Shown here in pieces: positions 1 through 64,000 of a DNA stretch of 64,000 nucleotides (positions are counted from its first letter, which is position 1; each line of letters begins with the position of its first letter). Both the position numbers and the translations under genes were made by a program. This DNA comes from Pseudoxanthomonas sp. PXM03. Its GTDB lineage: Bacteria > Pseudomonadota > Gammaproteobacteria > Xanthomonadales > Xanthomonadaceae. The notes under the pieces were generated by a model. The model saw only the letters and a program-made list of their open reading frames with translations, had not been told where the DNA came from and did not search any database. The DNA lies in the NCBI RefSeq assembly GCF_014852005.1, contig NZ_JACVAU010000001.1, positions 1,634,001 through 1,698,000 on the forward strand, read 5' to 3'.

Positions 1-709
1 GGCGCACGGTGTAGTCGGCGTCGCCATGCCAGATGGACACGATCGGCCAGGGCCCGGTCCAGGTGCTGGCGGCACGCACCTTCGCGCCCCATTGCGCGGG
101 GGTCAGATCGCTGCCGGGACTCATGCAGCTGAAGGCGGCGGTCTGTGTGGTCGCGCAGCGGTAGGGAATACCGGCCACGATGGCACCGCCAGCGAACACG
201 TCCGGATACGTGGCCAGCATCACCGAGGCCATCGCGCCGCCGGCGGACAGGCCGGTGACATAGACGCGCGCGGGATCGATGCCGTGGTCGGCGATCATCC
301 GATCGACCATCTGCTTGATCGACAGCGGTTCGCCCTGGCCACGCGCGGTATCGGCGGTCTCGAACCAGGTGAAGCAGCGACTGCTGTTGTTGCCTGTCTG
401 CTGCTCGGGCAGCAGCAGGGCGAAGCCGAAGCGGTTGGCCAGCATTTCCCAGCCGGTTTCGGCGTCGTAGTTCGAAGCGGACTGAGCACAGCCATGCAGC
501 GCGACCACCAGCGGTGCATCCGCCGGCAGGCCGGCGGGAACGACCTTGTGCATGCGGAGATTGCCGGGATTGCTGCCGAAGCCGGTGACTTCGGTCAGCG
601 CCAGCGCAGGGCCGCTGGCCAGCATCAGGAGCAGGGAGGAAAGCACCAGGCCCGTGCCGTGGGCACGGGAACGCGGAGCGGAGCGACACAGCAGCGCAGC
701 GATCGACAT
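1..709 (-). CDS. PHB depolymerase family esterase, secreted (3' part outside window)
   Basis: Reading the complement from the ATG at 709 gives an open frame that runs off the left edge, so the C-terminus is missing. The first 37 or so residues are a signal peptide (hydrophobic LLLMLASGPALA), so the enzyme is exported. HGCAQ (residues 72-76) is the oxyanion-hole region and GLSAGG (Ser155) is the nucleophile elbow, both typical of the PHB-depolymerase/LpqC esterase family (Esterase_PHB). These enzymes hydrolyse polyester or feruloyl-type esters; the substrate here is unknown. A GAGGTG Shine-Dalgarno lies just before the ATG. The Asp/His of the triad would lie partly outside the window. Confidence 0.85.
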   Translation of the reverse strand, partial: MSIAALLCRSAPRSRAHGTGLVLSSLLLMLASGPALALTEVTGFGSNPGNLRMHKVVPAGLPADAPLVVALHGCAQSASNYDAETGWEMLANRFGFALLLPEQQTGNNSSRCFTWFETADTARGQGEPLSIKQMVDRMIADHGIDPARVYVTGLSAGGAMASVMLATYPDVFAGGAIVAGIPYRCATTQTAAFSCMSPGSDLTPAQWGAKVRAASTWTGPWPIVSIWHGDADYTVR

Positions 710-845
710 CGACGGCACCTCGGGTGTGAAGTGCCGGCAGTGGGCCACACGCCCGCGCGAGGGGGCATTGGTCAAAGGGGAAAGCTGCAGCGCACCATCG
801 CGCAAGCGTGACGCAGGGCCCGGGATCGCCCGCGCGTGGTGGCCG

Positions 846-1676
846 TCAACCCGCGTGCCGGCGCGCGGTGGCCACCACGAATTCACCCGGCATGCGATAG
901 CCGTCGCCGACGCGCCAGGGCCGGATCGCGCGCAGGTAGCGCGTGCGGACGCGCCGGCGGGTCGCGTCGTCGAAGCGCGACCAGGCCATCGCCACCGGAC
1001 CACCGACGAAAGCCGCATCGCAGGCATCGTCGTCGCTCGCGTATTGCAGCACCGCCTCCACGCGATGTTCCTCCGCATCGACGAAGCCGGCGCGCACGCA
1101 CAGGTCGGCGAGCATGCCTTCATGGCCGAGTTGGAAGAACAGCGGACAGACATCGCTGGCGACCTCCTCGTCGACGATCGGAAACACCGGCGACCAGCCA
1201 CAGCGTGCGCGCTGGCCCCAGACCGCCACGGCCACGCGGCCGCCCGGGCGCAGCGCACCGTGCATGCCGCGCATGGCCTGATCGGGATCGGGCATGTACA
1301 TCAGGCCGAGTGCGCAGTACGCCAGGTCGAAGCCGACGCCCGAGGAGTCCAGCGATTCGCCGTCCATGCGCAGGAAGCGCGCGTGCTGCAGGCCGAGCGC
1401 CCGCGCCCGTGCGTTGGCTTCGTCCACCATGCGCTCGGCGATGTCCACGCCGACCACGCGGCCGTGCGGGCCCACGGCTTCGGCGGCGGCCAACGCCATC
1501 GCGCCGGTGCCGCAGGCCACATCGAGCACCGATTCGCCCGGGGCCGCCGGCGCGAGCGCCAGCAGCCGGTGGTGCGCGTCCGACAACTGCGCCTGCCAGA
1601 GCGCGTCGTAACGGGAAGCGGCGAGGTCCCAGCCGTAGCGCTGCACGCGCCGCTGCAGTCGCGCGTGGTCCTTCAC
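846..1676 (-). CDS. Class I SAM-dependent methyltransferase (UbiE-like), second of a coupled pair
   Basis: A 276-residue protein starting at a GTG at 1676 that overlaps the TGA of the upstream gene as GTGA, which implies translational coupling. SAM-binding motif I is VLDVACGTG (residues 50-58), followed by an acidic VVGVDIAE motif, so it is a Rossmann-fold methyltransferase of the UbiE/COQ5 superfamily. The substrate cannot be told from sequence. It is a diverged relative of the preceding methyltransferase, suggesting either an old duplication or two steps on one small molecule. The longer open frame that reaches 2873 is an artefact of GC bias. Confidence 0.85.
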   Translation of the reverse strand: MKDHARLQRRVQRYGWDLAASRYDALWQAQLSDAHHRLLALAPAAPGESVLDVACGTGAMALAAAEAVGPHGRVVGVDIAERMVDEANARARALGLQHARFLRMDGESLDSSGVGFDLAYCALGLMYMPDPDQAMRGMHGALRPGGRVAVAVWGQRARCGWSPVFPIVDEEVASDVCPLFFQLGHEGMLADLCVRAGFVDAEEHRVEAVLQYASDDDACDAAFVGGPVAMAWSRFDDATRRRVRTRYLRAIRPWRVGDGYRMPGEFVVATARRHAG

Positions 1677-2506
1677 CGGCGCACGACCACGATTTCGAGG
1701 TATTCGCTGGGGATGACCAGGCCGTTGCCGTTGCCGCGATCCATGCGCTCCATCAGCGCGTGCAGGTCCTGTTCGAGTTCGGCGGCCCTGTCGGCCGGCA
1801 GGGCCTGGAAGGCCTTCTGCACCGGGCCGTACCAGGTGCGGAACACGTCGATCATGTGCGCAGCCGAGCGGTAGCGGAAATTGAACATCCGCGCGGTGAC
1901 ACCGATGGCGCCGGCCGTGTCGCCGAACAGCGACTGCACGTGCGCGGCGGTGCCCCACAGCGACGGCGGCTGCACACCGGCAGGTGGCGCAATGTGGCGT
2001 CCCAGCACCTTGAACATCTGGCCGATGAAACCTTCCGGCGTCCAGTTGGCCAGGCCGATGCGGCCGCCGGGCCGGCACACGCGGGCCAGTTCGCCAGCGG
2101 CACGCGCGTGGTCCGGCGTGAACATCACGCCGAACGTGGACAGCACCACATCGAAACTGGCGTCGGCGAAGGGCAGGGCCTCGGCATCGGCTTCGGCGAA
2201 GGCGACCTGCAACTGCTCGGCCTCGGCACGTGCCTGGCCCAGGTCCAGCAGTGCGGGCACGTAGTCGGTGGACACCACCTGGCCACCCCTGCGCGCCGCG
2301 GCCAGCGTCGCATTGCCGTTGCCGGCGGCGACATCGAGCACGCGTTCGTCCCAGCGCAGGTCGACCGCTTCGGCCAGGCGCTCGCCGACGATCTGCAGCG
2401 TAGTGCCGACGACGGCGTAGTTGCCGCTGGACCAGGCGGCCTGCTGGCGGTGCTTGAGGGCGTCCATGTCGGGCATGGGGGGGAGGGAAACGGCAACGGC
2501 ATTCAT
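1673..2506 (-). CDS. Class I SAM-dependent methyltransferase (UbiE-like), first of a coupled pair
   Basis: A 277-residue protein starting at ATG 2506, preceded by AGGAG. Motif I is VLDVAAGNGNA around residues 57-67, followed by VSTDYV and the later FDVVLSTFGVMFTPD (motif II region), which together define a UbiE/COQ5-type SAM methyltransferase. The substrate is unknown. It shares a 4-base stop/start overlap with the methyltransferase downstream, so the two form an operon. It is divergent from the OsmC/AraC pair across a 229-bp gap that should hold promoters for both directions. Confidence 0.87.
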   Translation of the reverse strand: MNAVAVSLPPMPDMDALKHRQQAAWSSGNYAVVGTTLQIVGERLAEAVDLRWDERVLDVAAGNGNATLAAARRGGQVVSTDYVPALLDLGQARAEAEQLQVAFAEADAEALPFADASFDVVLSTFGVMFTPDHARAAGELARVCRPGGRIGLANWTPEGFIGQMFKVLGRHIAPPAGVQPPSLWGTAAHVQSLFGDTAGAIGVTARMFNFRYRSAAHMIDVFRTWYGPVQKAFQALPADRAAELEQDLHALMERMDRGNGNGLVIPSEYLEIVVVRR

Positions 2507-2735
2507 TCGGGGGAAACTCCTGGGGTTGGGGAGGGCGCAGCGTGGCGGGCGCACCGGGCTTCCGTCCTGACGGGGCGTCTGCCGGAACTGGCCGCGCGTC
2601 CGGGCCTGCTTGCAGGTTTCCCGGGGCTCCGCGATTCCTTGCCGATCGTCCGGCGACTGGCCGCGCGCCGTCCCGGGACGCGTTGTTGCGCTCAGAATCC
2701 GCCTGCCCCTGCCGTTCGATGGAGTTCCCCGTCCC

Positions 2736-3281
2736 ATGAGTACCCCCCGAGACATCGCCCACGCGATGCAGCGCGCCGTCGGCGTGTTCACACGTCGCCC
2801 CGACATGGGGCTGCACGATGACGCGGCAGCCCGGGCCTCGTGGCAGCACGGCACGCGGATCGTGGCGGCGCACGCCTGCGGCACGCGCATCGAATCCGAC
2901 ATGCCGGTCGAACTGGGTGGCACCGGCGACCGGCCGTCACCGGGCTGGTTCTTCCGGGCGGGCATCGCGGCGTGCACCGCGACTGCGATCACGATGGTCG
3001 CCGCGGAGCAGGGCATCGCGCTCGACCACCTGGAGGTAGAGGTCGGCAGTCGCTCCGATACGCGCGGCCTGCTCGGCATGCGCGATGCCGATGGCGTATC
3101 GGTGGGTGCGTGCCCCGCCTCGATGCGCGTGGACGTAGTGCTGCATGCGCAGGACGTGGAGGCGGAACGATTGCATGCCGTCGTGCAGGAAGCGCTGCGT
3201 CGCTCGCCCATGCAGGGCGCGCTGCTGGGACAACCACCCTTGACCGTCGACGTGGCGACGACGCCCGCGCGGGCGGCCTGA
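2736..3281 (+). CDS. OsmC family protein
   Basis: A 181-residue protein. FFRAGIAACTATAI followed by a long helix and the later VGACPAS supply the two cysteines expected for the OsmC/Ohr fold, which reduces organic or fatty-acid hydroperoxides as a dimer in the cytoplasm. The start at ATG 2736 has GGAG about 11 bases upstream. Its stop codon lies two bases before the ATG of the AraC-type regulator, so the two are almost certainly co-transcribed. Whether it is a true peroxidase or one of the many OsmC relatives of unknown function cannot be decided here. Confidence 0.82.
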   Translation: MSTPRDIAHAMQRAVGVFTRRPDMGLHDDAAARASWQHGTRIVAAHACGTRIESDMPVELGGTGDRPSPGWFFRAGIAACTATAITMVAAEQGIALDHLEVEVGSRSDTRGLLGMRDADGVSVGACPASMRVDVVLHAQDVEAERLHAVVQEALRRSPMQGALLGQPPLTVDVATTPARAA

Positions 3282-3283
3282 GC

Positions 3284-4261
3284 ATGGATGCGTTGTCGGA
3301 AATCCTGCGCGTGGTGCAGATGTCCGGCGCGTTCTTCGTCAACGCCCGCTTCAGCGCGCCCTGGTGCTACCAGTCGCCGAAAGCCTCGCTGGCGGCGCCC
3401 TGGCTGGACCCGACCGCGGAGCAGGTGGTGATCTTCCACCTGATCACCGAGGGTGGATGCCTGGTGGAAATGGACGGTGCGCCACCGCTGGCGGTGCATG
3501 AAGGCGACGTGGTGATGTTTCCGGGCGGCAGCGCGCACCGCATGACCTCGGCGCCGGGCCTGCCGCCGCCGCGCGGCGCGGCCGACCTGAAGAAGCTGTT
3601 CGCCAGTCGTCCGCGCCGGCTCGCCTACGGTGGCGGCGGCGCACCCACACGCATCGTCTGCGGCTACCTGGCCTGCGATACGCGACTGGCGCGATTGCTG
3701 CTGGACGGCCTGCCGCCGGTGGTGCGCATCAGCTTGCGTGATTCCGATGCCGGCGCATGGCTCGAATCGTCCGTGCGTTACGCGCTGGCCGAGGCGCGCA
3801 CGCCAAGACCCGGCGGCGCGAGCCTGCTGTCCCGGCTCGCCGAATTGCTGTTCATCGAAGTGCTGCGCCGTTACGTGCACCAGCATGAAGGTCATGCGGG
3901 CTGGCTGGCGGGGCTTGGCGACCGCGTCGTCGGCAAGGCGCTCAACGCGTTGCACCAACAGCCCTGTCGCGAGTGGACCCTCGCCGACCTGGCGCGCGTC
4001 GCCGGCACCTCGCGTTCGGTACTGGCCGAGCGGTTCCAGCAACTGGTCGGTACGTCGCCGATGCAGTACCTGACGCAGTGGCGGATGCTGATGGCGGCCA
4101 ACCTGCTACGCCGCAGCAATGCGCCGCTGTCGCGGGTGGCCGAAGAGGTGGGCTACCAGAACGACACGTCCTTCATTCGCGCGTTCCGGCGCGAATACGG
4201 GCAGCCGCCGGCGGCGTGGCGACGCAACCTGGCGGATGCCGGCCAGGCTGTGCACGCCTGA
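3284..4261 (+). CDS. AraC family transcriptional regulator with cupin-type sensor domain
   Basis: A 325-residue protein. The N-terminal half (about 1-190) is a cupin_6-like sensor (GGCLVEMDG, HEGDVVMFPGGSAHRM). The C-terminal 100 residues carry two helix-turn-helix motifs of the AraC/XylS type, ending in VAEEVGYQNDTSFIRAFRR, with the conserved GxxPxxYL-like GTSPMQYL between them. It starts two bases after the OsmC stop. Regulators of this architecture commonly control adjacent oxidoreductase or stress genes, so the OsmC gene and perhaps the divergent methyltransferases are candidate targets; that is inference. Confidence 0.88.
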   Translation: MDALSEILRVVQMSGAFFVNARFSAPWCYQSPKASLAAPWLDPTAEQVVIFHLITEGGCLVEMDGAPPLAVHEGDVVMFPGGSAHRMTSAPGLPPPRGAADLKKLFASRPRRLAYGGGGAPTRIVCGYLACDTRLARLLLDGLPPVVRISLRDSDAGAWLESSVRYALAEARTPRPGGASLLSRLAELLFIEVLRRYVHQHEGHAGWLAGLGDRVVGKALNALHQQPCREWTLADLARVAGTSRSVLAERFQQLVGTSPMQYLTQWRMLMAANLLRRSNAPLSRVAEEVGYQNDTSFIRAFRREYGQPPAAWRRNLADAGQAVHA

Positions 4262-4276
4262 TCACGCGCGCAGCGG

Positions 4277-4876
4277 CTACGGCCGCCGCGTGTAGGTGAT
4301 CTCCATCATCTTCGTTTCCTTGCCGTCAGGGCCGGGGCCGTACATCTCGAAGACTTCCGTGTTCTTGTCGGTCCAGCGCGTGGTCATGCGGCTGCTCTGG
4401 GGCTTCTTCGTCACCGGGTCGTTGTGGGTGCCGGTGTAGGTGCAGGTCAGCTGGGCATCGCAGGTACCTTCGCTGACCATGAGCCCCGTGCTCATGCTGT
4501 CGTTCCACGTGCCCCAATGCTTGCCGGTGACGTTGTCGAACCCATGCAGGCCCTGGCCGGAGAACGGCTGTCCCATCATCTGCGACGTCACCTCCTCCAG
4601 CATCACGCGGTTGCCGAGGATCATCCTGCGTGTCGCGGTGCCGGCGTCGGTGCTGGGTGGTGCGCCGGGTGCGTGCCAGCTCTTCACGACCAGGTCGTAG
4701 GTGCCGGCCATCGAAGCCAGCTTGCCGTGTTCCAGGCCCGGCGTGCCGGCCTTCTGGTAGGCCTCCATCATGGCCTGCATCTCGGGCGTCATCGCCGGCG
4801 GCGTGTCCTGGGCGAGCACGGGGCCTGCGAGCAGCAGGGCGGATACGGCGACGGACAGCAGCGTGGTGCGTTGCAT
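4277..4876 (-). CDS. DUF1579 family protein, exported
   Basis: A 199-residue protein starting at ATG 4876 with a GGAGGGG ribosome site. Residues 1-22 (LLSVAVSALLLAGPVLAQ) are a signal peptide, so it is probably periplasmic. The body matches the DUF1579 pattern: HGKLASMAGTYD, GNRVMLEEV, GLHGFDNVTGKHWGTWNDS and the C-terminal EVFEMYGPG. DUF1579 proteins are lipocalin-like beta barrels of unknown function. It is convergent with the AraC gene, with only 15 bases between the stops. Confidence 0.82.
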   Translation of the reverse strand: MQRTTLLSVAVSALLLAGPVLAQDTPPAMTPEMQAMMEAYQKAGTPGLEHGKLASMAGTYDLVVKSWHAPGAPPSTDAGTATRRMILGNRVMLEEVTSQMMGQPFSGQGLHGFDNVTGKHWGTWNDSMSTGLMVSEGTCDAQLTCTYTGTHNDPVTKKPQSSRMTTRWTDKNTEVFEMYGPGPDGKETKMMEITYTRRP

Positions 4877-4957
4877 GATGGCCCCTCCGGGGCATGGCGG
4901 TGGCGCTGTTGTGCGCCCCACCGCGCTCAGCCGGCGTGAAGGTCGGCCGAGGGCCGG

Positions 4958-5800
4958 TCAGCGGCGCACGGCGACCACGCCGTCCAGCGCCCGCTGCGCC
5001 TTGAAGCCGGCCTTCTCCAGCCGCTTCACCACCTCGCCGGGAACGTCGCGCCCGCTGGTCAGCTTGTTGGGGGTGCCGGTGTAGTGGAACAGCTTGCCGC
5101 CGCGATGCAGCACGCGCGCAAGCTGGTCGTAGAAGGCCTGCGAATACAGCTCGCCGGCGATGCCGAAACGCGGCGGGTCGTGCAGCGCGGCATCGACGGA
5201 GGCATCCGCCACCTGCGTGACGGCCTGCGAGATGTCGCCGTGGGTAAGCTGCAGGCGCCCACCGTGCCCGGGTGCGTCCGGATCCGGTGACCAGGGATTG
5301 AGCGTGCGCAGCCAGAGCACGTCGGCGTTCTTCTCGAACGACAGGATGCGTGCGGCGCCGGCGGCCAGGCAGCACGCCGCGAAGTAGCCCAGGCCGCCGC
5401 ACGTATCCAGCACCACCTTGCCGCCCGGTTCCACCAGTGCGACTTTGCGCCGGGCATCGTCCAGCGGCGATTCCTTCGAGGTCGGGAGCATCTTGATGCC
5501 ATCGATCTCGAACGTGGGCACGCCCCACTCGGTGGGCACCAGCTTGATCAACGAGCCCGCATAGCGCGAGATCGGCGAGAAATCCTCGCCGTCCCAGTGG
5601 TACAGCGTGCGGTCCTTCAGTGGATCGGGATAGGGATACGCCGCGTCGCGCCACTGCCATGTCCCGGCCTCCAGCCGCGCGTCCGCCAGCGTACGTCCCA
5701 GGTCCAGCGAGCCATGCCACACGGTGTCGCCGCGGTCGCGCGCCGCCAGCAGGGCAGCAGCGGTATCGCGGGTGAGCAGGGGGCCGGTGTAGTGGGGCAT
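4958..5800 (-). CDS. Predicted SAM-dependent methyltransferase (COG2521-like)
   Basis: A 280-residue protein starting at ATG 5800. The C-terminal half is a Rossmann methyltransferase: VVLDTCGGLGYFA is motif I, ILSFEKNADVL is motif II, and AALHDPPRFG is a DPPR-type catalytic motif resembling those of RNA or small-molecule methyltransferases. The N-terminal about 110 residues look like a separate substrate-binding region. It matches a widespread predicted methyltransferase group (COG2521) whose substrate I do not know. An AGGA sequence lies about 9 bases before the ATG. Confidence 0.75.
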   Translation of the reverse strand: MPHYTGPLLTRDTAAALLAARDRGDTVWHGSLDLGRTLADARLEAGTWQWRDAAYPYPDPLKDRTLYHWDGEDFSPISRYAGSLIKLVPTEWGVPTFEIDGIKMLPTSKESPLDDARRKVALVEPGGKVVLDTCGGLGYFAACCLAAGAARILSFEKNADVLWLRTLNPWSPDPDAPGHGGRLQLTHGDISQAVTQVADASVDAALHDPPRFGIAGELYSQAFYDQLARVLHRGGKLFHYTGTPNKLTSGRDVPGEVVKRLEKAGFKAQRALDGVVAVRR

Positions 5801-5948
5801 GGAGCGGAGTCCTGAAGCGCGTCGTGATCGCAGGAGCGGGATTTTCGCCCCCGCCGACCCGTCGGCGATAGTCCGCGCCCTCTCCGGAAGCCTTGCCGCA
5901 CCCGCTGGTATAGTGCCGACCCCTCGGATTCCCGGCCCCGCCATCGCC

Positions 5949-6875
5949 ATGAACACGCCCGCCCGCTTCCATCCCATCGGCACACCCGGTACACCCTGGG
6001 GCGCGGCGGAGAAAGCCGCATGGCGCGCGCAGCAGCGCGTGCAACGCCGTCATGCGGATGATGTGGTGACGGTGGTCGATCGGCTGCGCGGACGCTTCGA
6101 TGTGCAGCAGTACGGCACGCTGGACTACGGTCCGGGCGAGGTCTATCCGCTGTTGGCGGTACGCAGCCGCGACTGGAACGAGGCGCTGCCCACGATGCTG
6201 GTCACCGGCGGCGTGCATGGCTACGAGACCAGCGGCGTGCACGGCGCGCTGCAGTTCCTCGCAGAGCGTGCCGCCGACTATGCCGGCAAGGCCAACCTGC
6301 TGGTGGTGCCGTGCGTCAGCCCGTGGGGCTACGAACGCATCCATCGCTGGAACGCCGATGCGCTGGATCCGAACCGTTCGTTCCGTGCGGACAGTCCTGC
6401 GCAGGAATCCGCCGCGTTGATCGCGCTGGTTGCGCCGGTGAAGGACCGCGTGCTGATGCACATCGACCTGCACGAAACCACCGACAGCGATGAGAGCGAG
6501 TTCCGTCCTGCACTTGCCGCGCGCGACGGGAAGCCGTTCGAACCCGGGGAGATTCCGGACGGCTTCTACCTCGTGGACGACAGCGCGAATCCGCAGCCCG
6601 ATTTCCAGCGCGCCGTGATCGCGGCGGTGGCGGCCGTCACCCATATCGCCCCGGCCGACGACAACGGCGAGATCATCGGTTCGCCGGTGGTGGCCGAGGG
6701 TGTCATCCAGTACCCGGTGAAGTCGCTGGGCCTGTGCACCGGCATCACCAACGCTCGCTACACCACCATCACCGAGGTCTATCCCGACAGTCCGAAGGCG
6801 ACGCCGCAGCAGTGCAACGATGCGCAGGTGGCGGCGGTGGTGGCGGCGATCGGGTATGCACTGGCGCAGGATTGA
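5949..6875 (+). CDS. M14-type metallocarboxypeptidase / succinylglutamate desuccinylase-like protein
   Basis: A 308-residue protein with the zinc-binding signature of the M14/AstE superfamily: H90-x-x-E93 in GGVHGYE and a third ligand, H175, in DLHET. WNADALDPNRSF fits the substrate carboxylate-binding Asn-Arg pair. There is no signal peptide, so it is probably cytoplasmic, unlike the secreted M14 peptidase at 49422-51176. The start ATG 5949 follows a short leader divergent from the methyltransferase at 5800. It may trim peptides or hydrolyse an acyl-amino acid; the substrate is unknown. Confidence 0.8.
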   Translation: MNTPARFHPIGTPGTPWGAAEKAAWRAQQRVQRRHADDVVTVVDRLRGRFDVQQYGTLDYGPGEVYPLLAVRSRDWNEALPTMLVTGGVHGYETSGVHGALQFLAERAADYAGKANLLVVPCVSPWGYERIHRWNADALDPNRSFRADSPAQESAALIALVAPVKDRVLMHIDLHETTDSDESEFRPALAARDGKPFEPGEIPDGFYLVDDSANPQPDFQRAVIAAVAAVTHIAPADDNGEIIGSPVVAEGVIQYPVKSLGLCTGITNARYTTITEVYPDSPKATPQQCNDAQVAAVVAAIGYALAQD

Positions 6876-6970
6876 AATCCGCCCGTCGCGGCCCCATTCC
6901 TGTTCGTGAAAACCGCTGCGGTTGCCGGGCGTAAGCTGTCCCGGCAGCAGTGCGAAGCGAGGACATGACC

Positions 6971-7237
6971 ATGGCAACCGGATGGGCCGGCGATGGCGCC
7001 GTGCAGGAACAGATCGATGCGACCGTGAAGGACGGCATCGAACGCGCGCGCCGCGCGCTGCCGAAGGGGCCGAGCCTGACCCATTGCGAAGCGTGTGACA
7101 GGCCGATTCCGGCTGCCCGCCAGCAGGCGGTGCCGGGCGTGCGCCTGTGCGTGGTATGCCAGGAGGCGGCCGACCAGGAAGAGCAGGGTGCCGGCCTGTA
7201 CAACCGGCGGGGCAGCAAGGACAGCCAGTTGCGCTAG
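6971..7237 (+). CDS. DksA/TraR family C4-type zinc finger protein (YbiI-like)
   Basis: An 88-residue protein that looks like E. coli YbiI along its whole length: N-terminal MATGW, an amphipathic helix, a four-cysteine zinc finger (HCEAC...LCVVC) and the C-terminal NRRGSKDSQLR. DksA/TraR-type proteins bind in the RNA polymerase secondary channel, but the role of YbiI is poorly known. An ATG two codons upstream (6965) is also possible; I prefer 6971 because the GAGG at 6958-6961 is then properly spaced and the length matches the family. Confidence 0.88.
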   Translation: MATGWAGDGAVQEQIDATVKDGIERARRALPKGPSLTHCEACDRPIPAARQQAVPGVRLCVVCQEAADQEEQGAGLYNRRGSKDSQLR

Positions 7238-7265
7238 CAAAGGCGCGTAATGGGCACGGCGGGCG

Positions 7266-7559
7266 TCACTCGACCGTCAGCGGGATGCCATTCTTGCGCA
7301 TGTCCAGGTAATCGGATCGCACGGCACGGCAATAGGGCCCGCTCATGACGAAGCGGCGACATACGTCCGGCCGGGTCTGGTAGATGCCGCAGTTCATCCG
7401 CGCGCCATCGAGTGCCACGCACCAACCTTCCTCGTCGCGCGCCATTACGTGCAGGCCGGCGGGGGTATGGGTGGTGAGATGCGAGGGAATCTGGTCTTCC
7501 GGTTGCAGGACCACGGTCAGGCGGCAGCAGACGGCGTCGCAACGCGAACACGAGGTCAT
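7266..7559 (-). CDS. YkgJ family cysteine cluster protein
   Basis: A 97-residue protein with the cysteine pattern of the YkgJ (CxxCxxxCC) family: CSRCDAVCC at the N-terminus, WCVAL, CGIYQTRPDVCRRF and a later C in SGPYC. The cluster probably binds zinc or an iron-sulfur centre; function in the family is not established. It is convergent with the zinc finger gene and ends 28 bases from its stop. The ATG at 7559 sits immediately before the conserved CSRC and is the natural start. Confidence 0.8.
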   Translation of the reverse strand: MTSCSRCDAVCCRLTVVLQPEDQIPSHLTTHTPAGLHVMARDEEGWCVALDGARMNCGIYQTRPDVCRRFVMSGPYCRAVRSDYLDMRKNGIPLTVE

Positions 7560-7958
7560 GACGGCATGACCTGCATCGGCCGGTCCCGGGCAGCGCACGC
7601 TGCAGCGGGGAAAGGCATGGCATGTGCAACGACGGGGCGAGGGTGTGACGGGCAGGGCATGGAAGCTCCCGGGGGCAACCATCCCATCGTGGGGAATGCG
7701 TCGCGTGGGAAAGGGAGCGAAGCGGAGGGCCGGGGGCCGTGCGGAACGCGCGAAGCAAGCGGTGGGCTCGCGGCACGCATGCTACAGCATGCATCGCGAG
7801 GAGCGGCCTGAGCGCGCGAAGATACGTCACCTGCGCTTCATGTCGCGTCGCGCAACGCCGGTTTGCCTGCGGGTCAGGCAGGCACGCCCGGTTTGACGCT
7901 GCACTCATACCGGGTGCGTTATCCCTGTCCGCAGATGTCCTGGAGCGGAGGTGCGTTG
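7560..7958. other. 399-bp gap without a supported gene
   Basis: Open frames here are short, overlap one another and look like GC-bias shadows. A small dyad (GCATGC TACA GCATGC, about 7780-7795) is the only structure I see. The 3' 60 bases lead into the DUF6151 gene and end in a purine-rich ribosome site (GGAGCGGAGG). The region should hold the divergent promoters of the two neighbouring genes. Confidence 0.4.
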
Positions 7959-8549
7959 ATGACGCTGGAGCTGCGTTGCCGCTGCGGCCAGGTGCGAGGC
8001 ACGGTGGATGCCCGTCGGGCGTATGCGCGTGCAACGTGCTACTGCGGGGATTGCCGGACGTACGCGCGTCACCTCGGGCAACCCGGCGTGATGGATGCGC
8101 AGGGCGGTACCGACATCGTGGCGATGAACCCGCTGGCGGTGCGTTTCACGGCAGGCGAGGAGCACATCGCCGGCCTCTGCCTGCGCGAAGGCGGGCTGTT
8201 GCGCTGGTACGCAGCGTGTTGCCGTACGCCGCTGGCGAATACGCCGCGCGACGGGAAAGTCGCCTATGTGGGCGTGGTGGCCGCATGCCTGGTGCCGGAG
8301 ACCGACGTCGATGCCGCATTCGGCCCGCCGGGCCACGTGGTGTTGAACTCCGACAGTGCCGTCGGCGAGGTGCGCCGCACACCGCTTGCTTACCTCGCGG
8401 CCGGAGTCCGCATCGCCATGGGCATCATGGCGGCAAGGCTGCGCGGGCAAGCGCCAAGCCTGTTCTTCAGCGCCAACGGCCAGCCCCTGCGTACCGCGTA
8501 TCCCCTGGGCGAAGATCCGCGCTGCGAGGCGGGACGAGAGCCGGCCTGA
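7959..8549 (+). CDS. DUF6151 / GFA-CENP-V-like protein
   Basis: A 196-residue protein beginning with a CxC...CxxC zinc pattern (LRCRCGQVRG, CYCGDC) and the later ACCRTPLANT, the layout of glutathione-dependent formaldehyde-activating (GFA/CENP-V) folds; it corresponds to the DUF6151 group. GFA members act as zinc-dependent small-molecule enzymes, but this subgroup is uncharacterised. The start at ATG 7959 is supported by GGAGCGGAGG just upstream. Confidence 0.72.
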   Translation: MTLELRCRCGQVRGTVDARRAYARATCYCGDCRTYARHLGQPGVMDAQGGTDIVAMNPLAVRFTAGEEHIAGLCLREGGLLRWYAACCRTPLANTPRDGKVAYVGVVAACLVPETDVDAAFGPPGHVVLNSDSAVGEVRRTPLAYLAAGVRIAMGIMAARLRGQAPSLFFSANGQPLRTAYPLGEDPRCEAGREPA

Positions 8550-8586
8550 GCCGATCGTGCGTACTGCGGTTGCTTCTGCACGGATA

Positions 8587-8602
8587 CCTGACTAAAGTCA
8601 GG
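8587..8602. promoter_or_regulatory. Perfect 16-bp palindrome at the start of the MarR-GNAT gene
   Basis: CCTGACTAAAGTCAGG has 7-base arms around a 2-base centre and ends two bases before the ATG at 8605. MarR-type regulators bind palindromes of about this size and often repress their own gene, so this is a candidate autoregulatory operator. It occupies the position where a Shine-Dalgarno would lie, so a bound repressor or a hairpin would also hinder translation. Not tested; inference from position and symmetry. Confidence 0.5.
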
Positions 8603-8604
8603 CA

Positions 8605-9495
8605 ATGAACGAGAGCCAGATCCAGCGGGTCCGCCGCTTCAACCGCACGGTCACCCGCCGCATCGGGGTGCTCACTGACGACTACCTCGGGCACGGCCGC
8701 CCATTGGCCGAGTCGCGCCTGCTGTTCGAAGCAGGGCATGCAGGGGCGGATGTGCGCGACCTGCGTGCACGCCTCGGGTTGGACTCCGGCTATGCGAGCC
8801 GGTTGTTGCGTGCGCTCGAGGCGCAGGGGCTTGTGCGGGTACAGGCATCGCCCGTCGATGCACGCAGGCGGCATGTGGTCCTGACCGCGAAAGGGCGGCG
8901 CGAGGTGGATGCGCTCGACCGGGATTCGCGCGCGTTGGCGGATTCCCTGCTGGCGCCCTTGTCGGCGCGGCAGCGTGAACGGTTGGTCGAGGCGATGGAT
9001 GAAGTGGAGCGTCTCATGCGTGCGTCCGCGGCGGAGATCGCGCTGGAGGATCCGGCCAGCGTCGAGGCGCAGGCGTGCATCCAGGCCTATCTGGATGAAC
9101 TCGATGCGCGCTTCGAAGGCGGTTTCGACGCCGCCCGCAGCGTGTCGGCCGATCCCGGCGAACTGGTGCCGCCCCGTGGCGCCTTCGTGGTCGCGCGGCT
9201 TGAGGGCGCGGCGGTCGGGTGCGGAGGATTGAAGCGGATCGCTGGCGGCATGGGCGAAATCAAGCGCATGTGGGTGGCGCCGCATGCGCGCGGACTGGGC
9301 ATCGCGCAGCGGGTGCTGGATGCGCTGGAGGCACACGCGGTGGCGATGGGAGTGCATACGTTGCGACTGGACACCAACAGCAGCCTGGTGGAAGCACGGG
9401 CGTTGTATGACCGCAACGGCTATATCGAGATCCCCGCCTACAACGACAACCCTTACGCGCATCACTGGTTCGAGAAACGCCTGCGGACGGACTGA
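8605..9495 (+). CDS. Bifunctional MarR-type regulator / GNAT acetyltransferase
   Basis: A 296-residue fusion. Residues 1-150 form a MarR winged helix (LGLDSGYASRLLRALEAQGLV recognition region shortened here, then a DARRRHVVLTAKG wing). Residues 160-296 are a GNAT domain with IKRMWVAPHARGLGIAQRVL as acetyl-CoA loop region and LYDRNGYIEI near the end. Such fusions are common in proteobacteria; the acetylated substrate is usually unknown. A perfect palindrome lies directly upstream and there is no good Shine-Dalgarno, suggesting tight or leaderless expression. Confidence 0.9.
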   Translation: MNESQIQRVRRFNRTVTRRIGVLTDDYLGHGRPLAESRLLFEAGHAGADVRDLRARLGLDSGYASRLLRALEAQGLVRVQASPVDARRRHVVLTAKGRREVDALDRDSRALADSLLAPLSARQRERLVEAMDEVERLMRASAAEIALEDPASVEAQACIQAYLDELDARFEGGFDAARSVSADPGELVPPRGAFVVARLEGAAVGCGGLKRIAGGMGEIKRMWVAPHARGLGIAQRVLDALEAHAVAMGVHTLRLDTNSSLVEARALYDRNGYIEIPAYNDNPYAHHWFEKRLRTD

Positions 9496-9596
9496 AGGCG
9501 AGGCCCATCGCCTCGAGCGAGGATGCGCCGCGTTCGCTCGACCGCGTTCGCGGCGGAGCCATACTTCCCGCGCTTCGTGCCCTTGTTGCCCTGCGA

Positions 9597-9737
9597 TCAG
9601 GAGCGCTTGCCGGGATTGGGCAATTGGCCCTTCCCATGATCCTTGGGAAGGGTGCGGGGCGGGGTTGATGGCGTGGCAGGCGCGGGTATCGCCCTGGAGG
9701 TGTCGTGGCGGGCGGGCGGCTTCGGATGGAATGTCAT
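9597..9737 (-). CDS. Small proline- and lysine-rich protein, 46 residues
   Basis: ATG at 9737 is preceded by a strong GGAGGAG ribosome site at about 8 bases, unusual for a chance frame. The product is short, rich in Pro, Lys and Thr, lacks hydrophobic segments and ends in KGQLPNPGKRS. It is probably intrinsically disordered. I recognise no domain. It lies between the MarR-GNAT gene and the kinase, on the opposite strand, apparently alone. The strong ribosome site is the main support for its being real. Confidence 0.5.
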   Translation of the reverse strand: MTFHPKPPARHDTSRAIPAPATPSTPPRTLPKDHGKGQLPNPGKRS

Positions 9738-9916
9738 GGCGGGTCTCCTCCGGCCGACGGCCGGATGTGCACCGTGCACGTGGAGGGATGAGTAACGCGT
9801 GTAGTCACGGGGTAAAGCTGGCCGTCAGGCCGGAAAAGGCCGGATTGCCCGATGGACGGCTGTGAATGGGCGTAAAAGACCCCTCGGTGCCGACAAAAGG
9901 CGCGTAAGGTCGAGGC

Positions 9917-11086
9917 ATGATGCATCGGTTCCTCAGTGACAACCGCGCGGAACTGATTGCGCGCTGCCGTGGCAAGGTCGCGCTGCGATCCGCTACAGGC
10001 GTGCCCGGCCAGGAACTGGATCACGGCGTGACGGTTTTCCTGGACCAGCTGATCAAGACACTGCAGGTGGAGGAGGGCGCCGAGCCGATGCGTAGCCGCA
10101 AGGTATCGGGACCCGCGGGCGGCGGTCGTCCCGCCCTGTCGGAGATCAGCGAGTCCGCGGCACTGCATGGCCGCGAACTGCTGACGCACGGGTTCACCGT
10201 CGACCAGGTGGTGCACGACTATGGCGACCTGTGCCAGGCGATTTCGGATCTCGCCTTCGAACGGGGCGCGGAGATCGAGACCGATGAGTTCCGCACGCTC
10301 AATCGCTGCCTGGACAACGCCATCGCGCACGCGGTGACGGAGTTCGGCTACCAGAACGAGATCGTGCAGTCCGACAGGCAGGCCCTGGCGTTGAACGAGC
10401 GGCTGGGATTCTTCGCGCACGAGTTGCGCAACCAGCTGTGCACGGCGACGCTGGCGCTGTCGATCATCAAGGAAGGCAGCGTGGGCATGTCCGGTGCGAC
10501 GGCCGGCATCCTGGATCGCGCCCTGGCCGGGCTGGGAAGCCTGATCGATCGTTCGCTGGCCGAGGTGCGGATGGCGGCCGGCACGCCGGTGCAGAAGCGG
10601 CTGTACTCGCTGGCGGATTTCATCGCCGAGATCAGGCTGTCGGCCTCGCTGGAGGTCACGGTCAGGGGCTGCGTACTGGTCGTGTCCGAGGTGGATCCAG
10701 TGCTGGCCATCGATGTCGACCGCGACCTGTTGCTGTCGGCAACCGGCAATCTGCTACAGAACGCCTTCAAGTTCTCTGCGCCAGGCAGCGAGATCACGTT
10801 GAACGCCTATGCGCTCGCCGACCGCATCCTGATCGACGTGGAGGACCGCTGCGGGGGGCTGCCTTCCGGCGATGGCGCGGCCCTGTTCCAGCCTTTCGTG
10901 CAGGAGAGCGCGGACCAGAGCGGCCTGGGGCTGGGCTTGTCGATCTCGCAGCGCAGTGTGGAGGCCAACCAGGGACAGCTGAGCGTGCGCGACGTGCCGG
11001 GCACCGGTTGTGTCTTCACCATCTCGCTGCCACGCCACCAGATGCCGCCATCGGAAGGGCTGCTGCCACCACGCGCGACGGGTTAG
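9917..11086 (+). CDS. Orphan sensor histidine kinase, soluble
   Basis: A 389-residue protein without membrane segments. Residues 1-150 resemble an RsbRD-like or helical sensory domain (FLSDNRAELIARCRGKVA). The H-box is FFAHELRNQ (His168), the N-box is LLQNAFKFS, and GLGLGLSISQR is the G2 box of a HATPase_c domain. It should autophosphorylate on His168 and pass the phosphate to a response regulator, but none is encoded beside it, so the partner is elsewhere. The start could be either of two adjacent ATGs (9917/9920); AAGGTCGAGG lies upstream. Confidence 0.87.
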   Translation: MMHRFLSDNRAELIARCRGKVALRSATGVPGQELDHGVTVFLDQLIKTLQVEEGAEPMRSRKVSGPAGGGRPALSEISESAALHGRELLTHGFTVDQVVHDYGDLCQAISDLAFERGAEIETDEFRTLNRCLDNAIAHAVTEFGYQNEIVQSDRQALALNERLGFFAHELRNQLCTATLALSIIKEGSVGMSGATAGILDRALAGLGSLIDRSLAEVRMAAGTPVQKRLYSLADFIAEIRLSASLEVTVRGCVLVVSEVDPVLAIDVDRDLLLSATGNLLQNAFKFSAPGSEITLNAYALADRILIDVEDRCGGLPSGDGAALFQPFVQESADQSGLGLGLSISQRSVEANQGQLSVRDVPGTGCVFTISLPRHQMPPSEGLLPPRATG

Positions 11087-11343
11087 GGGTGGTTGGTACG
11101 GAGCTTGCATTGGCGACAGGACCGGAGACGGCGTCGCGGTCACTGGAGTAAGTGGCGTTACGCGGCTACCATGCCGCATCAGCATTGGCCATGGCGTCGC
11201 CAGGGACACTGCTCATTCGGGTATGCCGGGGAAGTCCATCCGCGAGGAGGGCTGGCATGCACGGCCAAGAGGGGGGCGACCGTCCGTCGGCGTGTCGCTG
11301 GTCGATGTACGCATCACGCATTCACGTTTTCCGGGGACTCGAC

Positions 11344-14300
11344 ATGCCTATCCTTTTCGGCGCCACGCGCCGTGTACGTCTGTTTGCGCGCGTGTTCCTG
11401 CTGGGCGTGTTCGCCAGTAGCGCGATGGCGATCCCCGCCGCAATGGCGGAGACGTTGACGTTCACAAACGATACCGGCCTCGGAGACGGCATTGCCGCCG
11501 ACGGTGAAGGCGGGTCGGTTGCCATCGCCGGGCTGTCCATCCAGATCTACAACATCAGCAACGTCAATGGCAGCAATGTCGGCGTGATCCACTGGCGACC
11601 CAACGCCTTCCTCAATAGTGAAGACTCGGGGTATTCGGCCCTCACCTTCGATGATGGCGCAGAAGGAATCACCAAGGGCATGGCGGTCCGCTCCGCGGAT
11701 GGCAGCGAGTTCAAGCTGACGTCGTTCCGGTATTACAGCTGGGGCGAGACGTCGCCCATGACGAATACCGTCGTGGGCTACCGGGACGGCGTCCAGGTGG
11801 CCTCCATGACCTTCCAGGGATACGATCCCAACCCCATGCCGCAGACGGTCTCGTTGGGGCCAACGTTCTCGTACGTGGACGACGTCAGGATGTTCACCTC
11901 GGCGGGCGGCGAGAACGGAGGTGATGGCAGCTGGCACTCGATGAACAACATCGTCATCGATCCCGCCGTGCCGCCCGACACCACGCCTCCCACCGTCAGC
12001 TCGATCACTTCCAGTACGGCCAACGGCACGTACAACGTGGGCGATGTCATCAGCCTGGAGGTGGCATTCAGCGAAAACGTCACCGTCACCGGTACCCCGC
12101 AGCTGACGATCGAAACCGGTTCGACCGATCGCATCGTCAATTACATCAGCGGCAGCGGAAGCAGCAGCACGCTGACCTTTATCTACACCGTGCAGGCCGG
12201 AGACACCACGGCTGACCTGGACTACACCTCGCCCACGGCGCTTGCGCTGAATGGCGGCACGATCCGCGATGCGGCCAGCAACAACGCCATCTTGACGCTG
12301 CCATCGCCGGGTGCGGCCGGCTCGCTTGGCGCGAACAAGAACCTGGTGATCGATGGCATGGTGCCCTCGGTCACATCGGTCACTTCATCCACGCCGGACG
12401 GCACGTACTCACTCGGGTCTACGATCAGCCTGCAGATCAGCTTCACCGAAGCGGTGACAGTCACCGGTACGCCGCAGCTGACGCTGGAGACGGGCAGTAC
12501 TGATCGCGCCGTCAACTACGTCAGCGGCAGTGGCACCGGCACGTTGACGTTCAACTATGCCGTGCAATCGGGTGATGTCAGCAGCGACCTCGATTACGTG
12601 TCGACGAATTCGCTCGCGCTGAACGGCGGCACGATCCAGGATGCCGCCACCAACAACGCCACGCTGGCGCTGGCCGTTCCGGGTACGGCGGGATCACTGG
12701 GGGCCAACAGGGCGCTGGTGGTGGATGGTGCGCCGCCTACCGTCACCGCCATCACGGTGAGTGGTTCACCCGCAGCCACCGCCACCAGCGTGACCTTCAC
12801 GGTGGCGTTCAATGAAGCGGTCAGCAACGTCTCGACCGACGACTTCTCCCTGGGCACAACCGGTTCGGCCACGGGCACGATCAGCGCCGTCTCCGCCAGC
12901 GGCGGTACCTCGATCGACGTCACCGTGAGTGGCATTGCCGGCAACGGCACCCTGGAAGTGAATCTCAACGGGTCCACCAACATCGCGGACGCGGCCGGCA
13001 ACAGCGGGCCGGCGGCGTTCACCAGCGGATCGCCCCATACCGTCGCCATTCCCACCGCGCCGGTCGCACCGACCATCGGCATCGCCACGGCGGGTGACGG
13101 CCAGGTCAGCGTGACTTTCACTGCACCGGCCAGCAATGGCGGTTCCGCCATCACCACGTACACGGCGACGGCCAGTCCCGGTGGCGCGTTCGGCACCTGT
13201 GCGGGGCCGGCAGCCTGCACGGCCACCGTGACCGGGCTCAGCAACGGCACGGCGTATACCTTCACGGTCACCGCCACCAACGCCATCGGAACGAGCGTCG
13301 CGTCGGGCGCCTCGAACGCCGCCACGCCCAAGGGCAACCAGACCCTCACGTTCGGCAACCCCGGTGCGCAGAATTTCGGCACCACGCCGACGTTGACCGC
13401 CACTGCGACATCCAGCCTCGCGCCGACGTTCAGTTCGTCCACCACCGGCGTATGCACGATCACGTCCGGCGGCGCGCTGACCTTCGTCACCGCCGGCAGC
13501 TGCACCATCGACGCCGACCAGGCCGGCGATGCCGCGTGGAACGCGGCGACCACGGTGACCCAGACGTTCACGGTCAACGCGGTGGTGCCCGGGGCGCCGA
13601 CCATCGGTACCGCGACGGCGGGCGACACGCAGGCCTCGGTGACGTTCACCGCACCGGCCTCCATCGGCGGTGCCGCGATCATCGCCGGCGGCTATACGGT
13701 CACGGCCAATCCGGGCGGCGCGACCGGCACCGGTTCCAGTTCGCCGATCACGGTCACCGGGCTGACCAATGGCGTGGCGTACACGTTCACGGTGACCGCG
13801 ACGAACTCCGCCGGCACCGGTGCCGCATCGGCCGCATCGAACAGCATCACGCCGGCCTCGCCGCAGACAATCACCTTCGCCAATCCGGGCGTGCAGAACT
13901 TCGGGACATCGCCGAACCTGTCCATCCTGGGCGGCGGCGCGTCTTCGACGTCGGGACTGACCGTGACCTTCACGTCGTCCACCACGGGCGTCTGCACGAT
14001 CACGTCTGCGGGTGTGCTGACCTTCCTCGCCGCCGGCACTTGCACCATCAATGCCGACCAGGCGGGGGACACCAGCTTCTTGCCCGCGTCTCAGGTCAGC
14101 CGGTCGTTCACCGTCATTCCCGTGGTGCCGGGTGCACCGACGATCGGCACGGCGATCGCAGGCGACACCCAGGCGAGTGTCGCGTTCACCGCTCCGTTGA
14201 ACATCGGCGGATCGGCGATCACCAGCTACACCGTGACCGTCAGCCCGGCCGATGTGGCGCCGATCAATGGCGCGTCGTCGCCGATCGTCGTCACTGGACT

Positions 14301-17300
14301 GACCAATGGCATCGCGTACACCTTCACGGTGACGGCGGACAATGTGGCGGGTACCGGCCCTGCGTCGGCGGCGTCGAACAGCATCACGCCGGCGGCGACG
14401 CAGACCATCACGTTCTCCAATCCCGGCGCGCAGAACTTCGGCACCACGCCGACATTCACTGCGACGTCGGACTCCGGACTGACGCCGACGTTCACCTCGT
14501 CCACGACCAGCGTCTGCACGATCACGACGGGCGGCGCACTGACGTTCGTCACGGCGGGAACCTGCACCATCAACGCCGACCAGGCGGGGAACGGCACGTA
14601 CCTCGCCGCCACGCAGGTCAGCCGCACGTTCACCGTCAATCCGGTGGTGCCGGGTGCGCCGACCATCGGCGTGGCAACCGTCGCCAGTCCGACCGAGGTC
14701 GATGTGGCCTTCGCGGCGCCCGCGAGCAACGGAGGTATCGCCATCACCGGTTACACAGTGACGGCCAGCCCCGGCGGTGCCACGACTACCGGCGTGGGCA
14801 GTCCCATCCGTTTCCCCGGTCTGACGGCAGGCGTCAGCTATTCGTTCACCGTCAGCGCAACCAACAGTGCCGGCACGGGTGCATCGTCGGCCGCGTCCAA
14901 TGCCGTCGTCACCGCCGTGACGCAGGTGATCACGTTCGCCAATCCCGGTGCACAGAACTTCGGCACTACGCCGACGCTGTCCGCGGCGGCGGATTCCGGA
15001 CTTGCGGTGAGCTTCGCATCGGCGACGACCGCCGTCTGCACCATCACGCCCACGGGCACGCTGGCCTTCATCGCGGTCGGCACCTGCACGATCAACGCGG
15101 ACCAGGCGGGCGATGCCAGCCATCTGCCGGCGGCTCAGGTCAGCCAGACGTTCACCGTGAATGCCGTGGCGCCCGATGCGCCCGTGATCGGTACGGCGAC
15201 GATGGCGTCCGCCACATCGGTCACGGTGTCCTTCACCGCGCCGGTGTCTACCGGTGGTGCTCCGGTCACCGGCTATGTGGTGACGGCGATTCCGGGGGGC
15301 GCCACTGCGACGGGAGCCGGGAGCCCGATCACCGTCACAGGGCTGGCAAGCGGCACGGCGTACACGTTCACCGTGACCGCGCAGAATGCAGCGGACACCA
15401 GCGTGTCCTCTGCACCGTCGAATGCGGTCACGCCGATCCCTGCACTCACGGTCGCGGCGGCGAGCGCCACGTTGCCGTACGGTGCTGGCGCCACACCCGT
15501 GACGCTGTCGATCACGGGCACCGCGACGTCGGTCGCCGTGGGTACGGCACCGGTGAACGGTATCGCGACGGTCAGCGGCACCACGATCAGCTACCAGCCC
15601 AACGCCGGTTACGCCGGCCCGGACAGCTTCACCTATACGGCCAGCGATGAGTACCAGACCACCACGACCGCGACGGTGACGATCACCGTCACGGCGCCGA
15701 CGGTGGTGCTGGATGCCGCCAATCCCGGCAACGGCACGGGCGGCATCGTCTACACGCACGCGTTCCTCGCCAGTGGTGGTGCATCGCCTTACACGTTCCA
15801 GCTTGTCGGCGGCGCATTGCCGAGTGGATTGAGCTTGGGCACGGACGGACGCATCACTGGCACGCCGACGGTGGCGGGCAGCTTCACGTTGACGGTGCAG
15901 GTGACCGACAGCAGTACGGGCATCGGTCCCTTCACGGCGCAGCAGCAGTACACGCTGCAGGTGGTGGCGCCGCAGATCGCGTTCGCGCTGCCCGCGTTGC
16001 CGCAGGCGACGCATGCCGGTGCGTTCAACCAGACCCTGGCGGTAACGGGAGGCACCGCGCCGTATACCTACGCGGTGACGGCAGGCAGCCTGCCGCAGGG
16101 CGTCGCGTTGAGTGCGGCGGGCGTGCTGTCGGGAACGCCGACCGCGTCGGGACGCTTCTCCTTCACGGTGGAGGCGCGTGATGCGAACGGCTTCACGGGG
16201 GCGCAGGCGTATGAGCTGGTCGTGGCGCAGGCGCTGCAGGCGATCACCGGCTTCAATGCGAATCCGGCCACGCCGGTGTTCTCGCCGAACGGTACGTTCG
16301 CGCTGGTCGCCAGCGGTGGTGCCTCCGGCAATCCGGTGGTATTCGCGAGCACTACGGCACAGGTCTGCCAGGTGAGTGGTACGACCGTCACCATGCTGGC
16401 GGCCGGGCGCTGCAGCCTGACCGCCGACCAGGCTGGTGATGCGAACCACGAAGCCGCGCCGCAGGTGCGGCTGGATGTGGACATCGCGGCCGCCGTGCCG
16501 ACGCTCGTGTGGCCGGAAGAACTGCGCAAGGTGTTCGGCGAGCCTGCCTTCGACCTGGTGAATCCGCAGAGCCCCAGCAGCGGTGCCTTCACGTTCACCA
16601 GCAGCGATCCGGAGGTGGCCAGCATCAGCGGCCGCACGGTGACGCTGCATGCGGAAGGCACGACTGTCATCACGGCCACCCAGGCGGCGGCGGGAAGCTA
16701 TGCCGCCGCCAGCGTGGAGATGCACCTGCAGGTGGAGGTGCGCCCCGATCCGACCCGGGACCCGGGCGTGGTCGGCCTGCTGCAGGCGCAGGTGGATGCG
16801 AGCGTGCGCTTTGCGAACGCGCAGCAGTCGAACATCCGCGACCGCCTGCGCCAGGTACGCAGCGGCGCCAACGGTTCCAGCAACAACGTCACGCTGGCCT
16901 ATGCCGGTGGCGAAGACCGCCAGGGGCTTTCAGTGCCCGTGGGCCAGGCCACAGGCGGCAGCCTGCCGGCGTTGCCACAGGGGTGGGGCGCATGGGCATC
17001 CGGCACGGCCTCGTTCGGCAAGAGCGGTCGGGTCGGCGGATACGACTTCCAGACCGATGGCCTCACGCTGGGTGCGGACCGTGCGATTGGCGAACAGGTG
17101 CTGGTCGGTGTGGCCGGCAGTCTGGCGCGCAACGACAGCGATCTGGACGGCACCGCCTCGCGCCTGAAAGCCGACCAGCGTTCGCTGGCGCTGTATGGCT
17201 TGTGGCGTGCAGGCGAGCATGTGTTCGTGGACGGCATGCTGGCCACCGGACGCCTGGACTTCGACATCCGCCGCTGGAGCGACGATGCCGGGGCGATGGG

Positions 17301-17901
17301 CACGGCCGTGCGCGACGGCAAGCAGTGGTTCGGTTCGCTGGCCTTCGGCTACGAGCATCACGGTGAACGCATGGCGCTGACCACGTACGGCCGCTTCGAT
17401 GCCAGCCGCACCACGCTGGACGCGTATCGCGATTACGGGATGGACATCTACGACCTGGCCTACCGGCGCCAGGTGGTGGAGAACAGCACGGTGGCGCTGG
17501 GCGTGGAAGGCAGCTACCGCTTCGGTGGTGACGACGGGCGCTACCGTCCGTTCTGGAGCTTGGAATATCGCCAGGCGCTGGAGGACAAGGGCGAGGCGGC
17601 GATGAACTATGTCGTGTGGCCGCACCCCACCGACTATCGCCTGGACATGCAGAGCTACAACGACGATGCACTGGCGTTGTCGGCAGGCCTGGACGTGAAG
17701 TTGCGACAGGGCTGGCTGCTGTCGCTGCTGTTCGGCCACGAACAGGCCAGCAACAGTACGCAGGGCAGCAGCATCGGCCTGCGTCTGTCGTATGGGCAGC
17801 CTTCCAGCGGCGGGTTCGTGCCGGATGACGGCACGATGGCCGGCGATGCCACCCGTCGTTGCGGGCGGCGATGCGCCAACAGTGGCGACGCACCGCGCTG
17901 A
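11344..17901 (+). CDS. Giant autotransporter with bacterial Ig-like and fibronectin III repeats
   Basis: A 2185-residue type Va autotransporter. A signal peptide ends around ASSAMAIPAAMA (residue about 35). Residues 215-570 hold three Ig-like repeats (the first two start PPTVSSITSS and VPSVTSVTSS). Residues 575-1365 alternate five fibronectin III modules with four modules beginning QTITF and containing a CTI...CTINADQAGD pair of cysteines. Then come a Big_9-like module, two putative-Ig (He_PIG) modules and two further Ig-like modules to about 1800. A helical linker leads to the autotransporter beta-barrel (about 1880-2153). Unusually, the barrel is followed by a 33-residue polar tail with two cysteines. 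Probable role: surface adhesion. An upstream in-frame ATG at 11305 is possible; 11344 fits the signal peptide best. Confidence 0.9.
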   Translation: MPILFGATRRVRLFARVFLLGVFASSAMAIPAAMAETLTFTNDTGLGDGIAADGEGGSVAIAGLSIQIYNISNVNGSNVGVIHWRPNAFLNSEDSGYSALTFDDGAEGITKGMAVRSADGSEFKLTSFRYYSWGETSPMTNTVVGYRDGVQVASMTFQGYDPNPMPQTVSLGPTFSYVDDVRMFTSAGGENGGDGSWHSMNNIVIDPAVPPDTTPPTVSSITSSTANGTYNVGDVISLEVAFSENVTVTGTPQLTIETGSTDRIVNYISGSGSSSTLTFIYTVQAGDTTADLDYTSPTALALNGGTIRDAASNNAILTLPSPGAAGSLGANKNLVIDGMVPSVTSVTSSTPDGTYSLGSTISLQISFTEAVTVTGTPQLTLETGSTDRAVNYVSGSGTGTLTFNYAVQSGDVSSDLDYVSTNSLALNGGTIQDAATNNATLALAVPGTAGSLGANRALVVDGAPPTVTAITVSGSPAATATSVTFTVAFNEAVSNVSTDDFSLGTTGSATGTISAVSASGGTSIDVTVSGIAGNGTLEVNLNGSTNIADAAGNSGPAAFTSGSPHTVAIPTAPVAPTIGIATAGDGQVSVTFTAPASNGGSAITTYTATASPGGAFGTCAGPAACTATVTGLSNGTAYTFTVTATNAIGTSVASGASNAATPKGNQTLTFGNPGAQNFGTTPTLTATATSSLAPTFSSSTTGVCTITSGGALTFVTAGSCTIDADQAGDAAWNAATTVTQTFTVNAVVPGAPTIGTATAGDTQASVTFTAPASIGGAAIIAGGYTVTANPGGATGTGSSSPITVTGLTNGVAYTFTVTATNSAGTGAASAASNSITPASPQTITFANPGVQNFGTSPNLSILGGGASSTSGLTVTFTSSTTGVCTITSAGVLTFLAAGTCTINADQAGDTSFLPASQVSRSFTVIPVVPGAPTIGTAIAGDTQASVAFTAPLNIGGSAITSYTVTVSPADVAPINGASSPIVVTGLTNGIAYTFTVTADNVAGTGPASAASNSITPAATQTITFSNPGAQNFGTTPTFTATSDSGLTPTFTSSTTSVCTITTGGALTFVTAGTCTINADQAGNGTYLAATQVSRTFTVNPVVPGAPTIGVATVASPTEVDVAFAAPASNGGIAITGYTVTASPGGATTTGVGSPIRFPGLTAGVSYSFTVSATNSAGTGASSAASNAVVTAVTQVITFANPGAQNFGTTPTLSAAADSGLAVSFASATTAVCTITPTGTLAFIAVGTCTINADQAGDASHLPAAQVSQTFTVNAVAPDAPVIGTATMASATSVTVSFTAPVSTGGAPVTGYVVTAIPGGATATGAGSPITVTGLASGTAYTFTVTAQNAADTSVSSAPSNAVTPIPALTVAAASATLPYGAGATPVTLSITGTATSVAVGTAPVNGIATVSGTTISYQPNAGYAGPDSFTYTASDEYQTTTTATVTITVTAPTVVLDAANPGNGTGGIVYTHAFLASGGASPYTFQLVGGALPSGLSLGTDGRITGTPTVAGSFTLTVQVTDSSTGIGPFTAQQQYTLQVVAPQIAFALPALPQATHAGAFNQTLAVTGGTAPYTYAVTAGSLPQGVALSAAGVLSGTPTASGRFSFTVEARDANGFTGAQAYELVVAQALQAITGFNANPATPVFSPNGTFALVASGGASGNPVVFASTTAQVCQVSGTTVTMLAAGRCSLTADQAGDANHEAAPQVRLDVDIAAAVPTLVWPEELRKVFGEPAFDLVNPQSPSSGAFTFTSSDPEVASISGRTVTLHAEGTTVITATQAAAGSYAAASVEMHLQVEVRPDPTRDPGVVGLLQAQVDASVRFANAQQSNIRDRLRQVRSGANGSSNNVTLAYAGGEDRQGLSVPVGQATGGSLPALPQGWGAWASGTASFGKSGRVGGYDFQTDGLTLGADRAIGEQVLVGVAGSLARNDSDLDGTASRLKADQRSLALYGLWRAGEHVFVDGMLATGRLDFDIRRWSDDAGAMGTAVRDGKQWFGSLAFGYEHHGERMALTTYGRFDASRTTLDAYRDYGMDIYDLAYRRQVVENSTVALGVEGSYRFGGDDGRYRPFWSLEYRQALEDKGEAAMNYVVWPHPTDYRLDMQSYNDDALALSAGLDVKLRQGWLLSLLFGHEQASNSTQGSSIGLRLSYGQPSSGGFVPDDGTMAGDATRRCGRRCANSGDAPR
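13066..15440 (+). repeat. About 530-bp coding tandem repeat inside the autotransporter gene
   Basis: The fn3 plus QTITF two-module unit recurs with starts of the second module near 13336, 13865, 14401 and 14920, a period of about 520-535 bp, and a fifth fn3 module closes the array. Units are diverged at DNA level but share long stretches coding for FGTTPT, CTINADQAGD and VVPGAPTIG. Such arrays change length by recombination. Confidence 0.8.
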
Positions 17902-17937
17902 CGCCGCTTTCCTGCGCGTCATCGCCGCCACCCACGC

Positions 17938-17968
17938 GAAGCCCGGCCCTGGCCGGGCTTCGTCTTTT
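17938..17968 (+). terminator. Rho-independent terminator after the autotransporter
   Basis: GAAGCCCGGCC and GGCCGGGCTTC pair perfectly (17938-17961) and are followed by GTCTTTT. It lies 37 bases past the autotransporter stop and separates it from the M13 peptidase gene. Confidence 0.85.
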
Positions 17969-18111
17969 CCGCGGGCGCGGAGCAGGAGCGGAACCACCGT
18001 CCAGACCCGTCCACCACCTTTTGGCACGGTCGCGGGGCCGGGAGCGGTGGGTATCCTCCCGGGCACGCCCGCGCGCGACGCGGGCACCTGTCCCGTTTCC
18101 GGAGAACGCTT

Positions 18112-20235
18112 TTGAAGAAGACCCTGCTGACCACCGCGACCTTGCTGGCCCTGTCCCTTGCCGGACCCCTGGCCGCGCATGAACACGAGGGCTGCCTGGA
18201 TGACGGCTGCACGCTGCAGGCACTGTTCGCCGAATCCGGAAGTGCGGACACATCCGCCACCGGTTCGGCCATCGCGGCCAGGCGGTTCGGCGAATGGGGC
18301 ATCGACACCGACGGCATGGACCGCAAGGCACAGCCGGGCACGGACTTCTTCCGCTACGTCAGCGGCACATGGGCCGACACCACCGAGATTCCGGCGGAAC
18401 GCTCCAGCTACGGTGGCTTCGCGATCCTGCGCGACCTGTCCGAGGCGCGCCTGCGGGTGTTGATCGAAGGCTATGCGCTGGGTGATCCGGCCACGCAGGG
18501 CGACCCCGCCAAGATCGCCGCGCTGTACCGGGGGTTCATGGATGAGAAAACCGTGGATGCACTGGGTGCCAAGCCGTTGCAACCGCTGCTGGCCGACATC
18601 CGCGCTGCGAAGGACAAGGCGGCCGTGGCCACGCTGATGGGCCAGCGCGGCGGCATGTTCGACAGCTTCTTCAACCTCGGCGTCAGTGATGACCAGCGCG
18701 ATCCCGACCGCTACACGCTCTACCTGAGCCAGGGCGGCCTGGGCCTGGGCGACCGCGAGATGTACCTGCGCGACACCTTCAAGCCGCAGCGCGAGCGCTA
18801 CGAGGCCTATATCGCCCAGATGCTGCAGCTGGCCGGCTGGGACACGCCGCAGGAGAACGCGAAAGCGATCCTGGCGCTGGAAACCCGCATCGCCGAGGCG
18901 CACTGGACGCGTGCCGAAAGCCGCAACCGCGACAAGACCTACAACCCGTTGGCGATGGCCGAGTTCGCGACGAAGTCACCCGGCTTCCCATGGGCGGAAT
19001 TCTTCAAGGCGGCCGGCGTGGACGGCGCGGGCCGTGCAGTGATCCGCCAGGACAGCGCCATCCCGAAGATCGCCGCGATCTTCGCCGATGCCGATGTCGC
19101 CACGCTGCAGGCCTGGCAGGCGTTCCATGTGACCGACAACGCGGCTCCGTTGCTGTCGTCCGACTTCTCGGTGGCGCAGTACGAGTTCCGCGACAAGTTC
19201 CTGTCCGGCCAGCCGCAGCAGCGCGAGCGCTGGAAGCGTGGCGTCGCGTTCTCCGAAAGTGCGATGGGCGAGGCGATCGGCCGCGACTACGTGAAGCTGT
19301 ATTTCCCGCCCGATGCGAAGGCGAAGATGGACGCGCTGGTGGCCAACGTGAAGGCGGCGATGGGCGCGCGCCTGGATACGCTGGCGTGGATGAGCCCGGC
19401 CACCAAGGCGGAGGCGCACGCCAAGCTGCAAGGGTTCGGCCTGAAGATCGGCCACCCCGACACGTACCGCGACTACAGCGCGCTGGTGGTGAAGAACGGC
19501 GACCTGTTCGGCAACGCACAGCGCGCCGGCCAGTTCGAGTGGGATTACCGTCGCAAGCGCGTTGGCCAGCCGGTGGACAAGGGCGAGTGGGGCATGACCC
19601 CGCAGACGGTGAACGCCTACTACAACTCGGTGAAGAACGAGATCGTGTTCCCGGCGGCCATCCTGCAACCGCCGTTCTTCGATCCGGATGCCGATCCGGC
19701 GGTGAACTACGGCGGTATCGGCGGCGTGATCGGCCACGAGATCATCCACGGCTTCGACGACCAGGGCCGCAAGTCGGATGGCAAGGGCGTGCTGCGCGAC
19801 TGGTGGACGGCCGAGGACGCGGCCAAGTTCGAGGTGCAGGCCGCCAGGCTGGGCGCACAGTACGAGGCCTACACGTTCCCGCAATTGCCCGGCATGCACA
19901 TCAACGGCCGGGTGGCGATGGGCGAGAACATCGGCGATCTGGGCGGCCTGACCATCGCACTGGAGGCCTACCACCGCTCGCTGGACGGCAAGCCGGCGCC
20001 GGTGATCGACGGCTTCACCGGCGACCAGCGCTTCTTCATGGGCTGGGGCCAGGTATGGCGCACGCTGTGGCGCGACGATGCCCTGCGCCAGCAACTGGTC
20101 AACGGCACGCATTCGCCGGGCCACATCCGCGCCTTCGCCCCGCTGCGCAACATCGACGCGTGGTACGACGCCTTTGGCGTGAAGCAGGGCGACCCGCTGT
20201 ACATCGCGCCCCAAGACCGCGTGCGGATCTGGTGA
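18112..20235 (+). CDS. M13 family (neprilysin/PepO-like) zinc endopeptidase, secreted
   Basis: A 707-residue protein. The zinc site is H542-E-I-I-H546 with the third ligand E605 in GENIGD (E605...D609), both diagnostic of M13; NAYYNSVKNE is the substrate-binding NAYY motif. Residues 1-22 are a signal peptide, followed by a His/Glu-rich segment. The start is a TTG at 18112, chosen because GGAG lies 8 bases upstream and the signal peptide begins there directly (MKKTLLTTATLL). The enzyme should cleave oligopeptides in the periplasm or outside. Length is normal for the family. Confidence 0.93.
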   Translation: MKKTLLTTATLLALSLAGPLAAHEHEGCLDDGCTLQALFAESGSADTSATGSAIAARRFGEWGIDTDGMDRKAQPGTDFFRYVSGTWADTTEIPAERSSYGGFAILRDLSEARLRVLIEGYALGDPATQGDPAKIAALYRGFMDEKTVDALGAKPLQPLLADIRAAKDKAAVATLMGQRGGMFDSFFNLGVSDDQRDPDRYTLYLSQGGLGLGDREMYLRDTFKPQRERYEAYIAQMLQLAGWDTPQENAKAILALETRIAEAHWTRAESRNRDKTYNPLAMAEFATKSPGFPWAEFFKAAGVDGAGRAVIRQDSAIPKIAAIFADADVATLQAWQAFHVTDNAAPLLSSDFSVAQYEFRDKFLSGQPQQRERWKRGVAFSESAMGEAIGRDYVKLYFPPDAKAKMDALVANVKAAMGARLDTLAWMSPATKAEAHAKLQGFGLKIGHPDTYRDYSALVVKNGDLFGNAQRAGQFEWDYRRKRVGQPVDKGEWGMTPQTVNAYYNSVKNEIVFPAAILQPPFFDPDADPAVNYGGIGGVIGHEIIHGFDDQGRKSDGKGVLRDWWTAEDAAKFEVQAARLGAQYEAYTFPQLPGMHINGRVAMGENIGDLGGLTIALEAYHRSLDGKPAPVIDGFTGDQRFFMGWGQVWRTLWRDDALRQQLVNGTHSPGHIRAFAPLRNIDAWYDAFGVKQGDPLYIAPQDRVRIW

Positions 20236-20249
20236 TCCGGTGACGTCGC

Positions 20250-20281
20250 GGGAAGGCAGGAGCCAGCGCTCCTGCCTTCCC
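20250..20281. terminator. Perfect 14-bp stem downstream of the M13 peptidase
   Basis: GGGAAGGCAGGAGC pairs with GCTCCTGCCTTCCC around a CAGC loop, 14 bases after the stop codon. There is no T-run on the + side, so termination efficiency is uncertain; it could also stabilise the mRNA 3' end. Confidence 0.6.
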
Positions 20282-20354
20282 ACGCGGGCTTTGCAGGCTT
20301 GCATCATCCGGTCCTCGCGCCGATGATGAGGCGGTTGTTCCACGCCCGCGCGCC

Positions 20355-20948
20355 ATGTCATCCCGCTCCGCTTCCACTCCGCAAGGCGACCTGTTCGGCG
20401 GCCCGCAACCGGGTCGGCTGCATCGCCTGTTCTTTGCTCTGGTGCCTTCCGCGGGCGAATGCGAAGCGCTGCGGCACCGCGCCGAGGATCTGAAGGCGGC
20501 GTATCCGCAGGCGCACTGGGTACGACCGGAGCGCTACCACCTGACCCTGCATTTCCTCTGCGAGAGCGATGGGCCGCGCGAGGACATGATCGCCACCGCG
20601 CGCAATGCCATGCAGGATTGGCAGCCGGAACCCCTCGGCATCACCCTCGACCACCTGCTGTGCCTCGGCAATCCGAAGAATCCCGCGCTGACGCTGGCGG
20701 CATTGCACCCGTCGCCCGCGACGGTCGCGTTCTGGCGCAACCTGCAGCAGCGGCTGCTGCGTGCGGGCTTCAAGCAGCACGTCGGGCGCAGCTTCGTGCC
20801 GCACCTGACGCTGGCCTATGTGCCACCGCGCACCGCGCCGGTGGACGTGCCACCGGTGGTGCTGCACCCGCAGGGCGTGCATCTCCTGCAGAGCATCGAG
20901 GGCGAGGCCGACTACGCACACCTGGGTGAGTGGTCGCTCGCGGGCTAG
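20355..20948 (+). CDS. thpR: RNA 2',3'-cyclic phosphodiesterase
   Basis: A 197-residue 2H phosphoesterase with both HxTx motifs: HLTLHF (His62) and HLTLAY (His150). ThpR/LigT proteins hydrolyse 2',3'-cyclic phosphate ends of RNA, yielding 2'-phosphate termini, in the cytoplasm. The N-terminal 20 residues are an extension rich in Ser and Gly before the conserved RLFFALVP start of the fold. It stands alone between a stem-loop and a hypothetical gene. Confidence 0.88.
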   Translation: MSSRSASTPQGDLFGGPQPGRLHRLFFALVPSAGECEALRHRAEDLKAAYPQAHWVRPERYHLTLHFLCESDGPREDMIATARNAMQDWQPEPLGITLDHLLCLGNPKNPALTLAALHPSPATVAFWRNLQQRLLRAGFKQHVGRSFVPHLTLAYVPPRTAPVDVPPVVLHPQGVHLLQSIEGEADYAHLGEWSLAG

Positions 20949-21129
20949 CCTTCCCGCGCGCCGGGGCAGGCCGGCGCTTCGACAGCAGCGTGTGTAATAC
21001 GGGGTCGCCATGACGTGCGTTCGTCGGTCGGGCGCGTATTCCCGCCCCTGCATGGCCGTAGTGCGGCACCGTGACGCGTTCAGGTGGGCACCCGGAATCA
21101 TCCGGCGATCATCGAACGAGGAATCCGAC

Positions 21130-21567
21130 ATGAAACGCTTGCCATTGCTGTGGGCGCTGTTGCTGTGCGCGCTGTCCTTCCCGCTGTCGGCGCAGGAGCG
21201 CAGCTATACCGAAGGGCCGGTCATGGAGGTCACGGCGGTGAAGATCATGGATGGCCAGTTCGACAACTACATGAAGCACCTGCAGGGCCAGTACAAGCGG
21301 GTCATGGAAGCGCAGAAGGAGGCCGGCATCATCCTCGGCTACGCGATCTATTCGACACAGGCGCGCCGGCCGGAAGACCCGGACGTCTACCTGACCGTGG
21401 TCTACCCCGACATGGCGGCCTTCGATGGCCTGCGCGACCGCTCCGAAGCGGTCTCCAGCAAGGTGACCGGGCAGAACACCGCGCAAGCCAACACGGCCTA
21501 CGCCGACCGCGGCAAGATGCGCCAGATCCTGGGCAGCAATCTGATCCGCGAATTGAAGTTGAAGTAA
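21130..21567 (+). CDS. Exported hypothetical protein with NIPSNAP/dimeric ferredoxin-like pattern
   Basis: A 145-residue protein with a clear signal peptide (LPLLWALLLCALSFPLSAQ). The mature part begins with VMEVTAVKIMDGQFDNYMKHL, shortened here to its first residues VMEVTAVKI, and has a YLTVVYPDMAAFDGL strand-helix unit, resembling small alpha-beta barrel (NIPSNAP/ABM-like) folds, but no catalytic motif is visible. Function unknown. GAGGAATCC upstream of the ATG is the ribosome site. Confidence 0.7.
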   Translation: MKRLPLLWALLLCALSFPLSAQERSYTEGPVMEVTAVKIMDGQFDNYMKHLQGQYKRVMEAQKEAGIILGYAIYSTQARRPEDPDVYLTVVYPDMAAFDGLRDRSEAVSSKVTGQNTAQANTAYADRGKMRQILGSNLIRELKLK

Positions 21568-21622
21568 GCCCGCTGCGCGGGGCCATGCTTCCGGGCGTGG
21601 TCCCTCGCCGCTGCGTCGCAGC

Positions 21623-22696
21623 CTAGTCGCCCTGCCTGCGCAGCGTGTCCAGCTTGGCCTGGTAGAGCGCACGGGTATCGCCCTGGCTGAGCTCGCCTGC
21701 GCGCGCCAGCGCCTTTCCTGCGCGCCGGTGGTCGCCCTGCAGGAAATACACGCGGGCGAGGCCGAAGTGGAAGCGGTGCTCGCCGTCGTACAACTGGATG
21801 GCCTTGCGGTAGTGCGCGGCAGCGCGCACCAGGTTGCCGTCGCGCTCGAAGCCCGCGGCCAGCAGGAAATGGTGGAACGGGTCGCGGGCCTGCGCGGCAT
21901 CCAGTCGCTTCTGCAAAGGACGTGCGGCTTCCACGTTGCCCGCACGCTGGTAGAACGTGACCAGGTTGAACAGCGCGCCAGGGTTGTCGGCGTCGAGGTC
22001 GAGTGCGTGCCGGTAGGCCCGCTCCGCGCGCGCTCCATCGCCGTCGCGCAAGTACATCACGCCGATGTTGCTCCAACTGGTGGCGTAACCGGGGTCCAGG
22101 GTCAGGGCGATCTCCGCATGGCGCAGGGCATCGTCCAGCGCGCCGTGTTCGAGCAGCGCCGCCGCGCGGTTGTTGTAGTAGTGGGCGATGAGGCGGTCGT
22201 CGCGGATCGGTTCCGGTGGCTTGCGGGTGATGACCTCGTTCCAGGCCACATCCACCGTGAAGCGCCGTTCGCGGATGCGTACGCCGGCATTGACGTGCTG
22301 GGTGCGGTAGAGAATGTTGTGGTCCTGCCGCCAGGCCAGGGTTTCGTCCACCTGCTGCGCGTAGGCATCGAGCCCGGCCTCGCGCGCCAGCGCCACGGTC
22401 AGCAGGGTGAAGCTCATGCAGTTGGCCTGGCGCGTGGCGTAGGCCTCGGCCACGGTATGGTTGGCGTCGGCGTGGTAGCTCATGCCCAGTCCGCCGGGAC
22501 TGAAGAGGAAGTCGACCATCCGCTCGAGCCGGGCATGCGGCGCGCGGGTGTGATCGAGGACCTGTTCGCGGAACTGCCGCTTCAGCGGCTCCGGTAGCGC
22601 CAGCACATCGGCGGGAGCAGGGGGTGGGGCGGGTTGGGCCAGCGCCGACAGGGCCGACGACGCCAGCAGCAGGGTGCCGAGCCACTTCGTCCACAT
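21623..22696 (-). CDS. Exported protein with transglutaminase-like region and TPR repeats
   Basis: A 357-residue protein starting at ATG 22696 with GGAGGTG upstream and a signal peptide (LGTLLLASSALSALAQ). Residues about 70-180 look like a transglutaminase/cysteine-protease-like fold (ANCMSFTLLTVALAREAGL with Cys, then DVAWNEVI). Residues 185-350 hold about four TPR units (YYNNRAAALLEHGALDDALRHAEIALTLDPG cut here to YYNNRAAALLEHGALDDA). Such proteins are usually scaffold or maturation factors in the periplasm; the partner is not evident. It is convergent with the small exported gene at 21130-21567. Confidence 0.8.
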   Translation of the reverse strand: MWTKWLGTLLLASSALSALAQPAPPPAPADVLALPEPLKRQFREQVLDHTRAPHARLERMVDFLFSPGGLGMSYHADANHTVAEAYATRQANCMSFTLLTVALAREAGLDAYAQQVDETLAWRQDHNILYRTQHVNAGVRIRERRFTVDVAWNEVITRKPPEPIRDDRLIAHYYNNRAAALLEHGALDDALRHAEIALTLDPGYATSWSNIGVMYLRDGDGARAERAYRHALDLDADNPGALFNLVTFYQRAGNVEAARPLQKRLDAAQARDPFHHFLLAAGFERDGNLVRAAAHYRKAIQLYDGEHRFHFGLARVYFLQGDHRRAGKALARAGELSQGDTRALYQAKLDTLRRQGD

Positions 22697-22843
22697 TGCC
22701 CACCTCCGGGTCCCGCATCGGGACGCGTCCGCGTGACCGGAGTGTAGTCCCGCATCGCAGTGCGGCATGAACCGCCCGGGCAGCGTTGACGCGGTCATCG
22801 TGGGGCGGCTAGCGTCATGGCCCTTCCGTCGGAGGCTTCCTGC

Positions 22844-24202
22844 ATGCGCGCTGCGATCTTCCTGCTCCTGCTGCTGGCCGGTCTGGCGTCGGCGCCCTGC
22901 GGACATGCCGCATCGATGCCGGAACAGGGACGGGACGGGGTCGGCGTGGGGGCAGTGCTGCCGCTGCGGGACCGCGTGGAGCCGGAGAACCGCATGCTCC
23001 GCGAGCGGCTCGACACCCTGCTGCCACGCTTGATGCGTGACGCCGACCTCGACATGTGGGTAGTGATCGCGCGCGAGTACGCGGAAGACCCGGTGTACTT
23101 CACGCTGGTGCCGCAGCCGGCCCACGCGGCGCGCCGGACCACGATGCTGGTGTTCCACCGGCAGCCCGATGGCAGCGTGCAGCGGCTGTCCATCAACCGG
23201 TACCCGTTCGGCGCACCCTATGAGACGGCGTGGTCCGGTGGGGACCTCGATGCGCAGTGGCATGCGCTGGGCACGCTGATCACCGCGCGCGATCCGCGCA
23301 GGATCGGCATCAACGTTTCTGGCGAGTGGGCGGTCGCCGATGGGCTGACGCATGCGCTGCACGAGCGCCTGCTGTCGGTGCTGCCGGCCGCGCTGCACGC
23401 CAGGCTCGTGCCGGCGGAGACGCTGGTGGTGCGCTGGATGGAGACCCGCACGGCGGGAGAGCTGGCCGCCTACCCGCATATCGTGTCGCTCGCACGCGGC
23501 GTCATCGCCGAGGCGTTCTCGGGCCGGGTCATCACGCCCGGTGTCACCACCACGGACGATGTGGCCTGGTACATCCGGGAGCGCTTCGAGTCGTTGGGGC
23601 TGGCGCCATGGTTCATGCCGGACGTGAACCTGCAGCGGGCGGGCACGGCGTGCGCCGACGATGCGCCGTTCTGTGGCGAAGAAGGCGTGATCCAGCCCGG
23701 CGATGTGCTGCACACCGATGTGGGGCTGTGCTACCTCAAGCTCTGCACCGATACGCAGGAAATGGCCTACGTGGCGCATGCGGGGGAAGCCGGGGCGCCC
23801 GCTGGGCTTCTTGCGGCGCTGGCACAGGGCAACCGCTGGCAGGACGCGCTGACCGGCCAGTTCGTCGCCGGCCGCACGGGCAACGAAATCCTGGCGGCGA
23901 CGCAGCGCGAGGTCGCCCGCCTGGGCCTGCGCGCAGCGACCTACTCGCATCCGGTGGGGTTCGTGGGCCACGCGCCGGGGCCGACCATCGGCATGTGGGA
24001 CAACCAGGGATCCACCGCGGGGCAGGGCGACTGGCCGCTGCATGCCGACACGGTCTACGCCATTGAGGGCAACGTGAAGGCGCGCGTCCCGGAGTGGGGC
24101 GGGCAGAACGTGCAGGTCAAGCTGGAGCAGATGGCCGTGTTCGATGGCCGGAGGGTGGTCTATCTGGCGGGGCGGCAGGTGGTCTGGCACGTGGTGCGGT
24201 GA
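22844..24202 (+). CDS. M24 family metallopeptidase (Xaa-Pro aminopeptidase-like), exported
   Basis: A 452-residue protein. Start ATG 22844 is chosen over 22817 because GGAGGCTTCC precedes it and the signal peptide (AAIFLLLLLAGLASAPCGHA) begins there. The C-terminal half has the pita-bread fold pattern with HTDVGLCY (Asp ligand), SHPVGFVGHAPGP (His ligand) and YAIEGNVKA (Glu ligand). The N-terminal half is the creatinase-like domain. Probably removes N-terminal residues next to proline from exported peptides. The conventional HTD/HxxG set is present, so it is likely active. Confidence 0.88.
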   Translation: MRAAIFLLLLLAGLASAPCGHAASMPEQGRDGVGVGAVLPLRDRVEPENRMLRERLDTLLPRLMRDADLDMWVVIAREYAEDPVYFTLVPQPAHAARRTTMLVFHRQPDGSVQRLSINRYPFGAPYETAWSGGDLDAQWHALGTLITARDPRRIGINVSGEWAVADGLTHALHERLLSVLPAALHARLVPAETLVVRWMETRTAGELAAYPHIVSLARGVIAEAFSGRVITPGVTTTDDVAWYIRERFESLGLAPWFMPDVNLQRAGTACADDAPFCGEEGVIQPGDVLHTDVGLCYLKLCTDTQEMAYVAHAGEAGAPAGLLAALAQGNRWQDALTGQFVAGRTGNEILAATQREVARLGLRAATYSHPVGFVGHAPGPTIGMWDNQGSTAGQGDWPLHADTVYAIEGNVKARVPEWGGQNVQVKLEQMAVFDGRRVVYLAGRQVVWHVVR

Positions 24203-24234
24203 CGCGCCGGACGCGCGGGCGTTAGGATGCCTGC

Positions 24235-24675
24235 ATGAGCGCCGATGCCCACCTGATCGCCTGCCCGCACTGCGCGGCGATGAACCGTGTGCCGCCGGCG
24301 CGGCTGGTCGAGACACCCAACTGCGGGCGCTGCCACCATCCCTTGTTCACCGGCCTGCCGCTGGCGCTGGGCGAGGCGGACTTCGACCGCCACGCCCTGC
24401 GCAGTACGCTGCCGTTGCTGGTGGATTTCTGGGCGCCGTGGTGCGGGCCCTGCCTGCAGATGGCTCCACACTTCCAGCAGGCGGCGGGCGTGCTGGAGCC
24501 CGCGATGCGGCTGGCCAAGGTGGACACGGAAGCCTGCCCGGGACTGGGCAACCGCTTCGGCATTCGCAGCATCCCGACGATGGTGCTGCTGCAGGGCGGC
24601 CGCGAGCTCGCCCGGCAGAGCGGGGCGATGTCGGCGGAGGCGATCGTGAGGTGGGCGCGGGGGCTGGTGGGGTGA
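24235..24675 (+). CDS. trxC: Thioredoxin 2 with N-terminal zinc ribbon
   Basis: A 146-residue protein. Residues 10-35 contain two CxxC pairs (CPHC, CGRC), the zinc-binding ribbon that distinguishes TrxC from TrxA. The active site is W69-C-G-P-C73, followed by the cis-proline loop IRSIPTM. It reduces cytoplasmic disulfides and is usually induced by oxidative stress. It is the last gene with fully host-like composition before the low-GC segment. Confidence 0.93.
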   Translation: MSADAHLIACPHCAAMNRVPPARLVETPNCGRCHHPLFTGLPLALGEADFDRHALRSTLPLLVDFWAPWCGPCLQMAPHFQQAAGVLEPAMRLAKVDTEACPGLGNRFGIRSIPTMVLLQGGRELARQSGAMSAEAIVRWARGLVG

Positions 24676-24703
24676 GACGTTTGTACCGAGCTTCGATGGG
24701 GTA

Positions 24704-24728
24704 TGGGCGCGCTGAGTCTCCGCGCCCA
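24704..24728. terminator. Stem-loop between trxC and the GNAT gene
   Basis: TGGGCGCG pairs with CGCGCCCA around a 9-base loop. No T-run follows, so it is a weak terminator candidate. It marks the transition between trxC and the lower-GC segment. Confidence 0.4.
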
Positions 24729-24745
24729 GCTGTGGATGGGTAGAA

Positions 24746-25246
24746 ATGACGGCCCCGATTCTGACCGCAGGACCGGTCCGACTGCACCCTATTTGCGTCC
24801 AGGACGAAGATCTGTATCTCCGCCTTCATGCTTCGGTTGAGACGATGCGGCATGTGTCCGCAGTGGTGGATGCGGACACTGCGCGCTTGCGCTTCAGCGC
24901 TGCATGCAGGTTGACCGAGTCCTCTGATCCAACCTATTGGATATGGAGTGTTTCCCTGTCCAACCAGGCGCGGGATGTGGGCATCGCTTCGCTTATGGCA
25001 AGCGCCTCAAGCGCCGAGGTCGGGATGATGTTGTTGCCGGAATGGCAGGGACGAGGCGTGGGAAAGCACGTGATACAGGCAATCACGGAGTACGGTTTCT
25101 GTACGCTGGGTGTCGCCCGAGTAGAGGCTCGTCAACGCGCACGGAATGTCAGATGGGAGCGATTGATGGAACGTAGTGGCTTCATGCGGGTCCAGGGAGG
25201 GATCATCTCCCAGGATTGGATTAGGTGGCGGCGCGATCGCGATTGA
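24746..25246 (+). CDS. GNAT acetyltransferase (RimJ/RimL type), first gene of the probable borosin operon
   Basis: A 166-residue N-acetyltransferase: N-terminal RimJ/RimL-like strand (LTAGPVRLHPI), acetyl-CoA loop LPEWQGRGVGKHVI, and a conserved LMERSGFMRV near the end. Its substrate is unknown. It ends 25 bases before the GTG of the methyltransferase, runs in the same direction and shares its lower GC and more relaxed codon use, unlike the flanking trxC. That makes a shared transcript likely. A tailoring role on the modified peptide (N-acetylation) is possible but only inferred; it could equally be a self-protection or unrelated enzyme. Confidence 0.82.
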   Translation: MTAPILTAGPVRLHPICVQDEDLYLRLHASVETMRHVSAVVDADTARLRFSAACRLTESSDPTYWIWSVSLSNQARDVGIASLMASASSAEVGMMLLPEWQGRGVGKHVIQAITEYGFCTLGVARVEARQRARNVRWERLMERSGFMRVQGGIISQDWIRWRRDRD

Positions 25247-25271
25247 AGATTGGAATACAGGGGATGCTGAA

Positions 25272-26051
25272 GTGAAGTCAGGCAGATTGGCGTGTGTGGG
25301 GCTTGGGATGACGATGGGGGCTCACCTGGCTCCCAGAGCGAGGAGTTTCATTGAAGAGGCGGACACGGTGTTTGTTGCTGCTTCTGATCCGCTCGTAGAA
25401 CTGTGGGTGCAGCAGATGCACGATGACGTGCGCAGCTTGCAGCCCTACTACGCCGAGGGTAAGTCCCGAAACGAATCCTACGAACAGATGGTTGATGCCA
25501 TGTTGGAGCTCGTGCGTGCAGGGCGTCGGGTCTGTGGTGCGTTTTATGGCCACCCAGGCGTTTTCGCTTGTGTCCCGCACCGCGCCATTGATCGAGCGCG
25601 CAGCGAAGGGTTCGACGCCGTCATGGAAGCAGCTGTATCGGCCGAGGACTGCCTGTACGCCGACCTGGGGATCGATCCCGGGACGTACGGTTGCCAGCAC
25701 TACGAAGCCAGCCAGTTCATGATGTACCGCCGGAAGATTGATCCGACGGCATTTCTGGTGCTTTGGCAGGTAGGGGTCGCAGGGGACTCCACGCTGTCAC
25801 GCCTAGGCACTGGCGCCGCCCATCGCAAAATCCTGCTCGAGATCCTGTCCAGCGATTACCCAAGCGATCATCTCGTTACGATGTATGAGGCCGCTACTCT
25901 GCCACTTGCTCCTCCCCGGATTGAGTCGATCCCCCTCAATGAGCTGGTTGACGCCGATTTAGGGGGCCAGACAACGTTGGTCGTTCCCCCATCCCGCCCG
26001 ATGGAGCTAAATCCCGAGGTCGCGTCCAGGCTCAAGGAGCTGGAGGCCTGA
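25272..26051 (+). CDS. Split borosin-type peptide backbone alpha-N-methyltransferase (SonM/OphMA-like)
   Basis: A 259-residue protein of the tetrapyrrole (precorrin-type) methylase fold. Seen: N-terminal glycine motif VGLGMTMG, GHPGVF (93-98), SAEDCLYADLGIDPG (123-137), YGCQHYEASQFM, and WQVGVAG in the middle. Known: these blocks, especially YGHPGVF and the SAED...ADLxxDP run, match the borosin methyltransferases OphMA (fungal, fused to its peptide) and SonM (bacterial, separate peptide), which methylate backbone amides using SAM. Y60, R66 and Y70 keep the spacing of the Tyr/Arg/Tyr catalytic residues I recall from OphMA (Tyr66, Arg72, Tyr76). Inference: it methylates the peptide encoded at 26169-26447. 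GTG start has AGGGG eight bases upstream. It has no fused core peptide, so it is the split type. Confidence 0.85.
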   Translation: MKSGRLACVGLGMTMGAHLAPRARSFIEEADTVFVAASDPLVELWVQQMHDDVRSLQPYYAEGKSRNESYEQMVDAMLELVRAGRRVCGAFYGHPGVFACVPHRAIDRARSEGFDAVMEAAVSAEDCLYADLGIDPGTYGCQHYEASQFMMYRRKIDPTAFLVLWQVGVAGDSTLSRLGTGAAHRKILLEILSSDYPSDHLVTMYEAATLPLAPPRIESIPLNELVDADLGGQTTLVVPPSRPMELNPEVASRLKELEA

Positions 26052-26057
26052 AAACGA

Positions 26058-26137
26058 TTTCAAGCCCGTAAACTTGTAGAGCGTGACTTGAAAAGAGGTT
26101 ATCTTGCGGCAATGGGTTGCCCCGCTTGGGGAGCGGG
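26058..26137 (+). promoter_or_regulatory. Leader between methyltransferase and precursor with two dyads
   Basis: TTTCAAG (26058-26064) pairs with CTTGAAA (26087-26093), and CCCGC (26121-26125) pairs with GCGGG (26133-26137), the second shortly before the precursor ribosome site. The 117-bp gap is AT-richer than its surroundings. It could hold a second promoter or a partial terminator that sets the ratio of peptide to enzyme. A loose -35/-10 pair (TTGTAG, TTATCT, 19-bp spacing) is visible but weak. Confidence 0.3.
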
Positions 26138-26168
26138 AGCTCGTCAATGCCAATTTCTAGGGGGAGTC

Positions 26169-26447
26169 GTGTCAGCAGTTATTCGTTTCATTGAATCCAT
26201 TGGTCAGAACTCGTCGGCGCGCCACATGACCGCTTCAGATTACGACGCCGCTATCAGGGCGTTGGGAATTGGGGAAGAACAGGCTGTTGCGCTGAGAGGC
26301 ATGGATAGCGCTGCAATCTCGGGCGTGCTGGGTGGTCGAAGCAAAATGATGTGCATGATCTGGGCACCGGATCAGCAGCCCAGCAAGGAAGACGATCAGC
26401 CGCTGGAAGGCGACGTACCTGAGGAAGACAACCCGGCGGAAGAGTGA
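26169..26447 (+). CDS. Probable split borosin precursor peptide (SonA-like)
   Basis: A 92-residue protein from a GTG at 26169 preceded by AGGGGGAG (short spacing). Residues 4-56 form a predicted small helical domain (VIRFIESIGQ..., then MTASDYDAAIRALGI, GEEQAVALRGMD, SAAISGVLGG) that resembles the borosin-binding leader of SonA, itself related to Nif11/LigA-like helical leaders. Residues 59-67, KMMCMIWAP, are the only hydrophobic strand-like run and are my candidate core. Residues 68-92 hold 11 acidic residues of 25 plus several prolines. It lies 117 bases after the methyltransferase. The open frame extends further 5' (TTG 26088, ATG 26112), but those parts lack a ribosome site and family resemblance. 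Which residues are methylated and where cleavage occurs cannot be read from sequence. Confidence 0.75.
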   Translation: MSAVIRFIESIGQNSSARHMTASDYDAAIRALGIGEEQAVALRGMDSAAISGVLGGRSKMMCMIWAPDQQPSKEDDQPLEGDVPEEDNPAEE

Positions 26448-26484
26448 ACTTTCGCTGGAGGCAGTAGATCAAGGGAGTAGAGCT

Positions 26485-28302
26485 ATGTCTGCGCATTGGA
26501 AGGGTTACTGGTTGCTCGGCGCTTTGGTGGCGTCGCTCTCTGTTGGCTCGGCTTATGCCGCAGGATCGCTAGACACGCTCATCGCGAAGGCTGAGGCGGC
26601 TCGCAGTTCCGATCCAAAATCCTTCCAACGAATCCTTGGGCAGCTTGAGGCGCAGGCGGAAGCTGCAGACGAGTATCAAAAGGACCGTATCGCTTATTTG
26701 AAAGCGTACGGTCTGATCTTTGAAGGCAGGGCGGAAGCCGGCATCGGAGTAGCCAAAGCCTTGGGAGAGAAGACCAAGGACTCTGAGCTAGGCTTGCGCG
26801 CAACGCTCCTTACTGTCAACGCTTATGCATTGGACAGGCAGTTTACCGAAGGCTTGCGCCAGCTCGAGAAAGCGATGCAGCAGCTCCCTGCAGTTCACTC
26901 CAGGGAGATTCGTCATCAGGGACTGGGTGTGGCGGCAGTGCTGAACCAACAGATTGGTCAATATCGGCAGGCGCTGGACTATGCTGATCGCATCCAGAAA
27001 GATTCGCCCGATGGCCGCACCCGCTGCCTGGCCTCTCAGGTACAGATTGAGAGTCGTCAGTTCCTTGGTCTTCTGTCGTCCGATGACGGTCAGATCAATG
27101 ACGAAATCGATCATTGCATTAGGCAAAAGGAGTTCGCGGCTGCGAACTTTATCCGCATTGCGCTAGCACGGAAGTGGGTGGAGGCAGGAGAAGCGGAGCG
27201 TGCGATCAATCTCATTGAGAGGCATCTCAATGAGATCGAACGAGCCAAGTATCCGCACCTGATCGCCGAGGCAAAGGCGTTTCTCGCGGAGCAGGCGTTG
27301 GAGAAAGGAGATCTTTCTGCTGCTGAGAACTACGCACGCGGGGTCCTGAGCCAGAGCGCCAGTGTTACCAGTGCGCTTCCGTTGGTTAAGGCATACAGGA
27401 CGCTTTACGATGTCGCAGAGCGCAATGGCGATATAAGAGAAGCTTTGAGTGCTTATCAGAGCTATGCCGAAGCCGACAAGGCATACCTCAACGAGGTAAA
27501 AGCCCGCGAGTTGGCCTACCAGATCGTCCGTCAGGAAACCCTGCAGAAATCCCAGCAGATCAGTGTGCTCGACCAAGAGAACCAGGTCCTGCAGCTGCAG
27601 CGCAAGGTCGATCAGCAGGCCGCGCAGAACACGCGGCTGATCGTCATCCTGCTGGTGCTGCTGGTCGCCTCCATCGGCTACTGGGCTTTCAAGATCAAGC
27701 GCGTGCAGCTGTCGCTGAAGAAGATGGCCGAAACCGACGCGCTGACCGGCATCTGCAACCGCCACCACTTCACCCTGCGCGCCGAGCGCGCGCTGGCCGA
27801 GTGCGCCCGCAATGGCGAACAGGCCGCGCTGATCATGTTCGACCTCGACCACTTCAAGAACATCAACGACCGTTTCGGCCATGGCACCGGCGACTGGGCG
27901 CTCAAGGAAGTGGCCGAAGCCAGCAAGGGCTTCTGCCGCCGCATCGACGTACTCGGCCGCCTGGGAGGCGAGGAATTCGCCATCCTCATGTACGGTTGCG
28001 ACCTGCGCGCCGCCGCCCGCGTGGCCGAAGACTGCCGCGTGCGCCTGGCGCAGATCGAGACCCGGGAGACCGGGCATGTCTTCGCCATCACAGGCAGCTT
28101 CGGCGTGACCTCCAGCATGCAGTCCGGCTACAGCCTGGCCAAGTTGCTGTCGCATGCCGACAAGCAGCTGTACCGGGCCAAGCACCTGGGCCGCAACCGC
28201 GTCTGCGTGCACGAGAACGAACAGGAAAGCGTGCGCGCCGCCGGCAGCAACGTGCTGGAACTGCCGCAGCGCGAAGGCCGCACGGAACACCTGGGCGCCT
28301 GA
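26485..28302 (+). CDS. Membrane diguanylate cyclase with exported TPR-like sensor domain; mosaic gene
   Basis: A 605-residue protein: signal sequence (GYWLLGALVASLSVGSAYA), a long helical TPR-like periplasmic region (about 30-350), a coiled-coil segment, one membrane span (about 383-402) and a C-terminal GGDEF domain with GGEEF at 494-498 and an inhibitory I-site R485-R-I-D488 exactly five residues before it. It should make cyclic di-GMP with product inhibition. The gene is compositionally split: up to about 27540 it has low GC and relaxed codons like the genes before it, after that it is strongly GC-biased. It starts 37 bases after the precursor gene with GGGAG upstream, so read-through from the borosin genes is possible. 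Confidence 0.9.
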   Translation: MSAHWKGYWLLGALVASLSVGSAYAAGSLDTLIAKAEAARSSDPKSFQRILGQLEAQAEAADEYQKDRIAYLKAYGLIFEGRAEAGIGVAKALGEKTKDSELGLRATLLTVNAYALDRQFTEGLRQLEKAMQQLPAVHSREIRHQGLGVAAVLNQQIGQYRQALDYADRIQKDSPDGRTRCLASQVQIESRQFLGLLSSDDGQINDEIDHCIRQKEFAAANFIRIALARKWVEAGEAERAINLIERHLNEIERAKYPHLIAEAKAFLAEQALEKGDLSAAENYARGVLSQSASVTSALPLVKAYRTLYDVAERNGDIREALSAYQSYAEADKAYLNEVKARELAYQIVRQETLQKSQQISVLDQENQVLQLQRKVDQQAAQNTRLIVILLVLLVASIGYWAFKIKRVQLSLKKMAETDALTGICNRHHFTLRAERALAECARNGEQAALIMFDLDHFKNINDRFGHGTGDWALKEVAEASKGFCRRIDVLGRLGGEEFAILMYGCDLRAAARVAEDCRVRLAQIETRETGHVFAITGSFGVTSSMQSGYSLAKLLSHADKQLYRAKHLGRNRVCVHENEQESVRAAGSNVLELPQREGRTEHLGA

Positions 28303-28326
28303 CGCGGCAGCGCCGCATCGCCTGGC

Positions 28327-29415
28327 TCAGCGCGTGGCGAGGGCTGGATGCGGTCCTTCGTGGATGGCCAGCTGGTTGCGCCCACTGCTCTTTGCCCGAT
28401 AGAGCGCCCGGTCGGCCGCTTCCAGCCAGGCCCGCAAGCCGCCTGCCGCAGCGTCCGCCTTCGCCAATCCCAGGCTCACCGTGTGCCGCAGGTCGGGCGC
28501 TGACTGGACCCGCAAGGCTTCTACGCCAGCCCGGATGCGCTGGGCGGCGATCTCCGCCGCCACCAGATCGGTCCCGCGCAACAGCACGGCGAACTCGTCG
28601 CCACCCAGCCGGCCCGCGCAATCCTGCGCGCGGATGCTGTGGCGGATCACGTCGGCGGTCGCGCGCAGCACGTCGTCGCCCACCGCGTGGCCGTGACGGT
28701 CGTTGATCGCCTTGAAGTGATCGATGTCGATCATCATCAGCGTGGCCGGTTCGCCCGTCGCGGCGCACTGGTCCAGCAGCAACGTGGCCTGCTCCTGCCA
28801 GTGCCGACGGCTGTCCAGCGCGGTCAACGTGTCGCGCCGGCTCAGTTCGTCCAGCAGGCGGTTCTGCCGCTTGACCTTGCGGACCAGGTGGTAGCTGGCC
28901 TGGCTGACGGCGATGGAATGGATGAGCAGCATCGGCAGGCACGCCAGCATCACCGGCATGCTGGTGACGGGACGCAATTCGAACCCCGTCACCAACCCGG
29001 CCACCAGCGCGCCGGCCAGCATCAACGGCAGCGACCAGTACCAGAGCCGATCGATGCCGGTGCTGATCTTGTCGACCGTGGCCAGTGTCACCAGCAGCAC
29101 GCTGGGCAGCAGGTTGAACGCCATCAGCGGCACCCACATGCCGGCGAGCACCGAATCGAACAGCAGGTTGCGGATCTCGCCCCGATAAGGCTTGGGATGG
29201 CACAGCGCCAGCCATAGCGCGAGTTGCGGCCAGAGTACCGCCGTGAAGGCCAGCCACGCCCACGTACCCGGGCCGGCGTTGACCTCGAGCAGGACGGTTC
29301 CCACCGGCAGCGCAGCCAGACCCATCCCCAGCATGCGAAGCCGGTAGATCCGGCGAGGCAATCGCTGGCTCTGGCGCGCCGGATCGGCGCCGGGAAGCGG
29401 TGCGGTGAACGGCAT
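28327..29415 (-). CDS. MASE2-GGDEF diguanylate cyclase
   Basis: A 362-residue membrane protein. The N-terminal half (about 20-180) has several membrane spans and the RRIYRLRMLGMGLAALP signature of the MASE2 sensor, as in E. coli DgcC/AdrA. The GGDEF domain follows, with RLGGDEFAVLL and an I-site RAQD five residues before it, so it is expected to be an active, product-inhibited cyclic di-GMP synthase. It is convergent with the preceding GGDEF gene; the two stops are 24 bases apart with no clear terminator. Confidence 0.9.
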   Translation of the reverse strand: MPFTAPLPGADPARQSQRLPRRIYRLRMLGMGLAALPVGTVLLEVNAGPGTWAWLAFTAVLWPQLALWLALCHPKPYRGEIRNLLFDSVLAGMWVPLMAFNLLPSVLLVTLATVDKISTGIDRLWYWSLPLMLAGALVAGLVTGFELRPVTSMPVMLACLPMLLIHSIAVSQASYHLVRKVKRQNRLLDELSRRDTLTALDSRRHWQEQATLLLDQCAATGEPATLMMIDIDHFKAINDRHGHAVGDDVLRATADVIRHSIRAQDCAGRLGGDEFAVLLRGTDLVAAEIAAQRIRAGVEALRVQSAPDLRHTVSLGLAKADAAAGGLRAWLEAADRALYRAKSSGRNQLAIHEGPHPALATR

Positions 29416-29593
29416 TGGCGCGTGGAGTCCCCTTGCTCGTGACGGCCATCCCCGGTGCGCCGGGGGCAGGCGGAGTGTAGGCCAAACCGTGACGCTGGGC
29501 ACGTCACGCAGCCCTGCCAACGACAGCGGCCCCGGCCGGGAAATCTTGAGGTGGTGCCGGATAATCGGGGGCCGGTTTCCGTTGCGCGCCTCG

Positions 29594-30238
29594 ATGCCTG
29601 ACTCCCCATGCCGTCCCGGTTTCCCGGACCCGCGCCTACGCGCTCGCATGGCACCGCTCGCCGCGATGGCGGGCGCGTCGCTGTTCCTGATGGTGGGCGC
29701 CGCGCTGCAGTTTCTCCGGGCTGACCTCGCTTGGCAGCAGGCCACGCTGAGCCAGTACCTGCTGGGTCCCGGCGGATTGCTGCTGCGCGTTGCCTACTGC
29801 GTGCTGGCCATCGCCATCGTGGTGCTGGCGATCGGCATCTACCGGCAGTTGTCGGCACATGCGCGCAGTGCGGCGCCGCTTCTGCTGCTCTGCACGGGCG
29901 CCGTCGCGCTGGCGGGCGTGGCGATCGGGGACTCGTGGCTGCCGTCCGTCGCGCCCGACTTCCATCGCTGGTTCCACCACACCTGCGCAATCACTGCATT
30001 CCTTTGCGTCACCAGCGGCATGGTGCTGCAGGCGTGGCGATTCCGGCTCGACGCGGCCTGGCGGCCGTACTTCCCCCTCGCGGCCGGATGGTCCCTCGGC
30101 TGCCATGCATTGCTGTGGCTGCATGCCCTGTGGGCGCCGGCCGGGCAGGGCTGGGTGCAGAAACTGCTGATCGCGCTAATCGTCACCGCCATGCTGCTCG
30201 CCGCAACATGGCTCTGGCGAACGAGCCGGGTGCGATGA
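29594..30238 (+). CDS. DUF998 family membrane protein
   Basis: A 214-residue integral membrane protein with about six hydrophobic segments (for example LFLMVGAALQFL, LAIAIVVLAIGIY, LLIALIVTAMLLAATW). The arrangement, with LSQYLLGPGG after the first span and WFHHTCAITAFL in the middle, fits the DUF998 family, whose function is unknown. Divergent from the MASE2 cyclase with about 180 bases between the starts. Confidence 0.72.
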   Translation: MPDSPCRPGFPDPRLRARMAPLAAMAGASLFLMVGAALQFLRADLAWQQATLSQYLLGPGGLLLRVAYCVLAIAIVVLAIGIYRQLSAHARSAAPLLLLCTGAVALAGVAIGDSWLPSVAPDFHRWFHHTCAITAFLCVTSGMVLQAWRFRLDAAWRPYFPLAAGWSLGCHALLWLHALWAPAGQGWVQKLLIALIVTAMLLAATWLWRTSRVR

Positions 30239-30285
30239 CGCAAGCCCGGCGCTAAGCTGCGACTTCCAACAGGGAGAAAAGCATC

Positions 30286-30630
30286 ATGATCCAGCGGTTC
30301 GACGTGGGTACGCGCTTGTCCGAGATGGCCATCCACAACGGCGTGGTGTACCTCGCCGGCCAGATTGCGGAGGATGCGACGCAGGGTATCGCCGGACAGA
30401 CGCAGCAGGTGCTCGACGAGATCGATGCCCTGCTGGCGCGCGCGGGCACGGACAAGTCGAAGATCCTGCGCGCCGAGATCTTCCTGAAGGATCTGCAGGA
30501 CTTCGAAGGCATGAACCGCGTCTGGGACAGCTGGGTGCCGGAAGGCAACGCGCCGCCGCGCGCGACCGTGCAGGCGCATCTCGCACGCGTGGGCTGGCTG
30601 ATCGAGATCGTGGTCACCGCCGCGGTCTGA
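30286..30630 (+). CDS. RidA family protein
   Basis: A 114-residue protein with the YjgF/RidA fold pattern: VYLAGQIAED, QTQQVLDEIDALLARAG, AEIFLKDLQDFEGMNRVWD and PPRATVQAHL. The Arg in PPRATV corresponds to the substrate-carboxylate-binding arginine of RidA, so it may deaminate reactive enamine/imine intermediates. It belongs to a RidA subgroup other than the archetype (shorter, different tail). It is probably co-transcribed with the 70-residue gene that starts three bases after its stop. Confidence 0.88.
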   Translation: MIQRFDVGTRLSEMAIHNGVVYLAGQIAEDATQGIAGQTQQVLDEIDALLARAGTDKSKILRAEIFLKDLQDFEGMNRVWDSWVPEGNAPPRATVQAHLARVGWLIEIVVTAAV

Positions 30631-30633
30631 ACG

Positions 30634-30846
30634 ATGGCGACGCGCATGCCCGGTCCCTGGCATCGTCCGGCGCCGAAGCGTCGCGACGGCGGCCAGAAAC
30701 TCACGCCCGACCAGGTGCAGGAAGCCAGGGCACGTGCAATTGCGGCAGGCCGGCGCTACCCGAACCTGGTGGACAACATGTACGTGGCCGCGAAGGCGAA
30801 GCGCGAAAGGGCGATGGCGGAAGGACCGCGTGACGAGGCGGAGTGA
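30634..30846 (+). CDS. Small basic hypothetical protein
   Basis: A 70-residue, strongly basic, soluble protein (PAPKRRDGGQKLTPDQVQEARARA, shortened here to RDGGQKLTPDQ, then AGRRYPNLVDNMYVAAKAKRER). No known domain recognised. It starts three bases after the RidA stop, so it is probably in the same operon. The central helix could bind nucleic acid, but there is no specific evidence for it. Confidence 0.65.
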   Translation: MATRMPGPWHRPAPKRRDGGQKLTPDQVQEARARAIAAGRRYPNLVDNMYVAAKAKRERAMAEGPRDEAE

Positions 30847-31022
30847 GGCTGGCACACGGCGTGAGAGCGAGGATGCACATCCGGCCGTAAATGTCTGTAA
30901 TAAAACTGCTTCGAAACGCTAACCGGACCTCAACAATGGCTCGCGTATCGTGCGCGCACGTTCCGCAGCCGCTGCGGCACGCACTTCCCGGGGTGCGCGC
31001 CGCAGCCCCTGCGGACGACCAC

Positions 31023-32291
31023 TCAGGCGTTGCGCTGCGCCAGCCAGTCGACCACGCCGTGCGCGGCATGGCGACCGCTGGCGAAGCACGCTGTCAGCAG
31101 ATAGCCACCGGTGGGTGCTTCCCAGTCCAGCATCTCGCCGGCAGCAAACACGCCCGGTACTCCGCGCAGCATCAGGCGCTCGTCCATTGCCTCCAGGGGC
31201 ACGCCGCCGGCACTGCTGATGGCTTCGGCGATGGGGCGGGGACGCAACAGCCGGAACGGAAAACGTTTCAGCGTGCGCGCGATCCTGGCGGGATCGGCCA
31301 GCGCTGCCTTGTCCAGCGCCTCGTACAACAGCGCCGCGCGCACGCCGGTCACGCCGGCCTCGCGGCGGAGGTGTTCGCTCAGGCTGCGTGAGCCGCGCGG
31401 CTTGGCCAGCCGTTGCGCCAGTTCACGCTCATCGCGTCCTGGCAGCAGGTCCAGCACCAGGGTGGCGCTGCCGTCCCGCGCGATGGCATCACGCAGCATC
31501 GGCGACAGCGCGTAGACCAGGCTTCCTTCGATGCCGGTGGCGGTGATGACGCACTCGCCCTGTCGCTGGCGGGCGCTGCCATCGGCCTCCTGCCAATGCG
31601 CGATGACCGGTTTGAGGGGTTCGCCAGCGAATCGTGACGCCAGATGTTCGCTCCACGCGATGTCGAAACCGCAGTTGGAAGGTTGCAAGGGAGCGATGGT
31701 GATGCCCTTTGTTTGCAGTGCATCGACCCAGGCGCCGTCCGAACCCAGTTCCGGCCAGCTTCCGCCGCCCATCGCCAGCACGCTGGCGTCGGGAGACACG
31801 AGGATCTCGCCGTCGGGGGTCGCGAAGCGCAGGGCACCTTCGCCGGTCCATCCCGACCATCGGTGGTGCACATGGAAACGCACACCCTGTTCGCGCAACC
31901 GCCGCACCCAGCCGCGCAGCAGCGGCGCCGCCTTGAGGTCTGACGGAAACACGCGGCCCGACGTGCCGACGAATGTCTCCACGCCCAATCCGCGCGCCCA
32001 GCCGCGCAGGGCATCCGCGTCGAAGCCCCGCAGCCATGCGGCGACGTCGTGCTCTCGCTCGCCGTAGCGTGTGACGAAGACGTCGGGCGGATCGGAATGG
32101 GTCAGGTTCATGCCGCCCTTGCCGGCGATCAGGAACTTGCGCCCCACCGAACCCTTGGCGTCGTACAGGTCCACCTGCAGGCCAGCGGTACGCAGGGTTT
32201 CGGCGGCCATCAGTCCGGCGGGCCCGCCACCGATGACGGCGACGGTGGGGGTGGACAGCGTGTCATCGGAGCTTGGTGCGGGCATCCGCAT
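31023..32291 (-). CDS. TIGR03862-type FAD-dependent oxidoreductase (HI0933-like)
   Basis: A 422-residue flavoprotein: dinucleotide-binding VAVIGGGPAGLMAA at the N-terminus, GKGGMNLTHS (FAD contact), LAMGGGSWPELG and the C-terminal GVFAAGEMLDWEAPTGGYLL. This is the layout of the TIGR03862/HI0933 family, whose natural substrates are unsettled. A second family member lies at 41091-42272. The start is placed at ATG 32291; 32285 is a close alternative. It is divergent from the serine hydrolase. Confidence 0.87.
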   Translation of the reverse strand: MRMPAPSSDDTLSTPTVAVIGGGPAGLMAAETLRTAGLQVDLYDAKGSVGRKFLIAGKGGMNLTHSDPPDVFVTRYGEREHDVAAWLRGFDADALRGWARGLGVETFVGTSGRVFPSDLKAAPLLRGWVRRLREQGVRFHVHHRWSGWTGEGALRFATPDGEILVSPDASVLAMGGGSWPELGSDGAWVDALQTKGITIAPLQPSNCGFDIAWSEHLASRFAGEPLKPVIAHWQEADGSARQRQGECVITATGIEGSLVYALSPMLRDAIARDGSATLVLDLLPGRDERELAQRLAKPRGSRSLSEHLRREAGVTGVRAALLYEALDKAALADPARIARTLKRFPFRLLRPRPIAEAISSAGGVPLEAMDERLMLRGVPGVFAAGEMLDWEAPTGGYLLTACFASGRHAAHGVVDWLAQRNA

Positions 32292-32370
32292 AGTATGCCG
32301 CGCCGGCACGGCGCTCCCGGCAGGCATATCGCATGCGCCGCGTGCGGTATTGTCGCGCGGGACTCCGGAC

Positions 32371-33981
32371 ATGGGACACACGATGCGTTCGAACCTGATG
32401 GCGGCTACGGGCCGCGCACTCTGCCTGCTCGGCCTGTTCGCCACCAGCGCTGTCGCCAAGGACGCCACGCCGCCGCCTGCGCTGCAGGACCTGGACGCCT
32501 ACGTCGAATCCGTACGCAAGGCCTTCGACGTCCCGGGTATCGCGGTGGCAGTGGTGAAGGATGGCGAGGTGGTGCTGGCGAAGGGGTGGGGCGAGCGCGA
32601 GATCGGCAAGGCCGGCAAGGTCGACGCGCACACCATGTTCGCCATCGCCTCCAATACCAAGGCGTTCACGACGGCCTCGCTGTCCATGCTGGCCGACGAA
32701 GGCAAGCTGAAGCTGGAGGACCGCGTCATCGACCACCTGCCATGGTTCCGCATGGCCGACCCCTATGTCACCCGCGAGATGCGCATCCGCGACCTGCTGG
32801 TCCATCGCAGCGGACTGGGGCTGGGCGCGGGGGACCTGCTGTTCTGGCCAACCACGACCTATAGCAACCGTGAAGTCGCCGAGCGCTTGCGCGACGTGCC
32901 GCTGAGCGGCGGATTCCGCGAGCGCTACGCGTACGACAACATCCTGTACGGCGTGGCGCAACTGGTCATCGAGCAGGCCAGCGGGCAGTCATACGACCAG
33001 TTCCTGCGTGCGCGCATCCTGCAGCCGTTGGGCATGCGGGAGACGCGCTACAACAGCGATGCGTTGCGGCCGGGCGACAACGTCGCCACGGGCCATGCCA
33101 AGGCCGACTTCGCCACCCTGCAACCGGCACCGCGGATGACATGGCGCAATGTCGCCGGCGCGGGCGGCCTCTATTCCAGCGTGAACGACATGGCGAAGTG
33201 GATGAACGCGCAGCTGGCCGGCGGGACCTATCGCGATGCGAAAGGCCGCGAACAAGCGCTTTTCACGCCCGAGCGTCAGAAATCGATGTGGTCGCTGGTC
33301 ACGCCGATCCCGATCACCGAACCGAAGATCGAAGCGTTGAAGGCGGCGAAACCCAATTTCCTCGGTTACGGTGAAGGCTGGATGGTGTCCGACTTCCAGG
33401 GCCGCAAGCTGGTCTGGCATACCGGTGGATGGCCCGGGATGGTTTCGCGGGTGACGCTGGTGCCGGAGCAGAGGCTGGGCATCGTGGTGCTGACCAACCA
33501 GGAGGTCGGTGCGGCATTCAATGCCGTCACGCTGAAGGTGCTGGATGCCTACCTAGCCAACACCGGCACCGACTGGCTCGCGGCCTACCAGGCGCAGGTC
33601 GCGCAGGCGAAGGGCAATGCCGACGAGCACTGGCAGAAGCTGCAGGCGGCGCGCGATGCAGACTCCAGGCCTTCGCTGCCGATCGCGGAATATGCCGGCA
33701 CACTGCGCGACCCTTGGTATGGCGATGTCGTGGTGGCGCAGGAAGGCGACGGGTTGGTGCTGCGCTTCAGCCGTACGCCGGAGCTGGTGGGTGACCTGCA
33801 GCCGTGGCAGCACGATACGTTCGTCGTGCGCTGGCGCGAGCGCTGGCTCAACGCCGACGCCTTCCTGACGTTCTCGCTGGAACCGGACGGCACCCTCCGG
33901 GAGGCGCGTATGGAGGCGATTTCACCGCTGACGGATTTCAGCTTCGATTTCCACGACCTGCGGCTGGCGCCGGTGGAGTAG
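32371..33981 (+). CDS. Serine hydrolase (class C beta-lactamase fold) with C-terminal DUF3471
   Basis: A 536-residue exported protein. Signal peptide ALCLLGLFATSAVA. The active-site motifs are S94-N-T-K97 (SxxK), Y188-D-N (YxN) and H350-T-G (KTG-like), so the fold is that of AmpC/D-aminopeptidase enzymes. The 110 C-terminal residues form a beta domain (DUF3471-like). Likely a peptidase or esterase rather than a resistance enzyme. Two ATGs are possible (32371, 32383). The 80-bp space to the divergent flavoprotein holds the promoters. Confidence 0.88.
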   Translation: MGHTMRSNLMAATGRALCLLGLFATSAVAKDATPPPALQDLDAYVESVRKAFDVPGIAVAVVKDGEVVLAKGWGEREIGKAGKVDAHTMFAIASNTKAFTTASLSMLADEGKLKLEDRVIDHLPWFRMADPYVTREMRIRDLLVHRSGLGLGAGDLLFWPTTTYSNREVAERLRDVPLSGGFRERYAYDNILYGVAQLVIEQASGQSYDQFLRARILQPLGMRETRYNSDALRPGDNVATGHAKADFATLQPAPRMTWRNVAGAGGLYSSVNDMAKWMNAQLAGGTYRDAKGREQALFTPERQKSMWSLVTPIPITEPKIEALKAAKPNFLGYGEGWMVSDFQGRKLVWHTGGWPGMVSRVTLVPEQRLGIVVLTNQEVGAAFNAVTLKVLDAYLANTGTDWLAAYQAQVAQAKGNADEHWQKLQAARDADSRPSLPIAEYAGTLRDPWYGDVVVAQEGDGLVLRFSRTPELVGDLQPWQHDTFVVRWRERWLNADAFLTFSLEPDGTLREARMEAISPLTDFSFDFHDLRLAPVE

Positions 33982-33992
33982 TCCGTGCTTTC

Positions 33993-34111
33993 TGTAGGAG
34001 CGACGTGAGTCGCGACCGCACGGCTTGAAAATCATGGCGTGTCATCTACGCGCGAACCCGCAGAATTCCGTGCGCGGCGTACTCGCGGTCGCGACTCACG
34101 TCGCTCCTACA
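33993..34111. repeat. REP-like inverted pair, copy 1
   Basis: The left arm is 27 bases (33993-34019, begins TGTAGGAGCGACGTGAGTCG) and the right arm (34085-34111) is its perfect reverse complement, 65 bases apart. The same arms, with one base changed, occur at 37381-37509. This is the layout of a REPIN (two REP sequences in opposite orientation). It lies between the convergent serine hydrolase and FKBP genes. Confidence 0.85.
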
Positions 34112-34126
34112 GGGGATACGCACTCC

Positions 34127-34561
34127 TCACTGGTGCGGTTTCACTTCCAGCAATTCCACGTCGAATACCAGCGATGCGCCCGGTGGAATCACGCCACCGG
34201 CACCATTGCTGCCGTAGCCGAGGTCGGCGGGGATCCGCAGCGTGCGCTTGCCCCCGGTCTTCATGCCGGCCACGCCCTCGTCCCAGCCGCGGATGACCTG
34301 GCCGGCACCGAGCAGGAAGGTGAAGGGCTGGCCTCGGTCCACGGAGCTGTCGAACTTCAAGCCGCGCTGCTGCGGGGCGTTCTCGTCGTACAGCCAGCCG
34401 GTGTAGTGCACGGTGACATCACTGCCGCTGGTCGCCACGGCACCGGTACCGGCGAGGGTGTCGATGCGTTCCAGTTCGGCGAAGCTGCCGCTTGGCGGCG
34501 GGACGGGGGCGTTGCAGGCAGCGAGCAGGAACAGCGAAATGGCGAGCAGCAAGGGACGCAT
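34127..34561 (-). CDS. FKBP-type peptidyl-prolyl isomerase, lipoprotein
   Basis: A 144-residue protein with a lipobox ending at Cys16 (LFLLAAC), so it is membrane-anchored. Residues 45-144 are one FKBP domain: VTVHYTGWLYD, FDSSVDRGQPFTF, VIRGWDEGVAGM, GGKRTLRIP, GYG, IPPGASLVFDVELL, with the binding-pocket residues in place. It should help periplasmic protein folding. It is divergent from the DUF6164 gene. Confidence 0.9.
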   Translation of the reverse strand: MRPLLLAISLFLLAACNAPVPPPSGSFAELERIDTLAGTGAVATSGSDVTVHYTGWLYDENAPQQRGLKFDSSVDRGQPFTFLLGAGQVIRGWDEGVAGMKTGGKRTLRIPADLGYGSNGAGGVIPPGASLVFDVELLEVKPHQ

Positions 34562-34647
34562 GGGCGGTTCATCCATGGGGCGAAAGGCGCGCAGGGTAAC
34601 GCATCCGGCTGCCCGGTGGCCTGGATCGCAGCGGTTACACTGGCAGC

Positions 34648-35010
34648 ATGGCGAAACTCTTCCTGAATCTGCGCAACGTGCCCGGCGACGAGGCTGACGA
34701 TGTGCGCGACCTGCTGCGGGCGAACACGATCGACTTCTATGAGACGCAACCCAGTCCGTGGGGGATTTCCGCCGGCGGACTGTGGATCGAAGACGTCGAC
34801 CAGCTGGCGCGGGCCAAGGTCCTGATGGCGGACTACCAGGCCCGGCGCCGGACGCAGGCACGCGAGGACCGCACGGCGGCCGAGCGCGAAGGGCGGGCGG
34901 AGACGTTTGCGGGCCAGTTGCGTGCGCGGCCCCTGTACGTGGTCGGGGTGTTGGCGGCGATGGTCGCGATCATCGTGCTGACCCTCGCGCTGCCCTGGAT
35001 GCTGCTCTGA
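34648..35010 (+). CDS. DUF6164 family membrane protein
   Basis: A 120-residue protein starting MAKLFLNLRNVP, with a DUF6164-type N-terminal part (DDVRDLLRANTIDFYET, SPWGISAGGLWI) and one C-terminal membrane span (LYVVGVLAAMVAIIVLTLAL). Function unknown. It is followed 34 bases later by trhO in the same direction. Confidence 0.78.
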   Translation: MAKLFLNLRNVPGDEADDVRDLLRANTIDFYETQPSPWGISAGGLWIEDVDQLARAKVLMADYQARRRTQAREDRTAAEREGRAETFAGQLRARPLYVVGVLAAMVAIIVLTLALPWMLL

Positions 35011-35044
35011 GGCGCGAGCCGCCTGCGGCCGGTAAAATCAGCGC

Positions 35045-35797
35045 ATGATCACCAACATCGCGGCCTACCATTTCACGCCCGTCGACGCTCCCGAGGCATT
35101 CGCCTCGACGCTGCGCGCACGCGCCGAGGCGCTCTCGCTGCGGGGTTCGGTGCTGGTGGCGGGCGAGGGCATGAACCTGTTCCTGGCCGGTGGGGCAGAC
35201 GCGATCGAGTCCTTCCTGGCGCCGCTGCGCGCGGACCAGCGCTTCGCTGGCCTGCGGGTGAAGTACAGCACCAGTCGCCAGGTGCCGTTCGCGCGCCTCA
35301 AGGTCAAGGTGAAACCGGAGATCATCAGCTTCCGCCGCCCCGGCACCACGCCGGAAGACGTGCGCGCGCCTGTCGTTGAATCCCGGACGCTCGCCCGCTG
35401 GCTGGAACAGGGTCATGACGATGCCGGCCGTCGCGTGGTGATGCTGGATACCCGCAACCAGCAGGAAATCGCATACGGCACCTTCAGCGGTGCGCTGACG
35501 CTGCCGATCGACAAGTTCACCGACCTGCCCGCGGCGCTGGAACCGCATCGCGATGCGCTGAAGGACGCCACCGTGGTCAGCTTCTGCACCGGCGGCATCC
35601 GCTGCGAGAAGGCCGCGCTGTGGATGCAGGCCGATGGCATGGACAACGTGCTGCAGCTGGACGACGGCATCCTGGGCTACTTCGAACAGGTCGGGGGCTT
35701 CGGCTATGACGGTGCGTGCTTCGTCTTCGATGAGCGCGTCGCCCTGCGCCCCGACCTGAGCCCGCTGGCGGACGATGAGACGGTGGACGTGGCGTGA
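35045..35797 (+). CDS. trhO: tRNA uridine(34) hydroxylase
   Basis: A 250-residue rhodanese-type protein. The N-terminal half is the TrhO/YceA-specific domain ([16 protein letters not shown], shape of an acylphosphatase-like fold) and the C-terminal half is a rhodanese domain with [10 protein letters not shown] and the loop [12 protein letters not shown], Cys181 being the active residue. TrhO hydroxylates U34 of certain tRNAs to ho5U. Its TGA overlaps the GTG of selO by four bases. Confidence 0.92.
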
Positions 35798-37365
35798 GCG
35801 CCGGCCTGCAGGTACTGCACTTCGACAACCGCTTCATCCGGGAACTGCCTGGCGATCCCGAGCAGGGCACGCGCCGCCGCGAAGTCCGCGGCGCTCTCTG
35901 GTCGGCCATCGACCCGACGCCGGTCGCCGAGCCGCAGGTGCTGGCGTACGCGACGGAGGTCGCTGCGCTGCTGGGGCTGGACGAGCGCGACGTGGCATCC
36001 CCCGCATTTGCCCAGGTCTTCGGCGGCAATGCCGTGCTCCCGGGCATGCAGCCCTATGCGGGCAACTACGGTGGGCACCAGTTCGGCAACTGGGCGGGCC
36101 AGTTGGGCGACGGTCGCGCGATCACGCTGGGCGAGGTGGTCAACGCGGCCGGCGAGCGCTGGGAACTGCAGCTGAAAGGCGCAGGGCCCACGCCCTATTC
36201 GCGTACCGCCGACGGGCGTGCCGTCCTGCGGTCGTCGATCCGCGAATTCCTGTGCAGCGAAGCGATGCATCACCTGGGCGTGCCCACGACACGCGCCCTC
36301 AGCCTGGTGGGCACGGGCGAGCAGGTGGTGCGCGACATGTTCTACGACGGTCATCCGAAGCCTGAGGCCGGCGCGGTGGTCTGCCGGGTGGCGCCCTCGT
36401 TCCTCCGCTTCGGTCATTACCAGTTGCCCGCATCGCGTGGCGACACCGGCCTGCTGCGCGCGCTGGTGGACTTCACCATCCGTCGCGATTTCCCGCACCT
36501 GTCCGGTGAAGGCGAAGCGCTGCACGCAGCCTGGTTCGCAGAGGTCTGCGAGCGCACCGCGGTGATGGTGGCGCACTGGATGCGGGTGGGCTTCGTCCAT
36601 GGCGTGATGAACACCGACAACATGTCGGTGCTCGGGTTGACGATCGACTACGGCCCCTATGGCTGGATCGACGCCTACGACCCGGACTGGACGCCCAACA
36701 CCACCGATGCCCACGGCCGCCGCTATCGCTTCGGTTGGCAACCGCAGGTGGCGGGATGGAACCTGAGCCGCTTCGCGCAGGCGCTGTCGCCACTGTTCGA
36801 TGGCGTGGAGCCCTTGCAGGACGGCCTGCAGCGGTTTGCCGATGCCCATGCACGCGCGCACCGCGACACCATCGCACGCAAGCTGGGGTTGGCCGACTGC
36901 CGAGATGACGACATCGAACGCATGGACACGTTGCAGCAGCTGCTGGCACAGGGCGAGATCGACATGACCCTGTTCTTCCGGGCCTTGATGGATGCGGATC
37001 CGGTGGATGCATCGCTGTCCGCATTCGATGATGCGTTCTATGACCCGGCCCGTCGCGACGCCGTTGCGCCGGCGCTGCGCCATTGGCTGGTCGAGTACGC
37101 GCGCCGCCTCGATGACGAAACGCTGACGCCGGCGGCGCGCCGTGAACGGATGCGCCTGGCCAATCCCCGCTACGTGCTGCGCAACTACCTGGCGCAGCAG
37201 GCCATCAATGCGGCGGAGGCGGGCGACCTGTCCGGCGTGCATGCGCTGCTGGACGTCATGCGCCGGCCGTACGACGACCAGCCGGGTCGCGAACGCTACG
37301 CCGGGCGTCGGCCCGACTGGGCACGCGACCGCGCGGGTTGTTCGATGCTGTCGTGCAGTTCCTGA
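35794..37365 (+). CDS. selO: Protein adenylyltransferase SelO (YdiU)
   Basis: A 523-residue pseudokinase-fold protein that transfers AMP to Ser/Thr/Tyr of target proteins. Seen: [67 protein letters not shown] (metal-binding Asn/Asp) and the conserved C-terminal cysteine-serine-serine end (SCSS). Length is normal. The GTG start overlaps the trhO stop (GTGA), which implies coupled translation. Confidence 0.93.
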
Positions 37366-37380
37366 GTCGCATCGTTTCCT

Positions 37381-37509
37381 TGTAGGAGCGACGTCAGTCG
37401 CGACCGCACGGTTCGATCTTCCCGATCTCGTTCGTTGTGCACCGAATTTCGGGTGAGCAGAGTTCCGGTGTGTTCTTGCCGCACGGTCGCGACTGACGTC
37501 GCTCCTACA
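37381..37509. repeat. REP-like inverted pair, copy 2
   Basis: The left arm (37381-37406, begins TGTAGGAGCGACGTCAGTCG) and right arm (37484-37509) are perfect reverse complements, about 77 bases apart. They differ from the pair at 33993-34111 by one base in each arm (GTGAGT versus GTCAGT), with compensation kept. It follows the selO stop by 15 bases. Confidence 0.85.
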
Positions 37510-37555
37510 ACGGCGGACATCGCGGTAGCATGACCGTCTCCCACGGAGCTCCCCC

Positions 37556-38227
37556 ATGATCACCGTCCACCATCTCAACAACTCCCGTTCCCAGCGTGTG
37601 CTCTGGCTGCTCGAGGAACTGGGGCTGGACTACACGGTGGTGCGTTACCAGCGCGACCCGCAGACCATGCTCGCGCCGCCGGCGCTGAGGAAGATCCATC
37701 CGCTGGGCAAGTCGCCCGTGGTGGTGGATGGAGAACACGTGCTGGCCGAATCCGGCGCGATCCTCGAGTACCTCGTGGAGCGTTACGACACCGCGCGCCG
37801 GTTCGCGCCCTCGCCGGGCACCGCCGAGCATCTGCGCTACCGCTACTGGCTGCACTACGCGGAAGGCTCGGCGATGCCGCCGATGCTGCTCAGTCTGGTG
37901 TTCTCTCGCCTGAAGAAAGCGCCCATGCCGTTCTTCGCCCGGCCCATCGCGCGCGGCATCGCCGACAAGGCGATGCGGACGTTCGTCGGACCGCAGGTGA
38001 CGCTCCATCTGGGTTACATGGAAAGCGAACTGGGCAAGGCGCCGTGGTTCGCCGGTGACCAGTTCAGCGCAGCCGACATCCAGATGAGCTTCCCGGTCGA
38101 AGCGGCGGCGGTACGCGCCGGACTGGAGGCCCGTCCGAACCTCGCCGGATTCCTGCAGCGCATCCACGCCAGGCCGGCGTACCAGCGTGCGCTGGAGCAG
38201 GGCGGGCCGTTCGACCTGCTCGGCTAG
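37556..38227 (+). CDS. Glutathione S-transferase family protein
   Basis: A 223-residue protein with an N-terminal thioredoxin-like domain (HHLNNSRSQRVLWLLEELG, then KSPVVVDGEHVLAESGAILEYL containing the cis-Pro and the ES glutathione-binding pair) and an all-helical C-terminal domain. The Ser after NNSRS is a candidate catalytic residue. Physiological substrate unknown. A second GST gene lies at 48596-49348; the two are distant relatives. Confidence 0.88.
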   Translation: MITVHHLNNSRSQRVLWLLEELGLDYTVVRYQRDPQTMLAPPALRKIHPLGKSPVVVDGEHVLAESGAILEYLVERYDTARRFAPSPGTAEHLRYRYWLHYAEGSAMPPMLLSLVFSRLKKAPMPFFARPIARGIADKAMRTFVGPQVTLHLGYMESELGKAPWFAGDQFSAADIQMSFPVEAAAVRAGLEARPNLAGFLQRIHARPAYQRALEQGGPFDLLG

Positions 38228-38311
38228 GCGGGATGCAGCGTCCCATGCCGCAGGGTGGAATCGGATCGCCTGCGGCCCCATGACGATGACATCGTCATTG
38301 CCGGTGTCCCC

Positions 38312-39295
38312 ATGATCCCTTACTCGCTCCTCGACCTCGCGCCTGTCTGCGAGGGCAGCGATACCACCCGGGCTTTCGTCCACATGCGCGATCTCGCGCA
38401 GCATGCCGAGCGCTGGGGTTACACGCGCTACTGGCTGGCCGAGCACCACAACATGCCGGGCATCGCCAGCGCTGCAACGGCGGTGCTGATCGGGCACGTG
38501 GCCGGTGCGACATCCACCATCCGCGTGGGTGCTGGCGGCATTATGCTGCCGAATCACTCGCCGCTGCAGGTGGCCGAGCAGTTCGGCACGCTGGCATCGC
38601 TGTATCCGGGCCGCATCGATCTTGGCCTCGGCCGTGCACCGGGCACCGACCAGGCGACGGCGCGTGCGCTGCGCCGCTATTTCGACAGCGCCGAACAGTT
38701 CCCGCAGGACGTGCAGGAGCTGCTGCGTTACTTCGAGCCGGTACAGGAGGGCCAGGCGGTGCGCGCCGTGCCGGGCGCGGGGCTCGACGTGCCGGTATGG
38801 CTGCTGGGCTCCAGCCTGTTCGGTGCACAGCTCTCCGCCGCGCTCGGCCTGCCGTATGCGTTCGCGTCCCACTTCGCACCCGATGCCATGGACCAGGCGC
38901 TGCTGGTGTACCACCGCGACTTCCGTCCCTCGAAGCGGCAGGCCAAGCCGCACGCGATGCTCGCCTTGAACGTGGTGGCGGCCGAGACCGATGCCGAGGC
39001 GAAACACCTGTTCACCACGCAGCAGCAGGCCTTCGTCAACCTGCGTCGCGGGCGCGCCGGCCTGGTGCCGCCGCCGATCGACGACATCGAAACGTTCTGG
39101 GAGCCGCACGAGAAAGCGGGTGTGGCACAGGCGCTGGCCTGTGCCGTCATCGGCAGCCGCGATACCGTGCGCAAGGGCATCGCGGACTTCATCCAGCGGC
39201 ATCGCCCCGACGAGCTGATGCTGACCGCCAACATCTTCGACCACGACAAGCGCTTGCGCTCGTTCGAGATCGCCGCCGAGGTCATGCAATCGTAG
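38312..39295 (+). CDS. Luciferase-like (LLM class) flavin monooxygenase
   Basis: A 327-residue TIM-barrel protein of the LLM family: [31 protein letters not shown] and [15 protein letters not shown] are the diagnostic blocks (YhbW-like subgroup). It uses FMNH2 to oxidise a small substrate that cannot be identified. The TAG stop codon (39293-39295) is supplied by the first bases of an intergenic inverted repeat. The start at 38312 lacks a strong ribosome site. Confidence 0.86.
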
Positions 39296-39405
39296 GGTGG
39301 GCCTCGGCCCACCGTCGCACGGGGTCGGACGCGGCGTGCGTCGAGCCGCCGATCATCCTCCGCGCGAGCAGATGCGACACGATGGTGGGCCAAGGCCCAC
39401 CCTAC
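39292..39405. repeat. Inverted repeat carrying the stop codons of two convergent genes
   Basis: GTAGGGTGGGCCTCGGCCCA at the left and its near reverse complement (ending GGCCCACCCTAC) at the right, roughly 65 bases apart. Each arm is itself partly self-complementary (GGGCCnnGGCCC), so the unit can fold as two small hairpins or one long one. The TAG in each outward-facing arm is the stop of the monooxygenase (+) and of the carboxylesterase (-). End coordinates are good to a few bases. Confidence 0.75.
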
Positions 39406-41021
39406 GAGGTGCCTCGTTGGAGAAACGGCACGCGCTCGTACAGCCGGCGCTCTCCGCCGCGCGGATCGTCCTGCATGCTGGATCTGTCGTCGAACACCAT
39501 CGTCTGCCGCTGTGGCAGCGTGTAGGGCGACCACGTCGGAAGGCCCGCGTGGTTCGGGTCGCCACGGCGGGCGAGGGCGATCAGCGCCTCGCTCATGCGC
39601 GAGGCCATCGTGCGTGCGCGTTGATCATCGCCGGTCTTCGATCCCTCGGCCGCCACGTTGTCGAACACCAGCGGGATGTCGAGCGTGTGGAAGGCCCGCA
39701 GGCGTCCGCCTTCGGCCGGCGAGCGCCAGTCCAGCTGGTAGACCCACGCCGGCGATCCCTGCTTTGCACGCTCCTCGGCTTCGATGACGGCGCCACGCCA
39801 GGAGCGGCCCGCGGTGGTGGCCGCGAAGAACACTTCGGACGGCGTGTAATCCGGATACAACCGGCGGTACTCGGCGATCACCACGTCCGGCGACAGGTCC
39901 ACGTACTGCTGTTCGCGCAACTTCTGCGGCAACTGGTCCCAGGTCAGCGCGAAGTTCGCTTCGTCGTTGCCGAGGAACGCGCGCGTCTCGTCGCGCGTGT
40001 TACCGATGATCATCGGAATGCGCGCCGACTGCGCAGGCGCATCGGGATGGAACGGATGCCGGGGCAGGTTGTGCGTGTCCAGCACGGGCCCGAAGTAGAG
40101 CGCGGTGTTCTCCACGCGCGACGGATCGCGCACGCGCGTGGCGTCCAGCAGCCGCGCCATCGGCATCGCCAGCAGCGGATCGGTGTCGCGTGGGCCGAGG
40201 TCCAGTTCGGCGAGGAACAGCGCGGTGCGCTGCGCCGCCGCACGTGGACCCGCAGCGGTGACCTGCTGGCCGCTCATCGTCATCGCCTTGTGGAACAGGC
40301 CGTCGGCCTCCGGCATCGCCATCAGCGTGGCGATCTTGGCGCCGCCCCCGGACTGGCCGAACACGGTGACATTGTCCGCATCGCCGCCGAACTCGTGCGC
40401 GTGTTCGCGCACCCAGCGCAGGGCGTCGATCAGGTCGAGCTGGCCCACGTTGCCGGCGTCACGCAGGCGCTCGTCGCCGCTCTCGCCCAGGTAGAGGTAG
40501 CCGAACGCGTTGAGCCGGTGGTTGACGGTCACCACGACCACATCGCCGCGGCGGCACAGGTTCACCCCGTCGTACAGCGGGTGGGAGCCGGAACCGTTGT
40601 TGTAGCCGCCACCATGGATGTAGAACAGGATCGGACGCTTGCCATCATCGCGCAGGGCAGGGGTGTAGACGTTGAGGAACAGGCAGTCCTCGCTGACGGA
40701 CTGGCCGTCCGCATCGCCGCGCTGGGGTGCGGATGCGTCGAAGCGGGTGGCATCGCGCGCACCGGTCCAGGCGGTTTCGCGCACCGAGCGCTGGAAACGG
40801 CGGGTGGCGGTGTCGGCCCCGTAGGGCACGCCGCGGAAGACGTGGATGCCGCGATCCACGGTCCCGGCAATGCGTCCGCTCCGCGTGGCGGCAAGCGGAG
40901 ACCGCGAGCCCGCCTGCGCGGTGAACAGTCTGGGGCCGAGCAGGCCCGCCATCGCGGAGGTGGCGGTGAGCTGCCGCAGGAAGTCGCGGCGCGAGGAAGG
41001 AACGGGACGGAACGGACGCAT
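39402..41021 (-). CDS. Carboxylesterase family (type B) protein with Tat-like signal
   Basis: A 539-residue alpha/beta hydrolase. The N-terminus has SRRDFLRQ, a twin-arginine signal, so it is exported folded. Seen: FYIHGGGYNNGSG (oxyanion hole), VTVFGQSGGGAKI with nucleophile Ser224, and SEDCLFLNVYTP, all signatures of type B carboxylesterases. The substrate is unknown. Start ATG 41021 is chosen because the Tat motif follows directly; an in-frame ATG at 41060 would add 13 residues. Confidence 0.88.
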   Translation of the reverse strand: MRPFRPVPSSRRDFLRQLTATSAMAGLLGPRLFTAQAGSRSPLAATRSGRIAGTVDRGIHVFRGVPYGADTATRRFQRSVRETAWTGARDATRFDASAPQRGDADGQSVSEDCLFLNVYTPALRDDGKRPILFYIHGGGYNNGSGSHPLYDGVNLCRRGDVVVVTVNHRLNAFGYLYLGESGDERLRDAGNVGQLDLIDALRWVREHAHEFGGDADNVTVFGQSGGGAKIATLMAMPEADGLFHKAMTMSGQQVTAAGPRAAAQRTALFLAELDLGPRDTDPLLAMPMARLLDATRVRDPSRVENTALYFGPVLDTHNLPRHPFHPDAPAQSARIPMIIGNTRDETRAFLGNDEANFALTWDQLPQKLREQQYVDLSPDVVIAEYRRLYPDYTPSEVFFAATTAGRSWRGAVIEAEERAKQGSPAWVYQLDWRSPAEGGRLRAFHTLDIPLVFDNVAAEGSKTGDDQRARTMASRMSEALIALARRGDPNHAGLPTWSPYTLPQRQTMVFDDRSSMQDDPRGGERRLYERVPFLQRGTS

Positions 41022-41090
41022 GGAATGCCTGTGATGACACCGGTTTCCAAAGGCTAGCAAAGGCGTTCTGGACAGGAACGCCGCAGTGCG

Positions 41091-42272
41091 TCAGACCGCC
41101 ATGCCCGCCGCATGGCCCGAAGCCCAGGCCCACTGGAAGTTGTAGCCGCCCAACCACCCGGTGACGTCGAGTACCTCACCGACGAAGAACAGGCCAGCCA
41201 CGTGCTTCGACATCATCGTGCTGCTCGAGACCCCGTCGGTGTCCACGCCACCCAGCGTCACCTCGGCGGTGCGGTAGCCCTCGGTGCCGCTGGCGACCAG
41301 TGGCCAGTTGGCCAGCAGGCTGGCGGCGTCCTTCAGCTGGGGCGGGTTGAACTGCCTCATCGGCCGGTTCGGCAGCCAGACCTCGCACAGGCGTTGCGCG
41401 AAGCGGCGCGGCAGTACGTCCGACAGCACGGTCTTCAGTTCCGCATCCGGCCGCTGCGCCCGTTGCGACTGCAGCCAGTCCAGCGCGTCGTGGTCCGGCA
41501 GCAGGTCCAGTCGCAGGTCATCGCCCGGCTGCCAGTACGAGGAGATCTGCAGGATCGACGGACCGCTGACACCGCGGTGGGTCAGCAGCATGAAGTTGCG
41601 GAAACGCACCTTGCCGCATCGGGCTTCCACCGGGAGCGCGACGCCGCTCAGGTCGGCCAGCCGCTCCTGGTGTTTGCCGCTGAGCGTCAGCGGCACCAGT
41701 CCCGCACGCGTGGGCAGCACGGCATGTCCGAACTGCTTCGCCAGTTCGTAGCCGAAGCCGGTGGCGCCCATGCTGGGGATCGACAGGCCGCCGGTGGCCA
41801 CCACCAACGATGGCGCGGCGAAACGGCCCAGTGGCGTATCGATGCGGAACACGCCGCTGTCGTGGCGGACCTGCTGCACGCTGCAGCCCGTCTCGATGCG
41901 TACGCCTGCGGCGACGCATTCGTCCGCCAGCATCTTCACGATGAGCTTGGACGACACGTCGCAGAACAGCTGCCCCAGTTCCTTCTCGTGGAAGGCAATG
42001 CGATGGCGCTGGACCATTTCGATGAAATCGCCCGGCGTGTAGCGCGCCAGCGCCGACTTGCAGAAATGCGGATTGGCCGACAGGAAGTTGGCAGGCGTGG
42101 TGCCGGTGTTGGTGAAGTTGCAGCGCCCGCCACCGGACATCAGGATCTTCTTGCCGACCTTGTTGGCATGTTCGATGACCAGCACGCGCAGGCCGCGCTG
42201 GCCCGCCGTGAGTGCGGTCATGAGACCGGCCGCGCCGCCGCCGATCACCAGTACGTCGTGAGTGGGCGCCAT
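41091..42272 (-). CDS. BaiN/RdsA-type NAD(P)/FAD-dependent oxidoreductase (HI0933-like)
   Basis: A 393-residue flavoprotein: DVLVIGGGAAGLMTA, KKILMSGGGRCNFTN, VVATGGLSIPSMGATGFGY and the C-terminal GLFFVGEVLDVTGWLGGYNFQWA. This is the well-conserved HI0933/YhiN family, called BaiN in some gut bacteria; its role in proteobacteria is uncertain. It starts five bases after the yaeQ stop, so the two form an operon. Confidence 0.9.
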   Translation of the reverse strand: MAPTHDVLVIGGGAAGLMTALTAGQRGLRVLVIEHANKVGKKILMSGGGRCNFTNTGTTPANFLSANPHFCKSALARYTPGDFIEMVQRHRIAFHEKELGQLFCDVSSKLIVKMLADECVAAGVRIETGCSVQQVRHDSGVFRIDTPLGRFAAPSLVVATGGLSIPSMGATGFGYELAKQFGHAVLPTRAGLVPLTLSGKHQERLADLSGVALPVEARCGKVRFRNFMLLTHRGVSGPSILQISSYWQPGDDLRLDLLPDHDALDWLQSQRAQRPDAELKTVLSDVLPRRFAQRLCEVWLPNRPMRQFNPPQLKDAASLLANWPLVASGTEGYRTAEVTLGGVDTDGVSSSTMMSKHVAGLFFVGEVLDVTGWLGGYNFQWAWASGHAAGMAV

Positions 42273-42276
42273 GCGC

Positions 42277-42834
42277 TCAGGCAGCCCGCGCGAGCCCCGT
42301 CTGGCGGACCACGGGGATGACGCTGACCACGCGATCGTCGGTCATCCACTGCATTTCGCCGTCCTGGATCATCACGTTGAACCGCATGCTGCGCACCATC
42401 AGCGCGGTGAGGGCGTCTACCGCCTCCGGCGCGATGTCGAGCACGGTCAGGTTGCGATGGCGTGCCAGCAGCGCCGCGTTCCTGTCCCACCAGAGATCGG
42501 CCGCGCGGCCGCCGTAGTTGACCACGACGACCTCGCGGGCACGTCCGCAGGCCTTGCGGATCCGGGATTCGTCCGGCTGGCCCAGGTCGATCCACTGCTC
42601 GATCAGGCCGGTGTAATCCTTGCGCCAGAGGTCGGGTTCTTCTTCATTGCTCAGGCCCTTGCCGAACTCCAGCCGGTCCTCGGCCAGCAGCGCGAAGACG
42701 AGCAGGCGCACCATCAGCCGCTCGTCGGTCTCCGACGGGTGCTGGGCCAGGGTCAGGCCGTGGGCACCGTAGTAATGACGATCCATGTCGCTGATCTGGA
42801 GTTCGGCTTTGACGACGGTGGACTTGAGGGCCAT
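42277..42834 (-). CDS. yaeQ: YaeQ family protein
   Basis: A 185-residue protein with the YaeQ pattern: ALKSTVVKAELQISDMDRHYY, shortened here to ALKSTVVKAELQISDMD, then HPSETDERLMVRLLVFAL and DLWRKDYTGLIEQWIDLGQPDESRI cut to LIEQWIDLGQPDE. The fold is PD-(D/E)XK nuclease-like. E. coli YaeQ was reported to affect RfaH-dependent transcription, but a molecular function is not established. Probably co-transcribed with the flavoprotein downstream. Confidence 0.9.
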   Translation of the reverse strand: MALKSTVVKAELQISDMDRHYYGAHGLTLAQHPSETDERLMVRLLVFALLAEDRLEFGKGLSNEEEPDLWRKDYTGLIEQWIDLGQPDESRIRKACGRAREVVVVNYGGRAADLWWDRNAALLARHRNLTVLDIAPEAVDALTALMVRSMRFNVMIQDGEMQWMTDDRVVSVIPVVRQTGLARAA

Positions 42835-43141
42835 GGTGGGGGTTCGGGCAAGGGGGCGTCATGATACGCCGCATGGAGGGGCGCCCCCCGAATGCCGGCA
42901 ACCGGTCAGCCGGACCGCTTGGACCTCCCTGTTCAGCTTGTGCGCGGGAAGGATTCGCTTTTCTCCGGAAACCCCGGTAGAGTGCCGGCACTGTGCTTGC
43001 CAGGGTCACCGTGAATCGTGAGCCTGATGCGGTAGATACATCTGCTACATCTTCCCGCTTTACCAACGCCTGCAAACCCAGTCCCGTCCCGGTTTCCCCG
43101 GGGTTGTGGTCCTTTCATCCATGTTTCAGGAGTTAGTAAAG
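42835..43141 (+). promoter_or_regulatory. Long leader of the cold shock gene
   Basis: About 300 bp without a gene, between divergent yaeQ and csp. Cold shock mRNAs usually have long structured leaders that act as temperature sensors. Here, self-complementary runs (CCCCGG/CCGGGG near 43090-43110) precede a TTTCAGGAG ribosome site. No riboswitch of a known class is recognised and the transcription start cannot be placed. Confidence 0.45.
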
Positions 43142-43351
43142 ATGTCTGATCGTCAGACCGGTACCGTCAAGTGGTTCAACGACGCCAAGGGCTTCGGCTT
43201 CATCACCCCGCAGAGCGGCCCCGACCTGTTCGTGCACTTCCGCTCGATCCAGGGCAATGGCTTCAAGTCGCTGAAGGAAGGCCAGGCGGTCTCCTTCGTC
43301 GCCGTGCAGGGCCAGAAGGGCATGCAGGCCGACCAGGTGCAGCCGCTGTAA
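43142..43351 (+). CDS. Cold shock protein (CspA family)
   Basis: A 69-residue five-strand OB-fold protein. [16 protein letters not shown] and DLFVHFRSI contain the RNP1 and RNP2 nucleic-acid-binding motifs. It binds single-stranded RNA/DNA and melts mRNA structures. Start ATG 43142 has AGGAG upstream. A textbook terminator follows 26 bases after the stop, so it is a single-gene transcript. Confidence 0.95.
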
Positions 43352-43377
43352 TCCAGCGCTGAACCCTACGGTTCAAG

Positions 43378-43412
43378 AAAACGCCGGTGCGCAAGCGCCG
43401 GCGTTTTTGTTT
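43378..43412 (+). terminator. Rho-independent terminator of the cold shock gene
   Basis: AAAACGCCGGTGC pairs with GCGCCGGCGTTTT around a GCAA tetraloop and runs into TTTTTGTTT. Strong and symmetric, so it may work in both directions. Confidence 0.92.
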
Positions 43413-43475
43413 GTGGGCTCGCCAGAGGATGACGTGGTGCGCGAGACGGGGGCGGAGTGCACTCGCAACCGCTGC

Positions 43476-43583
43476 CGTCATTCCAGCGAGAGCTGGAATC
43501 CATTGACTGTCAGCACGACAGTTCTTGCCAACTCGGCTGGGAGGGCAACAGCAAAATGGGTCCCAGCGTTCGCTGGGACGACA
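43476..43583. repeat. Palindromic intergenic repeat, single diverged copy
   Basis: It begins CGTCATTCCAGCGAGAGCTGG and ends in TCCCAGCGTTCGCTGGGACG (first part shortened here by one base in reading: two short hairpins, TTCCAGC/GCTGGAA and TCCCAGCG/CGCTGGGA). The same element occurs three times in tandem at 59178-59526. In both places it sits just past the 3' end of a minus-strand gene. Confidence 0.8.
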
Positions 43584-43586
43584 GGT

Positions 43587-44963
43587 TCAGAGTTTCCGTA
43601 CGCGGAAGCTGCGGCCCTTGATCTTGCCGGCATTCAAGCGCGCCAGTGCCGCGCCGGCTTTGTCGCGCGCGACGGCCACGTAGGTACGCGTGGCGAAGAC
43701 ATTGATCTTGCCGATCGCGGAAGCGGACAGGCCGGCGTCGCCGGTCAGTGCGCCGAGCACGTCGCCGGGGCGCAGCTTGTCGGTCTTGCCGGCGTCGATG
43801 CGCAGCGTGGTCATCGCGGCGGGCGGCGCGGTATTGGCCTTCGGGGGTGTGGGGACATTGCGGTCCCACAACAGCGGCGCGCCCAGACGTTCCTCGATCA
43901 CGGCGGCGCGCGGCAGTTCGCGCGGCGTGCACAGGCTGATCGCCAGGCCATCGCGACCCGCGCGGCCGGTGCGGCCGATGCGGTGCACGTAGGTATCCGC
44001 GTCGCTGGGCATGTCGTAGTTGACCACCAGCACCAGGTCCTCGATGTCCAGTCCGCGCGCGGCCACGTCGCTGGCGACCAGCACGTTGCAGCTGCGGTTG
44101 GCGAAGCGCACCAGCACTTCGTCGCGGTCCCGCTGTTCCATGTCGCCGTGCAGGGCGAGCGCGGAGAAGCCGAAGTGCTGCAACGAACCAGCGACTTCGT
44201 CCACGTCCTTGCGCATGTTGCAGAACACCACGCACGACTCCACGCCGCGTTGCGCGAGCAGGCCCGCCAGCGCGGTCTGCTTGCGCTCCGGGTCCACGCG
44301 CACGAAGCGTTGCTCGATGACCGCCTGTTCCTGTGGCGCGTCCACCGTGACTTCGAGCGGATCGCGCAGGGTGTTGCGGGCAATCCCGCGGATGGCGTCG
44401 GTGAAGGTGGCCGAGAACAGCAGGCTCTGGCGATCCTTCGGCGTCTTGCCGGTGATCTCGCGGATCGACTCCTCGAAGCCCATGTCGAGCATGCGGTCGG
44501 CCTCATCCAGCACCAGCGTGCGGATGCCACCCAGGTGCAGCGCCTTCTTGCGCAGCAGTTCCTGGATGCGGCCCGGCGTACCGACGACCACGTGCGGATC
44601 GTGCGCTTCGAGCGAGCGCAGCTGCGGCTCCAGCGGCATGCCGCCGCACAGCGTCAGGACCTTGAGGTTGGGGATGCCCACGGCCAGTTTGCGCACCTGC
44701 TGCGCCACCTGGTCGGCGAGTTCGCGGGTCGGGCACAGCACCAGGGCCTGCGTGCGCCCCGTGGCGGCATCGAGCCGGTGCAACAGGCCCAGGCCGAAGG
44801 CAGCCGTCTTGCCGCTGCCGGTGGGGGCCTGTGCGATGACATCGCGGCCATCGAGGATGGCGGGCAGACTGCGGGCCTGGATGGGGGTCGGCCGGGCGTA
44901 ACCCAGCGCCTGGACACCCTGCTGCAGGCCGGGTGCCAGCGGAAGAGAAGTGAAATCGAGCAT
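43587..44963 (-). CDS. dbpA: ATP-dependent RNA helicase DbpA
   Basis: A 458-residue DEAD-box helicase. Seen in order: Q-motif (ARPTPIQARSLP), Walker A APTGSGKT, PTRELA, GTPGR, DEAD, SAT, and the C-terminal core motifs with HRIGRTGRAG. The last about 75 residues form the DbpA RNA-binding domain, which docks on hairpin 92 of 23S rRNA during large-subunit assembly. Start ATG 44963. The stop lies four bases from a palindromic repeat. Confidence 0.93.
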   Translation of the reverse strand: MLDFTSLPLAPGLQQGVQALGYARPTPIQARSLPAILDGRDVIAQAPTGSGKTAAFGLGLLHRLDAATGRTQALVLCPTRELADQVAQQVRKLAVGIPNLKVLTLCGGMPLEPQLRSLEAHDPHVVVGTPGRIQELLRKKALHLGGIRTLVLDEADRMLDMGFEESIREITGKTPKDRQSLLFSATFTDAIRGIARNTLRDPLEVTVDAPQEQAVIEQRFVRVDPERKQTALAGLLAQRGVESCVVFCNMRKDVDEVAGSLQHFGFSALALHGDMEQRDRDEVLVRFANRSCNVLVASDVAARGLDIEDLVLVVNYDMPSDADTYVHRIGRTGRAGRDGLAISLCTPRELPRAAVIEERLGAPLLWDRNVPTPPKANTAPPAAMTTLRIDAGKTDKLRPGDVLGALTGDAGLSASAIGKINVFATRTYVAVARDKAGAALARLNAGKIKGRSFRVRKL

Positions 44964-45003
44964 GCGGCATTTTCGCAGATCGGCGCGGTTGCCGCCGGAA
45001 AAC

Positions 45004-45438
45004 CTATTGCAGGTCGGGGAAATCTTCCTCGGGCAGCGCGATGAACGACCAGAACGGAACCTCGTTGGACGTCCAGAACTGCGAGACTTCGTCCAGGATG
45101 TCCAGCAGGGTGTCGAAATCGGCCTCGGTGCGTTCGCGCAGTTCGTGGGCCTGTTCGAAGAGCAGGACGTAGCCGGGCGCCTCCAGCCACGACAGGTCGC
45201 GCAGGCTGTCGGACAGCGCATCCCAGTTGCGCCCGGAGGACTGCGGGAAGTCCAGCACCGTGGCGATGCGCAGCAGCAGGGCGCCCTTGCTGTCGCAGCC
45301 TGACAGGTCTATCCGGCGCGACAGCAGCCCGGCATCGCGGCCGACCGCGGCCAGCGGATCGAGATCATCCTCGGTAACGAAGAAGACGCCCGCGCGCGTG
45401 GGATCGGCCAGGCCGGGATCGAAACCGGATTCGCTCAT
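45004..45438 (-). CDS. Barstar family inhibitor
   Basis: A 144-residue acidic protein with the barstar fold: RRIDLSGCDSKGALL, FPQSSGRNWDALSDSLRDLSWL shortened here to SGRNWDALSDSLRDLSWL, and the acidic C-terminus PEEDFPDLQ. Barstar binds and blocks barnase-type ribonucleases in the cytoplasm. Its ATG overlaps the TGA of the ribonuclease gene (ATGA), so inhibitor and enzyme are made together. Confidence 0.9.
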   Translation of the reverse strand: MSESGFDPGLADPTRAGVFFVTEDDLDPLAAVGRDAGLLSRRIDLSGCDSKGALLLRIATVLDFPQSSGRNWDALSDSLRDLSWLEAPGYVLLFEQAHELRERTEADFDTLLDILDEVSQFWTSNEVPFWSFIALPEEDFPDLQ

Positions 45439-45983
45439 TGCAGGGTTCCGTTGCCGATCTCGAACCGGCGGAAGCTCTCGTAGTGGTCGTCGGTGTAGTA
45501 GTACTCGCGCGGTGGTTGGCCGCCGGTGACGATGCGGCGTGTACCGCGATGGTCGAGCCCGGGCGTGTCGACCGTGTACTCGCGGTAATAGCCGCGCGAC
45601 TGCCGTGGCAGCCGGCCCTCGCGATTCTGGAAGACCGAGCCGTCCTGCCGATGCGGGAACGGGCCTCCGCTGCGTATCAGCGCCAGTGTCTGTCGTGCCT
45701 CCGCCGGCAGGAAGGCTGGAAGGTCCGCACCCGGCGTCGGCAGGGCAGCGGCAGGCGGATCGTCCACGGGTCCGCCGGGACGCGTCTGTTCCACCGGCGG
45801 AAGCGCGAGTTCGGCGTTCGTGCGCTGGGGATGGGTGGCTTCCTGCGTTTCGGCGGCCGGCGCGGGGGCATCGTCGCGCTGCGACCACCACCATGCGCCT
45901 GCAGCCAGTAGCAGCAGGGCGAGGAATGCAATCAGGGGGAGACGCTGCCGGCTCTGCCGGCGGGCGCGTGAACGTCGACTCAT
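45435..45983 (-). CDS. Barnase-like (N1/T1) ribonuclease with N-terminal membrane anchor
   Basis: A 182-residue protein: basic N-terminus, one hydrophobic segment (LPLIAFLALLLLAAGAWWW, 15-33), a Pro/Ala-rich linker, and a barnase-like domain from about 90. The catalytic pattern E135 (YREYTV), R149-R150 (GTRRIV) and H167 (DDHYESF) matches the E/R/H set of barnase. It is exported or anchored outside the cytoplasm, where it could degrade RNA or act on competitors, while barstar protects the cell. Confidence 0.85.
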   Translation of the reverse strand: MSRRSRARRQSRQRLPLIAFLALLLLAAGAWWWSQRDDAPAPAAETQEATHPQRTNAELALPPVEQTRPGGPVDDPPAAALPTPGADLPAFLPAEARQTLALIRSGGPFPHRQDGSVFQNREGRLPRQSRGYYREYTVDTPGLDHRGTRRIVTGGQPPREYYYTDDHYESFRRFEIGNGTLQ

Positions 45984-45990
45984 GCGTGGA

Positions 45991-46755
45991 TCATTCCGTC
46001 AGGAAACGGCCGCAGCCGCGGTAGACCTTGCCACCCACCGTCAGGGTCGCGGAGGCGGGATACTCGTTGTCGCTCATGCCGTCGCTGCAGACTTCCTTCT
46101 TCGTCGTCAGCGACACGGCCAGGCCATCGGCGGTGCTGCCCGCATAACCCTCTCCCGTCTTGCGGACCTGGGCGACATCGACCTTGCGCTCGCCGTAGTC
46201 CAGGTCGGCACTCAGGCGGGGCGTCGCGCCACTACCGACCTCCACGGACCAGCCGGGTTCGGTGCCGATCCCGCGGAAAATGCTGCCGCGTGCCCTGGCC
46301 TGCTCCCAGGGTGTCCCCGCCGCTGGAGGAGAGGGCTCTCCGCTGGCCCGCACCATCCTGAACTCGACCGGCGCAGACGCACCCGGCGTCACAGGGACGC
46401 GCGTATCGGTGACGAACCAGAGCTTGCCCTGCGCGTCGCGCAGGCCCGCGTGCAGGCCGTACATGCCGTTCGGGCGCACCTTGGCCGGGTCATAGGGGAG
46501 GGTGAAGGCGAACGGCGGGCTCTCCAGGTCGCTGAAGTCGGCGCTGGCGACCACGGCAGCCGGTGTATCGGCAAGCTGGTTGTCCACGAGTTGCACGCTG
46601 AGTGTCGCGCCTGGCGGTGGCGTGATGCGTTCGAGATAGATGGCCCGCCCATGGATCGCCGCGACAGGCTGTGTCGGGGCTCCGCTGCCGGTGGGCGGCG
46701 ACTGGCAGGCAGCGAGTGTCAGCAGGCAGGCGGTGGTCAACAGCGGACGAAACAT
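45991..46755 (-). CDS. YbaY-type lipoprotein with second C-terminal domain
   Basis: A 254-residue lipoprotein with lipobox Cys17 (LLTLAAC). Residues 30-140 form a YbaY/YscW-like beta domain (GRAIYLERITPPPGATLSV, DTRVPVTPG). Residues 155-254 form a second domain (FRGIGTEPGWSVEV, CSDGMSDNEYPASATLTVGG) of the COG3650-like type, with two Cys that may be bonded. Function is not known; likely an outer-membrane-attached envelope protein. It ends 7 bases upstream of the ribonuclease start, so it heads the same minus-strand operon. Confidence 0.82.
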   Translation of the reverse strand: MFRPLLTTACLLTLAACQSPPTGSGAPTQPVAAIHGRAIYLERITPPPGATLSVQLVDNQLADTPAAVVASADFSDLESPPFAFTLPYDPAKVRPNGMYGLHAGLRDAQGKLWFVTDTRVPVTPGASAPVEFRMVRASGEPSPPAAGTPWEQARARGSIFRGIGTEPGWSVEVGSGATPRLSADLDYGERKVDVAQVRKTGEGYAGSTADGLAVSLTTKKEVCSDGMSDNEYPASATLTVGGKVYRGCGRFLTE

Positions 46756-46906
46756 CGCGCGCTCCTTGGGGTGATCGTGGCTGGCCGCCAGCTTAGCGGT
46801 GGCCGGTGTAATGGTTCGTCAACGCGGAAAGGGTCGTGGTGCGGTCCCGGTTCGCGCCCACGCGGCCGTCGCGCTACAGTCGCGCCGGGACACGGAGGCC
46901 GCCGGG

Positions 46907-47512
46907 ATGCCGTCGCACGATCCGAGAGTGGATGCCTACATCGCGATGGCTGCCGAGTTTGCGCGCCCGGTCCTCGAACGCTTGCGGAGCGTGGTGCACG
47001 AAGCATGTCCGCAGGTGGAAGAGACCATCAAGTGGAGCATGCCGTCGTTCCAGTACGGCGGACGCATCCTGTGCAACATGGCCGCATTCAAGCGGCACGC
47101 ATCGTTCGGCTTCTGGCAGCACACGCAGGTCACGGACGGCAAGGCGCGCGACGGCATGGGGAGCCTGGGCAAACTGGTGTCGCTGGAAGATCTGCCGCCC
47201 AGGCGGGAACTGATTGCACGGGTGCGCAAGGCGATGGCGCTGATCGATACTCCTGCGGCGTCATCGGCGTCCGCGTCAGCCAAGGCTGCTGCGCGTCCCG
47301 TGCTGCGCACGCCGGCGGATCTCCGCGATGCGCTTGCCCGCAACCCGGAAGCAAAGGCGACATTCGATGGCTTCAGCCCCAGTGCCCGGCGCGAGTACAT
47401 CGAATGGATCATCGGGGCCAAACGGACGGATACGCGTGAGCGAAGACTGGCGCAGGCGGTCGCGTGGATGGCGGAAGGCAAGATGCGCCACTGGAAGTAC
47501 CAGGCACGCTGA
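46907..47512 (+). CDS. YdeI/OmpD-associated family protein with DUF1801 domain
   Basis: A 201-residue protein. The N-terminal about 120 residues fit DUF1801 (VEETIKWSMPSFQYGGRILCNMAAFKRH, shortened here to EETIKWSMPSFQYGG), and the C-terminal part contains FDGFSPSARREYIEWI, GAKRTDTRERRL of the YdeI/OmdA family, members of which are linked to bacteriocin protection. Cytoplasmic, function uncertain. GGAGG lies about 10 bases before the ATG. Confidence 0.82.
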   Translation: MPSHDPRVDAYIAMAAEFARPVLERLRSVVHEACPQVEETIKWSMPSFQYGGRILCNMAAFKRHASFGFWQHTQVTDGKARDGMGSLGKLVSLEDLPPRRELIARVRKAMALIDTPAASSASASAKAAARPVLRTPADLRDALARNPEAKATFDGFSPSARREYIEWIIGAKRTDTRERRLAQAVAWMAEGKMRHWKYQAR

Positions 47513-47661
47513 GTCCGCATCGGGCGACATAGACCGCCCTCATCGGGGCGATTCAGTATTGCGATGACGATGCGGTTTGCGGACGGTTAGTATCGGTCGC
47601 AAGCCACCGAACCCCCGTCATCGCACTGCACGCGCCCCTGCGCGCGCCGGAGACCCCTGGC

Positions 47662-48545
47662 ATGAATCGCGTCCTGCGACCCTTTGCCTACACCCGTGCC
47701 GCGGTGGCCTGGCCCTATATCGCGGCCGTCATCGCGCTTGTGGGTGCGGCGTTGTGGGTGCTGTGGCTCGCGCCGCCCGGGCAGGAAAGCGGCATGCGAC
47801 TCGCGCTGCGCGGCGGTGCGTTGTGCGCCGCTGCCACGGCGATCGGTGCGTTGCCGGTGCTGGTGATGCGGACGATTCCGCAGCGACTGGCAGACGGGTT
47901 GCTCGGCTTCGGGGCCGGTGTGATGTTGGCGGCCACGGCGTTCTCGCTGGTGCTGCCGGGCTTGGCGGCGGCGGAAGCACAGGGCTTCTCGCCTTGGGGT
48001 GCGGCGGGCCTCGTGGGTGCCGGGATCCTGCTGGGCGCATGCGCGCTGCTCGCACTCGACCGCGGCCTGGTCGACGACCCACTGGACGCACAGCGTCGCC
48101 TCGTACCCTCGCGGGTGATGCTCTTCGTGCTGGCCATCGTGCTGCACAACATTCCAGAAGGCATGGCGGTGGGCGTGGCGGCCGGCGGTGCGCTCAGTGG
48201 TGCGGCCGGGCTGGCGATCGGGATCGCCCTGCAGGACATACCGGAAGGCTTGGTGGTTGCCCTTGTGCTGGCGACGGCGGGCATGGCGCGGAGCAAGGCG
48301 GTCTTCCTGGGCGCGCTGTCGGGCGTGGCCGAACCCCTGGCCGCGATTCCCAGCGCGTGGGCAGTCGGCATTTCGTCGGTGCTGCTGCCGTGGGGGGGCT
48401 GGCGTTCGCGGCGGGAGCCATGCTGATCGCCGTGGGCCACAGCGTGATCCCCGAGTCGAACCGGCACGGCCACGGCGGCATCGCATCGTTCGGGCTCGCG
48501 CTGGGCTTCTGCCTGATGATGGCGCTGGACACGGCATTGGGTTGA
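47662..48545 (+). pseudogene. ZIP family metal transporter, frameshifted at a G7 tract
   Basis: The first 254 codons (47662-48426) encode a ZIP/ZupT-like transporter: several membrane spans, HNIPEGMAVGVA and LQDIPEGLVVALVLA with the conserved histidine/glutamate metal site. At TGGGGGGG (48391-48398) the frame leaves the family and ends in GWRSRREPC. The -1-like frame continues the protein naturally (LAFAAGAMLIAVGHSVIPES...MMALDTALG, to 48545), completing the last two membrane spans. One more G would restore a full-length protein of about 294 residues. It may be a sequencing error, a phase-variable tract, programmed slippage or a true mutation. Confidence 0.8.
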
Positions 48546-48595
48546 CCGCAAGGCGCGAGGTGCCCACGCTGCCGTTGTCCTCGCTGGAGAATGGC

Positions 48596-49348
48596 ATGTC
48601 CGAACCGTTGACGATCATCGGCAACTACATCTCGCCCTACGTGCGCAAGGTGCTGGTCTGCCTGGAGCTGAAAGGCATTCCGTACCGGATCGATCCGATC
48701 GCCCCCTTCGTGGGGGACGCGGAGTTCAGCCGCATCAGTCCCCTGCGCCGCATCCCCGTACTGCGCGACGGTGACCTGGTGCTCAACGACTCCACGGTGA
48801 TCTGCGAGTACCTGCAGGACAGGTTCCCCCAGCCATCGCTGTATCCGGCCGATCCTGTGCAGCGGGCACAGGCACGCTGGCTGGAGGAATACGCGGACTC
48901 CTACCTGGGGGATGTGATCGTCTGGCGCATGTTCTTCCAGAAAGGCGTGCGCCGGTTTCTGTTCAACGAAGGCACCGACGAAGACGTGGTGCGCAGGGCC
49001 CGGGACGAGGAACTGCCGGTTGCGCTGGATTATCTGGAAGCACGGATGCCCGTCGCCGGTTGGCTGTTCGGCGATGTTTCCATCGCCGACATCAGCATCG
49101 CTGCTTTATTCCGCAATGCGGTGTTCGTGAAGTACTACGTCGATGCGCAGCGATGGCCGCGTACCGCCGCCTTCCTTGCGCGTGCCTGGGCGTTGCCGCC
49201 GTTCCAGGCACTGGCGGGCTACGAAGAGCGGACCCTGCGCACACCGCTCCAGGAGCAGCGTGCGGTACTTGCGGAGATGGGGGCGCCGCTCACCGACACG
49301 ACCTGCGGCAATGCGGCGCCGCGCTATGGCGTGATGCGGCTGGGGTGA
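48596..49348 (+). CDS. Glutathione S-transferase family protein
   Basis: A 250-residue protein starting at ATG 48596. The N-terminal thioredoxin-like domain reads IIGNYISPYVRKVLVCLELKG, then RRIPVLRDGDLVLNDSTVICEYL with the cis-Pro and the DS glutathione site. The helical domain ends in PPFQALAGYEERTLRTP. The Ser in NYISPYV fits a catalytic residue. Substrate unknown. It follows the broken ZIP transporter by 50 bases. Confidence 0.88.
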   Translation: MSEPLTIIGNYISPYVRKVLVCLELKGIPYRIDPIAPFVGDAEFSRISPLRRIPVLRDGDLVLNDSTVICEYLQDRFPQPSLYPADPVQRAQARWLEEYADSYLGDVIVWRMFFQKGVRRFLFNEGTDEDVVRRARDEELPVALDYLEARMPVAGWLFGDVSIADISIAALFRNAVFVKYYVDAQRWPRTAAFLARAWALPPFQALAGYEERTLRTPLQEQRAVLAEMGAPLTDTTCGNAAPRYGVMRLG

Positions 49349-49421
49349 TGGATTCCGGTCAGCAACTTCTGCAGCAGCGGTGCGAGGGGTGACGGCCCGC
49401 TCCTGCAATCCCATCGAGGTA

Positions 49422-51176
49422 TCACGGGTTCGTGTCGACGCGCAAGACCGGATAGAGCCGATAGCGTTCGTCCCATGATGGGTGTCGGCGATAGAAGAAT
49501 TCGAGCCGTGCAGCGGGATCGTCGGAGAAGGCTTTGTCTTCACGCAGCCGGCGTTCGAACTCGGCCTTCACGGCAGGGTCGCGCAACATCTCGCGTGCCA
49601 CGCTCTCGGCCACGTAGTCTTCCATGTACTCCTTACGCTCGAACGCATTGTTGAAGCGGCCCCAGGCGAGCAATGAATCGGGCGCCTGTGGTTCAAGCAG
49701 CGCCATGACCAGGCGCGACTTCGCCTGCGCGATGGGCACGAACAGCGTGCCGGCCGGCACGCTGCGAGCTTCCCGCCTCCAGTCGCCTTCCACCGTCAGA
49801 CGCTGGCGGGCTTCCACCGGGCTGCTGCCGAAGCTGGATTTCGTGGCGCGAAACGCGGCCACGTCACCCTGCCAGGGTTTGCCCAGGAGCCGATACTCCA
49901 CGCCATGCGTCTTCAGTACATCGGCAACCCAGGACGCTTCCGCGGCGGGCACCAGGTAGCCCGCTCCGGGCGCATCGATGACGAGGGCGGGTCGGATGTC
50001 ATCCTTCAGCGGCACTTTCCAGAGCTGCGGTGTTGTTTCGTCGTAGCGCGTCATCAGTGCGCCGGAGACATCCGAGCGGGTGCGCGTGTAGGCGTATCCG
50101 CGAAAATCCACGGTACGCGCGGCGGGCGCGGCCGCATAGGTCAGCGGCTCGGGGTGGCCGGCGAGTTGCGCGGCGGCGGCATCGGCTTCCCGTGCACTGG
50201 CGAGCCAGTCGCGGCCGTGCGCCGCCACCTGTTCGAGTACCGACACCACCGTGTTGCGGGTGATCTTCACCCGTACCGGGTACTCCTTCCAGGAATGCGT
50301 TTCGACCAGCATCGCGATCCGGTTGCGGAGCAGGAAGTAGCCATGCGAGAAGCGGGGCGGTGCCACGCTGTCCTCGAAGCCCGAAGTCGGATCGTCATTG
50401 ACGACGAAGGATGGGTAGTAGGGGAGGGGCAGCGAACCCTGCGCGGCGAGATCGCCGATCACCGACGTCCTGAGGGCCAGGCCCGCCTGCCGCAGCCCCG
50501 CATCGCCGGCATGCACGGGCTCCACCTGGATGGAGATGTCGTGCTCGAACTGCGCGCCGTTGGTCGCGTGCAGGTCCACCGTGACCAGTGGATCCCAACG
50601 CTCTACGAGCTGCAGCATCGCCCGCATCTCCGGGGTGTCGGCTTTCAGGTAGTCGCGGTTGAGGTTGAAGTTCTGCGCGGTGGTGCGCCAGCCCATCTCT
50701 TTCGGGCCGCGCTGGTTGGGCCGGTTCCATGCGCCGAAGCGCTCGTGGCCGTCCACGTTGAATACCGGCACGAACAGCCACACCTGCTTGTCCAGCGCAC
50801 CGTTCGCTGCCTTGCCTTCGAGCACCTCGCGCAGCGCCAGGAAGCCGGCGTCCTTGCCGTCGATCTCGCCGGCATGGATGCCGCCTTGCACCAGCACGAC
50901 GGGAAGTCCGCGCTTGCGTGCCAGGTCCGGCGTCAGCGCGCCACTGGTCGAGGCCACCAGCATTTTCATCGGGCGTCCCTCCGGCGAGGTGCCGAAGGTG
51001 TGGCAGCGCACCGCCTTGGGGTACTGGCGCGCAAACGCGTCGCACAACGCGATGACCTCGTCGTAACGCCCGGTTTCAACGAACCCCGAGCGCTCCGACA
51101 CGGTGGCGAGGGGAGGCGTGGCGTGCGTCAGTGGTGCAAGGACCAGCAACAACACGGCGTAGAGGGGACGCAGCAT
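49422..51176 (-). CDS. Secreted M14 family metallocarboxypeptidase
   Basis: A 584-residue protein with a signal peptide (YAVLLLVLAPLTHA). The zinc site is in VLVQGGIHAGEIDGKDAG (H-x-x-E) and DLHATNG (third His); FNLNRDYLKADTPE contributes the Asn-Arg binding pair, and ETHSWKEY lies near the catalytic Glu. The last about 200 residues form a C-terminal domain. It should cleave C-terminal amino acids from peptides outside the cytoplasm. Divergent from the peptide transporter gene, which suggests a shared promoter region of 149 bp. Confidence 0.9.
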   Translation of the reverse strand: MLRPLYAVLLLVLAPLTHATPPLATVSERSGFVETGRYDEVIALCDAFARQYPKAVRCHTFGTSPEGRPMKMLVASTSGALTPDLARKRGLPVVLVQGGIHAGEIDGKDAGFLALREVLEGKAANGALDKQVWLFVPVFNVDGHERFGAWNRPNQRGPKEMGWRTTAQNFNLNRDYLKADTPEMRAMLQLVERWDPLVTVDLHATNGAQFEHDISIQVEPVHAGDAGLRQAGLALRTSVIGDLAAQGSLPLPYYPSFVVNDDPTSGFEDSVAPPRFSHGYFLLRNRIAMLVETHSWKEYPVRVKITRNTVVSVLEQVAAHGRDWLASAREADAAAAQLAGHPEPLTYAAAPAARTVDFRGYAYTRTRSDVSGALMTRYDETTPQLWKVPLKDDIRPALVIDAPGAGYLVPAAEASWVADVLKTHGVEYRLLGKPWQGDVAAFRATKSSFGSSPVEARQRLTVEGDWRREARSVPAGTLFVPIAQAKSRLVMALLEPQAPDSLLAWGRFNNAFERKEYMEDYVAESVAREMLRDPAVKAEFERRLREDKAFSDDPAARLEFFYRRHPSWDERYRLYPVLRVDTNP

Positions 51177-51325
51177 GGAAAAATCCTGAACAGGGCAGGG
51201 GCGAATGATGCCGCGCAATCGCGGTCAGTCCCAGTCCCCGTTGTCCGCGTGCCCGGCACCCGGGTGGTTCGACCCTGCGCGGGCGGATACGGTAACCTTC
51301 CGGGACTTTTTCACCGGAAGATCGG

Positions 51326-52942
51326 ATGAGCACGACCGCAGAAGCCAGCCAGGGCCGCATGCCCCGCCAGATTCCCTACATCATCGGCAACGAGGCGTGC
51401 GAACGGTTCAGCTTCTACGGGATGCGCAACATCCTGGTGCCGTTCCTGATCAGTTCGGTGCTGCTGGCCTACCTGCCGGACCAGGCGGCGCGCGAAGGCG
51501 CGGCGAAGGATCTGTTCCACAGCTTCGTCATCGGCGTGTATTTCTTCCCGCTGCTCGGTGGCTGGCTGTCGGACCGCTACTTCGGCAAGTACAACACCGT
51601 CCTGTGGTTCTCGTTGATCTACTGCGCCGGCCACGCCTGCCTGGCGATGTTCGAAAGCCACGCCACCGGGTTCTACACAGGCCTGTTCCTGATCGCACTG
51701 GGCTCGGGTGGGATAAAACCCCTCGTGGTGACGTTCTGCGGTGACCAGTTCGACCAGACCAACAAGACCAAGGCGAAGGTGGTCTTCGATGCGTTCTACT
51801 GGATCATCAACTTCGGTTCGTTCTTCGCTTCGCTGCTGATGCCGCTGGTGTTGAACAGCTGGGGTCCGGCGTGGGCCTTCGGCATCCCCGGCATCCTGAT
51901 GTTCATCGCCACGCTGATCTTCTGGGCGGGGCGCAAGAAGTACGTCAACGTGCCGCCGTCACGCGGCAACGATCCGGATTCGTTCCTCAGCATCGTCCGC
52001 AGCGCCCTGTTGGGCAATGAGCGTGGCATCGGCACGCTGGTGGCCGCTGTGGGCGTGATCGGCGGCGGGGTGATGTTGCTGTTGTGGGCGCTGAAGTTCG
52101 CCGGTGTCGCACTGTGGCCCGAAGCATGGGGATTCGTCATCACCGCCTGCCTGGCGCTGGGCGCGGTGATCGCCGGTGTCGGTTTCGGTGCATCGCTCCA
52201 GCTGGAGTCTGCGCGCGGCATGCATCCTGACGCGGCCATCGAAGGCGTGCGTTCCGTGCTGCGCATCCTGATCGTGTTCGCGCTGGTGACGCCGTTCTGG
52301 TCGCTGTTCGACCAGAAGGCATCGACCTGGGTCATCCAGGGCAAGGCGATGCAGATTCCGCATGACCTGTGGTGGTGGCCAAGCCGGCTGGTGAAGGACG
52401 CCACGCAGATGCAGGCGCTGAATCCGCTGATGGTCATGCTGCTGATTCCGTTCAACAACCTCGTGCTGTATCCGGCGCTGCGCCGGATGGGCTTCAACGT
52501 CACCGCGCTGCGGCGGATGGGATGGGGCATCGCCATCTCCGCGCTGTCGTGGGTCGTGGCCGGCCTGCTGCAGTTGCAGATGGACGATGGTCAGCAGGTG
52601 TCCCTGGCCTGGCAGACCCTGCCGTACCTGCTGCTGACGTTCGGTGAAGTGCTGGTATCGGCGACCGCGCTTGAGTTCGCCTACAGCCAGGCACCGATGG
52701 CCATGAAGGGCGTGATCATGGCGTTCTGGTACCTGACAAGCACCTTCGGCGGGTTGTGGGTCTTGCTGACCAACGCCAGCGTGCGCGACCCGGCGGTGAT
52801 CGGCTGGATCCAGACACAGGGCTGGACCGAGAACGCGTTCCTGATGTTCTTCTTCGCCGGTTTCGCTTTCGTGGCGGCATTGGCATTCGCGCTGTACGCG
52901 CGTACGTATCCCATGCAGGACAACTACCGCACCGCGGCGTAA
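51326..52942 (+). CDS. Proton-dependent oligopeptide transporter (POT family)
   Basis: A 538-residue inner membrane protein with about 12-14 spans. The POT signature ExxER is E23-A-C-E26-R27 followed by FSFYG, and FDAFYWIINFGSFFASLL is the second family block; both fit di/tripeptide:proton symport. Two extra spans in the middle (about residues 225-290) match the bacterial POT insert. It probably imports peptides released by the divergent M14 peptidase. The stop lies 9 bases before the rhomboid ATG. Confidence 0.93.
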   Translation: MSTTAEASQGRMPRQIPYIIGNEACERFSFYGMRNILVPFLISSVLLAYLPDQAAREGAAKDLFHSFVIGVYFFPLLGGWLSDRYFGKYNTVLWFSLIYCAGHACLAMFESHATGFYTGLFLIALGSGGIKPLVVTFCGDQFDQTNKTKAKVVFDAFYWIINFGSFFASLLMPLVLNSWGPAWAFGIPGILMFIATLIFWAGRKKYVNVPPSRGNDPDSFLSIVRSALLGNERGIGTLVAAVGVIGGGVMLLLWALKFAGVALWPEAWGFVITACLALGAVIAGVGFGASLQLESARGMHPDAAIEGVRSVLRILIVFALVTPFWSLFDQKASTWVIQGKAMQIPHDLWWWPSRLVKDATQMQALNPLMVMLLIPFNNLVLYPALRRMGFNVTALRRMGWGIAISALSWVVAGLLQLQMDDGQQVSLAWQTLPYLLLTFGEVLVSATALEFAYSQAPMAMKGVIMAFWYLTSTFGGLWVLLTNASVRDPAVIGWIQTQGWTENAFLMFFFAGFAFVAALAFALYARTYPMQDNYRTAA

Positions 52943-52951
52943 GGACGAGGG

Positions 52952-53569
52952 ATGAGCGCACCCATTACCCTGCTGCTGATCGCAGTGACCTGCGTGGTCA
53001 GCTTCATCGCATTCCGCACGCCGTCATTGCTGATGCGGCTTATCCTGTGGCCGCCCGCGATCCATCGCCACCGCCAGTACGACCGGCTGGTCACCTACGG
53101 GTTCATCCACGCGGATTTCTGGCACCTGCTGTTCAACATGTTCACGCTGTTCTTCTTCGGGCGACTGATGGAACAGGTGATCACCCAGATCAGCGGCAGT
53201 CGGCTGACCTTCGTGGCGTTCTATTTCTCCGCGCTGGTGGTGTCGATCCTGCCGACCTACCTGAAACACCAGAACGACCCCAACTACCGCAGCCTGGGGG
53301 CGTCCGGTGCAGTGTCGGCGGTGCTGTTCTCCTACATCCTGATCGATCCGTGGGCGCGGATAGGCGTGTTCTTCATCCCCATGCCCGCCATCGTGTTTGC
53401 CGTGCTCTACATCGCCTACAGCATCTGGATGGACCGTCGTGGCGGCGACAACATCAACCACGGCGCGCATCTGGCGGGGGCCGCTTACGGCGTGCTGTTC
53501 CTCGCGGCGATGGAGCCTCGCGTGCTGGGCCATTTCCTGGAAGCATTGTCACAGCCGAGCTTCGGTTAA
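52952..53569 (+). CDS. Rhomboid family intramembrane serine protease
   Basis: A 205-residue protein with six membrane spans. The catalytic dyad is S118 in GASGAVSA and H173 in GAHLAGAAYG, with the HxxxN-like HLLFNMFTLFFFG in the second span. It cleaves membrane-spanning segments of unknown substrates. It starts 9 bases after the POT transporter stop and is likely co-transcribed. Confidence 0.9.
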   Translation: MSAPITLLLIAVTCVVSFIAFRTPSLLMRLILWPPAIHRHRQYDRLVTYGFIHADFWHLLFNMFTLFFFGRLMEQVITQISGSRLTFVAFYFSALVVSILPTYLKHQNDPNYRSLGASGAVSAVLFSYILIDPWARIGVFFIPMPAIVFAVLYIAYSIWMDRRGGDNINHGAHLAGAAYGVLFLAAMEPRVLGHFLEALSQPSFG

Positions 53570-53649
53570 GCCGTCATTGCAGTAGCGCTCACCTGCGCTG
53601 AAGGTCCTGCGTGTTATCCCGGTGCCACGTCTCACACGTGGAGCAGCGC

Positions 53650-54369
53650 ATGGCAACCGCAAAGACACGCAAGGCAACCCGCAAGACCGCGAGCAAGACC
53701 GCCACGAAGAAAGCGCCCGCCAGGAAGGTCGCGAAGAAAGCAGCCGCGAAGAAGGTGGCCAGGAAGGTCGCGAAGAGTACGACGAAGGCCACGCGCAAGA
53801 CCACGACCGGCAAGGCGGCCACGAAGCAGGCCACTCCGCGCGTCGGCACCCGGAAGGCGGGCGCCGCCACGAAGAAGATCGCGACAAAGAAGGCAGCGAC
53901 AACGAAGGCAGCAACCAGCAAGGTCGCGGCGAAGAAGACGACAGGCAAGGTTGGCGGCCCCCAGCCCGCGCGCAAGGGTGCTGCGAAGAAGGTCGCGAGA
54001 AAGTCCGCAGCAACACCCGTGAAGAAGACGGTGGGCAGCGCGGCAGGCTCCCGGACGACAAGTAAGCCTGCAGCACGCAAGACGCCGGCCCGCAAACGCG
54101 CGCCGCGCAGGATCACGCCGACGCAGGCGCTCGAAACAGCGCGCGCGTTGCTGGAACAGAAGCACGAACTGGATCGGCAACCTGCGCCGTGGCAACAGCT
54201 CGATCACCACGATCAGGGAGCGGCGACGGGTGCGGGATTCGTCTCTTCGGAAGCCGCAGGCAAGGCGCTGGAACTGCATGCTGCCGAAAGCAGGATGAAA
54301 GCCATCCAGGGCAGCGCGGGAACACAGGACCGGCGCAACCAGGGCAAGCGCGACCATCGCGGCGAGTGA
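53650..54369 (+). CDS. Histone H1-like, lysine- and alanine-rich protein
   Basis: A 239-residue protein. The first about 155 residues are almost entirely Lys, Ala, Thr and Arg in short repeats (AKKAAAKKVARKV, KKIATKKAATTKAATSK, shortened), like histone H1 C-terminal tails and AlgP. The rest (about 160-239) is a less basic segment (TQALETARALLEQKHELDRQ shortened to TQALETARALLEQKH). It probably binds DNA as a nucleoid protein. The DNA is repetitive and poor in all other codon types. An upstream ATG at 53611 would add 13 residues without resemblance. Confidence 0.8.
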   Translation: MATAKTRKATRKTASKTATKKAPARKVAKKAAAKKVARKVAKSTTKATRKTTTGKAATKQATPRVGTRKAGAATKKIATKKAATTKAATSKVAAKKTTGKVGGPQPARKGAAKKVARKSAATPVKKTVGSAAGSRTTSKPAARKTPARKRAPRRITPTQALETARALLEQKHELDRQPAPWQQLDHHDQGAATGAGFVSSEAAGKALELHAAESRMKAIQGSAGTQDRRNQGKRDHRGE

Positions 54370-54441
54370 CTTGCGACGCCCTGGAGAAAGGGAAGGTGGA
54401 ACTACGTGCTGGCCGCGTCAGGCGATGCGGCCGGGACGGGA

Positions 54442-54491
54442 CTCCGGCGCGGCAGTCACACCCGAAGGCGGACCCCTGCGCCGCGCCGGAG
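54442..54491. terminator. 12-bp perfect stem between convergent genes
   Basis: CTCCGGCGCGGC (54442-54453) pairs with GCCGCGCCGGAG (54480-54491) over a 26-base loop, in the gap between the histone-like gene and the small minus-strand gene. No T-run, so termination would be Rho-assisted or the stem protects 3' ends. Confidence 0.45.
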
Positions 54492-54514
54492 CACCCGGTA
54501 GAAAGGTCGTGCGA

Positions 54515-54718
54515 TCAATCCACCAGCGAGTGGACGGCGTGCACCCCGGCGTTGTCGCTGCTCGAGTAGGTGGACATCAAGCGCTCGTAGACGGCGTTGT
54601 TGAGACGCTCGAACTCCCAGTCCTTGGTGTGGCCGGTGACGGTGAGCTGGTACAGGCCTTCAAGCAGGGTGAAATCGCTGGCGCTGGAGACGTCGGGCAG
54701 TTCTTCGATCAGGCTCAT
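54515..54718 (-). CDS. Small acidic hypothetical protein
   Basis: A 67-residue, acidic, soluble protein (SLIEELPDVSSASDFTLL... ending GVHAVHSLVD) starting at ATG 54718 with GGAG at a good distance. No known domain is recognised. The 198-bp space up to the next gene at 54917 shows nothing beyond likely promoters. The clean ribosome site and codon bias support it as real. Confidence 0.65.
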   Translation of the reverse strand: MSLIEELPDVSSASDFTLLEGLYQLTVTGHTKDWEFERLNNAVYERLMSTYSSSDNAGVHAVHSLVD

Positions 54719-54916
54719 GGCGGGCTCCGGATTGCAGTTCGTTTGAGCCGTACCACGCAGCAATCGTGCCAACATGTGTTATGAGGCGTTCGTCACGTTT
54801 ATCCCGGGCATCGAATCCTTCACAAGCATGAATGTGACGCGATGCGTCCAGTTCTGCCACAGCAACGTGTGGGCATTGGGTCACAATGCCCCTGAGCCCC
54901 CTGCCACGGAGACGCC

Positions 54917-55210
54917 ATGACCGGTGACCAGCCTTCCCTCGACCTGCATCACGACCCGGCCGCCCGCCGCTTTGCCGCTCGGCTGGACGGACGGGAGGCC
55001 GAACTGCTGTATTCGCTGCGCGATGGCCGCATGGTGATCGACCATACCGGCGTGCCCGACGCCATCGGCGGGCGCGGCGTCGCCGCTGCCCTGGTCAAGG
55101 CCGCGCTGGACCATGCGCGATCGCAGGGTTGGCGTGTCGTGCCCGCGTGCTCGTACTCCGCCGCATACGTTCAGCGGCATCCCGAGTACGCCGATCTGGT
55201 GGATGCCTGA
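54917..55210 (+). CDS. GNAT-like N-acetyltransferase (YjdJ/COG2388 type)
   Basis: A 97-residue minimal GNAT protein: LDLHHDPAARRF, EAELLYSLRDGRMVIDHTGVP shortened to LLYSLRDGRMVIDHTGVP, the acetyl-CoA loop GGRGVAAALV, and the terminal PACSYSAAYVQRHPEY with the family's conserved Cys. The family acetylates unknown small targets. It is a single gene with its own ribosome site. Confidence 0.82.
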   Translation: MTGDQPSLDLHHDPAARRFAARLDGREAELLYSLRDGRMVIDHTGVPDAIGGRGVAAALVKAALDHARSQGWRVVPACSYSAAYVQRHPEYADLVDA

Positions 55211-55278
55211 TGTATCTGGAGGAAGGCAATGGCGCGGCCTAGAATGACGGCCATCACACACCCGGAAGGAGCCCGAAC

Positions 55279-56124
55279 GTGTCCCCCAGCATTTCCCCAC
55301 CCCCCTTCCTTCGGACCGCCTTGCTGTTGATGGCGGTCCTGGCCTTGTCCGCCTGCAAGCGCGAGGCCGCGGTGCCGCCCACCGCCGCCGGTGATGCCGC
55401 CCCGCCTGGCGCGGCGCCCGCTGACGCGCCTGCCCCGCCGGTCGAGCTGAAGGATGTCATCGAAAGTACGGACCGCTATGTGGTGGGAATCAGTTATCCG
55501 GCCTCGGTCAACCGGTATCCGGGCCTGGCGAAGGCACTGTCGGACTATGCGACGGCGGAACGCGCCGAACTGATGGAAGCGGTGGAGGCCTTCGGCAACG
55601 ACAAGCCCACCGCACCGTACGAGTTGTCGCTGGCGTTCGAGCAGGTGGTGGATACGCCGCAGATCGTGGCAGTCGCTGCGGACGGCAGCCGTTATACCGG
55701 GGGCGCACATGGTCAGCCGCTGATCGCGCGCTTCGTCTGGCTGCCGCAGCAGGACACGCGGCTGACGGCGGCGGCGCTGGTGCCGGGTCCTGCAGGATGG
55801 CGTGCCATCAGCGACTACGTGCGGGAGCAGCTGCACACGGCGGTGGTGACCCGGGCCGATGAGGACGAACTGGCGCCGACGGATCGGGCCGCGCTGATCA
55901 AGAGCACCGCGCGGATGATCGACGAAGGCACCGAGCCAGACGCCGGCAATTTCAGTGAATTCGTACCCGTGCTGGACGCTGCGGGCCGCATCACGGCGCT
56001 GCGTTTCGTCTTCCCTCCTTACCAGGTGGGCCCTTACGCGGACGGTACCCAGGCGGTCGATGTGCCGGCCGCCGTGCTGCTGCCGCACGTGGCACCTGAG
56101 TACGCGGGGCTGTTCGCCCGCTGA
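55279..56124 (+). CDS. Lipoprotein with DUF4163/DUF3298 domains
   Basis: A 281-residue lipoprotein, lipobox Cys26 (AVLALSAC), then an Ala/Pro-rich linker. Residues 60-140 fit DUF4163 (VVGISYPASVNRYPGLAKAL) and residues 150-270 fit DUF3298 (YTGGAHGQP, FSEFVPVLDAAGRITALRFVFPPYQVGPYADG shortened to LRFVFPPYQVGPYADG). These proteins sit in the envelope; function is unknown. Start GTG 55279 has AAGGAG upstream. Confidence 0.83.
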   Translation: MSPSISPPPFLRTALLLMAVLALSACKREAAVPPTAAGDAAPPGAAPADAPAPPVELKDVIESTDRYVVGISYPASVNRYPGLAKALSDYATAERAELMEAVEAFGNDKPTAPYELSLAFEQVVDTPQIVAVAADGSRYTGGAHGQPLIARFVWLPQQDTRLTAAALVPGPAGWRAISDYVREQLHTAVVTRADEDELAPTDRAALIKSTARMIDEGTEPDAGNFSEFVPVLDAAGRITALRFVFPPYQVGPYADGTQAVDVPAAVLLPHVAPEYAGLFAR

Positions 56125-56130
56125 TGCCGC

Positions 56131-57249
56131 ATGCCACATCACCGCTTCCAGCGCAGGATCACGGACCTGTTGGCCGAAGCGGATGTGCTGATCGGAGGGG
56201 ACCGGCCGTGGGACCTGCAGGTGCACGATGCGCGCTTCCATGCGCGCGTGCTGGGGCAGGGGTCGCTGGGCCTGGGTGAAAGCTACATGGAGGGCTGGTG
56301 GGACACGGCCTCGCTGGATGGCCTGCTGTTCCGGCTGCTGGCGGCCCGCCTGGACGAACGCGTGCACCGGGCAGGCGAGGTCTTCGATGCGCTGCGTGCG
56401 CGCCTGACCAACCTGCAATCGCCACGCCGCAGTCGCGAAGTCGGGCGACGCCACTACGATCTGGGCAACGATCTGTACCGCGCGATGCTGGGCCGCCGAC
56501 TGGTCTACAGCTGCGGCTATTGGCGTGGGGCGAAGGACCTGGATGCTGCCCAGGAAGCCAAGCTGGATCTTGTCTGCCGCAAGCTCCGCCTGCAGCCAGG
56601 CATGCGCGTGCTCGACATCGGCTGCGGTTGGGGCGAAGCGCTGAAGTTCGCGGCCGAGCGTTACGGCGCAAGCGGCGTCGGCATCACCATTTCCCGCGAA
56701 CAGGCGGAGTACGCCACCGCACTCTGCGCGGGGTTGCCGATCGAGATCCGGCTGCAGGACTACCGGGAGGTGGACGAGTCGTTCGACGCCGCGTTCTCGC
56801 TGGGCATGTTCGAACATGTCGGCGTGAAGAACTACGCCGGCTATTTCGATGTGGTGCGCCGTTGCCTGCCGGCGGAAGGCCTGTTCCTGCTGCATACCAT
56901 CGGCGGAATCCGGTCGGTCAACCGCACCGATCCCTGGATAGCGCGCTATATCTTCCCCAATTCGATGTTGCCATCCGCGCTGCAGATCACGCAGGCCATC
57001 GAAGGGCGCTTCGTACTGGAGGATTGGCACAACTTCGGAACGGACTACGACCGCACACTGCAGGCGTGGCGTGAGAACGTCGAGTCGGCGTGGGATGCAC
57101 TGGATGCGCGCTACGACGAGCGCTTCCGGCGGATGTGGCGGTTCTATCTTGCAGTGTCGATGGCCACCTTCCGCAGTCGCCGGTCCCAGCTCTGGCAGGT
57201 CGTGCTGTCACCGCGCGGCGTCCCCGGAGGCTACCTGGCGCCAAGATGA
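56131..57249 (+). CDS. cfa: Cyclopropane-fatty-acyl-phospholipid synthase
   Basis: A 372-residue protein. The N-terminal about 110 residues bind the membrane (GLGESYMEGWWD), and the C-terminal catalytic domain contains YDLGNDLYRAML, SAM motif VLDIGCGWGEA at about 160-170, SLGMFEHVGVKNY and FPNSMLPSALQI, all family signatures. It adds a methylene bridge from SAM to unsaturated phospholipid acyl chains. Its start lies 6 bases after the lipoprotein stop, so the two may be co-transcribed. A bidirectional stem follows the stop. Confidence 0.93.
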   Translation: MPHHRFQRRITDLLAEADVLIGGDRPWDLQVHDARFHARVLGQGSLGLGESYMEGWWDTASLDGLLFRLLAARLDERVHRAGEVFDALRARLTNLQSPRRSREVGRRHYDLGNDLYRAMLGRRLVYSCGYWRGAKDLDAAQEAKLDLVCRKLRLQPGMRVLDIGCGWGEALKFAAERYGASGVGITISREQAEYATALCAGLPIEIRLQDYREVDESFDAAFSLGMFEHVGVKNYAGYFDVVRRCLPAEGLFLLHTIGGIRSVNRTDPWIARYIFPNSMLPSALQITQAIEGRFVLEDWHNFGTDYDRTLQAWRENVESAWDALDARYDERFRRMWRFYLAVSMATFRSRRSQLWQVVLSPRGVPGGYLAPR

Positions 57250-57263
57250 AGCGCTGGAACGGA

Positions 57264-57287
57264 AAGAGCAGGCCGGGGCCTGCTCTT
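57264..57287. terminator. Bidirectional terminator-like stem between cfa and the PilH gene
   Basis: AAGAGCAGGCC and GGCCTGCTCTT pair over 11 bases around a 2-base loop, 14 bases after the cfa stop. It faces the convergent response regulator gene and can serve both directions. Confidence 0.65.
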
Positions 57288-57313
57288 CGCATGTCGGTGG
57301 ATGTCCTGCCGGT

Positions 57314-57706
57314 TCAGGCGGAGGGAGGCGACGGCAGCTCGCGGGCGTTGAAGATGCGCTCGATCACCTCGGCCAGTTCGTCTTCCGAGAACGGCTTGGT
57401 CAGGTAGGCCTTGGCGCCCTGGCGCAGGCCCCACATGCGGTCGGTGTCCTGGTCCTTGGTGGTCACCAGGATGACGGGGATGTGCTTGGTCGTGGCTTCG
57501 CGGCTGAGCGTGCGCGTGGCCTGGAACCCGTTGAGGTTGGGCATCACCACGTCCATCAGGACCATGTCCGGGAGCTCGCGCTTGGCGACTTCCACGCCGG
57601 CCGCGCCGTCCTCAGCGGTGATGGATTCGTGCCCCAGCTTCTCGACGATGCGCTGGATGCCCAGCAGTTGCGACGGTGAATCGTCGACGATCAGAATTTT
57701 TGCCAT
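57314..57706 (-). CDS. pilH: Twitching motility response regulator PilH (CheY-like)
   Basis: A 130-residue single receiver domain: ILIVDDSPSQ with the acidic pair, phospho-acceptor D52 in VLMDVVMP, TTKDQDTDRMWG and AYLTKPFSEDEL with the conserved Lys. The SPSQLLGIQRIVEKLGHE segment and overall sequence are those of PilH in the type IV pilus chemosensory pathway. No pilG/I/J genes are near, so it is a separate gene here. Start ATG 57706. Confidence 0.82.
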   Translation of the reverse strand: MAKILIVDDSPSQLLGIQRIVEKLGHESITAEDGAAGVEVAKRELPDMVLMDVVMPNLNGFQATRTLSREATTKHIPVILVTTKDQDTDRMWGLRQGAKAYLTKPFSEDELAEVIERIFNARELPSPPSA

Positions 57707-57810
57707 GGAGTTCCCCAGATTGTCCCCGCCGTCGATTGTAGAGCGTGTTCGAGACAAGACAAATGGGGAACGCGGCCAGCAGATGACGCCCGTCGTGCCG
57801 CCACTGCCGT

Positions 57811-58806
<996 letters not shown>

Positions 58807-58827
58807 CGTCGTTGTGTCCCTATCGTC

Positions 58828-59124
58828 TCAAAGGATGTCCTGGTACAGATCGCACCACGTCGGATTCACATCCTCGATCAGTTGGATTTTCCACATCCGC
58901 TTCCAGGCTTTCAGTGCCTTTTCGCGCAGGATCGCAGATTCCATCTGCGCGTGGACCTCATACCAGACCAAAGTATGGATGCCATGGCGTCGGGTGAAGC
59001 CATCGACCTGATCATGCTTGTGCTGCCAGATGCGTGTTGGAAGGTCGGACGTTACACCGACGTAGAGGGTGCCTCGTGGTTGGCTGGACAGCAGGTAGAC
59101 GCAGGGAATCCGTTCCCGTGGCAT
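58828..59124 (-). CDS. GIY-YIG nuclease family protein (UPF0213-like)
   Basis: A 98-residue stand-alone GIY-YIG domain: VYLLSSQPRGTLYVGVT (GIY...YIG in altered form), SDLPTRIWQHKHDQVDGFTRRH shortened to SDLPTRIWQHKHDQ, and REKALKAWKRMWKIQLIE. Residues match the UPF0213 group common in bacteria, often found beside repeats. Its function in them is not settled. It sits immediately before a triple repeat array. Confidence 0.85.
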   Translation of the reverse strand: MPRERIPCVYLLSSQPRGTLYVGVTSDLPTRIWQHKHDQVDGFTRRHGIHTLVWYEVHAQMESAILREKALKAWKRMWKIQLIEDVNPTWCDLYQDIL

Positions 59125-59177
59125 GCGGGCTCTCCTTTGCCTGTCCTTGGTTTCGTCAGTGGACTATAGACCGACCC

Positions 59178-59526
59178 CGTCATTCCAGCGAACGCTGGAA
59201 TCCATTGGCCGTGAGTGTCGTGGTGAATGCCGCAAGAGCAAGATGGGTCCCAGCGTTCGCTGGGACGACGGAGGGGGAGTGCTGGCGCGTGATCCGCCCG
59301 AAGCCGTCATTCCAGCGAAAGCTGGAATCCATTGGCCGTGAGTGCCGTGGTGATCGCCGCAAGAGCAAGATGGGTCCCAGCCTTCGCTGGGACGACGGAG
59401 GGGAGTGCTGGCATGTGATCCGCCCGATCCCGTCATTCCAGCGAACGCTGGAATCCATTGGTCGTGAGCGCCGTGGTGGTCGCCGCAAGAGCAAGATCGG
59501 TCCCGGCGTTCGCTGGGACGACGGAG
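59178..59526. repeat. Three tandem copies of a 126-127-bp palindromic intergenic repeat
   Basis: Units begin at about 59178, 59305 and 59431 with CGTCATTCCAGCGAA, contain GGAATCCATTGG, then a variable middle (GCCGCAAGAGCAAGAT) and end in CCAGCGTTCGCTGGGACGAC. Each unit can fold into two hairpins. Period is 127 then 126 bases. A single diverged copy occurs at 43476-43583. Together with the preceding gap this covers the 409 bases between the GIY-YIG and LOG genes; nothing else is seen there. Confidence 0.9.
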
Positions 59527-59533
59527 ACGCAGC

Positions 59534-60127
59534 TCAGCGCAACGACTTCCGCCGCTTCTCATCCATCCATTTGTCCGCCTGCGCCGGGGTATAGGCGCGC
59601 ATCCAGGCGACCATCGCATCGAGGTCGTCGCCATGCCAGAGGTCGTTGCGCTGCTCAGGGTGCAGGAAGCGCTCCTCCACCATGCGGTCGATCATGCCCA
59701 TCAGCGGGGTGTAGAAACCCTCGACATCAAGAAAGGCGCAGGGCTTGTTGCCGATGCCGAGCTGGCGCCAGGTCAGCATCTCGAACATCTCGTCCAGTGT
59801 GCCGAAGCCGCCGGGCAGCGCGACGAAAGCATCGGACAGGTCGAACATGCGCTTCTTGCGTTCATGCATGTTGGCGACCACTTCCAGCCGGGTGACGCCC
59901 TTGTGCGCGACTTCCCAGCCCACCAGCTGCTCGGGGATCACGCCGATGACGTCACCGCCAGCGGCGAGCACCGCGTCGGCGACGATGCCCATCAGGCCGA
60001 CGTTGCCGCCGCCGTAGACCAGCTGCAGGCCTTCCTTCGCGATGCGGTCGCCCAAAGCGATGGCGCGTTCGGTGTAGGCGGGCTTGTTGCCGGCGTTGGA
60101 GCCGCAGTAGACGCAGATCGATTTCAT
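59534..60127 (-). CDS. LOG family protein (TIGR00730)
   Basis: A 197-residue Rossmann-type protein: ICVYCGSNAG, LVYGGGNVGLMG, MHERKKRMFDLSDAFVALPGGFGTLDE with the PGGxGTxxE motif (middle part cut here), and EMLTWRQLG. Members cleave the ribose phosphate from nucleotide monophosphates, known as cytokinin-activating LOG in plants; the bacterial role is less clear. Start ATG 60127. It is separated by a terminator from the lpd gene. Confidence 0.9.
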   Translation of the reverse strand: MKSICVYCGSNAGNKPAYTERAIALGDRIAKEGLQLVYGGGNVGLMGIVADAVLAAGGDVIGVIPEQLVGWEVAHKGVTRLEVVANMHERKKRMFDLSDAFVALPGGFGTLDEMFEMLTWRQLGIGNKPCAFLDVEGFYTPLMGMIDRMVEERFLHPEQRNDLWHGDDLDAMVAWMRAYTPAQADKWMDEKRRKSLR

Positions 60128-60159
60128 TGCAGGGGTTCCGGAGGTGATCAACAAAGACG

Positions 60160-60193
60160 TGGAAAACGCAAAACGCCGGACCATGATCCGGCG
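60160..60193 (-). terminator. Rho-independent terminator of the sucAB-lpd transcript
   Basis: On the minus strand CGCCGGA and TCCGGCG pair around a 6-base loop and are followed by a T-rich run (TTTTGCGTTTTCC). It lies about 45 bases past the lpd stop and should end the transcript before the LOG gene. Confidence 0.75.
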
Positions 60194-60236
60194 TCTGCGT
60201 GCGATGCGTGCGGGAACGTTGTCGCGTTCCCCCGGC

Positions 60237-61673
60237 TCAGTTCGCCTTGTGGATGGCGCGCTTGTCCACCGCCATGGCCGCATCGTGGATCGCTTCGGAC
60301 AGGGTGGGGTGCGCGTGGCAGATGCGGGCCAGGTCGTCGGCGGAGCCGTTGAACTCCATCGTGATGACGCCTTCGTGCACCAGTTCCGATACGCCCACGC
60401 CGACCAGGTGCAGGCCGAGGATGCGGTCGGTCTCGGCATGCGCCAGCACCTTCACGAAGCCGGCCGGCTCGCCCATGGCAACGGCGCGTGCGATCGCCGC
60501 GAACGGGAAGCTGCCCGCCTTGTACGGGATGCCTTCGTCCTTGAGCTGCTTCTCGGTCTTGCCGACCCATGCGATTTCCGGCTCGGTGTAGATGACCCAC
60601 GGCACGGTGTCGAGATTGACGTGGCCGGGAAGGCCGGCGATCAGCTCGGCCACCGCGATGCCTTCCTCGAAGCCCTTGTGCGCCAGCATCGGGCCACGCA
60701 CGCAGTCGCCGACGGCCCACACACCATCCACGCCGGTGTGGCAGTGGTCGTCCACTTCGATCTGGCCGCGCTCGTTGAGCTTCACGCCGGTACCGTCGGC
60801 CAGCAGGCCCTTGCTGGCGGCCTTGCGGCCGACCGCGACCAGCAGCTTGTCGACCGTCAGGGTCTTCTCGCCTTCTGCATCGGCGTAGGTGACCACGACT
60901 TCCTTCTTCTTGCCCTTGCCGGTGACTTCGGTCTTGCTGACCTTGGCACCCAGGCGGATGTCCAGGCCCTGCTTCTTGAATTCCTTGGCGGCGGTCTTGG
61001 CCACTTCCGCGTCGGCGGCGGCCAGGAAGTCGGGCAGGGCTTCAAGGATCACGACCTCGGCGCCCAGGCGCTTCCACACGCTGCCCAGTTCCAGGCCGAT
61101 CACGCCGGCGCCGATCACGGCCAGGCGCTTCGGCACTTCGGTGAAGTCCAGCGCGCCGACGTTGTCGACGATGGTCTCGTTGTCGAACTTGGCGAACGGC
61201 AGTTCGATGGAATCCGAACCGGCGGCGATGATGACGTTGGTGCCCTTCAGCTCGACTTCGCTGCCATCGTGCTGCTTCACCTTGACCACGTTGCCGGGCT
61301 GCAGCTGGCCGAAGCCGTAGTACGGGGTGATCTTGTTCGCCTTGAACAGCATCGCGATGCCGCCGGTGAACTGCTTCACGATCTTGTCCTTGCGGCCGAC
61401 CATCGCCTCGACGTCGATCTTCGCGTCCTTGAAGCTGATGCCGTGGTCGCCGAACAGGTGGCCCATGTTCCAGAACTGGCGCGAGGAGTCCAGCAGTGCC
61501 TTGGAGGGCACGCAGCCCACGCGCAGGCAGGTGCCGCCCAGCGCGGGCTTGCCGTCCTTGCCCAGCGCGGCGTCGATGCACGCGACCTTCATGCCCAGCT
61601 GCGCGGCACGGATGGCGGCGTGATAGCCGGCAGGACCGGCACCGATGACGACGACGTCGAATTGTTCAGCCAT
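60237..61673 (-). CDS. lpdA: Dihydrolipoyl dehydrogenase (E3)
   Basis: A 478-residue flavoenzyme: FAD motif VVVIGAGPAGYHAA, redox-active disulfide C49-LRVG-C54 in GGTCLRVGCVPSK, NAD motif VIGAGVIGLELGSV, and the C-terminal HAHPTLSE containing the catalytic His-Glu pair. It reoxidises lipoyl groups of 2-oxoacid dehydrogenases. Third gene of a sucA-sucB-lpd set on the minus strand; a 185-bp gap with two hairpins lies between it and sucB. Confidence 0.95.
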   Translation of the reverse strand: MAEQFDVVVIGAGPAGYHAAIRAAQLGMKVACIDAALGKDGKPALGGTCLRVGCVPSKALLDSSRQFWNMGHLFGDHGISFKDAKIDVEAMVGRKDKIVKQFTGGIAMLFKANKITPYYGFGQLQPGNVVKVKQHDGSEVELKGTNVIIAAGSDSIELPFAKFDNETIVDNVGALDFTEVPKRLAVIGAGVIGLELGSVWKRLGAEVVILEALPDFLAAADAEVAKTAAKEFKKQGLDIRLGAKVSKTEVTGKGKKKEVVVTYADAEGEKTLTVDKLLVAVGRKAASKGLLADGTGVKLNERGQIEVDDHCHTGVDGVWAVGDCVRGPMLAHKGFEEGIAVAELIAGLPGHVNLDTVPWVIYTEPEIAWVGKTEKQLKDEGIPYKAGSFPFAAIARAVAMGEPAGFVKVLAHAETDRILGLHLVGVGVSELVHEGVITMEFNGSADDLARICHAHPTLSEAIHDAAMAVDKRAIHKAN

Positions 61674-61694
61674 TTCAGTGTCCTTTGCCTTTTC

Positions 61695-61849
61695 CCTTCT
61701 CCCCTCGGGAGAAGGTGCCCGAAGGGCGGATGAGGGGCGATGGAGTGGGAGACTCCAAATCAGAGGTGGGGCTGCCGCGTTCTATCGCGAGGCCAGAGGG
61801 TGTGTCTCCGTTGCCCCTCTCCCCAACCCCTCTCCCGCAGGGAGAGGGG
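61695..61849. repeat. Two C-rich intergenic hairpins between sucB and lpd
   Basis: First, CCTTCTCCC/GGGAGAAGG (61695-61715, 3-base loop). Second, CCCCTCTCCC/GGGAGAGGGG (61827-61849, 3-base loop). Both resemble widely scattered Xanthomonadaceae intergenic elements. They lie inside the sucB-lpd gap and could weaken or uncouple expression of the two genes. Confidence 0.7.
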
Positions 61850-61858
61850 CTCGGTGCA

Positions 61859-63088
61859 TCACATGCCGAGCAGCATGCGGTGCGGGTTTTCCAGCTGGTT
61901 CTTGATGTCCACCAGGAACAGCACCGCGTCCTTGCCGTCGATGATGCGGTGGTCGTAGCTCAGCGCGATGTACATCATCGGCGCGGCGATGACCTGGCCG
62001 TTCTCGACGATGGCGCGGTCCTTGATGGCGTGCATGCCCAGGATGGCGCTCTGCGGCGGGTTGACGATGGGCGTGGACATCAGCGAGCCGAAGGTGCCGC
62101 CGTTGGTGATCGTGAAGGTGCCACCCTGCAGGTCTTCCAGGCCCAGCTTGCCGTCGCGCGCCTTCTTGGCGTACTCGGCGATGCCCTTCTCGATGTCGCC
62201 GAAGCCCATGCGCTCGACATTGCGCAGCACCGGCGTGACCAGGCCCTTCTCGGTGGAGACGGCGATCGAGATGTCGGCATAGCCGTGGTAGATGATGTCG
62301 CTGCCATCGACCGAGGCGTTGACCACCGGGTGGCGCTGCAGCGCGTTGGCGGCGGCCTTGGCGAAGAAGCTCATGAAGCCGAGCTTGATGCCGTTGGCCT
62401 TCACGAAGTCGTCCTGCAGCTCCTTGCGCATCTCCATGACCTTGGCCAGGTTGACTTCGTTGAACGAGGTCAGCATGGCGATGGAGTTCTTGGACTGCAT
62501 CAGGCGCTCGGCGATGCGCGTGCGGATGCGGGTCATCGGCACGCGCTCTTCCGGACGCGCGCCGCCACTGACGCCGGCGGTCTTGCCGCTGGCGTAGTTG
62601 ATGAGGTCTTCCTTGGTCACGGCGCCCTTGCGGCCGGTGCCTTCGACGTTGGCCGGGTCGATGCCCTGGGTGACGGCGGTGAAGCGCGCGCCCGGGGGCA
62701 GGCCGTCGGTGCCGGCGGCAGCGGCGGCCGGCTTGGTGCTGGACGGCGCGGCAGCGTCGGCCTTGGCGGCCTCGGCCTTCGGCTGCACTTCCTGCGCACC
62801 GGCGGCGGGCTTCTTCTCTTCGGCGGCAGCGGGCGCGGCGGCAGCCACGGCACCTTCTTCGATGATGGCCAGCAACTGCTGGCTGGTCACCGTGTCGCCT
62901 TCCTTGAACTTGATTTCCTTCAGCACGCCATCGACGGGCGAGGGCACTTCCAGCACGACCTTGTCGGTTTCCAGGTCCATCAGGTTCTCGTCGCGCTTGA
63001 CCGCGTCGCCCACCTTCTTGTGCCAGGCGGCGATGGTGGCATCGGAGACGGACTCGGGCAGAACCGGAACTTTGACTTCAGTGGCCAT
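61859..63088 (-). CDS. sucB: Dihydrolipoyllysine-residue succinyltransferase (E2 of 2-oxoglutarate dehydrogenase)
   Basis: A 409-residue protein: N-terminal lipoyl domain with lipoyl-Lys43 ([10 protein letters not shown]), an Ala/Lys/Pro-rich linker, a peripheral-subunit-binding domain ([17 protein letters not shown]) and a C-terminal catalytic domain with [15 protein letters not shown] (catalytic His). It transfers succinyl groups to CoA in the TCA cycle. It lies 43 bases downstream of the sucA stop. Confidence 0.95.
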
Positions 63089-63131
63089 GGGATGGGACGT
63101 CCTGGTGGTGTTGTTCTAGGAATCTTGGGGT

Positions 63132-64000
63132 TTATTCGGCAACGTTGTCGTTGCCGAGCTTGTTGACCAGCGCATCGGCGACCAGCTTCAGCTGTTCCTC
63201 GACGTGCTCGGCGAAATGGCCGGCGGCGGGCGAGGGCGAACGCGGACGGCCCGCGTAATGCAGCGATTGCTTGTCGGACAGGCAGGCCTGCAGGTGATGC
63301 TTGATCTGGTACCACGCACCCTGGTTCTGCGGCTCTTCCTGGCACCAGACCACTTCGGTGGCCTTGCCGTAGCGCTTGAGTTCGGCAGCCAGCTGCTCAC
63401 GCGGGAACGGGTAGAGCTGCTCGATGCGCAGGATGGCGACGTCGTCCTGACCGCGCTTCTGCTGGTCTTCCACCAGGTCGTAGTAGACCTTGCCCGAGCA
63501 GGCCACGACGCGCTTGACCTTCTTGGCATCGGCGCCGGCGTCGGGGATCAGATGCTGGAATTCGCCATTGGCCAGTTCGTCCAGGGTGGACACGGCCAGC
63601 TTGTGGCGCAGCAGCGACTTCGGCGTCATCACCACCAGCGGCTTGCGGGTGGTCATGCGCATCTGGCGGCGCAGCATGTGGTAGCACTGGGCGGGCGTGG
63701 TCGGCACGCAGACCAGCATGTTCTCCAGCGCGCACAGCTGCAGGAAGCGCTCCAGGCGTGCGGAGCTGTGCTCCGGGCCCTGGCCTTCGTAACCATGCGG
63801 CAGCAGCAGGGTCAGCCCGCTGATGCGGCCCCACTTGGCTTCGCCAGCGGCGATGAACTGGTCGATCACCACCTGCGCACCATTGGCGAAGTCGCCGAAC
63901 TGCGCTTCCCAGATGCACAGCGTGTTGGGATCCGTGGTCGAGAAGCCGTACTCGAACGCCATCACCGCTTCCTCGCTGAGCAGCGAGTCGATGACGGTCG
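63132..64000 (-). CDS. sucA: 2-oxoglutarate dehydrogenase E1, C-terminal part (5' end outside window)
   Basis: The frame is open at the right edge and ends at 63132, giving about the last 289 residues of the E1 component. Seen: VMAFEYGFSTTDPNTLCIWEAQFGDFANGAQVVIDQF shortened to WEAQFGDFANGAQVVID, LLLPHGYEGQGPEHSSARLE, MRMTTRKPLVVMTPKSLLRH shortened, and WCQEEPQNQGAW. It uses thiamine diphosphate to decarboxylate 2-oxoglutarate. It starts the sucA-sucB-lpd set. Confidence 0.95.
   Translation of the reverse strand, partial: TVIDSLLSEEAVMAFEYGFSTTDPNTLCIWEAQFGDFANGAQVVIDQFIAAGEAKWGRISGLTLLLPHGYEGQGPEHSSARLERFLQLCALENMLVCVPTTPAQCYHMLRRQMRMTTRKPLVVMTPKSLLRHKLAVSTLDELANGEFQHLIPDAGADAKKVKRVVACSGKVYYDLVEDQQKRGQDDVAILRIEQLYPFPREQLAAELKRYGKATEVVWCQEEPQNQGAWYQIKHHLQACLSDKQSLHYAGRPRSPSPAAGHFAEHVEEQLKLVADALVNKLGNDNVAE

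Follow-up and report, generated by a model that had tools for sequence, protein, structure and literature searches.

A split-borosin pair in an exchangeable block with a TPR-GGDEF gene: a proposed peptide signal and its receptor in Pseudoxanthomonas

Introduction

The closest described relative of the locus considered here is SonM/SonA of Shewanella oneidensis, in which the methyltransferase SonM acts on the precursor SonA; the purpose of the product is not given in the available portion of PMC8429565. According to that portion, SonA comprises a five-helix leader (residues 1-53), a linker (54-61), and a core (62-71) in which L63 and I65 are methylated. Mutation of SonM Y58, R67, or Y71 lowers catalysis, and mutation of Y93 raises the KM for SAM (PMC8429565, same portion). 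The terms 'GGDEF' and 'diguanylate' are absent from the main text of the SonM/SonA paper. A GGDEF domain is named, without a function, in the Figure 1 legend on borosin types in PMC11395268, as far as the accessible part of that source goes; some link between GGDEF domains and borosins is therefore already in print. A TPR domain is known to control a diguanylate cyclase in another setting: in Vibrio vulnificus, the TPR domain of RcbB represses the diguanylate cyclase activity of the same protein, and RcbA relieves the repression (PMC12282931, accessible part).

Here, we consider a window of 64,000 nucleotides from Pseudoxanthomonas sp. PXM03 (contig NZ_JACVAU010000001.1, positions 1,634,001 to 1,698,000); all coordinates below are those of the window. 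An original prediction had proposed that 25272..26447 encodes a split borosin pair, a backbone N-methyltransferase and a separate precursor. In sequence, gene order, catalytic residues, and the predicted fold of the leader, the pair resembles SonM/SonA; this supports that interpretation and places the pair with the split borosins. What makes the locus interesting lies beyond the enzyme-precursor pair: a receptor-like TPR-GGDEF gene follows it, and the block is exchanged as a whole. We propose, with a probability of roughly 0.6, that the split-borosin pair travels in an exchangeable block together with the TPR half of this protein, and that the methylated core is the predicted ligand of the TPR-GGDEF protein and thereby sets c-di-GMP.

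Loci compared and their distribution

Methyltransferase homologues (E <= 1e-25) occur in at least 144 of 299 genomes of the order, in 9 of 369 genomes of a class sample, and in 15 of 398 genomes of a phylum sample. SonM is matched in 83 of 97 genomes of its own genus. For comparison, 103 stretches were taken (L034-L072 and L080-L143); L087 lacks a methyltransferase, which leaves 102 loci. These consist of 39 loci from a search of 61 genomes (all matches), 44 hand-picked loci of the order, selected for spread among the matches listed, and 19 loci from outside the order. There are thus 83 in-order loci, and some genomes give two.

The methyltransferase

The methyltransferase frame (25272..26051, plus strand, GTG start, 259 aa) and the peptide frame (26169..26447, plus strand, GTG start, 92 aa) both lie where they were predicted, and the former contains the motifs claimed for it, GHPGVF, SAEDCLYADLGIDPG, and Tyr60/Arg66/Tyr70. 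In a phmmer search of PDB sequences, this predicted split-borosin alpha-N-methyltransferase matches SonM at E 4.8e-74 (121 identical residues among 251 aligned) and OphMA at about 1e-45, whereas the best non-borosin methylase reaches just 0.026. Such a match is far from anything expected by chance and, judged by sequence, the discrete methyltransferase is a clear homologue of SonM and OphMA. The predicted catalytic residues are in place as well: Tyr60, Arg66, and Tyr70 map to Tyr58, Arg67, and Tyr71 of SonM, and Tyr92 is the counterpart of Tyr93, the SAM-site tyrosine. Each of the four is conserved in 101 of 102 loci, the exception, by reading, being L080. At third codon positions, the methyltransferase frame has a GC content of 0.66, versus 0.84-0.92 in several adjoining genes, as would be expected if the block was acquired.

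The precursor peptide

The original prediction described the peptide as a helical leader, a short hydrophobic run, and an acidic tail, and this description holds. The alignment with SonA is gap-free over residues 1-66, yet weak by sequence (E 0.78). An AlphaFold2 model (mean pLDDT 74.7) has helices at residues 3-13, 15-19, 22-31, 36-43, and 47-53, followed by disorder; the leader (residues 1-55, 26169..26333, plus strand) is thus a predicted five-helix borosin binding domain. When the model is compared with the PDB by Foldseek, the 11 top matches are all chains of SonM-SonA entries, the best being SonA (E 0.19 to 3.0; TM 0.62-0.75, normalised on target length). In the ungapped SonA register, the core region KMMCMIWAPDQQP occupies residues 59-71 (26343..26381, plus strand), and the acidic tail follows at residues 72-92 (26382..26444, plus strand). 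Most in-order precursors also end in acidic tails. By analogy with SonA, backbone N-methylation of the core would be expected, and M63 and W65, which align with L63 and I65 of SonA, would probably be the methylated residues.

The window precursor matches no Pfam or NCBIfam family at E 0.01, and a protein database yields six relatives at E <= 0.01, its own entry among them. Pfam LigA is matched by 7 of 65 precursor relatives, which agrees with the homology to a dioxygenase cap that the available portion of PMC8429565 reports. In 90 of 102 loci, an HMM detects a precursor beside the methyltransferase, although a few matches are weak. For six TPR domains that lack an HMM match immediately upstream, inspection by eye shows a precursor-like ORF at that position (those of L093, L130, and L143, both of L127, and the second of L131). 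Some methyltransferases have several precursor matches nearby, three each in L100 and L142 and two each in L105, L106, and L116, and the precursors differ.

The TPR-GGDEF protein and its association with the pair

The next gene after the precursor, outside 25272..26447, encodes a TPR-TM-GGDEF protein of 605 aa (26485..28302, plus strand), the proposed receptor. Behind a signal-peptide-like N-terminus lies a TPR domain that is predicted to be periplasmic (residues 26-385, 26560..27639, plus strand), and the protein is predicted to be membrane-bound. The GGDEF domain (residues 415-572, 27727..28200, plus strand; Pfam GGDEF 3.9e-41) carries GGEEF, and an intact G[GS][DE]EF is present in 88 of 89 TPR-GGDEF frames. 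The TPR domain matches no Pfam family at E 0.01, and Pfam TPR_12 is matched by 46 of 77 of its relatives. Its TPR fold is predicted. The pheromone receptors Rap and NprR occupy rows 3-11 of one match ranking; Foldseek's own ranking places LGN first and Rap twelfth, TPR arrays being similar to one another.

Of the 102 loci, 92 have a related TPR domain encoded on the same strand as the methyltransferase, and this holds for 80 of the 83 in-order loci. Among these 92 frames, 88 have a signal-peptide-like N-terminus and all have a TM-like segment; 89 carry GGDEF, and in three a histidine kinase and receiver domains take its place (L081 and L097 by Pfam, L098 by reading). A same-strand GGDEF lies within 4 kb of the methyltransferase in 92 of 102 loci and in 82 of 83 in-order loci, where L092 is counted through another GGDEF gene, its own TPR-GGDEF gene being on the opposite strand. 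Among the 102 loci, a TPR match is absent from L068 and L128, both of which have GGDEF, and from L080, L083-L086, L099, and L125. Outside the order, 9 of 19 loci have no same-strand GGDEF within 4 kb, and six of these nine (L080, L083-L086, and L099) also have no TPR match.

The association exceeds what the abundance of GGDEF domains would give. The genome of the window has 32 GGDEF domains in 4.03 Mb (the range over 13 genomes is 9 to 36), so that about 0.035 are expected per random place on one strand within 4 kb. Around the in-order loci, GGDEF density is fourfold higher within 4 kb (108 in 723 kb, a count that takes in the MASE2-GGDEF neighbours) than beyond (16 in 423 kb). The TPR domain itself (E <= 1e-10) occurs in 33 of 61 genomes, all 33 of which have the methyltransferase, and in none of the 25 genomes without it; three genomes with the methyltransferase have no TPR match (G018, G025, and G044). 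The arrangement extends to the genus of SonM. In G1120, whose SonM is 100% identical, a TPR-GGDEF frame opens directly past the SonA stop (Pfam GGDEF 1.3e-38). Precursor and TPR domain are present in 75 of 75 loci of that genus (72 chosen from SonM matches plus L091, L094, and L095) and GGDEF in 74; L222 stops at the contig end. A second locus type in the same genus (L157-L160, four loci) has all the parts as well.

Other neighbours are less constant. The GNAT acetyltransferase (24746..25246, plus strand; Pfam Acetyltransf_3 5.6e-18) is an optional member, which 39 of the 83 in-order loci have close to the methyltransferase and on its strand. Neither trx2 (24235-24675) nor the MASE2-GGDEF gene (28327-29745, minus strand) is retained as a cassette member, because among 39 loci they stand at their window positions only in those of the same genus. 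The M24 peptidase gene (22817-24202) is likewise dropped: it is found in a few same-genus loci and once in another family (L068), at a different position. A promoter scan found none, Rfam gave no match at gathering score, and a terminator scan found 4 versus 2.8 expected.

The exchange block

The acetyltransferase, methyltransferase, precursor, and TPR domain together form a block (24680..27640, plus strand) that is divergent between close relatives, while its flanks are conserved. In comparison with L041 and L044, identity over 40 bp is 90-100% up to 24,679 and falls to 28-57% just inside the block; at the other end, it is 78-92% over 27,480-27,639 and 95-100% from 27,640. In 250-bp windows, identity to the same two loci is 44-72% in the block and 89-98% from 23,023 to 24,500 and from 27,523 to 29,500; overall, the flanks are about 87-98% identical. 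The left edge lies 5 bp past the trx2 stop. The right edge falls within a gene, at residue 385 of the TPR-GGDEF protein, which is the start of the transmembrane helix. L035, L051, and L053 also lose identity at this position, between flanks that are less conserved, and L035 has the block type of the window (methyltransferase.83, TPR domain.87, precursor.85) with a different GNAT (.45).

The same pattern is seen across 14 syntenic same-genus loci, picked for retaining trx2 and MASE2-GGDEF as flanks. Median pairwise identity is.89 for TRX2,.34 for GNAT,.70 for the methyltransferase,.38 for the precursor,.47 for the TPR domain,.93 for GGDEF, and.81 for MASE2. The output half stays constant whereas precursor and TPR domain change in step, so that lineages would carry mutually specific, pherotype-like signal types. 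No part of the block varies more than GNAT, which is dissimilar even in L034 and L035, two loci of otherwise shared block type; it is possible that it serves as a second specificity element or as a peptide-capping enzyme.

Covariation of core and TPR domain

Partial Mantel tests, which judge related sequences leniently, were used to relate the precursor, divided at its core, to the TPR domain. Among the 14 syntenic loci, core and TPR domain covary when leader and methyltransferase are controlled (r.48, p.0002); the corresponding values are -.06 for leader-TPR given core and methyltransferase,.05 for leader-methyltransferase, and.01 for core-methyltransferase. A wider set comprises the 52 of 83 in-order loci with one downstream TPR domain and one precursor match at E < 1e-6, the other 31 being dropped. 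Here, core-TPR given leader and methyltransferase is.56 (p.0005), or.35 with GGDEF also controlled; leader-TPR is.34, leader-methyltransferase.39, and core-methyltransferase -.04, and under all controls core-GGDEF still gives r.15 (p.001). With look-alike TPR domains removed, core-TPR is.60 (p.0013, 8 loci) and.50 (p.0003, 41 loci). In the genus of SonM, 68 of 75 loci were used, four being dropped for want of a single precursor match or GGDEF and three as near-identical; core-TPR is.39 (p.0005), core-methyltransferase -.12, leader-TPR.55, and leader-methyltransferase.32. Among 518 pairs with comparable methyltransferase divergence, raw correlations are.73 for core-GGDEF,.70 for core-TPR, and.46 for leader-TPR; the first being as high as the second counts against the idea that the core follows the receptor. 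Mapping by part reveals no clear hotspot for the core association along the TPR domain.

The core-TPR link is seen in two groups and the leader contrast is confined to the syntenic loci; shared descent is partly removed. A clean double dissociation, in which the core goes with the TPR domain and the leader with the methyltransferase, was considered and abandoned: leader-methyltransferase covariation is near zero at the syntenic loci and the leader tracks the TPR domain in the wider sets, so that the core-TPR link alone is claimed.

It could be argued that the covariation reflects linkage only, the block being an old, fast-evolving recombination tract in which the core is not what the TPR domain recognises. 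Four genes do lie within one 3-kb tract flanked by conserved sequence, GNAT and methyltransferase also covary (r.65), and the leader-TPR and core-GGDEF correlations of the larger sets point the same way; the former is what linkage and shared descent would give. Leader and core, however, belong to one gene, and linkage by itself would not readily account for a leader-TPR value that is null at the syntenic loci where the core-TPR value is not. Individual comparisons also speak against linkage alone. Among L041, L043, L044, and L051, cores are 0.92-1.00 identical at TPR identities of 0.89-0.99, whereas leaders are 0.69-0.75 in five of six comparisons and 0.95 in the sixth; L138 and L140 differ in the reverse manner, with TPR domain 0.79, leader 0.86, and core 0.47. 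On balance, we consider linkage alone improbable as the explanation.

Duplicated pairs and unusual loci

Precursor and TPR domain also keep together in their arrangement. For 94 of 108 TPR domains, a precursor match ends <=450 bp upstream. In L048, L052, L107, L110, and L133, one methyltransferase is followed by two precursor-TPR pairs, and in genome G056 a TPR-GGDEF gene that lies 88 kb away from the methyltransferase is accompanied by a precursor of its own (E 1e-16; L087). For the second TPR domain of L042, L046, L047, L134, and L135, no precursor was detected.

Several loci depart from the common plan. L125, which is in the order but has neither GGDEF nor TPR, contains a precursor-like ORF in which core-like segments are repeated (SCLVFTPEE, YFCWVATPEEE, YFCAVNTPELE, and YFCGVLTPEEL), together with a C39 peptidase-ABC exporter; these features lie between a point about 430 bp before the methyltransferase start and one 3.25 kb beyond it, and L125 perhaps encodes an exported multi-core borosin product. 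L083 and L084 have diverged methyltransferases (35-36%), each followed by an ORF that resembles a membrane transporter by eye. In L099, the methyltransferase occupies an early part of a 1174-aa frame whose long C-terminal part is repetitive. Apparent fusions of methyltransferase and precursor in long frames of L027, L028, and L033 were discarded, as the methyltransferase sits in another frame.

These arrangements bear on whether the locus simply makes an ordinary borosin product under the control of a TPR diguanylate cyclase that sits in the cluster and responds to some other cue. RiPP clusters often contain regulators, and loci that look like product clusters do exist, L125 with its repeated cores and exporter and without TPR-GGDEF being an example. 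A regulator that responds to another cue, however, should not covary with the core, and the duplication of precursor-TPR pairs behind one methyltransferase is unexpected. Moreover, no exporter recurs in the neighbourhood clusters of 39 loci. We therefore give this explanation a small, though real, chance.

In L069, L070, and L072, TPR domain, GGDEF, and methyltransferase form one polypeptide, with a SonA-like precursor upstream (Pfam for L069). The fusion of the methyltransferase behind GGDEF would suit an arrangement in which the precursor or the methyltransferase is an intracellular partner that switches the diguanylate cyclase and no peptide is released, and RcbA, which relieves TPR repression of RcbB in Vibrio, offers a parallel (PMC12282931, accessible part). 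It is the TPR domain, though, and not GGDEF that follows the core, and the signal-peptide-like N-terminus and TM-like segment described above would set the TPR domain across the membrane from the cytoplasmic enzymes. An intracellular partner thus appears highly improbable.

Proposed mechanism

Since core and TPR domain vary together in one block, the methylated peptide is likely the signal and the membrane protein likely its receptor. Based on what is known of SonM/SonA, the methyltransferase would dock the helical leader and methylate amide nitrogens of the core, probably at M63 and W65. Some peptidase would then free a short hydrophobic N-methylated peptide, which GNAT might, speculatively, acetylate. 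The peptide would reach the periplasm or neighbouring cells by some route, perhaps aided by its N-methylation, and would bind in the groove of the periplasmic TPR domain, and binding would in turn alter GGDEF activity. Release, passage across the inner membrane, binding, and c-di-GMP output are all steps that we infer for this peptide system. Several observations count against the proposal: the cassette has no exporter or peptidase member that could carry the peptide over the inner membrane or free it, the leader-TPR and core-GGDEF correlations described above exist in the larger sets, TPR arrays are alike in fold, and some loci outside the order have neither a same-strand GGDEF nor a TPR match.

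A broader reading, which we regard as an even bet, is that the split borosins of these gammaproteobacteria are a Gram-negative peptide-pheromone system, in which a ribosomal peptide with backbone N-methylation is sensed by a periplasmic TPR receptor with an interchangeable output, its mutually specific types diversified by exchange of the block with precursor and sensor, and that SonM/SonA is the first half of such a system. The output would be either c-di-GMP synthesis or a phosphorelay, and the split borosins of this group would not be weapons. If the conserved TPR-GGDEF gene does encode the receptor, a laboratory strain could be used to test what this RiPP class is for. If the proposal is true, Gram-negative bacteria gain a form of modified-peptide signalling coupled to c-di-GMP, and the core-receptor pairs of dozens of genomes are a ready set for specificity studies.

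Comparison with known systems

The enzyme-precursor pair is a further split borosin, and a signalling role with an exchangeable sensor is the proposed new part. Borosin types V-X are reportedly defined in Imani 2022. No open-access paper was found that holds both 'borosin' and 'diguanylate', and the receptor idea was not found in print there. In the accessible part of PMC11395268, GGDEF is common to the figure legend on published borosin types and to the GGDEF-methyltransferase fusions of L069, L070, and L072; core-TPR covariation was not found in that part.

With SonM/SonA, a type IV split borosin, the window locus shares a homologous methyltransferase, the catalytic residues, and a predicted five-helix leader, and SonM/SonA also precedes a TPR-GGDEF gene directly (G1120). 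The two differ in core sequence, in the long acidic tail, and in the GNAT gene upstream in the window. RcbAB resembles the proposed receptor in that a TPR domain controls a diguanylate cyclase (PMC12282931, accessible part). The partner there is a TPR protein, not a peptide, and 'methyltransferase' does not occur in the main text of PMC12282931.

The likeness to RRNPP systems such as Rap and NprR lies in a propeptide gene that adjoins a TPR receptor gene (PMC10075063, accessible part), an adjacency seen here for 94 of 108 TPR domains, and in a predicted receptor fold near those of Rap and NprR. RRNPP receptors, as described in that part of PMC10075063, are intracellular and belong to Firmicutes, whereas the receptor proposed here is predicted to be membrane-bound and periplasmic, pairs with a RiPP precursor, and has either GGDEF or a histidine kinase as output. 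Because the receptor is predicted to have a signal-peptide-like N-terminus and a TM segment, the window system is not filed as RRNPP but is set beside it.
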